Positions 1 to 64,000 of a stretch of DNA of 64,000 nucleotides are shown piece after piece; positions within the stretch are counted from its first letter, which is position 1; each line of letters begins with the position of its first letter. The translations under genes were made by a program, and so were the position numbers. The stretch lies in the NCBI GenBank assembly GCA_016800925.1, contig JABCPU010000150.1:62001-126000 (forward strand). The letters are read 5' to 3'. This DNA comes from Suillus spraguei (lineage: Eukaryota > Basidiomycota > Agaricomycetes > Boletales > Suillaceae). The notes under the pieces are model-generated. The model searched no databases. It was not told the DNA's origin and saw nothing but the letters and a program-made list of their open reading frames with translations.

Positions 1-3000
1 AATAGAGGGTGGCCGGAGGGAACGGTAGAATGATGCGAGCATGCCTCAACATCAGGGCATTCGTGATTTAGAATATGCCAAAGGACACTGGGTATAGACT
101 AGATTAGTGTTGTCACTAACCCGTTAAAAGAATCAAAATTTAAATAGATCAGCAATTTTTGGAGGGTTGGCAACGTTAATGTACCAGTAGTCATTTGAGT
201 TAATCAGAACTTGACAGCATGAGCCTGAGGCGTGATGGCCAAAGGACGCGGAGAGGGTGATCATTGTCGCTGGTAGTCTCTTCCCGACTCGGAGTTCTCC
301 CAGAGCGCCTGATAACGTGTTGTAGGCTCCGTATTTGATGCGATCAAATTGTCACATCCCTCCAGTGTGTCCTGTGGCTCTGAGTCTTGTGATCGCTAGA
401 CTTTGAATCATTTTCGTTGATCACTCCAGTTCTCCGAGCTCTCCGCGCCATTCTCTCGGGACCATATTGCCTCTCCAATCTGCTTCGATGTGGGGGAGCT
501 CTGGCTATGGGATCATTTTTATCAGTGAATAAAGTGCACTGGCAAGCATGCTGTGTTGTGTGAAAGTGAAGGATCTCGCAGATGCTCAGCACTAGCCCAG
601 ATCAGGCATGGTGCCGCATTGAAAGTGGTCACCGAGGATCAGCTGTTGATAGATTACATGAAGAGGCATGCAAAACTAGAGTTCGGCACACCTGTACCGC
701 GTCGCTTAGTCACAACTTGGGACAAAAACTTTGCAACTTATCGGATAAGTTTAACCTTTCATCAAGCTACTTTTTAACTTAGAGCAAAAAATACATAGAG
801 ATTGTTTTACTCTGGCACAGTTTGTGCAGGCACGAGAATCCCATGCATTCCGAGGCAACAGCCGTGACCAGCTCTAATTACCATATTTAGCAATTCCGGC
901 CAAATGAATATAATGAATGAAAACTAGTATGTAGACGATTTGCATAAGTCAGTAAGATAAAGCACATTAAAACAATCAAGCACCGAGTGTAGAGAGAACC
1001 GTCGGAACAGTCCTTCTTTGAAAGACGAGATGAGCCGGACCTGCCTTCGCCCAATGACATCCGGTCATCAATTTCGGGTTGATTTCTTACATAAGTGAAG
1101 CGTTCATTTCGCGGCACTTTTAAATTAAAAATGCACTTACATAAACTGCTACTCAACAGCAAATAAATTGTTATGGAGTAGAGTTACGTATAGGCCTGCT
1201 CTCCTCGTGTAGTAAACCGACGCGGTTCACGGCGTGCTACATGCTTCTTAAATTTTCACCATTTTCGCTGGTTCAAAGCTAACGGTTTTTGATACACTCA
1301 GCTGATGGACTCAGGGAACGTAACATGATGATTGAAAGGGGTAGTACAAATTGAGTTTCCGGCTAGCTTGAAGGTTTTGGTATTGTGTCACCGTTACTCG
1401 GGCTGCACTATGCCAAACGGGAAGCAACTTGGGATTCAACTGCAAGAATATTAGAATTTTCCGTGTGTATGAATCAGCTGCCTCTCCGCCACTCGCAATA
1501 TGCCCCATTATCAGGCACGATCATTGTGCATCAATAGTAAATGCTGTTAGGCGTTTGGCTCGTGGCGCATGAGGCAGTACAGCTGCTGCTGCACAAGTTC
1601 TAGTTTGAGCCCTATACAATTGACATGTCACTCGTTACGATGATCCGAGGAGCGAATAATCCTGCTAGTAATTTATAGAGCTTTCCTTCAATCATACGAG
1701 CATGATGTGAAAGGTGTGGGCGCCGCCTGACGTGTTGGATAGTTTGTAAAACGCAGCCAAGGCACGACTACGATTAGCACCATGTAGTATGCTCCGAGCG
1801 GGGATGTAAAACATAAGATCAGGCACATGTAATATCAAAGGGGATCGCGATTTGCTGTTAACTTGGGTTTCGATTAGCATCGATACACTTGAAAGTTGAA
1901 CGTTGAGGAATACCACGGAAGTGGATGAATGCACACTCAAGGGTTATGGCGTCCAAGTTAGCTCTGATAATTATAATTAAGTTCAAAAGGTGTGGTATCA
2001 GGTCATTGATATCAAATATACGTCAGATAATCATAGAATACCGTACAATCCATATATATGTCACAGCTCGCCACTGTTGTGCCCATAATAGCATCACATC
2101 AAATATAACGTCCATATCTAATATAACGTCATATCTAATATTACCCAGGCTAGTTCACGACGAGGTACTATGCCTCGTAAGCTACAATTAATTTTCGAAC
2201 ACATGACACTACCCGATAACGTCAATCAAAATGGTAGGCTGCCTCGTTACAGGCGATGGCCTCATGCTCTTCCAAGGTTTACCAGTCCTGGATTGCACAG
2301 GAGACGACCTGATAATTCGGGGTTGTCCGTCGTTCTTAGGCCTCAAGTTTTTGTATAGTTGCCATTTCCTTCCCCTCGACGGTGATGCTGCCGAGGTGGT
2401 TGGTGTTCTCTTGGTCGGCAGATTCAATTTGTATCTGCGGGGCCTTCGAGAGAGACAGCGTCAGTCGAACTTGGGGCTTGAACGTAGGGTCAATTATGAC
2501 AGTCCCACATGGTTCGAGCATGGGGAGACCTTGCGACTTCAATTTCTCACCTGTAGGTTCAACTCCAAACTGCGATACATCCTCCTTTTCGATAAAAATA
2601 GATGGCGCGGGAAAGGCAACGTGAACATGTCTTACAATGCACGCACCGGCAGACGCATCCACTACCGGCAAAGTTGAGTTCATCTCTCTCGCCACCCGTT
2701 CTCTCTCTTCGTGGCCTAGTAATTTTCCCACTGCAGTCAAAAAGGTCTCGTGGTTCCTCTGGAACTCCTGTTAAAGAATTTACTCTTTTATCAAGTTCGT
2801 GGTGGAGCCGACGGGCCTCCGCAACACATGCCAATATAGAGAAAAGCTAGTCTGTTCGTCAGTGCGAGTTCCCAGTAAATTGTTATGCCAGAAATCGATC
2901 CCTTTGAAGCCGATGCGCTCGGGGCTGCGCTAAAGCGGCTAGGGCCTCTTTTACAGATGTGCAGAAGGACAGAGCCCGCATCAAACGCATGCTGGGTCAA

Positions 3001-3446
3001 GCAGGTCATAGTGCTGGAAGGTGATGTGGTGTGCCCCTCGTCTACATCTACACCAGTTTCTTCTTCATTATCGTTCGTGTCGTGTTCAGGGTAGATCCAG
3101 CGCGTATGAGCACCAAGATCAGTAGCAGTTTGAGCGATCATAACGGACGTGCCATCTACATCGCGGCATCTCGGGTAATAACCATTGGTATTGCTGACCT
3201 TGGTCTGGCGTGTGACATTGAGGATGCGAGATGGCGTTGTACTGGAGTATCGCGACATGTGATAGGGTATAGGTGTTGAAAGCGAAGTAATCGTCACATG
3301 CTATCCAGGTGAGTTCCTTGACTCAGTTAGTGGGGCAGACATAGCGTCACAACCTAAACGCTGATCGGAGGGCTGGCTGGCGAAGTGATTCAATGATTTG
3401 TGGCAGACAGGTGGGAAGAGCATTTGTCGGAGATTCCTATTACAGC
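1..3446. repeat. Dispersed repeat S, copy 1 (runs off the left edge)
   Basis: Most of this stretch recurs in the same orientation at 18,490-21,170, and its right part recurs at 43,530-45,080. Positions 1,320-2,200 recur inverted at 36,560-37,430. Matching landmarks with copy 2 include the opening block (1-330 against 18,500-18,830), the block around 1,320-1,430 (against 19,870-19,990) and the block around 2,930-3,250 (against 20,200-20,550). The copies differ by many substitutions and indels, so the duplications are old. Copy 1 carries about 1.3 kb (1,605-2,900) that is missing from copy 2, part of which is present in copy 3. I could not find termini, target duplications or a mobility gene, so the class of this repeat is unknown. 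Confidence 0.75.
2336..3297 (-). pseudogene. Remnant of an unidentified protein gene inside repeat S
   Basis: On the minus strand two open stretches face each other across a gap: 3,297-2,791, which is acidic in the middle (EHDTNDNEEETGVDVDEG), and 2,834-2,336. The second contains the segment LHHELDKRVNSLTGVPEEPR followed in another frame by FGVEPTGEKLKSQGLPM. The same segments recur in broken form in S copy 3 at 44,120-43,794 (LHHELDKKANSS, EEPRDLFDSSGKIT, FGVEPTGQKSNSQGLP). This shows that a protein-coding family was once present in the repeat. I do not recognise the family. The frame changes inside the conserved segments suggest every copy here is dead. Confidence 0.35.
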
Positions 3447-3450
3447 TCTT

Positions 3451-4437
3451 TGCATAAAGGATGGCAGTGGCGTGAAATTTAGCTCCTTGTCCATATACGC
3501 TCACATTCCCTGTAACATTATGCCATTTATAACTATTATTCCTTCCTCTAAAAAAACACAAGAGCCTGCTAGAGCATGACAGTGACCTTATTTTCGCATT
3601 GTCCATTACAAGGACACTGAAGGGACCAGGATAGGCCAAACACTTTGGGAGCCGACAAAGTTTTTTTTGGTACGTCGACAGTATATTCATGGCGAGACTC
3701 ACAACAATGTTCTCAAGCCACTGTAGGAACAACTCCCGTGTCATAAAGCCTTCGACAACAGTTGCAGCAACAATGCCATCCAGTTTGAGAAGGGTTTCTG
3801 TGGATGTCCGCCGTCCACACACAAACACCTGCTTTTTCTCTGCATGTGTACCTGTCCTTGATCGTCCATAGCGTCTACCAGGTGTTCGCTCGTCTTTCGA
3901 GGTCTCGTCAATAAATCCCAACTCTGATGGATCATACTGAGCCATGCATGCGATGAATGCAGCACAGAGAGTATTGTTTCGTTCTTGCGCTTGAGTTTCT
4001 TGTAGTTCACATCACTGGTACGTTCGAGCTCACGGAAGATTGTTGTGAAATGGACAGATATGAATTGGTTTGTTGTGAGGTGCATGAGCTCGTCCAAAAA
4101 TAGTCAGGGTTCTGCCTTACAAGACGAAGCAGGCAATCAATATTTTCACAATCGAGAGCACGCAGACGACGCATTGCTGTGCTAGGCTGATGGTTCACAA
4201 AATCACCGGTTTCGCGCCAGAGCCTCAAAATCTGCAGGAGTCTAGGATGTCGCGAAGGCTCAGAAGGTTCTGTTCATGGAGTCGGATTGCTGCAAGTTTT
4301 ATGTCACTTGCGAAATCCCATGTTGCGAAGATGATAATAAGGGTAGTACAATGCTACAGAAGCTAAATTTCACTAAGTCCAACATTTTCTAATTGAACGA
4401 AAATTTCATGCCACTGCCATCCTTTATGCAAAGAGAG
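3451..4437 (-). mobile_element. Tc1/mariner-type element, internally deleted
   Basis: The ends are inverted copies of each other: 'ctttgcataaaggatggcag' begins near 3,454 and its complement ends near 4,433, with roughly 30 bases matching at each end. The left end is preceded by TA (3,447-3,448); a matching TA at the right end is not certain. The roughly 1-kb length is short for a complete element, and the coding part is truncated. It lies inside repeat S copy 1: the sequence on the left side (3,300-3,440) continues S, which implies the element inserted after S was in place. Confidence 0.7.
3590..4228 (-). pseudogene. Tc1/mariner (DDE_3) transposase fragment
   Basis: Minus-strand reading begins with a helix-turn-helix-like segment (LRLWRETGDFVNH at 4,228, then LRLVRQNPDYF). 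It continues in shifted frames through TIFRELERT to the DDE domain near 3,945-3,600: FIDETSKDERTPGRRYGRS, KKQVFVCGRRTS, DGIVAATVVEG and VLVMDNAKI. These are strong signatures of fungal Tc1-like transposases, giving the first D (FIDE) and second D (MDNA). A likely intron with a gtgagt donor lies between LENIV and the YPGP segment. The third catalytic residue and the C-terminal third are missing because the sequence jumps to the right terminal repeat. At least two frameshifts lie in the N-terminal half. It cannot encode an active enzyme. Confidence 0.8.
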
Positions 4438-4780
4438 CAAATAATAACCCTACTCCACATGTACAACGGGTTATTTCATCTGCAAAACTGCTGAAATGAA
4501 CGCTTCTCTTGCCTATGCTAAGCGTGTTATGAACATTTACAGTAGCAGCGATGGAGGGATGCGATTGGTTGGTCACTCCGATTATCATGTTAGCACTCAG
4601 GCGAGATTTTATCAGCGAGTTGATTGTCTTATCAATCCAAAAAGCATCTAATCAAGACCAAGACCATTGCGCCTGCAGTACTGTGTTTACAAATGATGTT
4701 GCTACCAGCAAGAATGTAAGATCAATGCTAAAGAGTATACTCAGTGTCCAATGATCCATGCAACATGTTATACATCTCAT

Positions 4781-5047
4781 CAGGAAATTCGCACATTCCT
4801 TAACGTGCCCTTATGCGGACTTATTTACACTTAACTGCCTTGGTGAAATTGAATCTACTTGTCCAAAATTTCAACGTGAATGAATTCAGAAAAAAAAAGT
4901 TGAGATATATTAATATACATGTTTTATTGTATTTCGCACTCAAAAAATATAAGATATGCCAGGTGAATGATGTGAGAGAGAGCAAACAAGTTTTGAGATA
5001 AGTGAGTTAAGCTGATTAAGCACGTCAAGGAATGTGTGAATTTCCTG
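4781..5047 (-). mobile_element. MITE 'M', copy 1 (267 bp)
   Basis: The ends are near-perfect inverted repeats of about 28 bp (caggaaattc.cacattcctt and its complement) and the interior is non-coding and AT-rich. Flanking dinucleotides are AT on both sides (4,779-4,780 and 5,048-5,049). The same element occurs inverted at 31,181-31,446 with the same AT flanks and high similarity along the whole length. It interrupts the last codons of the Plavaka transposase: taking it out together with one AT joins DKE to HEMYN and reaches a stop at 4,730. Confidence 0.85.
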
Positions 5048-5548
5048 ATGCTCCTTGTCTGCATAACGGTTAAGATAAAAGTGGTCATAGTGCTCTTGAG
5101 ACGTCGCTGAAGTCAAAGAACGGTCAACCCTTTCTCCATACACTGGGACCAACTCTGCACTGTGTGTTACCTCTGTTATGGGAATGACAAACTCAGTGTG
5201 GGTTTGGGGCTGCATTGCAGGTGGATAGACCCTCTTGAGCATCCACAACTGAGTGTCCTCTAGATCCTTGGGGGTTTTTACAATATGAAAAGGTTGGACA
5301 TACAGGAGGGGGTGCGATAAGAAGCCAGGGAGCATTGCAGTTGAGTGCTGAGGTGGAGTCAGCTGGAATATGATGCAAACTTGAGCAACTGAAACTAGAC
5401 AATAGATGTTGTCAGTACATGGATGATAGGTAGTATAAACCAACTTACAACCAGGGTTATTTGCGCCTTGATCCATGTCTAAGAAAATTGCATCACAATT
5501 TCCAGATGGAAATGCATCACTTGGTGGTTCTGCTTGGACAGCTTGGCT

Positions 5549-6317
5549 TGTCATATACCATACTTCCAAACCCAGATCCGACCATATCCGATCAGATCTG
5601 ATCGATTCCATTTCCGTCCGGTCCACAGATCCTGTCCGGACCACCCATCCGAATGTGCTCACTTCTCGCACCTTAACTCCCTTGTGTATATCTGCGTCTA
5701 TCTCCTTTCATCTTTCCTCCTGTGTCCGGTATTCCGGCTGTGTATATTTCCATCCTGCATCACTAACCCGTTACCTGTGTTCATTTCCGATTCATGCTTA
5801 CTGATCCGCTGTGCATTAACTAATAGACTTCCGTTACACTTCGTACATAGCCCTCGGTCCCGGACTTGTTGATTATCCGTCTTAGATACTTACAGTATAT
5901 AAACCACTTGTAGATCTCCGTAGAACCTTAGTTCAAATATCATCTTAGATTCTGCTCATTCTGCTTCCTCCGGACTTAAGCCGCTTTCCGCGCTAAGTCA
6001 TCTTCTGAGACTTAGGATTGATTCCTATAGTCTATATCTCTGACTCTATCTTCGGATAGTCTATCTCTGTTAGTTTCTAGTTAGGAACTTGTTCCGAAGC
6101 TAGTCTTAATCTTCGTTCTATTCTTACGTTCCGGATAACCTTCGGACGTATCATATCCAATACCTTCGGACGTCCGGATCCATCACGCAACCTCTTCCGG
6201 ATCTTCGGACATATAACTTCTCCCTGAAATAAGGGGCATTACTTGGGAAAGGGGCACAGTGCACGAACTGAGGCCAAAGCCCTTCGGATCTCTCTACCTT
6301 TGAGTACGGTCTTAACA
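5549..6317 (+). mobile_element. Solo LTR of family A, copy A1
   Basis: The 769-bp unit starts TGTCATATACC and ends GGTCTTAACA, so it has the TG...CA ends of an LTR. It is flanked by GGCT on both sides (5,545-5,548 and 6,318-6,321). A TATA-like box (gtatataaacc) lies about 350 bp from the 5' end, as expected for an LTR promoter. A second copy, inverted and 770 bp long, is at 8,968-9,737. No internal gag-pol region lies between them, so each is a solo LTR left by recombination. It landed a few bases from solo LTR B1 inside the Plavaka gene. Confidence 0.85.
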
Positions 6318-6324
6318 GGCTTGG

Positions 6325-6734
6325 TGTTACGAACTGGGGTGGCATCACCAGCGACAGTGATAAGACACAGCCGGTCTGCTGGGAGGTTCAATCGAAGAGT
6401 CGCAACTCTAAGATGATCGGTAGAATAGAGACTAAGACTAAGGAGTGCTTAGACTTAGAGATGATTCAGATGACTTAGGTTGGAGACCTAAGTGAAGGAT
6501 ATTCCAGGTAAAACCCAGTAAGATTAAAGTGAAGTATACAAGCGTAATACAACGTGCTTAAATAAGCCAATATGTGCACACGGACCAAGAAAGACGTGAG
6601 AAGGTAAGTGCATATCCAAAGGAGGAAGGCCACTATAGTACAGATGCGTTGAGCATATGAGTTGGAATCTCATTACGTAATATACACGATAGAGTCGAAA
6701 GAGAAAATGAATAGGGGCACGTACAACTGTAACA
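6325..6734 (+). mobile_element. Solo LTR of family B, copy B1
   Basis: The 410-bp unit starts TGTTACGAACTGG and ends ACTGTAACA, giving the short inverted ends TGTTAC...GTAACA. A perfect 5-bp duplication CTTGG flanks it (6,320-6,324 and 6,735-6,739). It is related to an inverted 472-bp copy at 11,657-12,128, which has about 70 extra bases internally. Removing B1 and A1 with one copy of each target duplication gives the uninterrupted Plavaka frame IMPSQAVQAEPPSDAF, which supports the boundaries. Confidence 0.85.
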
Positions 6735-8967
6735 CTTGGCATGATAATTGATGGGCGAAATGTTGAATGCAGTTGAATACAAAACTTAGACCAAACTTTG
6801 ATTGCTAAACATCTGGAAGCACTCTTGGACATCATCTGTGTACCACTGAACATATTCTGTGACCTTCTGATGAAGATCAGGGAGTCCATACATGTGCATC
6901 ACATCAGGCCAGCTGAGATTGGAGCCATCAGGAGAGCGAGTGACAGTAAGTGCTGCATTGGTGCTATTGGAGAGGATGCCCTTTATAAAATGATTGTGTA
7001 TAGGCCTAGGGGCACTATAATGGTATTGATCATCAGCGGCAACATGAGAAACCCATGCCATTGTTGTATCCGTAGCATATACCTCCTCATCTTCATCGAC
7101 AACGGCATGAATGAGAGCTTGGTTGTGTTGGTGAAGAAGTAGATATAAATTGAACTGCTGCATCTGCTCTTCACGATCAAGGATGTGGACAATCTGCTCC
7201 ATGAAATCTTTCTGTTTGCTTGTTCTAGTGAATGGGCTTTTGCAATGCATGATTAGAAGCCATTCACTAACATCCGCAGTGAACTGAACCAGTCCACCAT
7301 TGTTCCTAATGGCCTCTGAAAAGCTCAGAAGGAGTTCGAGCTTTGGTATGTAGAAGTCCTCCTTGACGCTGTTTTTCCCCTGACGTGCTTCAGCTTCCAG
7401 GATCACCACCTTGCAATTGTGGAATTCGTCAAGTGATGCTTGCATTGCTTCAATGCTTGAGTCTGTATGGATGGGGTTCTGTGCTTGATACATGAAGTCA
7501 ATGAGAGCATGAATAGATCATATGAATTCAGGAGGAGCAGCGCCCAAAATCATGGCGACGATGGTATGCTGGATATCACGATGCTCTTGTCTAGTCATCT
7601 GCACAACATATGAGATCCCAGAAGAGAAGTGACGCACACCAATACACTTATGATGACTCTTGTAGCATGCGTCGAGCTCATCACTTCCAACCAGTTCTTT
7701 ACACCACTGCAACAGATGGTTGAAGAAGAATTTGTGCAGGGGGTGAAGGATTTCAGGGACAAGGAAAATAAAAACTTGTGTAAGCGGCCAGTCACACCAG
7801 AACAGAAGATGGATGCCTAGAAGGAAAAGCTCCTTTGCCTTCTTCTGGAAGCGATCAAGATTCCATGGGTCAATTGACTGAGCAAGAACGTGCAGTAGTT
7901 CAAGAGTATGATCTGCTGTGCGAGGATCATGATGGTTGGCATTTCCAAATTGCTTGTGAGTGGCCAGCGTGATGGGGGAAGCATTCTTTGACACAGAGGC
8001 GATCATTAATTGTTCTGGAAGGTCTGCAATCCAAGTGACAAGAGGTGTAAAGCAATATCGAAGTTCACCAAAGGGATCAGGCATAAACTCACCAACTTTT
8101 GCTGTGATTTTTAAGCTGGCAAAGACTAAGTCGACACACTTGTGCCAGACACGCGACTTCAGGATTGTGTGATAATAATTGGGATGTGTTTCAAACTTGG
8201 GGATTGGTATATACACCACACATTGCCAAGCGTGGGATGTAGCCTTCATACGAATGTCAGAGTCAATGTTGCTGATAGTGAGGAAAAGAGGGTGCATTTC
8301 AAGACCACCCATCTGTCTTGTGACTGGTGTCTTGTCTGATGCAGCTATTATGGGCATGATAGTCGCCCCTTCAGGCAGCTGATCCTGGAATAGTCAATAG
8401 TTAAAAATGTGACAATACAGAAAGGAAGCACATACCTGTGTCAAGAATGCTTGATTTGCTGTGAACCACTCTCCATACTCTCGCTGCACACCTTCTCAGA
8501 CATGTAGAGGGTCAAAGACATATTCTGAGCAAAAATTGGATTTCCAAAGAAACTCTTTGTGACTTCAAGACCATCACACCATATTAGATGAATGGGAGTG
8601 GCAGTGGTGTACCCCTGGACTTCAAACTGTGCAGTCTGCCATTTGGACCTGGGAGGTAAAAGGTCCATCCAGGACAATAGCTCTTGAGCACTTGAAAATG
8701 AGAGCTTATCTTTCACATTGAACTGATAATGTGGAGTTAGCAAGTAGTATACAGACAGAATATGTAAAATACCCAAGACAGTTTGAGAAAACAATCAATC
8801 TCCATCTGCATCATGGTCTCAACTAGAAATTTACCCAGTACAGATTTTCCACCTGTTTTGGCTCATGTTTATCATCCTGAATTTGCTGAAATATGTTCTG
8901 TCCTTCTCCATAGACATAGTCCGATAATGAATGGTGTGAGCAGTCCAATTGAATCCATCCTCCATGG

Positions 8968-9737
8968 TGTTAAGACCGTATTCAAAGGTAGAGAGATCCG
9001 AAGGGCTTTGGCCTCAGTTCATGCACTGTGCCCCTTTCTTGAGTAATGCCCCTTATTTCAGGGAGAAGTTATTCATCCAAAGATCTGGAAGGAGTTGCAT
9101 GACGGATCTGGGCATCTGAAGGTATCAGATATGATACATCTGAAGGTTATTCGGAACGTAAGGATAGAACAAAGATTAAGGCTAGCTTCGGAATGAGTTC
9201 CTAACTAGAAACTAACGGAGGTAGACTATCCGAAGATAGAGTCAGAGATATATCCTATAGGAATCAATCCTAAGTCTCGGAAGGTGACTTTAGAGCAGAG
9301 GGTGGCTCAAGTCCGGAAGAAGCGGAATGAGCAGAATCTAAGATGATATTTGAACTAAGGTTCTACGGAGATCTACAAGTGGTTTATATACTGTAAGTAT
9401 CTAAGACGGATAATCAACAAGTCTGGGACCGAGGGCTATGTACGAAGTGTAACGGAAGTCTATTAGTTAATGCACAGCAGATCAGTAAGCATGAATCGGA
9501 AATGAACACAGGAAACGGATCAGTGACACAGGACAGAAATATAAACAGCCGGAATACCGGAAACAGGAGGAATGACAAAAGGAGATAGACGCAGATATAC
9601 ACAAGGGAGTTAAGGTGCAAGAAGTGAGCACATTCAGATGGGTGGTACGGACAGGATCTGTGGACCAGACAGAAATGGAATTGATCGGATCAGATCAGAT
9701 ATGGTTGGATCTGGGATTAGAAGTATGGTATATGACA
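8968..9737 (-). mobile_element. Solo LTR of family A, copy A2
   Basis: This is the inverted counterpart of A1. On the minus strand it starts TGTCATATACC and ends CTTAACA. A perfect CATGG duplication flanks it on the plus strand (8,963-8,967 and 9,738-9,742). It sits in the N-terminal coding region of the Plavaka transposase: deleting it with one CATGG joins GADETM to EDGFNW without a frame change. The TATA-like box is near 9,385. Confidence 0.88.
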
Positions 9738-10001
9738 CATGGTCTCATCTGCTCCAGACTTCCCATCATGATGTCTGTGGGTTCCGCATAATGCAGGAGG
9801 CTTGGCCATGTGTCCTTTGGATCCTGATGGCCAGCACGTCTTGGTTGGATCATTTAGGTGAGAAAGCAAGTCATAGATGGATGGAAAACATTGTCGGCAG
9901 TCTGAGTTATGGCAGGTCACAGCAGGATCTCTTGCATTGTCAGAAATGATTTGCTGAGGCCAAGGAATGTTGTCTACTGGTACATTATTAACATCATCCA
10001 T

Positions 10002-10132
10002 CGTGATTCAAGCGTTTCAGATCCGCATTGGAATGTTGACCGCAAAATTCTTCTAAGTCTTTCAAACTCCAACACTTCCCGCTTTGACTACTGACAAGTC
10101 AGTACATATCATGATATCTACTCGCTAATGCC
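10002..10132. promoter_or_regulatory. Divergent promoter region between the Plavaka transposase and the next ORF
   Basis: A 131-bp gap separates the transposase start (minus strand) from the first ATG of the plus-strand ORF. The head-to-head arrangement implies a shared promoter region. I see no clear TATA box. Confidence 0.35.
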
Positions 10133-11133
10133 ATGCCTCTCCCCCCCAGAGTTCATCTCCCCCAAAGTTCATCTCCCCCCCAGAGCTCATCACCTCCATT
10201 CAGCGATAGACCACTTACCCCACCCAACAATTCAAACAATTGTTTTGTAAGCCCTCATATCATTCAGGGTTACACACCATCTCTTCCAGCCCATGGCATT
10301 GTCCACCACCTCTCTCAGTATACAGCCTGTGCAAAATCAAAATTTACTCCCTATATATGGCCTGCTGGGCCCAGTGCACCAGAACTGCATTGGACAAGGA
10401 GGTCAATACTTAGAAATGATCACGCTGATATATCATTAACTGATGCAAAAGCGGTACATTACATTCAATGCTTATCTATCTATGGGTGGCATTCGATAAG
10501 ATTGAACAGGCTGCTACTATTTTTTGGTGTGGCCTGCAGAGCATGGACAGGGAGATTATCACACAAGCTGTTTCTGCAAAGCAAGCGACTCATGAAAAGT
10601 TGCGCTTGTGTCTCCTTATGACTGCATGGGAGATAGAGGAGACCAAGTGTCATAAAAGACTTCTTGACCTACTTCAGCAGCGGAATGCCCAGGAATATGT
10701 TGAAGCATCCAAGGAAGCTCACTTGTTTGAAAGATTCATGACCCACTGTCACACAAACCAGCTCAAAGATGACTTTGACTTTGGTGTTGGAACTTATGAG
10801 AGGGAGCTACAAGCATTCGGTGTTTCAGAGGAGCAATCAAATCAACTTGAGGCCTTCGCAGTAGATCACAACTTCCACGACCCCAACCAGACAATAACCA
10901 AGGATAGATATCCCATGGATCGCTTCATCAACGGTGCTGAATCAGACGATGATGACAAAATATGTTATGATGACGAAGACTGGAACTCACATTCCAGAGG
11001 TGAAGCACCTGAGGGGGAAGAGTATGAGTATGATGAGTCCATATCAGAAGTTAGTTCCGATGGATTGGGCATCAAAGGTGAAGGGTTTGTCTTGGAAGCA
11101 AGTTCTGAGGTAACCCCCTCATTTCTCTACTAA
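10133..11133 (+). pseudogene. Unidentified ORF divergent from the Plavaka transposase
   Basis: The reading starts with a Pro/Ser-rich segment (MPLPPRVHLPQSSSPPQSSS) and then has to change frame near 10,450 to enter a long open stretch, 10,468-11,133. That stretch includes DKIEQAATIFWCGLQSMDRE and ends in a strongly acidic tail (ESDDDDKICYDDEDW, EGEEYEYDESISE). No domain is recognisable. A Pro-rich head plus an acidic tail would suit a DNA- or chromatin-associated accessory protein, but that is a guess. Its head-to-head position next to the transposase suggests it belongs to the same element. An unrecognised intron could explain the frame change, so it may not be dead. Confidence 0.45.
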
Positions 11134-11656
11134 TATGTAAGCACTTACTACTATTTCTACAGTGATCAAGTATATATCAATTGGATATTCTCAACCGATC
11201 TGCATGTAGCTTGGGGTCCCTCTGTTTACCCTTCTGTTTCCCGACGATCCAGTGTACTCCATATGACATGTTTGCATCTTGTGTTTCGACAACATGTAGA
11301 CAGTGTTTCCCTTCTTGTATCAAATTTTTGTAGTGCTTGACTGATCCCTGATATAATTACATGTTCACCATGTGTGTTCAAACCAAATTCTAGGCTCCAC
11401 CCTCGATTTACCACCTCAATGAAACATGTATCTAACTCATCAACGATCAGTGCCATTATAAATTTAGTTCTGTTCCCCTTGCCCCTCAGCTTCTCCAGCT
11501 CACTCTAAGTATGCCTCACAAGAAACCATCGAAGGAAAAGCAGAAGTCAAAGGTGCAATATCAATTCTTTGTCATTGCTACCAACTAACATATTTGTAGC
11601 AATTACCGAAATATCCAGAGTCCACAGGGAAGAACCCATGTGGAAATACTGCCAGC

Positions 11657-12128
11657 TGTTACAGTCGTATGTGCCCCTATTCATTTTTCATCTCCTTCAC
11701 CTTGTATATTACGTAACATGACTCTGACTCATATGCTCAACGCATCTGTACTATAGTTGCCTTCCTTCTTTGGATATGCACTTACGTTTTCATGTCTCTC
11801 TTGGTCCGTGCGCACATATTGGCTTATTTAAGCATGTTGTATTATGCTTTTATACCTTACTTTAATCTTACTGGGTTTTACCTGGAATATCCTTTGCTTA
11901 GGTCTCCAACCTAAGTCGTCTGAATCGTCTCTAAGTCTAAGCACTCCTTAGCCTTAGTCTCTATTCTACCGAATGTCTTAGAGTCGCGACTCTTCGACTG
12001 AATCCTTGATCCTACTTGGAACCTTTCCTAAGTAGTAGCCCTCATTCTCTTTTGAACGTAGTCAAACCTCCCAGCAGACCATCTGTGTCTTATCACTGTC
12101 GCTGGTGACGCCATCCCAGTTCGTAACA
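11657..12128 (-). mobile_element. Solo LTR of family B, copy B2
   Basis: Read on the minus strand it starts TGTTACGAACTGGG and ends GACTGTAACA. The flanks are CCAGC (11,652-11,656) and CCAAC (12,129-12,133), a 5-bp duplication with one later change. It lies in an early exon of the DUF6532-like gene, and the flanking exon stays in frame (GNTAS then AQIRLAVE) if it is removed with one duplication. Confidence 0.8.
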
Positions 12129-12276
12129 CCAACGCTCAGATCAGACTGGCCGTAGAGTGTCCGGTAGCACCATCCAACTGGCTATACAGCCACCAGCCGT
12201 GCCCCCCCCACAACCAAGGCCATACAGTGCATGATCAATGGCATCATCTGCACAGTCCCTGCAACAGCGCCCTCCA

Positions 12277-12472
12277 CAGGTAAACCCTCCTAGCCAGGAC
12301 ATGATGGGTGGGCCATTGTTAATGGCCCACCCTTGCCCCCCACAGGTAAACCCTCCTAGCCAGGACATGATGGGCAGGTCATCATTAATGGCTCACCCTT
12401 GCCCCCACAGGTGAACCCTCCTAGCCCAGACATGATGTGTGGGCCATCGTCAATGGCCCACCCTCAGTCCAT
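12277..12472 (+). repeat. 66-bp tandem repeat in coding sequence, three copies
   Basis: Units begin at 12,277, 12,343 and 12,408 with 'caggtaaaccctcctagcca' or a close variant and encode a 22-residue repeat (VNPPSQDMM...LMAHP). The second unit has five C instead of six in 'cttgcccccacag', so it is 65 bp long and shifts the frame of the gene that carries it. Confidence 0.85.
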
Positions 12473-13838
12473 ACAGCAGTGGCTCCCGCATATCAACCTC
12501 CCTAGCCAGGACATGGTGGCTTCATCAACCATACCATGCACTCAATTCCTACCACAGATGGCCCCACAGATACCTCCATCTAGCCAGCAATCAATAGCTG
12601 GCCATCAACCATACCTGCTCAATCTCAGCAGCAGATACCCTCACAGTCTACCACTCCCTCCCAGTTCCAATCCTGCATGCAGACTCTGATGCTCAATGTG
12701 GAAGGAGTCCACCGGGCTGTTGAGAACTACAGGCCAGGCCTGAGGATGCAGACAGACCACAGCAATGCATTGGTACGTGTCCCTTCAGTACATGCAGCAA
12801 CTCAGGCTGCACCATATGAGGCCTATTGCCTCATCGTGGCATATGCAAAGCCAAGACCAGGTGAAGTGATATGGGGTGAGGAATTTTCAACTGGCGTGAT
12901 CCATGTACATCTTCTGTGTAGTAATTTACATTGATTAATCTAAATGTTAGGTTGTGCCTAGATCCTCAAGAGCCATTCACAAGCCCACCCACCTGCGCCT
13001 CCCTCCTGTAGAACCTACAGGCACAGGTCACATAGCCCAACCAGGCTTGGGTTCCCCTGCCATTAGTGGCCAACCTCTCACGTCCAACAGTACCCAACCA
13101 CCTCCACTGTCATCAGTCACCGCCTCACACATTGTTGACAGCACCTGTGATGCATTCAAGAGGGATTTCATCAACAACTTGATGGTGACAAGTAACTATC
13201 TGAAGGCTATGGCACAGCGCACATTCAATAAGGGAGTGGAGGCGCATTCATCGTCATCAACAATGGACTCGGTCAATGCATGGGTAGTTGAAAGCCAAAA
13301 AAATGAACTGAAGAAGCTCAGAACCATTCTGAGCACTGGTCAAAGTATATTCAAAGATGTAGGCCGTTCTGCAGTTAATCTTGCCCTCCCTATCAGTGAG
13401 CAGGACAAAGAGTTAGAGCATCAGAAGGTTTACATTGATAGTCTCTGCACTGACTTTGCTTACCTCGACAATCCAGACACTGTAAGTCTCAAAGTTTCAA
13501 ATATGACTCTTTCCAAAGTCTGACTTGGACATATGCATTCTGCAGCATTCAGAAACCCTGACCTCTTCTGCATAATCAGCTGTGTATTGCATGAGAAGAG
13601 GTTGTCCCACTGGATTGACCCAAGCAAGCAGGATCTCAACAATATTATCGCATTCTCTAGCACAATCTTATGTTGGGTGCTGCAGGAGCATGCTAATGGC
13701 TCCAGCGGCAAATCAGAATTTGTCATTGAGGACAATAGGGCAACATTTGATTCAATCATCCAACATTTGGACAGCCTGTCACCATCGCAGAGGATAGCTG
13801 TTGATAAACTTGTTGATGACATTTTTGCTGAGATGTAG

Positions 13839-15100
13839 TAAAGTATTATTTTGATCGTAGTGGTGTTCATCCGGTGTTCAAGTAGAACCTCTCATGTTTG
13901 TTTGTCAATTGTTTATGTATTCTTGCGATATCTTATCGATGGTGTAAGTATATGACTAGCATTTGCAGCAGACTTGCCATTTTAGAGTATTCCCTGAGCC
14001 TCTCGTTAGTGTACGACAGAGGTTACTGGCCTACTCCAAACGGGGAGTGCAGTTTGGTGGCCTCTCGTTAGTGTACGACAGAGGTCACTGGCCTAGTCCA
14101 AACGGGGAGTGCAATTTGAATCAAATTGGCGCGCTTAGCTTTGTAGATAGGCTGACTGTATATAAGCGATGGGAAATAATTGTGAGAAATGATTGATCGA
14201 GTGGTAGTGGCGTTGTCGGCAAGATGTCGGAGTAAACACGCTCAAGCTGCCGAAGTGAAGCACCGAGTCATGGTTGTACCAGTATAAGTGACTATTACTG
14301 GAACCATTGAATGTCCTGTGACAGTGTCTGCATGAATGTTAAAGAAATCTTCCTGGTCATATGCCCCTTGTCCACCATACATCTAAAGCCACCAATGGAA
14401 GTAATTCCCAGAGTCTGTCGCCTCAGCGAGGAGCGCGTGGTTGTGACTGCTCCGTCGGTGCTGGCGCTGTCGATGCTCTGAGTTATCGCGGCTTCAAGGC
14501 AAAGTGTTGGCAGGCTGCTGTTTCACTCTCGGCGACAAAACAGCTTGTAGAATAAAATCTCTCCGTGTTTTTCATGCCTCAAAACCAAAGCTCGTCCGAT
14601 AATCGATTCAGCCGCAATAGACCAATTGAACTTGGAGTGCAATAGCGCATAGGCTCTGTTTCTACCGAGCCAACAGCACGCTGTGTGAAGATCGGCCACC
14701 GTCAGTGGCGGTGTTCTAGTCTGGATACCTAGCGGCTCCCTTCTGTTTGCAGCCTGGATTTGCCGTGGATACTGTGCAGATCAGTCTTATCAATGAAATA
14801 TCAATATCTGATTTCATCTCAACGCAACATGAAGTCCTCAAGTCGTGTCCGACCCACTCCCAGCTTCGAAAATGAGTAAAAAAAAGCCGCAAGGCTGGTG
14901 CTGGGTATATTTTGATACTCACCCAGATTTCGAGAAGAAACTCTCTGCAGCCTATGCAAACGAGAAAGAGAGACAGCCAAAAGTGAGGTGTAGAGCATGG
15001 AAACGAGCAGCAGAAGGATCGTGAGAAAGAGCACCAAGGTCTACGAAATGATGTGTAAATGCATGATCAAATCATCGCATAATATAAACCTCTCAATACT
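13839..15100. other. No gene recognised; contains a 63-bp tandem duplication
   Basis: The stretch follows the DUF6532-like relic. Its only clear structure is two units of 63 bp at 13,998-14,060 and 14,061-14,122 (cctctcgttagtgtacgaca at the start of each). Short open stretches elsewhere have no recognisable protein similarity. The right end of the Plavaka element may lie here, but I could not find a terminal repeat matching the left side. Confidence 0.5.
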
Positions 15101-15129
15101 ATGTTGGTTACAGGTCATGGGTTCAATTT

Positions 15130-16100
15130 TTCCCTAATACACCCTCCAATGAATTTCAAAAGGAGCTCTTGCAAGAAAGACATGGTGACTGGCGAGGAAT
15201 TTACACATTGGGTGTACTTGGTTCCAAGTTCCACGTATGTTTGATCTGTTTATTACTTTTGCTCGGCACTCATGACACTGCAAATTGTACCGAAAACATC
15301 GCGACCATCTCAAGGTGTATGGTGGTATATGTTATCAAAAGGTCGGGCTAACACCACTGCAGAAATTCGCCGGCGACTTTTTTCAATCTGTGCAAACTCG
15401 GCTTCTTGTGAACATCTTTTCAGTCTTTCCAGCACATTACTCACAAAACTTCGTTCGTCTCAGTCTGAAAAGCCTCATGGACTTGGCATAATTGCGCGTT
15501 TATCTGCGAGACGAGTATATGCAGATGGACGACAAAAAGGGCTGTCTGCGTCGCACAAGGGAAATCATACCGACCCACTGCCCTCATCAGCTATTGTGAC
15601 CGCAGACTCTGTTCCTAATGATCTATTATCAGAGGCCGAGCAGCCAGAAACTCAGGATGAAGATGTCAATGATGATGAGAACTCACTTGGGCACATCACA
15701 TCTGCAGCGCTCCTTCGAAGACTAGGATGCCACAGATGATGTTCCTACGTTCAACGACATCCCCCCTTCAACTTCGGAGACGAGAGCTGGGTAAAATTGA
15801 CGGATTTATTTCGGATGAGGTCAATGGACGATGAATTCGAGTTTGACGAGTTAGTCGACATGGATGTTGAAGGCGAAGATGGCGAACAAACACTTGATGA
15901 CATGATGAGTAGTCAGTTTATCTCCAGATCCCACCCTCCCAGCTTAGTAAACTTTGTTGCTACTGGGCCTGAACTGGAGCTAAACTCATTTCCCAGGCAA
16001 GACAGTGGCTGGCCACTGCCACTGGCGCTAGGAACACTGACCCCTAGACTCAGAGCCACAGGATACGCTAGAGGAATGGAACAAGTTTTCAAATGTTATC
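15130..16100 (+). pseudogene. hAT transposase C-terminal relic
   Basis: Plus-strand segments include LFSICANSASCEHLFSLSS and TKLRSS at about 15,370-15,470, which is the hAT dimerisation motif. It is followed in a shifted frame by VYLRDEYMQMDDKKG (about 15,500). A little upstream is a segment with QERHGDWRGIY, and about 300 bp downstream an acidic run (DDEFEFDELVDMDVEGED) of the kind found at hAT C termini. The catalytic domain is absent and the frame changes at least once, near 15,485. No terminal repeats or 8-bp duplication could be identified. Confidence 0.65.
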
Positions 16101-16377
16101 TTTGGCACGGTCCATTACCCGATGCTCTGCACCTCAGGCTCGGCCCGAGACTACCATATTACAGTCCAACGACGACGATAGTACACTAACCCTACTAGCC
16201 CTCCCAAAATCGTAGATCCATCAATGTTTTAACTCTTTGAAGTTAGTAACAACACTGGTTTAGTAGGCCGTGACTCTATACCCAGCGTCCTTTTGCATCT
16301 CACAAACCGCGAATGTCCCGATGTTGAGGCGTGCCCCCACCATTCCGCCGTTCCTACCGGCCATACTCCATCGATAA

Positions 16378-17222
16378 CAGCTTGGATTCCCTTCACTGAC
16401 TCATATGCATAAATCCTCGATTCAGAACTTTTGCTCATTTCTCGATCGAAGCTGTGGAACGACATGTATATTTTGCGGTGATCTTCTCATACCTTCTGAA
16501 TTTTTGACTCAAAGAGTCATGCTGAAAACCGCTTGAGTATTTGTTTTTCGAGCGTGATTGCATCGAAGCTAATGACACTCCTTTAATGTCTTTAACAGCC
16601 ATCTCAGGCCTCATTGGCCTTTTCGCGTCCACGGGGCTGCAGAGTACTGACTATAATGAACCTGCCAGGCGCTCGCTGCCCGTCTTCTCTGCGTCCAAAG
16701 TGTATCACGGCGGTGAGTGCATTCAATACTCATTACCGCAAGAGGGACTGAGCAATCCATATGGTCATCCGAATACACCGATGGTATCGACAATTGGGCT
16801 ATTACCAATACTGAAAATTCAGTATGTTCCTTTGAGCCCGCGAACGCTCAGGACATCCGAATCATTGTAAATTCAATGGAATACATTCTATTCTGCTTGC
16901 TAACGAAGATTAGCTCCAATTAAAATTATGCCGAAAACCAGACCCCATTTGCAGTGAGTCCATAGACTATTTAGCTTTCATTTTGATCGTCACACGCGCG
17001 GCCGTGTTACAGGTCGAAACCGGTGATCACTCAGCGAATACAGGGTTTTCGTTGACCCCCTGGAGTCCAAACTGCTTTGGTTTCATTTTCAGAAGTCGTA
17101 TACGAACAGAGTGCCCAGACAGCAACTATTGGCATGGGGTTGGTTTGGGAAGATGTCTATTCCGCACTTGCGCAATACAACGCGACCATTGTAGGAGGGA
17201 AGTCTAGTAGTGTTGTGGTTGG
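16378..17222 (+). pseudogene. Fragment of a secreted FAD-linked oxidoreductase gene, copy 1
   Basis: From about 16,572 the sequence follows the first exons of the gene at 33,974-35,970. It has the signal-peptide region, SASKVYHGGECIQ, CSFEPANAQDI and the start of the FAD domain (VETGDHSANTGF, QTATIGMGLVWEDVYS). The first codons already contain a stop (atg aca ctc ctt taa). The match also covers about 200 bp of upstream DNA, so the duplication included the promoter. The copy stops abruptly near 17,222 and abuts copy 2 tail to tail. Confidence 0.75.
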
Positions 17223-17229
17223 TGCTTCG

Positions 17230-18291
17230 TCTGATCAGCCCGCCCTGTGATCAATTGCCATTAGGATTGTAGCAATACAGGAATACAGTGCCTACCCAGA
17301 CTTGAGACTGGGGATACGTCTTCATAGTCACTGTGGCAGCAATTCCCTGCAACAGATCAACATGTGCACGGGCATCCGTGAAGCAATACCATCACGTACA
17401 AAGTTGTTAAATCATCCCTGAAAATTCACCGAAAATGAGATACTGACTATCTGGATGTCAAGATACTTACCCGAAGGTCATAGAATAGATCTGGATTCGA
17501 AGAACTTGTGATATTCGCGACCGTGCCATTAGGCATAATGAGCTCAAACAATACGATGTTGTCGACCGACAAACCATACTCATTGCTGAGATATGAATAT
17601 CCTAGTCAGAAAATAAAATGTTCAATCACCGATGTTTTTCCACGAGCAGGTGAACCCACCGACTCCGACACCACTAGACTTCCCTCTCACAACGGTCACA
17701 CGGTATTGCGCGAGTGCGGAATAGACATCTTGCCAAACTAATCGCGTGCCAATAGTTGCTGTCTGGGCACTCTGGTCGTATACGACTTCTGAAAATGAAA
17801 CCAAAGCAATTTGGACTCCAGGGGTCGATGAAAACCCTGAATTCGTTGAATGACCGCAAGTTTTGACCTGCCGCCGCATGTGACGATCAAAATGAAAGCG
17901 AAATAGTTGGTGGACTCACTACAAATGGGGTCTGGTCCTTTACCAATCATCGGAGCTAGTCTTCATTAGCAATCAGGATATTCCATTGAACTTACAGCGA
18001 TTCCGACGTCCTGAGCGTTCGCGGGCTCAAAGGAACATGCAGAAGTTTCAGTATTGGTAGTAGCCCAATTGTCAATATCGTCCGTGTATTTGAACGACCC
18101 TATGGATTGCTTAGTCCCTCTTGCGGTAATGAGTATTGAATGGACTCATCGCTGGAATACACTTTGGACGCAGAGGAGGCAGCGATCTCTTGGCATGTTG
18201 CAGTATAGTCAGCTCTCCGCAGCCCTGTGGACGCGGAGAGGCTAATGAGGCCTGAAATAACTGCGAAAGACAGGCCAGGAAAGAATGTCAT
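17230..18291 (-). pseudogene. Fragment of a secreted FAD-linked oxidoreductase gene, copy 2
   Basis: The minus strand from 18,291 starts MTFFPGLSFAVISGLISLS, continues through the FAD-binding segment (CGHSTNSGFSSTPGVQIAL, ATIGTRLVWQDVYSALAQY at about 17,840-17,700) and on through the following introns and exons to about 17,237. The match to the longer copy at 33,974-35,970 includes intron sequence. It is truncated at the equivalent of the middle exons. Lys-Gly-Gly-Gly-His of the paralogue is degraded here (TCGHS), and the GGG downstream is lost. It cannot be functional. Confidence 0.75.
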
Positions 18292-18489
18292 TAGTTTTGA
18301 TGAGAGAATAAGACATCAAAAATTCAGCATGACTCTTTAAATCAGAAATTCGAAAGGTATGAGAAGACCACTGCTAAATATTCTACATGCCGTTCCCCGG
18401 CCTCGATTGAGAGAACAAAAGCTCTGTATTGAGTATCTATGCAGATCATCGAGTCCGTGAAGGGAATCCAAGCTGTCACTGTGCTATCC

Positions 18490-21170
18490 TATCAATGGAA
18501 GGTGGCCGGATAATACTGGCATGCCTCAGCACCCCAGGGTATTCGTGATTTGGAAGATTTGAAAGGACACTGGGTATAGACTATATTAGTGTTGCCACTA
18601 ACCCATTAAAAGAGTCAAAACCTAACTGTATTTTGGGAGGGTCAGTACCAGCAGTCATTTGAATTAATCAGAACTGGACAGCATGAGCTTGAGGCGTGAC
18701 TGCTAGAGGACGCTGAGAGGGTAATCATTGTGGCTCGTGGTCTCTGCCCGACTCAGAGTTCTCCCAGAGCGCTTGATAACAGGTCGTAGGCTCCGTATTT
18801 GATTCGATAAGGATCTGAAAATTGTCCCATCCCTTTAGTTTGTGTCCTGTGGCTCCGAGTCTTGTGACAGCCAGACTTTTAACCATTTTCGTTGATCTCT
18901 CCGATTCTCTGAGCTCTCCGCGCAATTCTCCCGGAAATAATATTGCCTCTCCAATGTGCTTCAACGTGGGGGGAGTTCTGGCATGGAATCATTTTTATCA
19001 GGGGACTACAAAAGTCAATGAAGGGCACTGGCAAGCACTCTGCGGATATTGATATTGTGTCAAAGTGAAGGCTACAAATCTAAGCGCTAGCCCGTATAAG
19101 GCATGGTGCCTCATGGCAAGTTGTCACCGAGGTTGATCATGAGCATCTGTTAATGGAGGGCTGCAAAACCAGCACACCTACCTGTGTACTAGGCCTGCCG
19201 TGACAGCGTGACCAAACATTCATATTAGGTAGTCGTTTTAGCAGATCAATTGAACAATCGCAAAGCAAAACGTAAACTAGTACGTAGACAACTTGTATAT
19301 TAAGCGCCAAGTCCAGAAAAAGCCGTCGCAATAGTCGAGCCTTCTTTGAAAGAACAGATGAGTCAGACCTGCCTGGGCCCAATGAATCAATGATATCCAG
19401 TTATCAACTTGTTACTTCGGGTTGATGACATATCGTTCGCTCTGATTTGCATTGGTTACATTCTTTGTTATGATCTCAGGATGCAATGTGATTGCATACT
19501 GTTGTCTGAAGTCATAAGCGTTCATTTCGCAGCACTTTTAAAATTAAGGCATGCACTTACGTAAACTGCTACTTCAACAACTCTGACAGCACATAATTCG
19601 TTATGCTACTACAGTGTAAGGTGGCAACTCTCTCCAGGCCGCAGTTTTTATCAATGTGCTTGGATTGAAATTTTGATAGGTAACATAGGTAAAAGGAGCA
19701 TAAATTCAAGTTTCTGAATTTTCGCCTTATTACGTAATTGTTCACCTTTTACCAAAAGACTGAACTGGCAGCGGCGTACTTCGTCATCAAGGGACTTTGG
19801 TGCCACATCGTAACTCTTTAATCTTCACTATTTTGGTTCATTCAACGCTAACGGTTCTTGATACACTCATGCTGATGGTGGCCCATGGAACGTGATATGA
19901 TGATTGAAAAGGGTACAAATTGAGTTTCCGGCCAACCTGAAGGTTTTGGTATTGTGTCACCGTTGCTTGGACTGCACTATGCAAAATGGGAAGTTGGAAT
20001 TCAACTGCAAGCGGATTAGAATTTCCCGTGTAAGTACATGAGTCAGCTGTCTCAGTGCCTCTCCGACGCCACTCGCAATCAGTTTGGGGACACTGGGTGA
20101 TTAACCCATTACTAGGCAAGATCACTTTACATCAATAATAATTACTAATGGGCGTTTGGCTCGTGGCGCAATAGGCAGTACATGGTCCGAGCATGGGGCT
20201 GCGCTGAAGCGGCCGGGGTCTCTTTACGGGTGTGTGAAGGACAGAGCGCGCGTCGAACGCATGCTGGGTCATAGGAGTTTGAGATAAGCTAGTTGTAGTG
20301 CTCGGAAGTAGTGTGGCGACTCCTTCCTCGTCCACATCCACACTAGTTTCTTCTTGATTACCGTCCGTGTTGTGCTCAAGGTAGATTCAGCGCGTATGAG
20401 CACCAAGACCAATATCAGTTTGATTGATCGTCCCATCTACATCGCGGGATCTGAGGTAATAACCATTGGCATAACTAACCTTGGTCTGGGGTGTGACATT
20501 GGGAATGCGAGATGGCATCGTAGGGTATCGCGACGTGTGATAGGGGTGTAGGTATTGAAAGCGAAGTAAACAATTGAGTGAAAGTAGAGATTGGTGAACC
20601 TGGAAAGCTCGTTCAGCTGCTTAAATACATTTCCTCGCAGGTTTTGCTTTAGCGGGAGTACAGATGAAAGAATCCTTTATCCACGGCGATTGACTGCTTT
20701 GTCCACTCTTTTATCTTCACTGCGCATGAGCTACTGTTTCAGGGCAGTTATCCGGACCAGGGGCAGCCACATGCTATCCAGGCGGGTTCTTTCACTTAGT
20801 TATTTAGGCGGACCTGGTGTGATCACAGCCTAAGTGTTGATCGGCGCGCTTGCTAGCGACGTGATCCAGTTTGTGGCAGACAGGCGTGGGAACCCTGAGC
20901 ACTCGAAAATCGCCAGGGGATGTCGATGGCACTCAGCCATTTTCAAACTCAACACATGATTTCGTCTCAAGAGGTGACATGGACAACATGGAGTCTACTG
21001 GATGGTTGATCAACTTTCAGCTTTACTTCGTTGTCACGGCTGTGTGGGCTAATTTTCTGTTATTTCAGAGTCTCGACCGGAATCCCCAAGCAGATTCTGC
21101 AACCAAGTTCAAACACATCTGCGGCCTTCGAACCATTAATACATCATGAGCAGAACATATCATGATGTCG
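18490..21170. repeat. Dispersed repeat S, copy 2
   Basis: This is the direct-orientation counterpart of 1-3,446, with its own indels. It lacks about 1.3 kb of copy 1, and its right part (20,580-21,150) matches 44,480-45,060 of copy 3, including the block around 'aggcgggttctttcact'. It lies between the FAD-oxidoreductase inverted duplication and the coiled-coil/J-like relic. No intact reading frame longer than a few dozen codons is convincing. Confidence 0.75.
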
Positions 21171-21408
21171 GTATGTTGCCGACTGCAAGACTGACTGTTA
21201 ACGTTTGAGCCAGGTGGTTGGCTAGGGCATACCCACTGTTACAAAGGAAAGACGAACTCCCAAAGGATGCGACTTAGTGGTCACCGGTCACTAGCTCTTT
21301 GGCACTCTGAAGTTTGAGCGACTTATCGTTTAAACTCAAGCGCAGAGGGACAATATGTTATCACTCCACAGTTGAAACTGTTAAAGCTCGTACTTCCATT
21401 CGAGCGCG

Positions 21409-22450
21409 ATGTTCCAAGACCAAGACCAGAACACAACACCTCAAGACACTTTCCACGCCCAATCACCTGCAAGAATTATGTTCTCCAAGTCACCATACCG
21501 TCATATCCCCTTCTTCCAGCAAACACCTGGATTCAGGATGTCGAACCCTTCGAAGAAGCCTCACTTTCGTCCCTCCATTTTTTCGCGTGATCCTTCGCCG
21601 TGCGTCGACTCCCCTTCGAGTAGCCCTGCATCAGCTAACGCTGCTCGTATCAACCGTCTACCCAAGAATGCTGCTTCAAAGGTCTTCAAAAAGAGTGTTC
21701 CTATCAAGGCATTCCCCGTCAAATCATCCACCTGCGCCGCAAACTCTGGCACAAACGCTTCACTTACCATCTCACAGTCACTCGTCCAGGACTTCGTCGC
21801 AAAGGTCCTCGGTTCAGCAACCCAGCGAAACTCAGGCGCGAAAAGGCGGCAGTAGCTCTCAGCGACCTCGAAAATGTCGCCCTCAAGACTATGCAAACGA
21901 AGCGTTGGGTCCGCAACGTGAGTTGGAGCACGCAGAGCGCGACCGCCAAGCTGCCTCTCTAATTAGAGGAGAACGCACAGAGGATGAGGGAAGAGGAGGA
22001 ATCTCGCCGTTTGGAGGAGCTGCGCCGCTTGGAAGAGGAAAGTCAGCGGCAAGAGGAGGAGAAGCGCAAACAGGAGGACATAATATAGGCGCCGCGCAGA
22101 GGAACGGGCACGTTTTCGCGAGCTCCAGGCCAAACGAGAGGCTTTGCGTCACGCCCAGGAGGAAGCTGAACGTCGGGCCTGTGAGCAAGCAGCGCCTTCA
22201 TGACGAAGCTCAACGGCAAGAGAGGCAGCGCCAAGAACAACTTCGTCGCAACAAAGTTCAAGCGAATCTTATCGCTTTTTTTCCAGCTATACGACACAAA
22301 ATGGCAAGAGCTCAAACTGAGCAAGAAGTTGATAGGTTTTCAACTTGGGAGGTCTCTGAGTCGCCAAGTGGAAGAGTTAAAGACTTTAACCTGGTCAGCG
22401 TGGTCACCACAACAGAATCAAAATATATTTCTCTTTGGAACCTGCTGACG
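21409..22450 (+). pseudogene. Coiled-coil, J-like protein gene relic, copy 1
   Basis: The first open part (21,409-21,855) is Ser/Pro/Lys-rich (SNPSKKPHFRPSIFS, SRLPKN-like segments). It is followed in other frames by Glu/Arg coiled-coil heptads (RRLEELRRLEEESQRQEEEK at about 21,990-22,070) and KWQELKLSKKL (about 22,290). The parallel copy at 45,240-46,603 preserves the later part. The coding run here ends where the tRNA-like tandem array begins, so the C-terminal half is missing. At least three frame changes and one in-frame stop are needed to follow the homology. The product, if it was once expressed, would be a coiled-coil protein with a degenerate J-type C terminus; its function is unknown. 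Confidence 0.55.
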
Positions 22451-23372
22451 ATGAAGTTTTTTCCCTCGGAAAATTCACTCATTCATGGATGGTTTGTTTA
22501 GAAGTTCATCGTATCGGGTCTTGGCCAGGTGGTTGCTAACAGAATCAAAATCTGTTTCTCTTGGACTGTACAGGTTCGAAACCTGCTAACCTAGTTTTTT
22601 CTATTGGAACACACTTTGGCATTCGTTCACAGATGGTTTCTTTAGAAGTTCATCCTAACTAGTCTTAGCCAGGTGGTTACTACAACAGAATCAAAATCTG
22701 TTTCTCTTCCACTGTGCAGGTTTGAAACCTGCTGACGACAAGGTTTTTTCTATTGGAACACATGTTGACATTCACTTGTGGATGGTTTCTCTGGCAGTTC
22801 ACCGCAACTGGTCTAGTCTGGTGGTTGCTATGGCAGAATCAAAATCTGTTTCTCCTGCGTCGTGCAGTTTCGAAACCTGCCGACGATGAGGTTTTTTCTA
22901 TCGGAACACACTTTAACATTCACTCGTGGATGGTTTCTTTCGTAACTGGTCTAGCCTGGTGGTTGCTACAACAGAATTAAAATCTATTTCTCCTGGACTG
23001 TGCTGGTTTGAAACTTGCTGATGACAAGTTTTTTTTCATCAGAATAAACCTTGACATTCACTTGTGGATGGTTTCTTTAGAAGTTCACCGTAACTGCCAG
23101 ATGGTTGCTACAACATAATCAAATTCTGTTTTTCTTGGACTGTGCAGGATCGAAACCTGCTGACACTGAGCTTTTTTCTACCGGAACACACCTTGATATT
23201 CACTCGTCAATAGGTTCTTTGGAAGTTCACTGCAACTGGTCTAGCCTGGCGGTTGCTACAACAGACTTAAAATCTGCTTCTCTTAGCTTGTGTAGGTTCG
23301 AAACCTACCGATAACAACATTTTTCCCAATCACAACACCTCGTCACTGATGGATAGTTTCCTTAGAGGTTCA
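22387..23372 (+). repeat. Tandem array of seven tRNA-Leu(CAA)-like units
   Basis: Seven units with spacings of about 135-150 bp are centred near 22,412, 22,545, 22,690, 22,840, 22,975, 23,118 and 23,265. A typical unit has a D-arm-like segment (tagcctggtggttgcta) and a 5-bp anticodon stem ACAGA/TCTGT around a 7-base loop atcaaaa, whose middle would be anticodon CAA. It also has a variable region of about 15 bases, a T arm (gcagg ttcgaaa cctgc) and a T6-T8 run 10-15 bases downstream. The T loop matches the Pol III box B (GGTTCGAAACC is exact in units 2 and 7). Acceptor stems do not pair, so these are tRNA-derived repeats rather than normal tRNA genes. Unit 1 has lost the T arm. The oligo-T runs could end Pol III transcripts. 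Confidence 0.75.
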
Positions 23373-23945
23373 CCCCTGTGCAAACTGTTATCGCAATATT
23401 AATATTTGCTCCATAGCGAGTCATACCTTCGGACATGCATCCGAGTCCGAAACACTAATTACATTGGGTGTTGTGACTCATGGGGCTGCCGCAAGTTTTA
23501 TGTAGTTCCTCTTCGGGCTGAGTCGATTGCATATTGGATGGATTGGTGTCTGTAGACGTGTCTGCGATATCAGGCGCTGATCTGTGGGCCACTGTACAGA
23601 GCATCTGCAGTGATTTTAGAATGCACTCGCGATCAATAAGAACTTTGCAAGCAAAGAGACCTATTAGTATTTTGAACATTCTTTGCTATTGGGGCACATA
23701 AAAGGTGTCTAAATCATTGCGATAACTGTTCACCGTGACCATTTGCCTGAGCCTAGGTTTGGAAGCCATCATTGCGTTTTGGCATGGTTTATGCTTCGCA
23801 GAGACAAATTATTCCATCGTCTGCTTTCACAAGATATATTTCTTGCGGCCGAAGCTCCAGACCTGCACAGCATTAAATAAATGACGGTCAATAAATTTTA
23901 AAATTTTCAAACAGTCGCAAGTCACACGAGGTGTTCGGAGGCCAA
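23373..23945. other. No gene or repeat recognised
   Basis: Neither strand shows a protein I recognise, a tandem repeat or an inverted repeat in this stretch, which separates the tRNA-like array from the DUF6533-like relic. Confidence 0.4.
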
Positions 23946-23949
23946 TAGA

Positions 23950-25330
23950 AGCCATTTACATTACTAGGAAGGTTCTGAGAAGTGGGAACCTTGGAAGTAG
24001 AGCACGGTGGTCTGTCTTTCCATATGATTGGGAGCGGTCAGATGCATATGATCGGCATACCAGTTCTGGACAGAATGTGCGTAGAGGCAAGATACAGCAG
24101 CAAATCTGGCATATGCAGAATGTCAGTGAACAAGACAATAACATCTAATTCACGGAACTCAGACCATAAAGTATAGCACATAACTTTTAATTTGAACCGT
24201 GAAACAGTCTCTGATGGTCGATCCCGTTGATTCACGTTGCTGCAATTTACGGAAGCGTTTACGATCCAGGCTGCAAGACCGAAGGCAAGGACCTCCCACA
24301 CAATGGTAGGAATCCACACCGCATCATCAGACATGCAGTATCCGTGTCAGCGAAGACCATGGGACACTGATTGGTGCTGGGCCCAGAAAAGACTTGCCCA
24401 TGAGTCTCGTATGCTTCAGGCTTAGTGTCAATATACGGCTAAAAGCTTACCTTTTAAAACACCAATTCCGCCAATCCCATAATTCCTAAGGCCATCATTG
24501 AAGCTAGTGAGACTACAATGAGAAAGATGGGCATCTTTTTGGATCGACCATACATGGCATGTATCCGAGTCATCAATATCAGTAAGATAACGCAGCTGAA
24601 TGGCTCACCGCCCAGCATCGCATTAGCGACAATATTCGTCGCTACCAGTATAAACCAAATGATAGTGGCTGAACATACGGGTTACTCAGAGGGTTCAATA
24701 ATTCAAGAGAACATACAGCTGATGCACTGGTTATGTCGAGCCAACAAGCTAACAGATTATAACACTCACCGCTGTTTGTGGCTTGAATGAATGGAAGAGG
24801 ATGGGTTGGTAAGTAGGAACTGACGAAGTTCGTCAGCTTGCAACAAGTTGAATGACGAGATATTCTAAGGATCTCGTGGAAGCAATTCGTGTGACTGCCA
24901 TGCGCGTGCGCCAGAGTCCTCCGCATGCGTTCTGCTGTTTGCTGCACTCTCAAAATGTCTGGTCAGAAAACGACAGTACTTCTTACATTGGCACCCGACA
25001 AATGACAACGTCAGAGCAGTGACGGCACTTGCCGGGCAACTTGTCCATAAAATGCACTTGTTGATTGTCGTCTGTTGACTCGAAACCTTCAAGTTATCCT
25101 GCGACACCTAAGTCTGCTACACTTGTACCGTTTGCGCAATCTAAATTTATCAATATCGCAACCTTATTGTTACCTTTAAAACACTGCCATTTCATGTCTC
25201 GTCATGCCGTCGCTCAAAGGTGTCACACCACTGCGATCCTTTTGTTCGACATAGGTTTACACACTTTGAATCTCAATACTGCTGCCGTGGGGAATATTTT
25301 GAGCGACCGACTCCACAGCTAGGGACATCA
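23950..25330 (-). pseudogene. DUF6533-like membrane protein gene relic, copy 1
   Basis: The minus-strand open stretch from 24,334 reads VWIPTIVWEVLAFGLAAWIV, a hydrophobic helix, then later VIVLFTDILHMPDLLLYLAS, another. This matches the C-terminal half of basidiomycete DUF6533-containing seven-helix membrane proteins, whose function is not established. Weak upstream matches lie around 24,550-24,600 (a segment related to RIHGMYGRSK). The final cytoplasmic tail found in copy 2 is replaced after 24,010 by sequence that instead resembles 42,780-42,840. Stops and frame changes separate the pieces. The whole region is a diverged duplicate of 54,040-55,330. Confidence 0.55.
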
Positions 25331-25667
25331 GCTTGAAATTCATGAGATAAGTATACAAATAATAATAATAATAATATACAGGCCCTTCCGAAGGTACCTA
25401 TTTGCGAGCCCTCTAAACTTTCTCAGTCTCCGTGTCGACAGCGGCAGTTTGGAACCTATTGGGACTCGGAGGAAAAGGTTTATTGATGGCAGAAGAAGTA
25501 GCTAAGGGAAAGTGAGTGAGGGCTTATTCTTCTCGCCCTCCGAGTCCTCATCACTATGTATTAGTATGCTCATAAAACAAGCAGACCGTCAGCATGGTGG
25601 AATGATGACGATATCTAATTTGGCGGGAAAAGATCCGAGCAACCTTAAGTTAACATACTAATTATGA
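23970..25667. repeat. Segmental duplication D, copy 1, left part
   Basis: The stretch corresponds to 54,040-55,589. Landmarks include the near-identical blocks 24,555-24,770 and 54,625-54,830 and the run ending 'aagatccgagcaacc'. The duplicate continues on the other side of the 7.4-kb element at 33,061-33,450, which corresponds to 55,590-55,960. An (aat)n microsatellite sits at about 25,362-25,378 in this copy only. Confidence 0.85.
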
Positions 25668-25991
25668 TATGGAAGACAGGACTGCCGCGCTCTGTTACAT
25701 AGCGTGACCACACTCATATAAGGCAGGTGTGATGCAGGGACTCCGTGCACCTCTTTTATTGATGACTAGGCCTGCACTTGACCTTCCATAATTGTTTGTG
25801 GTTGTTTGGTAGAGGTTGGTCTTACTCAGGTCGTTGTTCAACTTTACTCTTCAGATGTCAGGTGAGGTGCTCGACGCGGCTGGAGGTCTCTGCACCTGTA
25901 CCGATGAACCTTACATTGCCCCCTCGTGAGTTTGCAAGTACTCATAACAATATGCATAGCGGTTGTTGTCATGGTGGATGTTGATGTCAAT

Positions 25992-26275
25992 GTGAGCCCC
26001 CCTTCTTTTTTTTCTTCTCTGCGCCTCGCGCTCCCAGTGCGCTGTGGCCTCAAGCACCCACGACGCTTGGTATGGCCCGTCCCTGCCCCAAGCTGAGTGA
26101 GCGTGCCTCGAGCGCCCCTGCCTGGGTGCAGCGGTGAGCCCCCCTTCTTTTTTTTCTTCTTTGCGCCTTGCACTCGCACTGTGATTTGGCCTCAAGCACC
26201 CATGACGCTTGGTATGGCCCGTCCCCACCCCAAGCTGAGTAAGCATGCTTCAAGCGCTTCTCCTCGCCATGATCA
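25992..26275. repeat. 142-bp GC-rich tandem repeat, two copies
   Basis: Two units start with 'gtgagccccccttctttttt' at 25,992 and 26,134 and share most of their length, including 'gacgcttggtatggcccgtc'. The repeat lies near the left end of the 7.4-kb element. Open frames across it are Lys- or Phe-run artefacts and not convincing genes. Confidence 0.85.
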
Positions 26276-27240
26276 AGTGTGCAGAGAAGGAGGGCGGCAT
26301 GGGAGGGCATACCTTCAAGCTCGCACTTACTGATTTTTTTTATAATCACTTGCCTCAAGGTTGCGGCTATGCAGGGCAGTCAGTCGCGTTCAGTTTTGAC
26401 CAACATCATCCCTGCGGCGTAGTTATACGCCACCATGTTGAGGGAGTCCGGGTTGTTGCAAAGCGCACAGGGCTTTCGCCTCCTCGGCGTGGGAAGCTCA
26501 ACGATCTTTTGTAAGCCATTCAGCCTCCTTTGATGATTACCCCGCTGAACGTTAGAGGCGTGCATAGCAATTGACATTTACCTGTCATGCTCGCTTTCTT
26601 GGTTTGCACTCACTTGTGCGTGGACACTGGTTACACTCCCCCTTGCAGACCTCGCGCCTGGCACGTGGCACGATACAGGACTGAAGAGTGTCTATAAGTC
26701 ACTAAGGAGGGAGGTGGGATCTATAGTGAAGGCCATGCCAAGATGGAAGGAGGACCAAGAATTTCCATCAAAAACCCTGTGCCTGGGTTATTTACACTAC
26801 AATCACCATCATCAGTGTTTCGAGTACCCGTGCTGCACCTCCTGCTTCACCCTCCCAACAAACACCCAAGAGATGCACGCCACCCCAGGCATACCCTGGC
26901 CGTCCAGCCCTTTCCGAGACTAGGCCTGCACTCCCAACATACTTCGCATCTCTGCGATTCTGGGTGTTCAAGGCACGACCCTATAACTATGCATGATGAG
27001 AGCTGGGAGTGCATCAATGTCTCTTCACGTTCGCCATAAGAAGGGCAGGACCCAGAACTAAGTCTACTCAAAATACTCCTGCTAACTTCCGAAGGCGAAA
27101 CTATTGCCGCCAATTCCGACGTCGAAGAAAGATACAAAGCCCAACAGCGGCGTCTTTGTATTAGATACGTGTAGCTTCATGTCATTCAACCGGACAATAA
27201 AAAAGTAACACAAAAAAGACAAACGCTACACTAAGTCAAG
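26276..27240 (+). other. Unassigned stretch inside the 7.4-kb element
   Basis: Several short plus-strand frames are open but none resembles a known protein. A polyadenylation-like 'aataaaaaag' lies at about 27,196, about 45 bp before the stop codon of the convergent integrase gene. A short plus-strand gene could end here, but I cannot define its exons. Confidence 0.3.
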
Positions 27241-29183
27241 TCACCAATCAAATGTTTCATCATTGTCCTCCTCATCAGAGAATTCTGCAATAACTAATGC
27301 CTCTTCCTCTATGATTGGAGCTGTAGGCAGTAAGTGTGCACCTGGTTTGTCCAACTCAGCCAGTTCATCCAGCCGGTGATGATCAGATGCATCTAATGTG
27401 CAGTAATTTAGCGCAAACTTAATTCAAACGGAGAAAACATACCAAGACCTTGTCCGCCATGAATGCCACCCATGTAGTAAGTACCATCAGTATCCTCGTG
27501 AAAAAAAAGGTTGTTTTGGTTTTCGAGGAGAGGCAAAGGCTCTTCGTCTGGGTCAGTGCCATCTGTAAGAGACCTGACAATGGCTGGCACCTGCACAGAG
27601 TGCTGCATCGAATCATACAAATCTAAGTAGATCATCCAGATGAACTGGCGAGTGATTGGAGGATGGCCTAGGTCTTCGTAACAGCCTTGAATGAAGTCGT
27701 TGAGGGGTCGGGGAACCAAATCGAAGATTGGATGGTCAGGGTCCACATAGAGATGGTGGACATAGTCTATATCGTCTTGTTTGACTGTTACCTAGAATGA
27801 TAAGCCGGTTAGTGTGACAACATGGTTCAAGTAGTGAAGTGCACCTTAAAGTCCAGGGCCCCAAAAGCTTCTGGAGACTCGTATATTAGATTAGGTACAC
27901 CATGTGGAAGCACCTAGATTGTAAGCACTAAACAAATATAAATGACTACTATCAAACAATCAAATACCTTGTTACGATCTGGCCTCTTGAGGGTGTTATT
28001 AACGCGGTCCTGATACCTATCTAACTCGCACTGAAGCCACGGAATAAAAATTCAGCGGAAGATCATGCTAAATACACTGCTGTGAGCAAAGTCGAAATGG
28101 TGGAAAGCCGAAGTCACTTACACCTGAAGGGTGTTATCACTATCATACCAGCCGTTCTCCACTCCTTCATCCAAGAGTGTTTCGAAACGGGAGTAAACCA
28201 GCACCGTAACTGAGACCAGGTGATCTCCGGTTTAACATTCTTCTTGGTCCACATCCAGCGGTGTTGTAATGTACCTTGCAGTGCCGGATCATTCATTTGA
28301 CGAAGCATAGTGTGTGCATTGGCGATCCCATAGTTTTCAGTGCCGGGATCACTCTGAGTCACTAGCGGAATATCTGTCATACCCAGGCAAGGCAACTTGA
28401 ATAAGTAACAGTGCAATAGATAATTATTAGAATGAACTTACGGCCCAGTTTCTGGATAGTCTCAAGATAGTATGTGAGAATGAGCTGGGGGTTGCAGTTA
28501 GAATGCCAGACTCGGATCCACATGATACGACCCGAGAATGGCTCCACTCCAGTATGCAATGCAAGACCGAATCGAAGCCACTTATCGTGTTGATCCACAG
28601 CGAATAGGTCGTTGATGCCAGCAGCCCAGAACCGCCTCCGCTTGAGATGGCGGGCTTTTTGCTGATGTACAAGGTCTGCTTCATAGATGGCACAGTATGC
28701 TATCACTAAGTTTCTATTTGGTAGCTAGTCAGATACAGATCAACGGCGAACAAATTAAGTACCTTGAAACGCTCATTTCTTTCTTGTGAAATAGCAAAAT
28801 CACCATTTCCTGCGCACCAGCATTTGGGTATGCCTTGCGAAGCTCGATCATGGCTTCACGGATAGATTCAATGGTGTGGCTCTGCTGGCGGGTACGCAGG
28901 AGACCCATGTCGTTGCATATCTGTCTGAACTTCGTGTATCTACTCACAAAGATCAGGGAAATAGTATCAATTAGTGGAAATTGACTCACCCTTGTCCATA
29001 ATGAGACATGTTGAAATGATTCTGCAAGTTTTCTACAATCTTCCTGTCTGTTTGACGCGCTTTCCAGTACCGAAGGATGTGAGGAGCGATTTCCTCAAGT
29101 GGTGCTGATATTGCAAGTCATGTTAGCCTTGTAATCACAATACATAGAGAGGTGGTACGGGTTTGCTTGTTTTGGTTGGGCAT
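27241..29183 (-). pseudogene. Integrase-core (rve-type) gene of the 7.4-kb element
   Basis: The start at 29,183 reads MPNQNKQT and, after an intron, LEEIAPHILRYWKARQTDRK. It continues with GLLRTRQQSHTIESIREAMI (about 28,880), then FWAAGINDLFAVDQHDKWLR (about 28,620, first catalytic D), LVTQSDPGTENYGIANAH (about 28,340, second D) and KPEITWSQL (about 28,220, probable E). This matches the integrase-core proteins widespread in Agaricomycetes. Later exons read LPHGVPNLIYESPEAFGALD, DPDHPIFDLVPRPLNDF and an acidic tail to a stop at 27,241. Two lesions are clear: a one-base loss near 28,187-28,191 (family motif FTPGFE), and TGA in place of Trp at 28,052-28,054 within FR-stop-IFIPWLQ. It would join the element ends to target DNA if intact. 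Confidence 0.8.
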
Positions 29184-29269
29184 AGTAGTTTGAATGACGG
29201 TCATGATAGCTGCACTTTAAAAGCTTCAATGGCAAGCGCTGACAGCAATAAGCAGTATAGACGCACTGA

Positions 29270-29880
29270 AAATACTAAGAGTCAGCGGAATAGGAACACC
29301 AAGATAAGAGTGGAGTCAGCGGAATAGGCGCACTGAACACCAACTTGAACACCAAGATAAGAGTTAGCTAAATGAACACCAGGTTGAATGTGACTGCACT
29401 GATAGAGTTGCAGCCTGAGGTTGAATGCGACAAATGGCTAGACTTGAAAGGTCAGTACAATTGAATAAAGTCCACCATGATAAGTCCGATGCGGAGACTT
29501 TCAGATACACTGCGGCAGATAACTTTAATATGTTGAATCTGTGTGTCGTTTTGACCATGATCATGGTGACTCACATGTTGGGCACAATGATCCGACTTGC
29601 TGAAGAATTTGCTGACTCTCAACTTAGATGCAACTCAGTCACAGCACTGCGGGATATCAATGACCCTCCACTTACTAGATGCAACTCTTCAGAGCGGTGA
29701 GTTTTAATATGTTGAATCTGTGTGCTGTTTCAACCACATGGTGAATCTGTGTGTCGTTTCGTGTCGGGCACAATGATCCGACTTGATGAAGAATTTGCTG
29801 ACTCTCGACTTAGATGCAACTCAGTACTGTGGGATATCAATGACCCTCCACTTACTAGATGCGACTCTTCAGAGCGGTGA
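29270..29880. repeat. Tandem repeats upstream of the alpha-kinase gene
   Basis: A set of short direct repeats (gagtcagcggaatagg, aacaccaagataagag) occupies about 29,278-29,380. It is followed by a 180-bp tandem duplication: the block ending 'cttcagagcggtga' at 29,700 recurs at 29,880, and both units share 'ctcttcagagcggtga' and 'atatcaatgaccctccactt'. The arrangement lies between the divergent integrase and kinase genes and could carry binding sites for a transposition protein or for regulators. Confidence 0.8.
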
Positions 29881-29892
29881 GTTTTTCCAGGC

Positions 29893-29992
29893 AGTCTTTA
29901 TATAAAGCCTGCCTCTGAAGTGTTGTAGGGCCACTCTTCCAACAATATTCCTTCAATTCCTTCAACTCATCACACAAGCACCTACTAGCATC
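29893..29992 (+). promoter_or_regulatory. TATA-type promoter of the alpha-kinase gene
   Basis: A TATA box (tttatataaagcc, about 29,897) lies about 95 bp upstream of the ATG at 29,993. The pyrimidine-rich leader (cttccaacaatattccttcaa) between them is usual for fungal promoters. Confidence 0.6.
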
Positions 29993-32873
29993 ATGGAACT
30001 GTCTCTCAATTTACCGAAGATGCTATTGCCAAGGAGGACCGTGTCTGTGGTTGACCTGCTTGCCATGGCACAATACTCAAAGGCGCTCCATGCTATTATG
30101 TTGCCACCATTGTGCCTGGCCAACCTGGTGCTTCATTTGTGAAGCATGTTACTTGTGATACTCACAGAAGCTTTCAACTTCGGTCCAACCCTCTTCAGTC
30201 CACCCTTCTTGTAAGTACACTTGAAACCCCTATATAGCTTTTGATCAATGACGCTATTAATTACATCCAGCCACACAATCACAGTTACTTCCAGATCCTC
30301 ATATCATACGCCAGACCGTGAATGCAGCACAACACAAGTGTAAGTCAAATTTCTCTATTACATATCAAACATGTCTGAATGGCGAAATTTAATAGCAACT
30401 ATCAATCCACCCCGCTAGTACCCTTCTTGTCTCAGCCCTCCAGTAGCACTGCGCACATACACCGCATTTCAGGCCCAGATATTGCTGTGCCTCTATCATG
30501 GCAACAATCGCCAGCTAGTTCCAACCCGAACATGGTATCTGGTGCCATAGGATATTCTGTGCACCATGCTCAGTATGGTCTGGAGTGTGAATGATGGGCT
30601 AAACTGGCATATGCTCCGCCCCCTGCAGAGACCATCACATTAGAGATATCAGCTGTATATGAGGGAAATTCACAGAAGAAAAGTGGGCGCGGCATCAACT
30701 TTGGGGTACGTTTGTTTTTCTTTCTATCTCTCCAGGTTGCTGTTTTTCTGACGCTCATAAATCAGAATATTTGTGAAGGAAAGAAGGACATCGACACTCG
30801 CTTGGACGCCCCTGGGCTTATATAAATTGCTTTAGATACTATTCTACTGAAAATCCTCACATTTGGAAGGGGATTTCTTTGGCGCACCAAAGAATTCGTT
30901 GTCCGGGATGCTACCTGGGTTGACCTATCTGGACATTTGCCTGCCATTCCGTACTTCTTAGCTCAGTGCTTAGTCCAATCTCGACACGGACCAAAGACGA
31001 CAACTTTCAAGACCAAGCAATTCTTACTCATGGTTGTTGTGCCTGCAGCGCAGTGGTGTGAGTATGAGGCATGGCTGGAAAAAACTGAAGAAGAAGTAAG
31101 ATTCCACTCATTCAATGTATTGTCACTCTGCTAACTCATAGATTTCTCAGAATACCTTGCATGAACAGCTCCAACGACATCAGGAAATTCACACATTCCT
31201 TGACGTGCTTAATCAGCTTAACTCACTTATCTCAAAACTTGTTTGCTCTCTCTCACATCATTCACCTGGCATATCTTATATTTTTTGAGTGCAAATACAA
31301 TAAAACATGTATATTAATATATCTCAACTTTTTTTTTCTGAATTCATTCACGTTGAAATTTTGGACAAGTAGATTCAATTTCACCAAGGCAGTTAAGTGT
31401 AAATAAGTCCGCATAAGGGCACGTTAAGGAATGTGCAAATTTCCTGATGGACACAGATCTATCAATACTGTTACTGAAGAACGAGACCCTCGAACTTCCG
31501 GCACCAACTCAGAAGACCCATGGGCCGCACAACAAGAGGATGAAGACCCTTTTGGTCTTGACTTCGAAGGACCGGATGCCTTATCTACTGTGGGACGTAA
31601 TTCCGCTGTTACTGACAGCTCAGCACATAATCTGACACGTCCATCAGCAAAGCGGGCTCATGTTCGCAGAGAGAGCGACTCCACGAATAGTACCATCTCA
31701 CCTCCTCGCAAGAAGCCAGTGCCTGGTGTATTCCACCTTCCTGACCGTAATGATTTGAAAGAGGCCTTGAAAAGTGGAGGTAGTGTAGATGCTGTGCGTG
31801 CACCTAAAGGTGAGTTTATCCTTTGTCTTGAGGCAGGCATTCTAATGAGCATCGACTTTAGTTTATGACTTCCACAACAAGGACATTCAATTCCATCCAA
31901 TTCCTGTGCGCCCACTAGCCGATATCTTGAAGACTCCTCAGTATTATTCATTCAAACCCAACATCTCAAATTTGTCTATTGGACAACTCACTATTGATGT
32001 CCCCATTCGCAGCATGATCGGGATCAGTGCCTTTGAGACAGCTCATCCAGGGTGGCTCACGCTATCTCCCCTGTCCTCCAGTGGCCTTGGGTCGCGTGCT
32101 CAGCAGGATGTTGTCGTCAAGCAGCCATTTCACAGACCTCCCCCTCACACCACTGGATCCAGCGTCCTCAAGATTTCACGTTACCCACTACCAGATGAGC
32201 ATGAAAAACTCCTCAACGAATGTAACTTGTTGTACTGGGCAAAATCTCTTCTCGACTTTACTTACAAGTACATTGATCACTGTATCGATGCCGCACCGAC
32301 TCTGCCATCTTTTCCAATCCCCCATGTGTGTTTCGTGGAAGTGGGCATTGCTTTGGCATTTTCTCGCCACTTGTCAAACACTCAGGGCACCTCCGAACAA
32401 GCTCCGATGGCAGATATTAAGGCAGGGATGTTTTCGGCAGTATATCTCCTTGAGGAGCGGGTGACGTCGGGTACTCCTAATGATCAGACATTCACAAAGT
32501 TCATCCACAACAAGGACTACGGACCTTCACTCGACGAGGACGAATACAGCTATGCTATGATGTAGCCGTCTTTCTCTTGTTTACTCAGCACATCCAGTAT
32601 GAAAAGACAGAGGGTCTGGCATTCATTTCTGATTATCAAGGCAGCACCGAGCTTCTGACTGATCCTCAGATTTTGACCCACCGGTATGTGCATTTTCAGC
32701 TACTATGATTGGCAACCTTCGTTAACCGGTGTTGCTTCTCTAGCTCGGTCAATGAAGGAATTGATCTTTTCGGTGATGGGAACATTGCAAGTGTGGTGGA
32801 CGACTTTAAGGCAAGGCACCTCTGTAACCACTACTGCAAGTGGCCAGGATTTGGATTGGAAGTATATGCTTAG
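29993..32873 (+). pseudogene. Alpha-kinase (MHCK/EF2K family) gene, broken by a MITE and point lesions
   Basis: The C-terminal exons carry the alpha-kinase signatures: LAFISDYQGSTELLTDPQIL (about 32,610-32,680), then after an intron FGDGNIASVVDDF and RHLCNHYCKWPGFGLE to the stop at 32,871-32,873. Upstream exons include a Cys-containing N terminus (CHGTILKGAPCYYVATIVPG, about 30,058), the kinase-domain part (KTPQYYSFKPNISN, AFETAHPGW, YPLPDEHEKLLNECNLLYW) and EVGIALAFSRHLSN. Lesions: TGA at 30,052-30,054, TAA at 30,823-30,825, MITE copy 2 at 31,181-31,446, and a one-base loss near 32,558 (AM then VAVFLLFTQH in another frame). A further one-base loss just after the start codon is probable. Alpha-kinases phosphorylate Ser/Thr in helical substrates. 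This copy is dead cargo of the 7.4-kb element. Confidence 0.85.
31181..31446 (+). mobile_element. MITE 'M', copy 2 (266 bp)
   Basis: This is the inverted counterpart of 4,781-5,047, with ends CAGGAAATTCACACATTCC and the complementary sequence at the right. AT flanks both sides (31,179-31,180 and 31,447-31,448). It sits in an alpha-kinase exon. Because 266 plus 2 is not a multiple of three, its loss restores the frame exactly: LHEQLQRH joins GHRSINTVTEE. Confidence 0.88.
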
Positions 32874-33060
32874 GAGAGTTACTTATTTTGACGAGTTACG
32901 ATGGACCTTGTAATCCCAGCGCTGTCAGGCGGAGACACTTTCAAGTCGGAAAGAACACTTGTAAATAACTTATTTATTCGAGATCGAAGTGCACGGAGTC
33001 CTATTGCCTTATATGTGATTGTGACATGACTAAGTGAGCGCAGCAGTCCTGTCTTCCATA

Positions 33061-33450
33061 CTATGAGCTATGAAGGCATCTCCCAGTGAGTTTTTTTCCT
33101 TCAAGTCACCATTGAGCATTTTGCACGAGTTTCGCGACAGACAGCAATGCAAGAAGTTACGACCTGTGCCTCAAACAATGACGCAATTTCGGATACAGTT
33201 CAGGAGTTATTGTGTGCTGTCTTATCACTGCATGTCCAATGCGACGAAAGTACCCACTCTGAATAGCCCACGATACTGATGAATAAATGTTCAGAATACG
33301 TCAAACGCCCCTGACAACACGCCTTGCAGCGGTTAGCACTGATTAGAATGATTGGTGTTAGTACTTGGACTTGGATATGCAGGTTTCCGCGGCGTCGCAC
33401 TGTTTCAATACCATAAGTCTCATTGGACACTTGACAGCTGGTAGGGATAT
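33061..33450. repeat. Segmental duplication D, copy 1, right part
   Basis: This corresponds to 55,590-55,960, including 'gaaggcatc', 'ccattgagcattttgcacga' and 'ttggacttggatatgcaggt'. It was contiguous with 23,970-25,667 before the 7.4-kb element inserted. Confidence 0.85.
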
Positions 33451-33604
33451 ATGCCGCCACTTTCATCAGGCGTCGCTCTTTTATTAATTGATTCTACCAG
33501 GAAAGAAGACCACCTCGTTCCACCACAGTCCATTCAAAGGCGCAGCGTGATTTAGCCTGTTATATGCTCACACCCTAATTCATGTGGGTATAAACACACG
33601 TACT

Positions 33605-33785
33605 GCGCGCAAGTCCAAGCAAGTACAGACGAATCAAAACGAGTCCAGGCGAATATAGACGGGTCGAAATGAGCCAAGGCAAATGCAGACAAGTTCGAGC
33701 GAGTCCAGGCAGGTACAGACGAATCCAAACAAGTCAAGGCGAGTATAGATGAGTCCAAACGAGTGCAGCAATGATGGATGAGTCT
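33605..33785. repeat. 30-bp minisatellite, about five units
   Basis: Units start at about 33,628, 33,658, 33,688, 33,718 and 33,748 with gac[g/a]a-type sequence followed by 'cgagtccaggcg'-like blocks. The 30-bp period gives a repetitive open frame on the minus strand (LDSS...AWTR), which is a by-product and not a gene. Confidence 0.8.
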
Positions 33786-33973
33786 AACGAGTGCAGATGA
33801 AGGCAAGTCCAGATGGATGAAAGAAAGCCAAGATGAGTGAGGTCTATTGAACCGTCAAAAAATTAAGCTTTAATGTCTGCGTTGTGGAATAATATTAAAT
33901 ACATATTGCGCCAAAAATACGCGAACTCGCGTGCACATCTAGTAGTATGTCAATGATATCAAACGCAGTCCAG

Positions 33974-35970
33974 TTAGAATTTCCATCCTCCCGCGAGACC
34001 CATCACGTTACTTGGATCCACGGCACCCTTAATAGATTGTAGCGTACCCAAAGCGTTACCATATATAGCCTCCAAAGGCGTGCCAGGAGGCACACAATTG
34101 GGGTATAGTAGTGCGCTCGAAAAGTCCTGACCAGCCGCTGCAATAAATTGATTCATGTATGCAGCGCTTTCTGCACCAAGCTTGAGTATGGTATCATCAT
34201 TGTTTGCATCCATCCACCCCCATAAGATCTCAACAAATGAGTGCCCCTGCGTTGCATCACGTACAGAAGGGAAAGCAGCCGGCGTCTGGGAGTGATCGTA
34301 GACTGATGGCAGAAAAGGGACGAGTCATATGACACATAAGCTCCGCTTAAGTCCCACACCTGCGGGCCATAAAGCTGAATGCTTTAGTGAGTGGTGGCCT
34401 GATCAGGTCAAGAGTGCGACTCACCATCGTTTGGTTCTTGATCATCTCCATGATGGGCACCGTGAATTCTGCAAGAGGTATCCAGTACCACACAAACCTG
34501 TCGCCAACTGAGTCAATCAAGCCAATTGCTAAACACCATATGACCTACCTCATGAACTCTGCCGGATGTAAAAGTGAAAGAATGCCCAAATAAGTCGTCT
34601 CGTTCATGTCCTTCACCATTGGTGGGATCGCCAAAAATTCGTTGAACATGCCACCCGGTGGAGTCGGTGCATTATAAAACAGAAGAGTCGCCATCACTGG
34701 CTATTGGGACATCAGTTGCTCGGATATGGTCCTCACAATCCATCATAACGCACCTGTCCACCCAGGTAGTTAGTTGTACTGAACAGGCAGGCTTTTGGAT
34801 CGGTGACAGTCGACAAAAAATTAGCTGTGGCATTAATGACTGCATCCCATTGAGCCGGCTGGAACGTGAGCATCCCGCCCTGTAATCAATTACCATTAGA
34901 ATTGTACTAATACAGAAATACGGTACATACCCAGACTGAGACTGGGGAAACGTATTCAGAGTCACTGTGGCAACAATTCCCTGCAACACATCAGCATGTG
35001 CACGGACATCTGTGCAGCAACACCATCACGCACAAAATTATTGAATCCTCCCTGAAAAATTACCGAAAATGAGATGCCAACTATCTGCGTGTCAAGACAC
35101 TTACCCGAAGGCCATAGAATAGATCTGGATATGAAGAACTTGAGACATCCGCGATTGTGCCATTAGGCATGATAAGCTCAAACGATACGATATTGTCAAC
35201 CGCCAAACCATACTCATTGCCGAGACATGAATATCCTAATCGGAAAATAAAACGTTAATTATCAATATTTTTCCACAAGCAGGTGAACCTACCTCCTCCA
35301 AGAATGACGCCAGCGACACCAACATTAGTATCCTTCCCTCCTACAACGACCACGCCGTAAGCTGCAAGTGCGGAGTAGACATCTTCCCAAACCAACCCCA
35401 TGCCAATAGTCGCTGTCTGGGCACTCTCATCATATATGATTGACGAAAATTGAGTCATAGCAATTTGGACTCCAAGAGTCGACGAGAACCCTGAATTCGC
35501 TGAATGACCACCGCCTTTGACCTTTAACATAGCCACCGTGTGTGACAATCAAAATGCAAGCTAAATAGCTGGTGGACTCACTGCAAATGGGGTCTGGTTC
35601 TCGCCCAATATTTGGAGCTAAGTCTTCGTTAGCAAGCAGAATTAAAATTTGCATTTAATAAACTTACAGCGATTCCGACGTCCTGAGCGTTCGCGGGCTC
35701 AAATGAACATGCAGGAGCTTGAGCATTGGTAAAAGCCCAGTTGTTGACATTATTGGTGTAATCGGACGACCCTATGAATTGCTTAGTCCCTCTTACGGTA
35801 ATGAGAGGTTGAATGCACTCACCGCTGTAATACACTTTGGACGCAGAGGAGACACTGGCAGCGATCACCTCGCATGTCGCAGTATAATCAGCGCTCTGCA
35901 GGCCTGTGGATACGGAGAGGCCAATGAGGGCTGAAATAACTGCCAAAGGCAGGGTAGGAAAGAATGTCAT
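33974..35970 (-). pseudogene. Secreted FAD-linked (berberine-bridge-like) oxidoreductase gene, nearly full length but frameshifted
   Basis: The start at 35,970 gives a signal peptide (MTFFPTLPLAVISALIGLS). Later exons give CSFEPANAQDVGIA, the FAD_binding_4 segment VKGGGHSANSGFSSTLGVQI with the GGGH histidine, ATIGMGLVWEDVYSALAAYG, GVAGVILGGG, GNEYGLAVDNIVSFELIMPN, GGFNNF then GIVATVTLNTF. The C-terminal BBE domain is ALLYPNCVPPGTPLEAIYGN ending GLAGGWKF at 33,974. Introns are about 50-60 bp. A frameshift near 34,320 separates YGPQVWDLSGAYVSYD from PSVYDHSQTPAAF, and another lies in the preceding exon (about 34,550-34,600). The family oxidises alcohols, sugars or alkaloid-like substrates outside the cell. 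Two truncated copies lie at 16,378-18,291. Confidence 0.75.
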
Positions 35971-36559
35971 TGGCCTTGATGAGAGAACAAAACATCAAAC
36001 GGTTTTCAACTTGACCTTTTAAATCAGAAAGTTTAACTACCGCCACATATACTTGTCACTAACCCATTAAGTAAATGAAATGTGATCAGCACATCTAGAA
36101 AACCACTTAAATGAACGTTTAGCTTAAGCACATTACGGACAATTACGAACGCTTACGACTTTAGTAGCGCACTCATGTAATTGGTGGAGATGTCTTTAAC
36201 TGCTATTATGTTATTTCTTTGTTATTATTTTCTTTTGCTATTCTGAACTTGCGAGAGATGGTGAATCAATCATTGTGAATACATGTAATCTCTCGCATCC
36301 CGCTGAAGATAGAACATAGGCTTGAAAAGTGTGATTGTGAGGAGCCGAGTCAACTAACTGTGCAATAACGACTAAAAGGGCGCGCGAGCCGACACTGACT
36401 AAATATAGTTGCCAGCTCCTACCACGGTTCGATTCTCGGTTCTCTGAATTTTGTAGGGAACCGGACCGAACCGGACTTTTCTATCACGTCGGACGATGAA
36501 CGATGAATAATTTTGATTGGCTAACACACATGCTATAGTGTCGCGGGCTTGCTACGTTG
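35971..36559. other. No gene recognised; upstream region of the FAD-oxidoreductase copy
   Basis: The first roughly 100 bp resemble the upstream DNA of the other two copies (gatgagagaacaaaacatca). The remainder has no convincing reading frame or repeat. Confidence 0.4.
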
Positions 36560-37430
36560 GCCGATTTGGTCACTGCACGTAAGTGGTGGCGATCGGCACT
36601 TTAAATGACGTACGTTGTCGGGCATTGTAATTTACGTAACACAGTACTTCGCCGCGAACTAGCCTTCCGGGGGTAGTATCAATATATATGATGTAATGAC
36701 AACGGTTTCGAGTTGTGACATGGATTGCACAATACTCTATGATTATCTGATGTATATTTGATGTTGACTGATACCACACCTTTCGAACTTAACTATCGGA
36801 GCAAGCTTGGACGCCGTAGCCCTTCAGAGTGCATTCATCCACTTCATTTGTACTCCTCAACGTTCAATTTTCAAGTGTAGGCTCGTCACATCATGCTCGT
36901 ATGATTAAAGGAATATAAACAAATTACTAGCAGGATTATTAGCTCCCCAGCGAGTGTCATGTCATGTCACAGCTACTTTCACGTCGATAGACCAGGTCTG
37001 GCACTGATTTTGTCTCGCTTTTGTTCAGTTGTGGAGCTGTACAAACAAAAGGGTCCCGCTTGTTACGATATTTGAGCGCGTGAATCGGAGACCGTTCGCT
37101 TCGACGACGAGCCCGTCTGTCACCTCTCGCAGCATACAACTGTTGATTGACGATCTTGTGCTACCATGTATACCACTAAACTATTATCTTCACAATAATT
37201 CGACATGGCCAAACGCCCAACAGCATTTACTATTGATGCACAGTAATCGTCCCTGGTAACGGGGCATACTGCGAGTGGCGGACAGGCAGCTGATTTATAT
37301 ACACGGAAAATCCCAATATTCTTGCAGTCCTTCCCGTTTGGCATAGTGCCGTCCGAGTAACAGTCACGCAATACCAAAACCTTCGAGCTAGTAGCCAATT
37401 TGTACTACCCCTTTCAATGGGTGGCTTCCT
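36560..37430 (-). repeat. Dispersed repeat S, inverted partial copy 4
   Basis: The reverse complement matches 1,320-2,200. It includes 'catacgagcatgatgtga'-type sequence (1,695 against 36,900) and the block around 'ggtattgtgtcac' (about 1,380 against 37,365). It shows gaps in the middle and corresponds to the S1 segment that S copy 2 lacks in part. Confidence 0.7.
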
Positions 37431-38383
37431 GCAGCATTTAGAATCCTAGATATCGTTCTGGATCTTATTTGTCGGAGATTCGGATTAAGTACATCAACAT
37501 CGAAATATCGCAGACCAAATGGCCATCTAGATTTGAAGACTGTACATATTCAATGGTCATGTGGCGTGCTGCTGTCAAAGTTTCGCCGCGGCGTCCGAGT
37601 CGATACAAATCTGAAGTAATTTATAGTCCTGATCATACGAGTCTGGCATTACACAGCGAGAGTATACTACCTAGGCATCAACAAACCTGACTTTTCGATG
37701 GTAAGTTAGGGACACGGGTTATTGACATTGTTTGAAATCATTTCAGGAGAACTTACATTGAGGGTCCAAGCGAATAGTATGTTGAACCCGGCAGTGCCAT
37801 CGTCATGTGCAACTGTATATCACTCTAACTACTAATCAAATTTTCGGGAGCCGAAGAATCATAATATGAACGCCTCGCACGCTAGTGAGCAAGAAGAACA
37901 TAGTAGTATCATCTTATTCGAGGTGACCTAGTACTTCCTAATCCCCCGGATCAGCAAATGAAAAATTCAGAAACGAGTCTATTGTGAGTTATGAAGTGCT
38001 CCGTAGCCAGCAGACTGTCAGAAATTTCCTATTCGGGTTTCATGGCCTTTTGCAGTGACCCGCGCGTTGCAATAAAAGATTTTTTTGTCACGATTATGTT
38101 ACAATTATGTTACAATTTGGTGATTCAATCAAGTTGGGCAACTTTAACCATTCCCAACTGGGTATCAATAGTGGAATTTAGGTACAAATATCTCGACTCG
38201 GTTGGAACTGATTGGAACCGAGGCACACGACTTCGACAACGGTAGGTTCAGTAATAGTCGACTATTACAGAATCGACTTGTAACAACTTGTAATAGGCTA
38301 TAGCTAATACCTATAGCGCTATGCCTTGTGTTTGAAAGTCCCGGAGCCAGTACGGAGGTTTTAGTGCTTTCAGCCATTACTAG
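37431..38383. other. No gene recognised
   Basis: AT-rich sequence with only short open frames. The local repeat 'acgattatgttacaattatg' around 38,090 is a small duplication. Nothing else stands out. Confidence 0.4.
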
Positions 38384-38660
38384 ATGAGTTACGAGTTGCT
38401 ACGATTGTTTCCAAGTTGCTGCCAGTCGTTCCTGTTTGAGGCGCCGGGCCATCTGGGAACTATATTTAGGGCCAGTTTCCGGTACCTTACTCGGTTCTTT
38501 CGAGTTTCTTCAAACCCTGCACAGAAAAAGTCCGAACACCCTCACGGCATTCACAACGAAAAGACCGCAGACTCTGCTGGACATACATATTCGCTTCAGT
38601 TTATTCTTGCAGCTATTATCGAGCGGCATATAACAATTCAAGATATCCTCTACGTTTCCC
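38384..38660 (+). repeat. Dispersed repeat X, copy 1
   Basis: The segment with 'cttactcggttctttcgagt', 'aaaaagtccgaacaccctca' and 'cttcagtttatt' recurs inverted as two pieces, 41,401-41,525 and 40,030-40,149, which were contiguous before a hAT element landed between them. Class and ends are unknown. Confidence 0.65.
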
Positions 38661-39844
38661 TTCCCTTGCTCCTCCGTAACTTAAGTTTGGACAGCACGGG
38701 TCAAGACACTCATCAAGCACGTCCAAGGCTGCTGAGCAGCCACAAGTGTCTCCTACCATCAATCGCCTTGATTTTCTCTCATCGATGTCTTTCCTTCAAC
38801 TCTGTACTGTTCCCATTACCGCTCTCATTGCTGACTTGGTGGTTAGTCTCTAGACATCGTGTCATTTGTATCATCGTATATAGTAATGACACTGATGAAT
38901 ATATCTTGAACTTGAAGTCAACTCCTTGAAAATGCGCAGCCTGCTCGTGCCATAAATTGGGTCAGAGTGTCCTGGGTCGGTTGAGGGTCAAGCAGCGCCT
39001 AAGCACAGTGGTTGAAACAACGAGGTTATGATATATTATATTATGTTCAATTTAAGTACTCATCCACGAAGCGCACCATCAAGAGTACCGAACTTCGAGA
39101 TGGGAACATGGGTGAGGTAGAGTGAAACTAGCGAGTCGTCAAACTCGCTAGTCACAACTCGGCGTGCAGTGATATAATTGTGTACAGTATGCTGCGGCGG
39201 CCATAGACACGGCTCCAGTACTCCTCTGATATCCGGTCGAAGGGCATTAGCAAGTGTGCAGGATGGCACTGGCGTGATTCTTTGGGGCGCTGGTTGGTGC
39301 AGTGCATCTTGGCGTCCATTGTCTGCGCTAGGTTGCACCACTGGATTTTAGGTAACATGGCGGCGCTGTGACAGGGCTAAAGCGCCGTTAAAAATTGAAT
39401 GGTATGAGCGAAAATGCATACTTTGACGAGTGATACTTCTTGATGCAAGGTAAACATGAGTGGAATCACGATCGCGAGTGCCAATGCCAAGTGACACGTG
39501 AACATCGATGAGAGCCGCAAAAATACTATGACATGTGGACACAATTGCGAGGCGGGCGGTTATGCATGCTTAATACATGTAGATAATAGTTGTCGGATCT
39601 GTTTTTGTTATAAAGTGTTAATAATGAAGAGCTAATGCATAGCACTGGACACAATTCACAAAACTCACAGAGTGCGGACAATGTTTGAGGTGGCTAAAGA
39701 GCAAGCAAGCAAAGTCAGTATGCACACCCTCATCCGAGTCATGGCTGACGAGCTCGTTGGTGAGCATAAGACTAGGTATGATCTGTGTTCAAGTCAGAAG
39801 ATACATGTAAAAAACCAGAGGATGCTGATCAGATATCCACTTGA
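38661..39844. other. No gene recognised
   Basis: Several open frames of 60-90 codons exist on both strands but none has recognisable domains, and codon pattern and context give no support. Nothing further can be said. Confidence 0.35.
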
Positions 39845-40035
39845 GTGCCATCAAAGAGATATTCGCACTGGGTAGAATCCTTGATATAAGTGTCGATGAG
39901 AAGTGAGTAAGTCTCGGAGTGAATGTTCTCTATCATGAATTGGAAGCCGCAGAAGCACCGGACCTCAGCAGCCTGGATCTAAGACTCATCGGAGAAACAT
40001 TAAAATGAGATTTTCATTAACGTCAGCGAGGCTGT
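39845..40035 (-). pseudogene. Fragment of the ribonucleotide reductase small-subunit gene
   Basis: The minus strand reads VNENL near 40,020. After a frame change and a stop it reads [19 protein letters not shown] and [20 protein letters not shown] (about 39,985-39,870), ending at a stop after QVDI. The sequence [17 protein letters not shown] is the hallmark helix of class I RNR small subunits, including the iron-ligand E and H. The piece covers only about 55 residues of a protein of roughly 400, without the other ligand helices, so it is a captured or duplicated fragment. It directly abuts repeat X copy 2. Confidence 0.8.
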
Positions 40036-40149
40036 TATACGGGGAGGTTGTTATGTGGTGGGACCGTTATATACCGCTCGATACTAATAGCTGCAACAAT
40101 AAACTGAAGCGAACATGTCGAGCAGAGTCTGCGGTCTTGTCGTTGTGAA

Positions 40150-41400
40150 TAGGGAAACACACGGGTACGGGTAACACCGCAGTTCTTTGCTGACGGGTTT
40201 GGCGGGTACGCCGGGTACGGTGTTGGATATTCATACCCGTGAGTCGTGACCATACCGCGACCCTTTACTGCGGGTTGGTGGTGTTTGACAGGTATGGCCT
40301 ACTAAATCAGAAATCTTGATAGCATACTATAATTCTGTGTCGGCTTACTCTGAGTGCTTGAGGATCACAACCCAATGCTATACTGATTTCTGTCATGTCT
40401 TTCGTGCCCCTCTGAACTATTCTAGCAATTTATCGAGCTGTCACTTTGCTACAGAGTAACAGAGAAGCTCGAGTTACTACCATAAAGCCAAGGCAAAACT
40501 CGAGACCAGTAAGTCTACCAAATCGTCTCTTCATGAAAACCAAGCTCGCAAAGAAGGCATCTGATATCTCATCCACCCAGTCACGTCTATCATCTAAGTC
40601 TATCTCGTCGTCCATCGCTGATAAGGCCAAGTCACTCAAAAATGCTGTCGCAAAGGGTGCTAAGGCTCTAGGCCACCCCTTGAAAAAGGTCAAACAGTCA
40701 TTTGCGTCTCGGTCTGCTCGATTGAAACCTACAGACACTGTTGATCTCACACGATCAAGTACTGATTTGTTGGCCAGTGACAACGACAAAGCAGCGGCAG
40801 GTGCATCTGATCCTGATCCTGCTGCAGATCTCGGTGTGTTGCTTTCCATTGATTTTTGCATATTTGATTAGGCAATGATATAGATGCTCTCCAGAAGACT
40901 TGGCGGTCACCTATCTATGGCTTCTTTTCAGCCGATGTTACAGTCTCAGGTATGCCACCCTCAAATCCTCTTTCAATCAATCAGTACTTATCAGTATGTC
41001 ACTCAACAAAATCAACTGCGGCTGAACGTGTCTTCTCACAGGGTCGGCAACTCCTTCATTTTACTCGCAACCGACTCGCACCATCAACAATTCGTGCTTT
41101 TCTCTGCCTTGGGGCCTGGGGCAGAAGTGATCTTCTGGCAATGGAGACCTTCTAGCCTCTGTAAAGAGTCAAAAACGGAAGTGAAATGAAGTCGAGGCTG
41201 AGGAGGACGACAAGGAAAAGTAGTAGTAATTATTTCATTGTCATTAATACACTCTTCTTGCTAATGTACCCGCGGTATTTTCCATTTAACCGTGGTGTTG
41301 ACGGGTCGGTGTGTGCCCGTACCCGTGACGGGTATGGTGTTGGCGGGTACGGGTACGGTTTCAGCTTTCCGACCCGCGGTGTTACCCGTGCGGAACCCTG
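40150..41400 (+). mobile_element. hAT-type element, 1,251 bp, with 8-bp duplication
   Basis: GTTGTGAA flanks both ends (40,142-40,149 and 41,401-41,408), the 8-bp duplication typical of hAT. The ends TAGGGAAACACACGGGTA... and (complement of the right end) CAGGGTTCCGCACGGGTAAC are inverted repeats. Subterminal copies of CGGGTACGGGTA-like motifs crowd both sides (40,165-40,270 and 41,270-41,380). It split repeat X copy 2. The interior codes for a hAT C-terminal piece, so it is an internally deleted, non-autonomous form. Confidence 0.88.
40446..41159 (+). pseudogene. Truncated hAT ORF: unidentified basic head plus hA T dimerisation tail
   Basis: The first part (40,446-40,860) is Lys/Ser-rich without known domain (KLAKKASDISSTQSRLSSKS, SLKNAVAKGAKALGHPLKKV). 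The last part reads STAAERVFSQGRQLLHFTRN and RLAPSTIRAFLCLGAW at about 41,000-41,110, the hAT C-terminal dimerisation motif. The DDE catalytic region is missing between them. Introns probably lie near 40,835-40,875 and 40,940-40,950. The product might still dimerise, but could not catalyse transposition. Confidence 0.65.
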
Positions 41401-41525
41401 GTTGTGAATGCCGTGAGGGTGTTCGGACTTTTTCTGTGCACGGTTTGGAGAAACTCGAAAGAACCGAGTAAGTTCCGACTAATAGCAGGGTACCGGAAAC
41501 TGCTCTATGGGCCTGGCCTGAGTAT

Positions 41526-43529
41526 CTTATAGGCCATGGCCAAAGGCCCAAGCCCGGGCTTCAGAGAAACTTCCGAAGTGTGCTGTACAGTGTTTTGATA
41601 CACACAGAATTAGCATCTTTCGAAAGTCGGCTGAATAACATACCCAGCCTGAATGACTCTCACAGTTGTGTCCGAACTCACTGCCGTCACGGTAATGGCA
41701 CGTTTCAAACGAATAATCATACCTTCATCTCGGCTCCTTGATTCCAATAATAGGGCAACGCCGGAACTAACTAGCCACAAGCAGGTCGAACAAACAATTC
41801 GAGTGACTAGTCCTTTGTTACTCGTCCGACTCCCGGAAGTTTCGTCGCTTCAAGGTACGAGCAATTGCTTCTTCAAGCCTATGCAAGACCCCGAGGAGCC
41901 CATCAAGGCAATACTCTACAATTGTAGCGCTGACATGGCCGTTTCTCACTATCCTGCACGGCCATATGGTGGACGATAGGTTACGGTTCGATTTGCCGAT
42001 ATGCCGCAACTTATTTTGAAGTCTGACCAATGTTTGTTCCGAACTTTATTGGTATGCACCTATTCACACTATGGTCCTGTCACATGAATCACAAATCAGT
42101 TCTACGCCAGTCTGCGGCGACTCTGCGCGCCGTGCTCACTGAGGTAGATCCACAGCTGCTGGCGAGCATTACTATTAATATCACAACATTAGTGGCGAAT
42201 GAATCTATCCTTCGGATTCCTTCCCTGAGCTCACTGAGCAGCCCTACCCTCCAGGATATGCGACTCACGCAGGCTGCGCAGTGCTTCATTCCCGCTATGA
42301 CAGTAGTTGGTGCTGTGTTTTTCACTGCGTATGTTTATCTTAATTGTCGACTGTGCCTTTGGTTGTTATCAAGTCATTGGACCCTTCACTGATATTCCTA
42401 CTATTATTTATGTTAACGATGAGTCGAGATTTCTCTGTGCTATCGTTTTTTCTGCATGACTGCATTGTGCTGCGTTTTGTTTCCAATCATAATGGGGTCA
42501 CCGTGGAGTTGACATCTGGTCCTGCGCGCATTCCTACTATCGACAGTTGGTATAATTCTTAACAGACATTTCGACCGGTCTATCTAGCCTGAAGTATATT
42601 CCCATTGTCTTTTCTCCTTCTGCCGCATCCCATATAGCTTTGAGACAGCATGATAATCATGTATGGTCTCATTACGACGATCAATATTATCACGACGGCT
42701 TGCAAACTCTGTCCGTATCTGTACTGACCCTTGTTGCCCCCGTTGTGCGCAGAGATTCGTACGAAGACTGCTGCTCCATGGAAAGCCAGACCACCGTGCT
42801 TTACTTTCAAGGCTTCCACTTATCAGAACCTTCCTAGTAAGGTAAGTGCTTGCATTGGTTTCCGAACACCCTGTGCTAATGTGTCATGTAGATTTATTCC
42901 CGCTACCATAAGGGAGTGGGTTATATCGTGTTTTACCACTGGGACATCATTCAAATCGATTGTCTTCCTGCGTGTGTTGCTCTTGTCCTTGAATGGTATT
43001 CTTCTCTCGTCTTCTTCGATTGCTCGTTTGCTCAGCCATTTGGGCCCAAGTTCGCGTTTCGCTGAAATCCCCATGGCCTCAGTGATTTATTGCCGTGCTC
43101 TCGCTACCGATGTCGAGTTCGAGGTCGCGTGAGGTCTCGATGTTATTTTTTTTTTTGGGATGAACTGCATTACGCGTGACCACCGTTTTGTGGGAAGATG
43201 AAACCCCCGTCTCCAATCCTCCATGTCTGGCCTTCAAGGTGGTGACAGTGTTTCACTGTCCTCGTTTTCTAGTATCTGTCGTGATGACAGGCGAGCGAAC
43301 GGGGAGAGAGGGAGCTAGAAAGACAAAGGTACGATCTCAGTTTCTATTCAAGAACTCTTATTAACATGTGCGCTACCTAGAAAGACAAAGGTACGCTACG
43401 ATTTGGTCAGCTATTGCTGACTTACAGGAACTAGGTACTTACATCTCAGTTTCTATTCAAGAACTGAGATGTTTGCGTCTTTGGACGCTTGACTTTATAC
43501 CAGGTAAGTAAGGAACGAAAAATATAAAA
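41526..43529. other. Unassigned stretch with a small shared block
   Basis: Open plus-strand pieces at 42,030-42,392 (SAATLRAVLTEVDPQLLAS) and 42,600-42,840 (SIPIV-type hydrophobic start, ending HLSEPS) have no recognised family. The block 42,775-42,840 matches the complement of 23,950-24,010 next to the DUF6533-like relic. Around 43,310-43,480 two short motifs are each repeated ('ctagaaagacaaaggtacg' and 'atctcagtttctattcaaga'). Confidence 0.35.
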
Positions 43530-45080
43530 TATAACTCATTTGATCTGCGTTGCAGAGGCTCAGCCGACGTTAGCGAGACGGATCCCACTGGCCTATTATG
43601 GCTTGCGCTCGAACCACGTTCCTCAGCTTCTCCCCCTCGTGCCTTGCTTCTCGGATTCTTCGGCCATTCCCTTCTCTTCTCTCTCTGGCGCGTCGGACTC
43701 CAACATTCTCTTGGTCTGCAAGATCAGTTTGTATCTGCGGGGCCTTCGGGGCAAACAGCGTCGGTCGAACTTGGGGCTTGGACGTGAGATCGATTATGAC
43801 AGTCCCATGTAGTCCGACCATGGGAGACCTTGTGAATTCGATTTCTGACCTGTAGGTTCAACTCCAAACTCTAATACATCCTCTTGCTCTTTGAGATAGA
43901 TAGACGGCGCGGGAGAAGCCAGGTGAACATGTTTTGCATTGCAGTACACACACCAGCAGACGCATCCACCACCAGCCAAGTTGAGTTTATCTCTCTTGCC
44001 CCCCGTTCTTTCCATTAGTGGACTGGTGATTTTACCACTTGAATCAAAAAGATCTCGTGGTTCCTCTGAAACTTGTGCTGAAGAGTTTGCTTTTTTATCA
44101 AGTTCGTGGTGGAGTCTCACATTGAAGCCGATGCGCTCGAGGCTGCGCTGAAGCGGCTAGGGCCTCTTTACGGGTGTGTAAAGGATAGAGCCCGCGTCAA
44201 ACGCATGCTGGGGAAGCAAGTCGTAGTGCTCGGAGGTGGTATGGCGTCCCCCTCCTCGTCTACATCCACATTAGTTTCTTCTTTATTATTAGCACCAAGA
44301 CCAATAGCAGTTGGATTGATCATGATAGCCATCTACATCGCAGCATCTGAGGTAATAACCGTTGACGTTACTAACCTTGGTTTGGCGTGTAACATTGGGA
44401 GTGCGAAATGGTATTGTAGAGTATCGCGACGTGTAAATTTATAGGGGTGTAGGTTACCAGGTATTGAAAGCGAAGTAAACATTTCAGTAGAAGTAGAGGG
44501 TGTTGGCGAACATGGAAAGCTTGTTCAGCCACTCGAATACGTTTCCTGGCAGGTCTTGCTTTGGCAGGAGTGCGGATGAAAGAATCCTTTGGGGATTTAT
44601 CCACGGCGATTGACCGCTTTATTCACTCTTCTATCTTCGCTGCGCATGAGCTACCGTTTCAGGGCAGTTGTCCAAGCTAGGGGAGGCCACATGCTATCCA
44701 GGCGGGTTCTTTCACTCAGTAAGTTGGGCGGGACTGGCGTGATCACAGCCCAAGTGCTGATCGGCGTGCTTGCTAGCGAAGTGACCCAGTGGTATGTGGC
44801 AGACTGGCGTGGGAACCTTGAGCCGCCACGTATGTAGACAACTTGAAGTCCCTCGGAGTCTATGGAATGGCTGATCGACGTCAACTTTCAGCTTTACTTC
44901 GTTATCACGGTTGCGCAGGCTAATGTTCGCTATTTCAGTCACTCGACCGCGGGCCCAGCAGTTTCTGCAACCAAGTTTAAACATACCTGCGGCCTTCGAA
45001 TCATTAACATTAACACACTGTGAGAGTCATTACCAGATCACATCATGATGTCGGTACGTTACTTAATACTGACCGCAAGA
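43530..45080. repeat. Dispersed repeat S, copy 3
   Basis: The stretch matches S copy 1 from about 2,400 to 3,440 and S copy 2 from about 20,200 to 21,170. Shared blocks include 'gtatctgcggggccttcg' (43,731 against 2,431) and 'tgctatccaggcgggttctt' (44,692 against 20,770). The minus strand carries a broken copy of the unidentified S gene (44,120-43,794). Confidence 0.75.
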
Positions 45081-45239
45081 CTGACTGCTGACGTTTGAGC
45101 CTGGTGTTCAGCTAGGGCATACCAACTTTTACAACTACCAATTTTTACAAAGGAAGGGAAAATGCCAACGAACTCCCAAGGGATGCGAAACTTAGTAGTC
45201 ACTCGTCATTAGCTCTTTGGCACTCTGAAATTTGAGCGA

Positions 45240-46603
45240 CTTGTCGTTTAAACTCAAGCACAGAAGGACGATATGTGTTTGTGTCCACTACCTCATCGCA
45301 GAGTCAGAAAATTACATTGACCGATGAGTTTTGGTCATTTACACACCCACAACGTCCACAGTTGAAACCGTTCAAGGTCGTACTTCCCCACAAGTGCGAT
45401 GTTCCAAGCCCAAGATTAGAACACAACACCTCAAGACACTTTTTCCACGCCCAACTACCTGCAAGAAATAACCCCTCGAAGAAGCCTCACTTTCGTCCCT
45501 CTATTTTTTTGTGTGTGATCCTTCGCTGTGCGTCGACTCCCCTTTGAATAGATCTGCGTCAGCTAACACTGCCCGTGTCAGTCGTCTACCCAAGAATGCT
45601 ACTCCAAAGGTCGTTAAAAAGAGCGTTCCTACCAAGGCTTTCGCCAGTCAAATCATCCACCCGCGCCGCAAACTCTGGCACAAACGCTTCATGACGGTCA
45701 CTCGTCCAGGACTCTCCGTCGCAAAGGCCCCCAGTTCTGCAGCTCAGCGAAACTCAAGCGCGAAAAAGCGGTGGTAGCTCTCAAACGACCTCGAAAATGT
45801 TGCCCTCAAGACTATGACAACTGAATATTGTATTTTCCTTAAACAACTCGAGCAGCTCCGCCTCGATCAGCTGCGCAAGCACACACTTGGAGATGTTAGA
45901 GAGATCGTCGCACGGGCTGAAGCGTTGGGTCCGCAACGTGAGTTGGAGCACGCAAAACGCGACCGCCCGATTGGAGGAGACCGCACGGAGGATGAAGGAA
46001 GAGGAAGAATTTCGCCGTTTAGAGGAGGAACATCAGCGGCAAGAGGAGGAGAAGCGTAGACAAGAGGAGATCAGGCGCAGACATGAAGAATCTAGGCGCC
46101 GCGCAGAGGAACGGGCACGTCTTCGTGAGCAGCGCGAGCTCCAGGTCAAACGAGAGGCTTTGCGTAAAACCCAGGAGGAAGCTGAATGTCAGGCCCGTGA
46201 GCAAGCAGGGCAGCGTCTTCGTGAAGAAGCTTGACGGCAAGAGAGGCAGCGTCAAGAACTTCGTTGCAACAAAGTTCAAGCGCATCTCGTCGCTTTTTTC
46301 CAGCTCTCCGACGCAAAATGGCAAGAGCTCAAACTGAGCAAAAAGTTGACTTCAGTCATGCCCTGCGAGATGCCGCGGCCCACCTTTCAGCAAGGCAGCG
46401 CATTCCCCGGTGATATTTCCCGCGGCAACATGAAAGAATTCATTTTCCACCCCCTCCGCCCAGGGATAGAGACCAAGTCGCGGAAGGACCAACTGAAGGC
46501 AGAGATACTGTGTGATAGAGAAAAGGCGATTGAAATTGCGGAAGCGCTGGCTAGAATGCTGACAGACATGATGGCTGAAGAGATTGAGAAAGAGACGGGC
46601 TGA
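45240..46603 (+). pseudogene. Coiled-coil, J-like protein gene relic, copy 2
   Basis: A Ser/Pro/Lys-rich beginning (PSKKPHFRPSIF, SRLPKNATPKVVKKSVPTKA) is followed by long charged heptads (FRRLEEEHQRQEEEKRRQEE, RRAEERARLREQRELQVKRE at about 46,020-46,150). Next come KWQELKLSKKL, FPGDISRGNMKEFIFHPLRP, SRKDQLKAEIL and DREKAIEIAEALARMLTDMM (46,310-46,590). Basidiomycete homologues of this architecture normally have a WHPDKF-type stretch between the last two segments. Here about 20 residues are missing, so the J-like motif is deleted. A TGA at 46,231-46,233 replaces a Gln codon of copy 1. The gene ends at a TGA that lies within the target duplication of a hAT element. Confidence 0.6.
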
Positions 46604-46608
46604 TAGGT

Positions 46609-47371
46609 AGTGTTGTGGGCAGAAGTCTGCCATTCTGCAGATGCGGCAATTGCCAGGCAGCAACTGCCGGCAGTAGGTCGAGGGCCTTGGGCAGAAGTCA
46701 ATATGAATCTTATTTGTACTATGAGCAAGTAACAAATGTTTGGCATTCAAAAAGCGTGTCTTATCAGTTCAGGCTTTCGAATCTCTTAGCAAGCTACGCC
46801 AATTTCTTGCACAAGGTGGATCACAAAACCGGCAAGCCAGCACGTCACAAACATGCACATATGCACACTCAACCAGAACATGGACTTGACATAGCCTTAG
46901 CAAATAAACTTCAAAGGTCTTTTGCATGGGTGCCTCCGCTCACTGGTGACTCTTGCAGCTCGAACGACGAATTTCTTGCAGGTCCAGAGTCAATGACAGA
47001 TGAAGAGCTGCTTGAAGAATTTGGCAGGTTTGAAAATGAGCTCTGGAATCACGCTGTAGCTTGCAAGTGAAGGTGCTGGCGAAGTCCCTTCGAAGGAGCT
47101 GGAGAAAGTTGATAAAGGAATTACACCTGCAGGATTTATCGAAGAGATTGATGTGATTAGCCGTGGGTCACAAGGCATGGAGGCAGTCTGGAATATCGAT
47201 GCACTGTTGTCATTGGAGGGTGTACATCTGTGCAATAGCTTAGATAACATTTTTGCCATCTTCTAAGAACACTCTAAATAATTCTGCCGATTCTTGCCAT
47301 TCTGCCAAATACCGTTCTGCCGTTTTTTTTTGGCAGAACTCGCCCAAAAATATTTCTGCCCCCTACAGTAC
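46609..47371 (+). mobile_element. Non-autonomous hAT-like element, 763 bp
   Basis: TGATAGGT flanks both ends (46,601-46,608 and 47,372-47,379), a perfect 8-bp duplication. The ends (AGTGTTGTGGGCAGAA and, complemented, GTACTGTAGGGGGCAGAA) are similar inverted repeats. Clusters of GGCAGAA/TTCTGCC motifs lie near each end (46,620-46,700 and 47,280-47,360). The interior has one open frame (46,615-47,070, with TMTDEELLEEFGRFENELWN-like helical sequence) that does not resemble a transposase catalytic domain. Confidence 0.85.
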
Positions 47372-47379
47372 TGATAGGT

Positions 47380-47657
47380 CTATATATTGGCGGTTAAAAA
47401 TTCTATGCAGCGTAATTAGAATATGTCCAATATGAATCATATGACTATGAGCCCGTATCTAACTTTGCAAGCAACAAGCAAGTCCTCACAGTCTCCAAAT
47501 TTCCAAATTCTTTTTTGAGGGTGCACTGTGACATAAGCGTCATCCCGATTGGTCGCTTGCACTTGGTTGCCGTCGGCTACCAACTCGCCGGTTACACTGC
47601 TTCTCAGTGTACAAGTGATATACGACGAGCGCGAACGACGTTTCAGGCAGACCACTG
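47380..47657 (+). promoter_or_regulatory. Upstream region of the tail-anchored protein gene
   Basis: The 278 bp between the hAT-like element and the ATG at 47,658 must contain the promoter. I see no strong TATA box. The insertion lies close enough to have altered upstream control. Confidence 0.35.
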
Positions 47658-49012
47658 ATGCCAACCGCTATGACGACAATGGCGACTGTCTTGACATCGG
47701 ACATAATAAACCCTCATAAACCCTCCAGCAAAGGTTCGTCGACGACGGAGGCCACGCTACAATCACTGTATAACCGTGCGGCAAGGGCATTCCTTCACCG
47801 AGACATTGCAATCACATTCACCTTATTAACCGCTGCATTTGCGCTCCTCCCACCTCCCCTCTCGCCCTCACCTGATCCCCTAGATGTACACCGGAGAAAG
47901 TGGGATATTCTTCGCATCACCCTCGAGACCACTGTCTTCTCTTCTACTCCAGACATCGCTGATTTACCGCGACCACTCCGAGAATCCCTACTCTTGTCTC
48001 CCCAATCATTTATTTCCACGTTGTACGCTCGATCTCTTACATTATTTACTCCTTCGTCTCTATATCGAAAACCTAGCTCCGCATTCCTTCCGCACCAAGT
48101 CCTCATCACACTGGTTGCATCCAGTATCAAGATAGATTGCCCAAGTGTTGGTCGTGAGATGACAGAGGACTGGTTGTCCAAACGCGGTCAATACGACCTA
48201 GTACCTTCCACCGGTGAACCATATTACAAAGTCCTAGAACTCTATTGCTTGCATGTCTTGCCTCGCTTGGGCGAGTGGGAGTACGTCAAAGAATTTCTAT
48301 CATACGAGAATGAGCTCTCATCTGACAGGAAACGCGTGAGTTTGATTTTATACCCTTTGTGTCGTACTGAACAGGATATTGCCAGGAACTTCATTTGGCC
48401 CTCGAGGCTCAACATGCTCAAGCACTAGAGAATACAAGGCGGGAGACGCCAAAACCCGAGACTGCTCCCTCTCCTGCACCAATACCTCCACTCCGCTCTC
48501 CATCTCCAGCCTCTTCTTCTTCCTCTTCTCTATCTACCGCATCTACCCGCACCGCCGTCCCAGCATCCCCCCGTCCAAAACTTACCCGCCGAGAATCCGC
48601 GTCCTCCATATCAGCAGTTTCAGACGCCACCGTAACCAGATCCCCTCGCCACCGCCACAACCAAAGGATGCCCCGAGGAAGTTCGAATACCAGTGGTGTT
48701 CGCATCTCCCACATTCCGCCAGTCGACCACGATCTCGCGACTGTACAACCCCCAACTTCCCTAACACTCATCCGATCTTATCTCAACCACTATTTCACAG
48801 CAAAAAGAATAGCGACTCTATCAGTCTTGTTCTTCTTAATTCCTCTTTTATCTTTAATCCTCCGGAGGCGGCGGCGCTTGGAGACACCTGCGGTCTCGGT
48901 ACGGAGGAAGTTGTTGGAAGCCCGTGGGGATTCGATTATGAGACGGTTATGGAATGAGTTGGTGAGAGCGGTTTTGGATACTGTTAGGATGGGTGGAGGA
49001 GGACTTGCATAA
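47658..49012 (+). CDS. Tail-anchored membrane protein, Pex26/Pex15-like candidate
   Basis: Two exons, 47,658-48,335 and 48,386-49,012, with a 50-bp GT-AG intron in phase 0, give 434 residues. Residues 30-226 are helical and TPR-like (LYNRAARAFLHRDIAITFTL, WDILRITLETTVFSS, LELYCLHVLPRLGEWEYVKE). Residues about 240-340 are a Ser/Pro-rich, probably disordered region. One hydrophobic helix lies at about 369-388 (IATLSVLFFLIPLLSLIL), followed at once by five arginines and a short tail. A single C-terminal helix with a basic flank is the layout of the peroxisomal Pex26/Pex15 receptors that recruit the Pex1-Pex6 ATPase to the peroxisome; the segment order also fits fungal Pex26. Sequence conservation in this family is low, so the assignment is an inference. 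A different tail-anchored organelle protein is the alternative. The gene appears intact. Confidence 0.7.
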
Positions 49013-49333
49013 CATAATTTACGGTGCGCCTGTTTAGTATCAATCTTTCTAGCCAGAGCAAGTAGCGGATAATGGTGTCAGGTCATAGCCCATGTATTTA
49101 AACAGTGATCGATTGACCTTCCAAGTGCTGCAATTGATCCAAACTTTATTAACAGTCAGTGTTCTGTGCAGTTGTGGAGGGAAAAAACCGAAATCCTGAA
49201 CGCGCACGTTTGGAGCAAAGTTCATCATGACTACATCAGTCCCAAATATGATGAAGAGTTAGTGATTAGAAACGCCTTCGATACATTTGGAGTCAAGGTG
49301 CCTTCTTGCAAAAATCAAACCATGCCCACACTA
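49013..49333. other. Convergent intergenic region
   Basis: About 320 bp lie between the stops of the two convergent genes. A plus-strand open frame from 49,166 overlaps the minus-strand gene and looks like a chance ORF. Confidence 0.4.
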
Positions 49334-50107
49334 TCACTGACAATGTACCGAAGCTGGAGCACTGAGTTGCAACGCTTCTCGTGCGGCTTCCCTCTTCGCA
49401 GCTTGCAGCGTCCACATCCACTTCAAATCCCGCTCGACCTTTTCCTTCCTTGCGCGTTGCCTTCGCTTGTTCAAATGACTCCAGTCTTCTCCAACACCTA
49501 CGTCGGCTGCCGTGAGTCGAGGCAATCCTAGTAATTCCGACTTCGAGAGAGTAGAGGTGGGAAGGGGCTTAGGTGGAGGAGGGGGCATCGTCATTCTCCA
49601 CAACCAAGTGTTTCTCGGTATAGCAAGTAGCACAGCCTGTTCCTTCCGCGCAGCTTTGGTCACCGTCTGAAGCCGGTGGTCAATTTCCGTTTGCGATAAC
49701 GTTTGTTTGGTGCAAAACTTTTCGACTTTCTTTGAATTTACTAGGTCTGGAAGCACCACTCGTTTTAAATACCTGCGTTGTGAGACTGAGTACGTTGACC
49801 AAGACTCATCAATGTTAACTCACTGTAGAGAGCGTACGGAATGCTCTGGATAGGGCGGTCGAGTAGAGGGTTGCCTTGTTACCCCACGCACGAGGGTTGG
49901 ATGTTCTTTCTTCGGCACATTGTGCTCTGGCGACTTCGAGTCATCTGAGACCAGTTGGATTGCTGTCTGTTTTAAAGCCAAGTTGTAAATGTCCTTGGTC
50001 GACAACGGTGTTTTCGATGAAACAACTATATTGTGCACGAGCTCACGCGCCGAAGGCAAGCAATGACGTGGCCACAGATTTTTTCGAAATGAAGGAATAG
50101 CGGCCAT
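49334..50107 (-). CDS. Conserved-looking basic protein of unknown function
   Basis: Two exons on the minus strand, 50,107-49,824 and 49,772-49,334, with a 51-bp GT-AG intron, give 240 residues in one frame. I chose the ATG at 50,107 (context gtcATGGCC) over the one five codons upstream because its surroundings fit a fungal start better. The protein begins MAAIPSFRKNLWPRHCLPSA, an Arg/Lys-bearing start without acidic residues that could be a mitochondrial presequence. Later parts are helical and basic (LQYLKRVVLPDLVNSKKVEK, HLNKRRQRARKEKVERDLKW), with a Pro run (MTMPPPPPKPLP). The composition resembles mitochondrial ribosome or assembly factors of fungi, but I do not recognise the family. It is divergent from the beta-glucosidase gene. 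Confidence 0.75.
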
Positions 50108-50490
50108 GACTTCGACGTGCAAGAATTGGGCAATCAGTGAGCAATTTGCAATTTCAATTTGGGCTTTTGATCAGGTGACCTGACGACCAATATCATGACG
50201 GGCCACGGTTTCGACGATAACAAAGAGAACTTGTGCATTTCCATCAATTTTATAAGTTGACTGGTTCATAGATCAGCACTAATAATGCTAGCGCTCCAGC
50301 TGGCACCTGCGATCTGCACGCACTGGCGGCGGCACGCGTAGAAGTCACTGTGGCTATGGGATTCTCCGCCGGGCTCGTGTTCGGCTCGAAGCAAGTACAA
50401 AAGCGTTCGTAAAATTAATTTAGTGATCTTTGGTTGTTCTTCTATCTGTTTATCTTTTTCTTTCTCCAGCAATCGACGCGTGCAGCCGCC
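50108..50490. promoter_or_regulatory. Divergent promoter between the small basic protein and the beta-glucosidase
   Basis: The 383 bp separate two start codons pointing away from each other. A pyrimidine-rich tract (ttgttcttctatctgttta and following, about 50,434-50,470) precedes the beta-glucosidase ATG and suggests its transcription start. No TATA box is obvious. Confidence 0.5.
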
Positions 50491-53400
50491 ATGCTGTCTA
50501 AGCTACTGTCGCTGTTATGTATAATTCCATTTGTTCTAAGCGCACCGGCATTCCCTCCTTCTGGTGCAACTCCGTCTACTCCAGATGGTAATGTTAGTGC
50601 TGTTGGAGTTGGTCTAAATCCGCCGGGGACAAACTCGACCAATTCTTTGACTTCTGCTACAAACTCTACAACAACATCTTCTGCTTCCGCCAGCAGCTCA
50701 GGCGCGTCCACACCCGGTGTTATCACCATTCCGCTCTCTAGCTATTCATTCATTCCCTATCCCACACCTACTCTCAATCCTCGCCCTCCAGTTTTCCCTG
50801 CAACTGATCCTTTAAACCCCCCCTCTGTCAACAGTAATCCACAAGTTGTGCCCGATTTTGCGCCTGCGTGGGCTACTGCCTATCAAAAAGCCAAGGACCT
50901 TGTGAGTGTATCCATTCTGATAATTAGTTCTTTGATTGTCTTTCTGGTTTCATCACTTGAAGCTCTTTGTCGACACATGCTGAACATCATTGATATCCAG
51001 ATATCGAATTATACCATCGAGGAAAAGGTCAACATCACCACAGGAGTCGGTTGGGCGAACGGGTTGTGTGTTGGCAATATCCCACCCAATAAAAACTTCC
51101 CCGGTTTATGTCTTGAGGTGCGTAGGTTGAATTTATGAGACATTTGTCTTACGATTCACTAGGACTCGCCTCTTGCTGTCCGTTTTGCCGACTACGCAAC
51201 TGCGTTTCCAGCCGGCATTCAGGTAGCGTCGACGTAGGTCATCTCCAATTTCACTGACGTAACTTGTCTGATATCTATTACAGCTGGAATCGCGCTCTGA
51301 TGCGTGCTCGTGGCCTAGCTTTGGGTCAGGAGTTCAAGGGCAAGGGCGTCAACATTGCCCTTGGCCCCATGATGAACATGGGTCGCGTTGCTCAAGGCGG
51401 TCGTAACTGGGAGGGTTTTGGTGCAGACCCTTTCCTGACCGGCGAATCTGCATACGAGACAATTTTAGGTCTGCAAAATGGGGGAGTGCAAGCCACTGCT
51501 AAGCACTTTATCAACAAGTTCGTCTTTTCTTACACCTGTTTGTACTTGCATTCATCTGTCCTACTAGTGAGCAGGAGCACTTCCGCACTTCAGAATCTTC
51601 AAATGTTGATGACCGGACTCAACATGAGATTTACGCGCATCCATTCTTGCGTAGCGTCATGGCTGGTGTTTCATCCGTTATGTGCAGTTACAGTAAGTCT
51701 AAACTGTGCTCTATACTGTTCACATCATTTGAGGTCTGAATCGCAGACCTCATCAACGACACCTATGCTTGCAACAACGATAAGATGCTAAATGATATCT
51801 TGAAGCGGGAGTACGGTTTTCAAGGCTTCGTTCAATCTGACTGGTCGGCGACGATGTCGACACTGTCTGCTGTCACAGGGCTTGATATGACTATGCCTGG
51901 TGATATCACTTTTGACTCTGGCAACTCTTACTTCGGCGGCAACCTCACGGACTATGTGAATGACGGCTACATCAGCATGGCTCGCCTGGATGACATGGCG
52001 ACGCGTATCATTGCCGCTTGGTACTTCCTTCACCAGGACGAGAACTATCCTGCAACGAACTTCAACGCGTTCAATCCAAATGACGAAGAGACCAACCAGC
52101 ATGTGAACGTGCAGGCTGACCATTATAAACTTGTGAGGGAGATTGGTGCAGCCGGGACGGTCCTTTTGAAAAATGAAAACGGCGCGCTGCCATTGAACAA
52201 ACCGAGGAACCTGGTATTGATCGGAAGCGATGCGGGCCCAGGCAAATCTGGTCCCAACGAGTTCTCAGATCAAGGTGGAAGTGATGGGATTCTTGCCATG
52301 GGCTGGGGATCCGGGTATGTGCTCTCAGACATAATTGTATTCTTCCTGAAAATTGATTGGCGACACAGGACTGGTGACTTCCCTTACCTTATTTCGCCTT
52401 TAGAGGGTATCCAGGAGCGTGCTCGCCAGGACGGCAGCAGCGTGTTCTGGGACTTTGACGACTGGAACACCGCTCAGGCTGGTAATATGGCATATGGCCA
52501 GGCTGTCGCTTTGGTTTTCACCAACTCTGACTCTGGCGAGGGTTACATTACTGTCGATGGCAATGAGGGAGATCGGTACGTTCCTCGTACATCTTTAAGT
52601 GATGGCTGTATTCATTTCCAGCCAGCAACAACCTCACTGCTTGGCACAACGGCGACGACCTTATCCTTGCTGTGGCTGCGCAAAATAACAATACCATAGT
52701 CGTCGTAAATAGCGTCGGCCCGCTCATTATAGAGCCCTGGATCGAGCATCCTAATATTACCGCTGTCGTCTGGACCGGCATCCAAGGCCAGGAGGCAGGC
52801 AATGCTATTGCTGATGTACTTTATGGCGCATACAACCCCTCTGGAAGACTTCCGTATACTATTGCTAAGGACATCGCCGATTATCCTGCACAACTCATCA
52901 CTGATGATTCGGGAAGCGAGATTGCTACCATTGATTATACGGAGGGGTATGTCAACTGGACCAAGGTCGCCTTGCATTGATATTGACTTGACTTTGCAGG
53001 TTGTTCATCGATTATCGCCACTTTGACCAAGTAAGTTTCCCGACTTTACTTGATGCTTTCACGTCTTGAGCAAGGGTAATGCAGGCAAACATCACGCCTC
53101 GCTTCGAGTTTGGCTTCGGCTTGAGTTACACCACGTTCACATATTCTGAGCTTTCTGTGACTCCGATTCAGTCATCAGACACTGATCAGGAGGATTTGAT
53201 CACCGCTTGGGAGAATGGGGAGGCTACGCCCATTGCTGAAGGGTCTTCTACTGCACTTTGGTGAGGTTTATTCAGATCAGCGAAGGTTTTGTGAGCTGAT
53301 ATTCCTACTTACCAGGCTCCATGAGCCTGCATTCCAGGTAACTTTTAAGGTCGCGAACACTGGACTTGTATCTGGGACTGAGGTTTGTGACACCCATTAA

Positions 53401-53689
53401 CCATGTTGTCTTGATACTTGCGCTCAAGTCACTCGAATAGATTTCTCAGCTTTACATTCACTTCCCGTCTTCCGCTGGCGAGCCTCCGTCAGTCCTGAAG
53501 GGATTCACAAATGTCGAAATCTCGCCGTCCAACACACAACAAGTCTCGATCACCCTTTCGCGCTATGACCTTTCTATCTGGGACGTCATCGCTCAGGGGT
53601 GGCGCAAACCTGACGGCCAGATCTCGTTCTCTATCGGTGCGAGTAGTAGGGATTTCAGGCTGCAAGGCGACATTCCTACATCTACGTGA
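50491..53689 (+). CDS. Secreted beta-glucosidase, glycoside hydrolase family 3
   Basis: Twelve exons (50,491-50,901; 51,001-51,117; 51,163-51,233; 51,284-51,517; 51,568-51,692; 51,747-52,314; 52,369-52,575; 52,626-52,946; 53,000-53,030; 53,085-53,260; 53,316-53,382; 53,441-53,689) join in frame to 858 residues, the usual size. A signal peptide (MLSKLLSLLCIIPFVLSAPA) and a Ser/Thr/Asn-rich linker of about 110 residues precede the barrel (TIEEKVNITTGVGW). The sugar-site motif AKHFIN has K273-H274, the nucleophile is D351 in QSDWSAT, and the acid/base is E566 in SDSGEGY. The (alpha/beta)6 sandwich follows, then FEFGFGLSYTTF and a fibronectin III-like end (SAGEPPSVLKGF). It would cleave cellobiose and other beta-glucosides outside the cell. 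All splice junctions follow GT-AG and no lesion is seen. N-glycosylation sites are frequent. Confidence 0.95.
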
Positions 53690-53866
53690 TACAATGCCTG
53701 TACTTGCTGGGATTTACCGTGATTATATATTGGAGACAGTCGACGTAACGCTAGTAATGGCCAGATATCAAGTCACGATACTCCAAATTTATATGCTCCT
53801 TGCACAGGACTCGGGTTTGACTATTTGAATTGTTTCCCGTATATACTCCACACCACTACCGGCTGA

Positions 53867-55320
53867 TCACTCCTGGAAGGCAATTGCAACCGTGCTAATT
53901 CCTTCGTCAGACTTGACCACAAGTTCAACATGATATTCTCGAATGCTAAGAATCAGACGTGGTCCTAGGACAAACATTGGTACGGGCTGAATGAGATTGA
54001 GCATGGCGAAATAAATACCAGTTCTCATGAAACTTGAGAACTTTAGTAATGATTGGGAGTGGTCAGATGCATATGACAATCACAGATCGGCGTACCAGTT
54101 TTGGACAGAATGTGCGTAGAGGCCAGATACAGCAGCAAATCTAGCATATGCAGAATGTCAGTGAACAAGACAATAACATGTAATTTACGGAACTCACACC
54201 ATAAAGTATAGCACATGACTTGTAATTTAAACCGTGAAACAGTCTCGGATGGTCGATCTCGTTGATTCATGTTGCTGCAAGTCACGGAAGTGTTTTACGA
54301 TGATCCAGGCTGCAAGACCGAAGGCAAGGACCTCCCGCATAATGGTAGGAATCCACGCCGCATCATGCAGACATGCAGTGTCTGTGTCAACGAAGACCAT
54401 GGGACACTGATTGGCGCTGGGCCCGGAAAAGACTCGCCCATGAGTCTCATATGCTTGAGGTTTATAGTGCTAATCTACAGCTAGAAGCTTACCTTTTGAA
54501 ACACCAATTCCGCCAATCCCATCATCCCTCAGGCTATCATTGAAGTTAGTGAGACTACAATGAGAAAGATGGGCATCTTTTGGATCGACCATACATGCCA
54601 TGTATCCGAGTCATCATGACGACTTGTCCGGTCAATATCAGTAAGATAACGCAGCTGAATGGCTCACCGCCCAGCATCGCATTAGCGACAATATTCGTCG
54701 CTACCAGTATAAACCAAATGATAGTGGCTGAAAATACGGGTTACTCAGAGGGTTCAATAATTCAAGAGAACGTACAGCTGATGCACTGGTTATGTCGAGC
54801 CAACAAGCTAACAGATTATAACACTCACCTCTGTTTGTGACTTAAATGAATGGAAGAGGATGGGTTGGTGAGTAGGAACTGACGAAGTTCGTCAGCCTGC
54901 AACAAGTTGAACGACAAGATATTCTATGGATCCCGTGGAAGCAATTCGTGTGACTGCCATGTGCGTGCGCCAGAGTCCTCCACATGCGTTCTGCTGTTTG
55001 CTGCACTCTCACTCTCAAGACGTCTGGTCAGAGAACGACAGTACTTCTTACATTGGCACCCGACAAATGACAAGGTCAGAGCAGTGACGGCACTTGCCGA
55101 ACTTGTCTATGAGTATGCACTTGTTGATTGTCGTCTGTTGATTCGAAACCTTCAAGTTATCCTGCGACACCTATATGGTCTCCTACACTTGTACCGTTTG
55201 CACAATCTGATTTATCAACATCGCAACCTCGTTACCACCTATAAACACCGCCATTCAATGTATCTATCATGCCGTCTCTCAAAGGTGTCGCACCACTCCG
55301 ATCCTTTTTGTTCGACATAG
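53867..55320 (-). pseudogene. DUF6533-like membrane protein gene relic, copy 2
   Basis: The minus-strand piece 54,079-53,867 gives GIYFAMLNLIQPVPMFVLGP and LILSIREYHVELVVKSDEG, the last membrane helix and cytoplasmic tail of DUF6533-like proteins. Pieces at 54,285-54,060 correspond to copy 1 (VIVLFTDILHMLDLLLYLAS), and upstream near 54,600 lies TRIHGMYGRSKRC, matching the loop after an earlier helix. Frame changes and stops separate them. It retains the C terminus that copy 1 has lost. Function of the family is unknown. Confidence 0.6.
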
Positions 55321-55960
55321 GTTTACACACTTTGAATCTCAATACTGCTGCGGGGAATATCTTGAGCGACCGAGGACTTATTCTTCTCGCCCTGCGAGTC
55401 CTCATCACTGTGTACTAGTATGGTTGTAAAACAAGCAGACCGTCAGCATGGTGGCCACACCAATCAAATTGAAATGCAGCATTTATACTCAAGCTTCAAG
55501 TGCGTTTTTGGTCGCATAGTTCAACAGGAATGATGACGATATCTAATTTGGCGGGAAAAGATCCGAGCAACCAAAAGTTGACATACTAACTATGAGACTA
55601 TGAAGGCATCTTCAAGTGAGTTTTTTTTCTCCGAGTCACCATTGAGCATTTTGCACGAGTTCCACGACAGACAGCAGTACAAGAAGTTATGACCTGTACA
55701 AACAATTTCGGATACAGTTTAGGAGTTACTGTGTGTATCTTATCGCTGCATGGCCAATGCGACGAGAGTACCCACTCTGAATAGCCCACGATACTGATGA
55801 ATAAATATTCAGAAGAAGTCAAACGCCCCTATCAACACACCTTGTGGCGGTTAGCACTGACTGGAATGATTGGTGCTAGTACTTGGACTTGGATATGCAG
55901 GTTTCCGCGGCGTTGCACTGTTTCAATACCATAAGTTTTATTGGACACTTGGCAGCTGGT
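54040..55960. repeat. Segmental duplication D, copy 2 (unoccupied)
   Basis: This copy matches 23,970-25,667 and then 33,061-33,450 without the 7.4-kb element in between. It also carries about 70 bp (about 55,460-55,530) that copy 1 lacks, and lacks about 150 bp found at 25,381-25,530. Confidence 0.85.
55590..55595. other. Empty target site of the 7.4-kb TIR element
   Basis: CTATGA occurs once here between 'gacatactaa' and 'gactatgaaggcatc'. In the occupied copy the same sites are TTATGA at 25,662-25,667 and CTATGA at 33,061-33,066, on either side of the element. This defines the element ends and the 6-bp duplication. Confidence 0.85.
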
Positions 55961-56326
55961 AGGGACCTGTGTGGACAATTAATGCTTTATTGTGGTCGCA
56001 ATATGCTCTCATTGTTCCACAGTGTACGCCTCCACAATTTCCCCCATCATGCTAGTCACCGTTGTGATTGACGGTGGCATTATTTAGTCACCATTATCTC
56101 GCTGTGGTGCTTCAAGATAATTCACAAATTGGTGCGTCCACAGCTCACCATTTAAGGTGTGTTGTGGCTCTACCAGGAAACTCTTAAATACGCTCATCGA
56201 ATTGCTGCTTCACCTCGTTGTCCTCTTCTCATTCTGATCATTGCCTTACCATCAGGCAAAGTCACTCGAAAGTTGATCACTCCTTCATCTGCTTCGCAAC
56301 CCCTTCCATACAACACGTCGGGCATA
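55961..56326 (+). promoter_or_regulatory. Upstream region of the kinase gene
   Basis: The kinase ATG is at 56,327. The frame is open upstream to about 56,159, but the extension (Leu/Ile-rich, then KVTRKLITPSSASQ) looks like translated leader. No TATA box or clear element is seen. Confidence 0.35.
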
Positions 56327-57795
56327 ATGTCTGATCTTAACCTCGCAACCCTTTTTCCAGATGTCCCTTCTATAAACGTTGTTGACTCGCAGTCGGTCGA
56401 CCCTCCATCCCCTTCTCACATCTTCACATTCACGCATCCCAGCACGCCAGAGGCGTCCCGAATTCTTCCAGTGTCATACTCCTATGGCCCCTTTCGTGTT
56501 TGGCGCGTCTTGGCCAAGGGTGGGTTTGCTACGGCAATGGGAGCTCAAGACGTAGCATCAAATCGCTTGCTCTGTCTCAAGGTCTTTCGAAAGGACCGGC
56601 TCAAGTACAGGTTTACAAAAGAGGTTCTTCTTAACGAACTTGAAGTGTACAAACGTATTTCAAGGATACCATGCCCCGAAACTAAATTCATTATGACACT
56701 TGAAATGTCCTTTCAAACGAAGAATAATATATGTTTCGCTATGGTATGTCCTTCTCCCCTGTGGGCCATTCAAGTTGTTTGACACCATTGGACGTCTCTA
56801 GGAGCTCATGGCTAACAGCCTACACACTTACATGAACCATCGTTCCGCATATTGCGTCAAGCATGCGTGCAGGTGGACCACACAAATGGTAAGCGGCTGT
56901 CTTTCCTGGTATTCGGTATCTCACACTTCCGACTTTCAAGGCCCTCGGGATTAATGCTCTTCACGAGATGGGCATCATCCACCGGGATATCAAATCCGAA
57001 AACATCTTGATCGATGTTCGAGAGAATGTGCGGGTCGCTGATTTTGGCTTGTGTTATGTAAAACAAGGCGAGGGGCCCTTGGAGCGAGAGCGGGGCTATA
57101 CGACAACTGTGGTGGGAACGATACACTGCATGGCACCAGAGATCCTCCACAACAAAGACATCCCCGGCTCTATGAAGTATGGAGCACCCGTGGACTGGTG
57201 GGCGTTAGGCTGTGTCGTCTACGAGCTTGTTTCGAAGAATCACAAGGCATGTTTCGCGTCTTTCTTCACTGCTATCTTACTGATACGATCTTATCAGGCC
57301 CTCTTTGAAACAGAGGACGATATAACGGTCTATGTTTCCTTGTGCTACAACAGTTCGGACGGAACATCCAAGCGGCTCCCTATCTTTAAACAATTTCATT
57401 CAAACATCGCCGATTTGGTTTCAGGAGTAAGTTTTGTATTATTTATTCTCCAACGCTATCATTTATCTTTACCGCGATAGCTGCTGCAACCTGTCCCGTC
57501 ATCACGGTATGGGTTCCGTGAGATTGCAGACCATAAAGCGTTCTTGCTCCCCAATGGCGCGACAGAATTCTCCAACGCACATTCTCGTGGTAGGTGAAGT
57601 GTGATTTGTTTGAGAAAATCGTGCTGAAAATGCATTGCAGCGCTTGAACGCGAAGAAGTGCCACAATCTTTGCCAAACTTACGATATGGACAAGAGACTC
57701 ACACAGCACCAGTCTGGTTTCCACTACGTTACTGGGAGAAACCGCGCATGTCAAATGTGGATTTGAAGAAGCCAGCACTTTTTTCTTCTTTATGA
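56327..57795 (+). CDS. Serine/threonine protein kinase (AGC-like)
   Basis: Six exons (56,327-56,743; 56,802-56,888; 56,941-57,246; 57,298-57,426; 57,481-57,589; 57,641-57,795) give 400 residues. The Gly-rich loop is at about 62-72 (LAKGGFATAMGA), the ATP lysine is K85 (LCLKVF), helix C Glu is probably E104, the catalytic loop is HRDIKSEN with D184, the metal site is DFG at 202-204 and the APE motif ends at E235. VDWWALGCVVYELV is AGC-like. All catalytic residues are present, so it should be active on Ser/Thr. The intron after exon 3 has a GC donor (aag|gcatgt) and an ordinary AG acceptor. It is 51 bp and stays open, so retention would add 17 residues. Substrate and pathway are unknown; such kinases are expanded in mushrooms. 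Confidence 0.88.
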
Positions 57796-58430
57796 TGTCC
57801 TCCGGTTAATATTTGTTTTGTTGTGATAGTCTCCATTTCGAGCACTTTATTCCACAGCGTCTCCCTTGTTACAAATGATCTTTACATCTTGTTGCCCTGC
57901 GGTTCCCTTGTTCATATATATCTTTCACATTGCCAATCCAATGTTTGTTCCATACCTCCAGACGGAGGTGTAATCAGTGTGGGTGTACGTAAGTTTGACT
58001 TCATAGTGGTAGCTGGTTTCGGCAGATTGAGTGCATGCAAGAGTGTTTGAAAGTGGCCAAAGTACTGATGCAGTAACTAACATTCCCTCTTGATATTTTG
58101 CGCGTCAAAACTGCGTGGTCCTTTTGGTCGGATTTACTTCTACACAATCTATAAAGTAAGGGGGGAAAGGTGGGAGAGTGCTCGCCAGCTCGCGTGGCTT
58201 TCGCTTGCACCGCTAACGAACGCTTAGCTCGGTTATTTCGCTTAACACCTTTTTGGAAATTTCTCGCGTGGTTTTTTCGAGTGCCGACTCAATACACTGT
58301 TGTCCCATTGTGTGATTGCGTGATTTGGTCACGTGACTGCGCAGCCTGTGCGCTGTAGTTCCCTAGATATGCCCTCGCGCTCCAATCTTTGTTTCCTCTT
58401 TTACCCCACCACTGCTCCCTCTGCCACATC
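57796..58430. other. Intergenic region between kinase and Helitron
   Basis: It contains the kinase 3' end and no recognisable gene. A TATA-like 'tctataaagtaa' at about 58,148 precedes a GC-rich stretch with several stop-rich frames. The Helitron left end (a TC dinucleotide) cannot be fixed here from one copy. Confidence 0.4.
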
Positions 58431-58453
58431 TTGAGAAAGTAATACTTTCTCAA
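58431..58453. repeat. 23-bp near-perfect palindrome
   Basis: The arms ttgagaaagta and tacttttctcaa-type complement (tactttctcaa) are 11 bases each around a single A. It lies about 730 bp upstream of the Helitron start codon. It might be a protein-binding dyad or a structure at the element end. Confidence 0.7.
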
Positions 58454-59216
58454 CATACTCAACCTCTTTTTGTTTTTTTACATTGTCTGCTTCATTTTGG
58501 TAGATCTATCTTGATTCATGTAAGCCTATATAGTGTACATATTGAAACTATGATAAAAATTAATGATTATGTAATCAGATATCAGGCATTTTCGCTTTTT
58601 GACGTGTTTTTGGACCCTTTGGACCTCCCTGGACCTGGACCTGGACCCTGGACTGGCCGTATCTTGGAGTTCGAAGCTTAGTGAGTGTGATTGTTGTTTG
58701 TTACTGGCCCTGTATTCCATCTGGACTCGCGAACTCCTGTCGATTCAAGACGAACGTGTAACCAAGTCCTACTTCCCTGGCCATCTGTTCTTGCAGGTGT
58801 TCGCTGGTTGTTTCTGGACCTCTGGGTATACTACAGTGTAGAGATTTTGGATTGGCGGGGCACTTTTCTGTGCTAAGTTGGTCTGCTTGCAGCCTTCTTA
58901 CAGTTGCCATCCTATCCTTCGGGATAATTTCTCGGACAGCTTTCAGCTGTTCTTAGCACTGTCATACGTCGAACTTCCAGGGTATTAGCTCATCCTGGAA
59001 ACTGCTGGTACTTCTTCAGTCACTCTCGGTAATATTTGTTTGGATTTTTGGTATGTGATATTTCACAAAATATATGATATGATGGCTTATCTTTGACACA
59101 GTGGAACTACGACTATTGGAAATTTAGCTCTCCTCTCCCTTTGTTTTGAATATCTTCTTCAATGTATGTGGTTATCATCATATATATTTATTTTGACTGA
59201 TATTTATTCTTGATAG
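58454..59216 (+). promoter_or_regulatory. Leader and promoter region of the Helitron gene
   Basis: The stretch has no convincing ORF. It includes a short run of (GGACCT)n-like units at about 58,619-58,655. It ends with an intron, 59,164-59,216, that splits the start codon: AT at 59,162-59,163 joins G at 59,217. Confidence 0.55.
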
Positions 59217-62200
59217 GAATCCCTCCACTCCTCCTACCTCTCCTCAGCAGGCACAGGCTGCTGCACGTCAGGCTGAGAGAAATCAGCGAAATATTGGCTC
59301 CCCTCCTGCACGTCGTCATCCTGCTCCTATAGCTCAACCATTAGACAATGCTGCTCAAATGGTAAGAATTAATTTTCTGATTTTTATGAGACATATTCTG
59401 ATGTGTTCATAGAATATTCCTCAGATCTTGGGAAATTTGAACCATGGTCCTATTCCCATGCAAAGGTTCCCTAATATGCCACGTCATGTTATCGAGCATC
59501 ATGAGGCTCAACGCAGGTGGCGTCTACAACACCAACCACCACTACCTGGGCCACCTGTTCCTGCTCCAGCCTTAGGGCCTCCGTTTGGTCAACCTATTGC
59601 TGCTCCAGCCTTAGGACCTCCCTTTGGTTATATTCCTCCACCTGCTGCACTTCAGAATGAGTATGAACGTTGTATGGCAAATGTTGCTGCAGCCACAATG
59701 AATAGTCATGAAGCACGCCGTGCTGCAAGGAGAAGGCGTAATAATCCCCAACAACAACCTGCACCTCCTGCCCCTGCCCCTGCCCCTGCCCCTGCCCCTG
59801 CCCCTGCCCCTGGTCCTCAGAATAACTTTGCAGCCTTTCAGTTGCTGCAGCAACAAGCTGCACAGGGACATAATATACAGCAGCAGCAGCTAGCCGAAAT
59901 AATTGCTAGGCATGCTCAGGATTATCGCCGTGAACAGCAGCAGGAAGAGGAAGCTGAACAGATGAATAGACAGAACTATGGTCAATACATGCATGGTCCT
60001 ATTCACTATGAGGGTGCAGTTGGTCCTCACAATTTCAACAATCCCCAACAATACTTTGCACACCATCCTGCACCACCTATGGCTGCACCACCTCAACCTG
60101 ATTATCAACAATTCAATGTTCAGTTTCAACATCATTTCCAGCACCAGGATAGACAGGCACAGGAGGCATTACACCAACAACAAATCCAGCAGCAGCAGCA
60201 GGACAGACAAGCACAGAATATGTTATATCAACAGCAGATACAGCAGCAGCAGCAGGATAGACAAGCACAGGATGTAATACATCAACAACAAATCCAGCAG
60301 CAATTGCAGGAGGAGGAAGTGAGACAAGAACAAGATGTTCAACGAGCAGGTCAACAGGAAGAGGAGCATTTCAATAGTCAAACTCAGGATCGTCAGCGAG
60401 CAGGTCAACAGGAGGAGGCCCGTCATAACCGCGAGGGACAGAGAGTTCTTGAGCAGCAGGAGCGTCTTGAGGAGGCACTACGTGAATATAATGATCCAAT
60501 ATCTCAAGAGCAACATGCAGATGATGAAGAGAGAAGGAGAATCCAACAGCAGGAACAACACCAGGAGCATGAAGAAGAGGACAACCAGCATATCAATCAG
60601 GTCATTCCTATTCCTGATGGAGCTCAACCATATACAGAACCAGCCAACCGTCACACTCTTGGTCCCCTCAATGTGGAGTGCCCCAAATGTCATGCACTTC
60701 ACTTTATATGTGAAAGACTCTCCAACTCCTCTCTGCTAAACCCTCGCTTTGGTATGTGCTGCTTGCAGGGCCAAGTCAGCCTTCCCCCATTTCCAGCATG
60801 GCCACCTGAGCTGGAGCAGGCATATAGAGACAGAACATTTGTGTCAAAAATTCGCCAATACAACAGTGCTCTTGCATTTACCTCTGTTGGTGTCAACATT
60901 GAGGATCATGCTGTTCAAAGATCTGGCCCAAATGCTTTTCGTATCCATGGCTCTCTCCATCACCTCATGGGCAGTCTTCTACCTCCAGAGGGTGTCCAGC
61001 CTTCATATGCACAACTTTATATATATGACTCTGAAGAAGCCACCAACATCCGCACCACCCGTCCTGGAAATGAAGGTCTTGATCGTCAGATTCTCAGAGA
61101 TCTGCATGACATGTTGCATCGAAAACACCCCTATGCTGCTGTCTACAAGCAAGCCTATCAAATCATGCAAGAGAAGCCTCCAGAGGAGCAGACAGATGTT
61201 TCTGTGCGTATTCACTTCCTGCCAGGCACAGATGGTCGAAGATACAACCTTCCCACTGCCAATGAAATTGCTGCAGCTCTTCCTGGAGATGGATCTGAGG
61301 AGGTGTCTCATGAAAGGGACATCATTTTATATTATCAAAATGGTCGACTTAGGCGCATCAGTCAACTCAACCATGCATATGCCTGTCTTCATTATGTCCT
61401 TCTCTTTCCTAATGGAGAGGATGGCTGGGACCTCTACATTGATATGATCATTCCTCAGGGTGGACGTGCACGTGCCAAAAAAGTGACTCAGCTGCTGTAT
61501 TATGCCTTTCGTCTTCATCCCCGTCCAGCTCGCATTGACCACAACAACATCTTTCGTGGTGGAAGGCTGTTCCAGCAGTATGTTGTTGATGCTTGGGCAT
61601 CCATTGAGCAGAGCAGACTCAACTGGATAAGAAACAACCAGAAGAAGATCAGGGCTGACTGCTACCAAGGCCTCACAGACAATATTCTCAATGATGGAGT
61701 AGGCAATTTGGCTGAGACAGGTCGTGCTATAATCCTTCCCTCCTCTCATTCTGGAAGCCCTCGCTATATGCAGCAGCTACTGCAGGACTCCTTGGCCATC
61801 TGCCGTGCCTGCAAGAAACCTGATCTCTTCCTGACAATGACTGCCAATGGGAACTGGCCTGAGATTACTGAGAATCTCCTTCCAGGTAAAGTGACATACT
61901 GATGCATCATTATGACTTGATTCTGACAAGTTTTCTAATGTAGGTCAAACTGCTGTGGACCGTCCAGACTTGGTGGCTCGCGTATTCTATCAAAAGCAGC
62001 AGGCTCTGCTGAAGAAGGTTCGCAATGGCTACTATGGCAAGGTTGCAGGATTGGTGTACACCATTGAATATCAAAAGCGTGGTCTGCCTCACATGCACCT
62101 TCTCATCTTCCTGGATCCAGACCACAAGATTCGTACTGTGGAACAAATAGACTCCTTCATCTCTGCCCAGATCCCTGACAGAAATGTCCATCCCCAACTC

Positions 62201-64000
62201 TATGAGGCTGTGGAGAAATACATGCTTCATGGCCCCTGCTCTCCAGAACGTTGCTTGGAGAATGGACGTTGCAAAAAGCACTTTCCAAAGTCTTTCTGTG
62301 CCCAGACATTGATGAAGGAGGATGGCTATCCAGAGTATGCAAGACCTGACAATGGTCGCACTGTCCAGAAGAATGACACTGTCTTCACCAACAAAGATGT
62401 TGTTCCTCACCCTCCACAACTCCTGGTGGAATTCAACTGCCACATCAATCTTGAAGTCTGTGCTTCCATCAAGTCTGTGAAATACATCCACAAGTACATC
62501 TACAAGGGAAATGACCGTGCCACTTTGGAGATGCCAGGACCAGTGGATGAGGTCAAAACCTACCTTGACTCCAGATACATCAGCTCTACTGAGGCTGCAT
62601 GGCACATCTTTGAGTTTGGAATGCACCTTGAATGGCCCTCTGTCTACCGTCTGCCAGTCCACCTTCCAAATGAACACATGGTGTTTTATGATCCTGAGGA
62701 TGATGCCCAGGATGTTCTTGAGCGTGCAGCAACCAAGGAGACTTGCCTTACTGGATGGTTCAAAGCCAATGCCAACAATATCTTGGTGGCAGCTGGAGCC
62801 CATGATCACCTCTACCAGGACTTCCCCTCAAAATTCGTATGGAACAAGACCGCATGGAAGGTACGACAACGTGGAATGGCCATTGGAAGGATGTACTCTG
62901 CTGCACCTGGATCTGGAGAGCGCTTCTACCTGAGATTGCTTCTGACTGTAGTAAAAGGTATGATGCTCATGTCAATTTTTATCAATCAAACTCACCATGT
63001 ATTCAAGGGGCCACCTCCTATGAGAACCTTCGAACAGTTGATGGTGTTTTATATGACACTTTCAAGGAGGCATGTCGACGTAGGGGTCTACTTGAGGATG
63101 ACAATGAATGGATCCAGTGCTTGCAGGATGCCTCTCACATGAGCACTGGACATGGCATGCGCAATCTCTTTGCCATCATCCTCATCCACTGTAACCCTAC
63201 AGACCCCAGTGATCTTTGGAACCAATTCAAGGACAATCTCTGCGATGATCTGCGTCACCACCTGTCTCATGCCCCATTCAACATTCCTAACCCCACAAAT
63301 GAAGAGGTCTATGACTATGGTCTCTATCTCATTGATGGAAAACTTCGCAAAAATGGAAAGTCTTTGCAAGTGATTCCTCAGATGCCTACACCTCAAATGG
63401 CAGCAAGATGGGGGGTCATGCAGGGAAATCAGCTCATTGCTGAGCAGCTCCAGTATAACCAGGAGGAGCTCCAGCAGATGGTGGATCCAGGAGTGCTTTC
63501 TCTCAATCAGGAGCAGAGGACAGTCTTTGATGCAGTGGTCAATGATGCCATGCAAAGAAATGAGCAGACACCTGGACATGCATTTTTGTCCACAGTGCAG
63601 GTGGATGTGGCAAGACATATCTCTGCAAGCTCATTGCCTCAAAACTCCGTGCTGAAGGCAAGATTGTCCTGTGTGTGGCTTCCTCTGGAATTGCTTCTCT
63701 CCTCCTGCCAGGTGGACGTACAGCTCATTCGCGATTCAAGATTCCAATCCCCATTAATGAGGACAGTTCCTGCAACATCAAGAAAGGAGATGTTGTGCAT
63801 GAGCTTCTGAAGGCCACCTCCCTCATCATCTGTGATGAAATTCCAATGCTACACCGTCACAATCTGGAATGCCTTGACCGCTCATTGCGTGACCTTCTCA
63901 ATGTTGATGCTGATTTTGGAGGATTATCCATACTCTTTGGAGGAGACTTCAGACAGACTCTACCAGTGGTGGCTCATGGATCCAGAGAGCAGATAGTGGG
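59162..64000 (+). CDS. Helitron Rep-helicase transposase, 3'-partial, with one frameshift
   Basis: Exons are 59,162-59,163, 59,217-59,361, 59,413-61,885, 61,944-62,957 and 63,008 onward, all joined by GT-AG introns of 50-58 bp. Residues up to about 440 are low-complexity: Pro/Ala repeats (59,760-59,815) and Gln-rich coiled segments (60,150-60,560). A zinc-binding segment follows (CPKCHALHFICERL, FGMCCLQGQV), then the Rep domain: GLPHMHLLIFL with the HUH pair (about 62,085), HGPCSPERCLENGRC, and the tyrosine motif VKYIHKYIYKG (about 62,480). The Pif1 helicase starts with LNQEQRTVFD. At the T5 run 63,583-63,587 one base is missing, so Walker A (GGCGKT, 63,600-63,617) and all later motifs (IICDEIPM, FGGDFRQTLPVV) lie in another frame. 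If not a sequencing error, the copy cannot make a full protein. Confidence 0.88.

What the first reader, a model, noticed from the sequence alone, without database searches (positions are those of the whole stretch)
25668..33060. A 7.4-kb terminal-inverted-repeat element pairing an integrase-core gene with an alpha-kinase gene, with its empty site in the same window
The ends, the 6-bp duplication and the unoccupied duplicate (55,590-55,595) together define a complete element. Its two genes are an rve-type integrase and an MHCK/EF2K-family alpha-kinase, arranged divergently from a repeat-rich centre. Integrase-type enzymes giving 5-6 bp duplications are known, but I know of no named transposon that combines this integrase with an alpha-kinase. 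The kinase may be cargo or part of the mobility system, for instance acting on host chromatin or the integrase itself.
Basis: partly seen in the sequence, partly recalled or inferred. Interest (0 to 1): 0.85.

Follow-up and report, generated by a model that had tools for sequence, protein, structure and literature searches.

The report
Mushroom transposon with conserved kinase partner
A decayed 7.4-kb jumping gene in a bolete-type mushroom carries both its own cut-and-paste enzyme and an alpha-kinase; the pairing is already published for IS3EU transposons of other fungi, but what the kinase does for the transposon is an open and testable question.

Summary
Window 25668-33060 is a complete DNA transposon: inverted ends (27 of 30 pairs), a 6-bp target duplication (5 of 6 still matching), an unoccupied duplicate at 55590-55595. 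It holds an integrase-like DDE transposase (minus strand) and an alpha-kinase (plus strand), divergent from a repeat-rich centre. Both genes are broken here; a 272-bp MITE sits in a kinase exon. A second insertion in the genome has a perfect 6-bp duplication.

The pairing has precedent. Ends, duplication length and divergent transposase/alpha-kinase layout match Kojima's (2025) IS3EU transposons of rusts and a truffle, except that no TET/JBP gene was found here. So: a TET-less IS3EU-type element in a Suillus (probably S. spraguei).

The kinase is not a one-off passenger. Of 52 transposase loci in this genome 46 have a kinase within 15 kb, 45 of them divergent; a second family has at least 13 full-length copies with both genes. 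Between subfamilies the kinase protein changes slowly (pN 0.21-0.36) while synonymous sites are saturated. I read it as a maintained helper of the element, substrate unknown. Interest is moderate: known kind, open function.

The parts
25668..25697 (+). left terminal inverted repeat, begins TATGG
   Evidence: (27 of 30 paired with the right arm)
33031..33060 (-). right terminal inverted repeat, ends CCATA
25662..25667 (.). left target duplication TTATGA
33061..33066 (.). right target duplication CTATGA (5 of 6 as left)
55590..55595 (.). the same site without the element, CTATGA, in a paralogous copy of the flanks
27241..29183 (-). DDE transposase gene (rva_4 integrase core), several introns, about 29183 to 27241; a frame break downstream of the third catalytic residue; candidate triad D (VDQHDKW), D (TQSDPGTENY), E (KPEITW)
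   Evidence: frames; split match; conservation in relatives; fold of a relative; limits set by eye
29524..29885 (.). two direct repeats of about 182 nt (83%) between the genes
29993..32873 (+). alpha-kinase gene with introns, start and stop by eye; interrupted by a MITE and by a 5-bp insertion near 32549 relative to the C344 copy
31178..31449 (.). 272-bp MITE inside a kinase exon, ends CATCAGG, 2-bp duplication GA; second copy at 4778-5050 (99.3%)
25992..26257 (.). two direct repeats of 124 nt (88%) in the left subterminal part

Best explanation
An old, inactive copy of a cut-and-paste DNA transposon of the IS3EU type. A DDE transposase related in fold to bacterial IS21/Tn7 transposases and retroviral integrases bound the TATGG... 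ends, cut the element out and joined it to a 6-bp staggered target (shown: ends, duplications, empty site, predicted fold, conserved acidic residues; inferred: the reaction). The divergent alpha-kinase is the element's own second gene. It is kept with the transposase across diverged subfamilies under purifying selection and most likely acts as a helper protein that phosphorylates a host or element protein to help the element be expressed or transposed (shown: linkage, orientation, conserved kinase motifs, slow protein change; inferred: helper role; unknown: substrate).
For: Structure and TSD. Second family with the same layout: 8 of 8 fetched loci with both ends seen have exact 6-bp duplications (7 distinct sites, L026 and L037 sharing one). 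Of 23 end pairs among the exact matches listed (a capped list), 13 are 5,761-5,940 bp apart and all 13 enclose both exons searched, divergent. Linkage: 46 of 52 transposase loci have a kinase within 15 kb, 45 divergent and 1 not; 6 have none. Kinase: PF02816, profile match to TRPM7/eEF2K/MHCK A, predicted fold nearest eEF2K and ALPK1, near-invariant VK(R)PF lysine and ISDYQG; FGxGN in 9 of the 11 rows of A1 that reach it (FSxGN in the other 2, by eye). Transposase: rva_4, fold nearest IstA, TnsB, retroviral integrases, D146, D205, E246 at least 90% conserved in 44 sequences. Selection: in 20 of 20 between-subfamily pairs (window and C344, one family, each counted) kinase pN is 0.21-0.36 against pS 0.74-0.88. 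Precedent: Kojima 2025.
Against: Both genes of the window copy are broken, and the other complete copy (C344) also has a broken transposase frame, so no activity can be claimed for this family. Six of 52 transposase loci show no kinase (C366, C440, C307, C322, C582, C571), and other rva_4 loci in the genome have none nearby. The 52 loci are not all independent: the assembly holds duplicate or allelic contigs, and 25 are one young family. A few pairs stand 7-12 kb apart. Identities of the two genes correlate only weakly (Spearman 0.54, 15 dependent pairs, p 0.04). No expression or biochemical data. The transposase could not be compared with Repbase IS3EU proteins, which are not held here. Foldseek TM-scores of the transposase model are low (query-normalised 0.13-0.28 for the first 20 rows), and its sequence profile finds nothing in the PDB.
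Confidence: 0.85

Rival explanations
1. The kinase counters host silencing: the elements are targets of CpG methylation, and the kinase phosphorylates a chromatin or methylation factor, a role parallel to the one proposed for the TET/JBP gene of related elements.
For: Copies decay mostly at CpG: window against C344, C to T (either strand) at 143 of 1036 CpG cytosines, against 25 of 2235 CA, 6 of 1464 CC, 2 of 1888 CT. Kojima's TET+ IS3EU carry both genes, and the paper proposes escape from methylation for TET.
Against: No substrate or localisation is known; CpG decay suggests that the copies are methylated, not that the kinase opposes it. The passages and sections that I read give no function for the kinase.
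Confidence: 0.35
2. The kinase acts directly on the transposase (activation, autoregulation, or control by cell cycle).
For: Frequent pairing and divergent layout around one shared centre.
Against: No evidence for a phosphorylation site or contact; other IS3-like transposases work without a kinase (recalled).
Confidence: 0.25
3. The kinase is cargo that serves the host, captured once and carried along.
For: Rust fungi have large alpha-kinase families (79 and 39 PF02816 genes in two columns of the table in PMC4469406, passages only), which could be read as a host function.
Against: 46 of 54 kinase loci found in this genome lie beside a transposase; of the 8 other entries three are short deletion derivatives with both element ends and one lies beside an element end; the remaining four (C361, C860, two on C912) were not examined. 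Linkage is kept across diverged subfamilies.
Confidence: 0.12
4. Chance neighbourhood or composite of two unrelated elements.
For: None beyond the broken genes of the window copy.
Against: Two families with different ends, one with many young copies, have the same gene pair and layout inside the same ends.
Confidence: 0.01

Closest known systems
IS3EU DNA transposons with TET/JBP and alpha-kinase genes (rusts; one family in Tuber indicum), Kojima 2025, PMC12730594
   Same: 6-bp TSD; ends TAYGG..CCRTA; transposase and alpha-kinase in opposite orientations
   Different: No TET/JBP gene was found between the two genes: of the 150 scored TET_JBP matches of the genome (of 197 candidates), none is inside the window (the one on its contig is 39 kb from the element), and the five on contigs with a linked pair all lie outside the pair. 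Host is an agaricomycete. The TIR is 30 bp, 27 paired, not longer than 30.
IS3EU/GingerRoot superfamily in general, PMC10045372 (passages read)
   Same: TA..TA ends, usually 6-bp TSD, IS3/IS481-like DDD/E transposase
   Different: No alpha-kinase is mentioned (0 occurrences of 'kinase' in the main text)
Styx element of Zymoseptoria, PMC10853768 (passages read)
   Same: Fungal element with an IS3EU-like transposase plus further genes
   Different: The passages read do not name an alpha-kinase in the element
Alpha-kinases eEF2K, TRPM7 and MHCK A
   Same: Sequence profile; predicted fold nearest eEF2K and ALPK1
   Different: 16-17% identity in the Foldseek alignments to eEF2K; encoded by a transposon

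Membership tests
IS3EU | TA..TA termini (TAYGG..CCRTA in the TET+ rust families) | tested here: met
   TATGG..CCATA in window, C344 and family 2
IS3EU | 6-bp target site duplication | tested here: met
   C344 6/6; window 5/6; family 2 8 of 8 fetched loci with both ends
IS3EU (TET+ rust families) | TIR longer than 30 bp | tested here: inconclusive
   ungapped arm 30 nt, 27 paired; a further 16-nt pair (94%) lies inward at 25738-25753 / 32986-33001
IS3EU | integrase-like DDD/E transposase | tested here: met
   PF24764 45.8 bits for the family-2 relative; fold nearest IstA/TnsB/integrases; D, D, E conserved
IS3EU | transposase groups with IS3EU/GingerRoot in a tree | not testable with these tools
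   Repbase proteins are not held
IS3EU (TET+ families) | alpha-kinase gene opposite to the transposase | tested here: met
   window divergent; genome-wide 45 of 46 linked pairs divergent
IS3EU (TET+ families) | TET/JBP gene between the two | tested here: not met
   so it is not filed as a TET+ IS3EU, only as IS3EU-type
Alpha-kinase (PF02816) | profile match above cut-off and catalytic/zinc motifs | tested here: met
   for sister copies and relatives; the window's own pieces alone gave no hit
Ginger1/Ginger2/Polinton | 4-bp TSD (Ginger) or protein-primed polymerase and large size (Polinton), recalled | tested here: not met
   6-bp TSD and 7.4 kb with two recognised genes

The most novel reading that the evidence does not exclude
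The alpha-kinase, not the TET/JBP gene, is the ancestral and near-obligate partner of fungal IS3EU transposases: a transposon-encoded protein kinase that the element needs, either to act on its transposase or to keep host silencing off. That would be a eukaryotic cut-and-paste transposon whose mobility depends on its own protein kinase.
Probability: 0.4. Interest if true: 0.7.

Novelty: new member of a known kind. Interest (0 to 1): 0.42.

Why it matters
Transposons that carry their own regulatory enzyme are useful test cases of how selfish DNA handles its host. Here the pairing is already published for TET-bearing relatives, but this genome shows it without TET, in many subfamilies, and in a young multicopy family: the searched transposase exon is open in 25 of 25 copies, the searched kinase exon is open over its whole length in 20 copies and nearly so in one more. 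That gives a natural system for asking what a transposon gains from a protein kinase. It also suggests a source for some of the alpha-kinase gene families counted in basidiomycete genomes: here 46 of the 54 alpha-kinase loci found lie beside a transposase.

Tried and rejected
Kinase as chance neighbour: rejected by the genome-wide linkage count. Rarity of the element: rejected, two families with complete copies plus many diverged loci. Relatives in viral contigs: one scan with alignment A1 found 264 pattern matches, none confirmed. Transposase against PDB by sequence profile: 0 matches; by fold, IstA/TnsB/integrases. Kinase exon of C344 against PDB by single sequence: 0; with a relative and with a profile, hits. 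Tree congruence of the two genes: only identities of 6 subfamilies (15 pairs) were compared; inconclusive. A possible zinc finger at the kinase N-terminus: below cut-off (14.4 bits against 21.3), not used. Four further open frames inside the element (26239-26511, 26549-26920, 26698-27036, 29425-29697): no Pfam match above cut-off; one weak one (16.8 bits, cut-off 25) not used. Boundaries of kinase-less rva_4 loci: for two of them the inverted repeats of the 3.6/3.3-kb pieces were short and gave no clear element ends. Papers: searches; the pairing of alpha-kinase and transposon was found only in PMC12730594; subscription papers, preprints and Repbase are not held, and listed papers other than PMC12730594, PMC10045372, PMC10853768 and PMC4469406 (passages of the last three) were seen as listings only.

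Cross-species hint, kept as weak: among 59 named kinase entries and 81 named transposase entries typed into, 9 contig lengths within a species are shared, against 1.4-2.2 expected for random placement in genomes of 40-60 Mb. (One search was a first version with one wrong and one missing entry; same 9.) Metagenome rows, and transposase rows from species without a named kinase row, were left out; only the best 120 rows were visible. Same contig is not same element.
Full report
What is there. The 7,393-bp interval 25668-33060 begins TATGGAAGACAGGACTGC and ends with its reverse complement; the 30-nt arms pair at 27 positions. The flanking hexamers are TTATGA and CTATGA. The unoccupied counterpart CTATGA at 55590-55595 lies in a second copy of the flanks 30 kb away: 24024-25310 matches 54049-55373 at 90% and 33060-33447 matches 55589-55965 at 88%.

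Other copies in the same genome. The window's assembly (86.2 Mb, 1,256 contigs) holds 11 matches to the first 18 bases of the ends with at most 2 mismatches, against 1 for the reversed control pattern. Contig C865 looks like the allele or a duplicate contig of the window locus (same left flank; it stops inside the element). Contig C344 holds an independent insertion of 7,069 bp with the same limits and a perfect duplication GCTCCG. C344 lacks the 272-bp piece at 31178-31449; that piece is a MITE with ends CATCAGG and a second copy at 4778-5050, and it sits in a kinase exon (by eye). Relative to C344 the window kinase also has a 5-bp insertion near 32549, and the window transposase match is split by a frame break. 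The C344 transposase frame is broken elsewhere (ORF list, by eye). Neither complete copy looks able to make both proteins.

The proteins. The minus-strand gene matches Pfam rva_4, Integrase core domain: weakly in the window exon (19.5 bits, cut-off 26), clearly when the exons of the sister family are spliced (45.8 bits). An AlphaFold2 model of a Suillus relative (P0208, mean pLDDT 76) finds IstA of IS21 first in the PDB, and TnsB and retroviral integrases among the next rows, with low TM-scores. In 44 aligned relatives D146, D205 and E246 of the first sequence are at least 90% conserved; I take them as the DDE triad, with 40 residues between the second and third (inference). The plus-strand gene is an alpha-kinase: PF02816 at 37.8 bits for the C344 exon, profile E-values of 4e-8 (TRPM7), 1e-6 (eEF2K) and 2e-5 (MHCK A) in the PDB, and the model of the relative P0007 (mean pLDDT 78) matches eEF2K and ALPK1. 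The ISDYQG motif and the lysine of VKRPF are near-invariant; the FGxGN loop is present in 9 of the 11 rows of alignment A1 that reach it.

A second family shows the design in better order. Of the 29 PF02816 hits of the genome, 25 belong to another family with ends TATGGAAAGCCRGAGCACCGTG (by their places). In the 8 fetched loci with both ends visible the 6-bp duplications are exact in 8 of 8 (7 distinct sites). The other 10 are 1.3 to 5.1 kb long. Fetched copies are 96.7-100% identical over the shared parts, mostly above 99%, so this family moved recently. The four kinds of internal-deletion derivatives that were fetched (1.35, 3.37, 4.83 and 5.13 kb) keep both ends.

How general is the pairing here? 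One transposase exon and one kinase exon of family 2 were searched against the whole genome (54 and 67 matches) and merged into 52 transposase and 54 kinase loci. Forty-six transposase loci have a kinase within 15 kb, and 45 of the 46 pairs are divergent: 23 of 25 loci in family 2 and 22 of 27 others, down to about 50% transposase identity. One pair (C425) is in another orientation and degenerate. Six loci have no kinase hit: C366, C440, C307, C322, C582, C571. The loci are not all independent, since the assembly contains duplicate or allelic contigs, and a few pairs stand 7-12 kb apart. Of the 8 kinase entries without a transposase, three are the 1.35-kb derivatives (L030-L032), one lies beside an element end (C644), and the rest (C361, C860 and two on C912) were not followed. 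Counter-evidence: Pfam rva_4 itself gave 16 matches, many in loci (C310, C317, C77, C469:252 kb, C769, C603, C55) with no kinase hit nearby; I could not bound these elements, so kinase-less relatives may exist.

Selection. Among six subfamilies plus the window copy, 20 of 20 between-subfamily comparisons of the kinase exon have pS 0.74-0.88 and pN 0.21-0.36; the transposase exon behaves alike with lower pN in each pair. The comparison is anchored on family 2, includes copies with frame breaks, and synonymous sites are saturated, so no exact ratio is given. Window against C344, both decaying, gives dN/dS 0.70 for the kinase and 0.44 for the transposase. I conclude that the kinase was kept as a protein while the lineages were active. 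Identities of the two genes correlate at 0.54 (15 dependent pairs), which does not decide congruence.

Decay. Window and C344 differ at 186 of 7,033 aligned sites, 176 of them transitions. 147 lie at CpG, although only 9.4% of sites are CpG in either copy; C-to-T changes hit 143 of 1,036 CpG cytosines and 33 of 5,587 others, without a TCG preference. This is the pattern expected of methylated CpG; methylation itself was not measured.

Host and spread. Contigs C438 and C869 have exactly the lengths (95,351 and 230,964) of the contigs that carry two kinase proteins named Suillus spraguei; the host is therefore very probably Suillus spraguei, Boletales. Named relatives of the kinase are from Suillus, Pisolithus, Melanogaster, Paxillus, Boletus and Rhizopogon (156 hits, best 120 listed). 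Those of the transposase also reach Mycena, Lyophyllum, Hypsizygus, Agrocybe and Laccaria (492 hits, best 120 listed).

What is known. Kojima 2025 (PMC12730594; abstract and outline, passages, sections 3.1.3 and 4.2 read) reports that TET+ IS3EU transposons of seven rust species have 6-bp TSDs, TIRs longer than 30 bp and ends TAYGG..CCRTA, and that all TET+ IS3EU families have the TET/JBP gene between transposase and alpha-kinase, the latter two in opposite orientations. The IS481EU paper (PMC10045372, passages) gives IS3EU TA..TA ends and usually 6-bp TSDs, with 45 families in Repbase in 2022. The element here meets these features except the TET gene and, strictly, the stated TIR length. Of the 150 scored TET_JBP matches (197 candidates, so not exhaustive), five lie on contigs with a linked transposase-kinase pair, and all five lie outside the pair. 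I therefore file it as IS3EU-type, not as TET+ IS3EU, and leave the transposase tree as the open membership test. Whether Repbase already holds TET-less IS3EU families with a kinase could not be checked.

Mechanism. Shown: ends, duplications, empty site, gene pair, linkage, motif conservation, slow protein change. Inferred: cut-and-paste transposition with a 6-bp stagger by the DDE transposase; the kinase as a helper protein expressed from the shared centre. Which step it helps is unknown. Two readings stay open: countering CpG-methylation silencing, and acting on the transposase. That the kinase is kept without TET here and together with TET in rusts makes the kinase the more constant partner, which is the most novel reading that the data allow.

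Noticed in passing
window 4778-5050 and 31178-31449: A 272/273-bp MITE with ends CATCAGG and 2-bp duplications (CT, GA; by eye), the two copies 99.3% identical in opposite orientation.
   Followed up: partly
L024-L032, L034, L035, L037, L038 (G000 contigs C402, C991, C269, C1158, C544, C602, C314, C425, C339, C817, C787, C549): A recently active IS3EU-type family with at least 13 full-length copies and graded internal-deletion derivatives sharing both ends.
   Followed up: partly
G000, e.g. C292:114104-120025 and C302:24987-30932: A third end variant, TATGGAAAGCCAGACCACCGTG, is common: the family-2 end pattern has 358 matches within 2 mismatches, and most of the listed one-mismatch places are this variant (capped list); C292 and C302 hold both genes.
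   Followed up: partly
window element against L009: Copy decay mostly by CpG transitions, without the TCG preference that PMC12730594 gives for Pucciniomycotina.
   Followed up: yes
G000 contigs C310, C317, C77, C769, C603, C55: Stronger rva_4 Pfam matches in loci with no alpha-kinase hit: possibly a kinase-less sister lineage.
   Followed up: no
G000, whole genome: 150 scored TET_JBP matches over the cut-off (of 197 candidates), many with identical scores: TET genes are also a multicopy, possibly transposon-borne family here.
   Followed up: no
window 59413-63810: Long open frames that by eye resemble the Rep/helicase of a Helitron; not tested with a profile.
   Followed up: no
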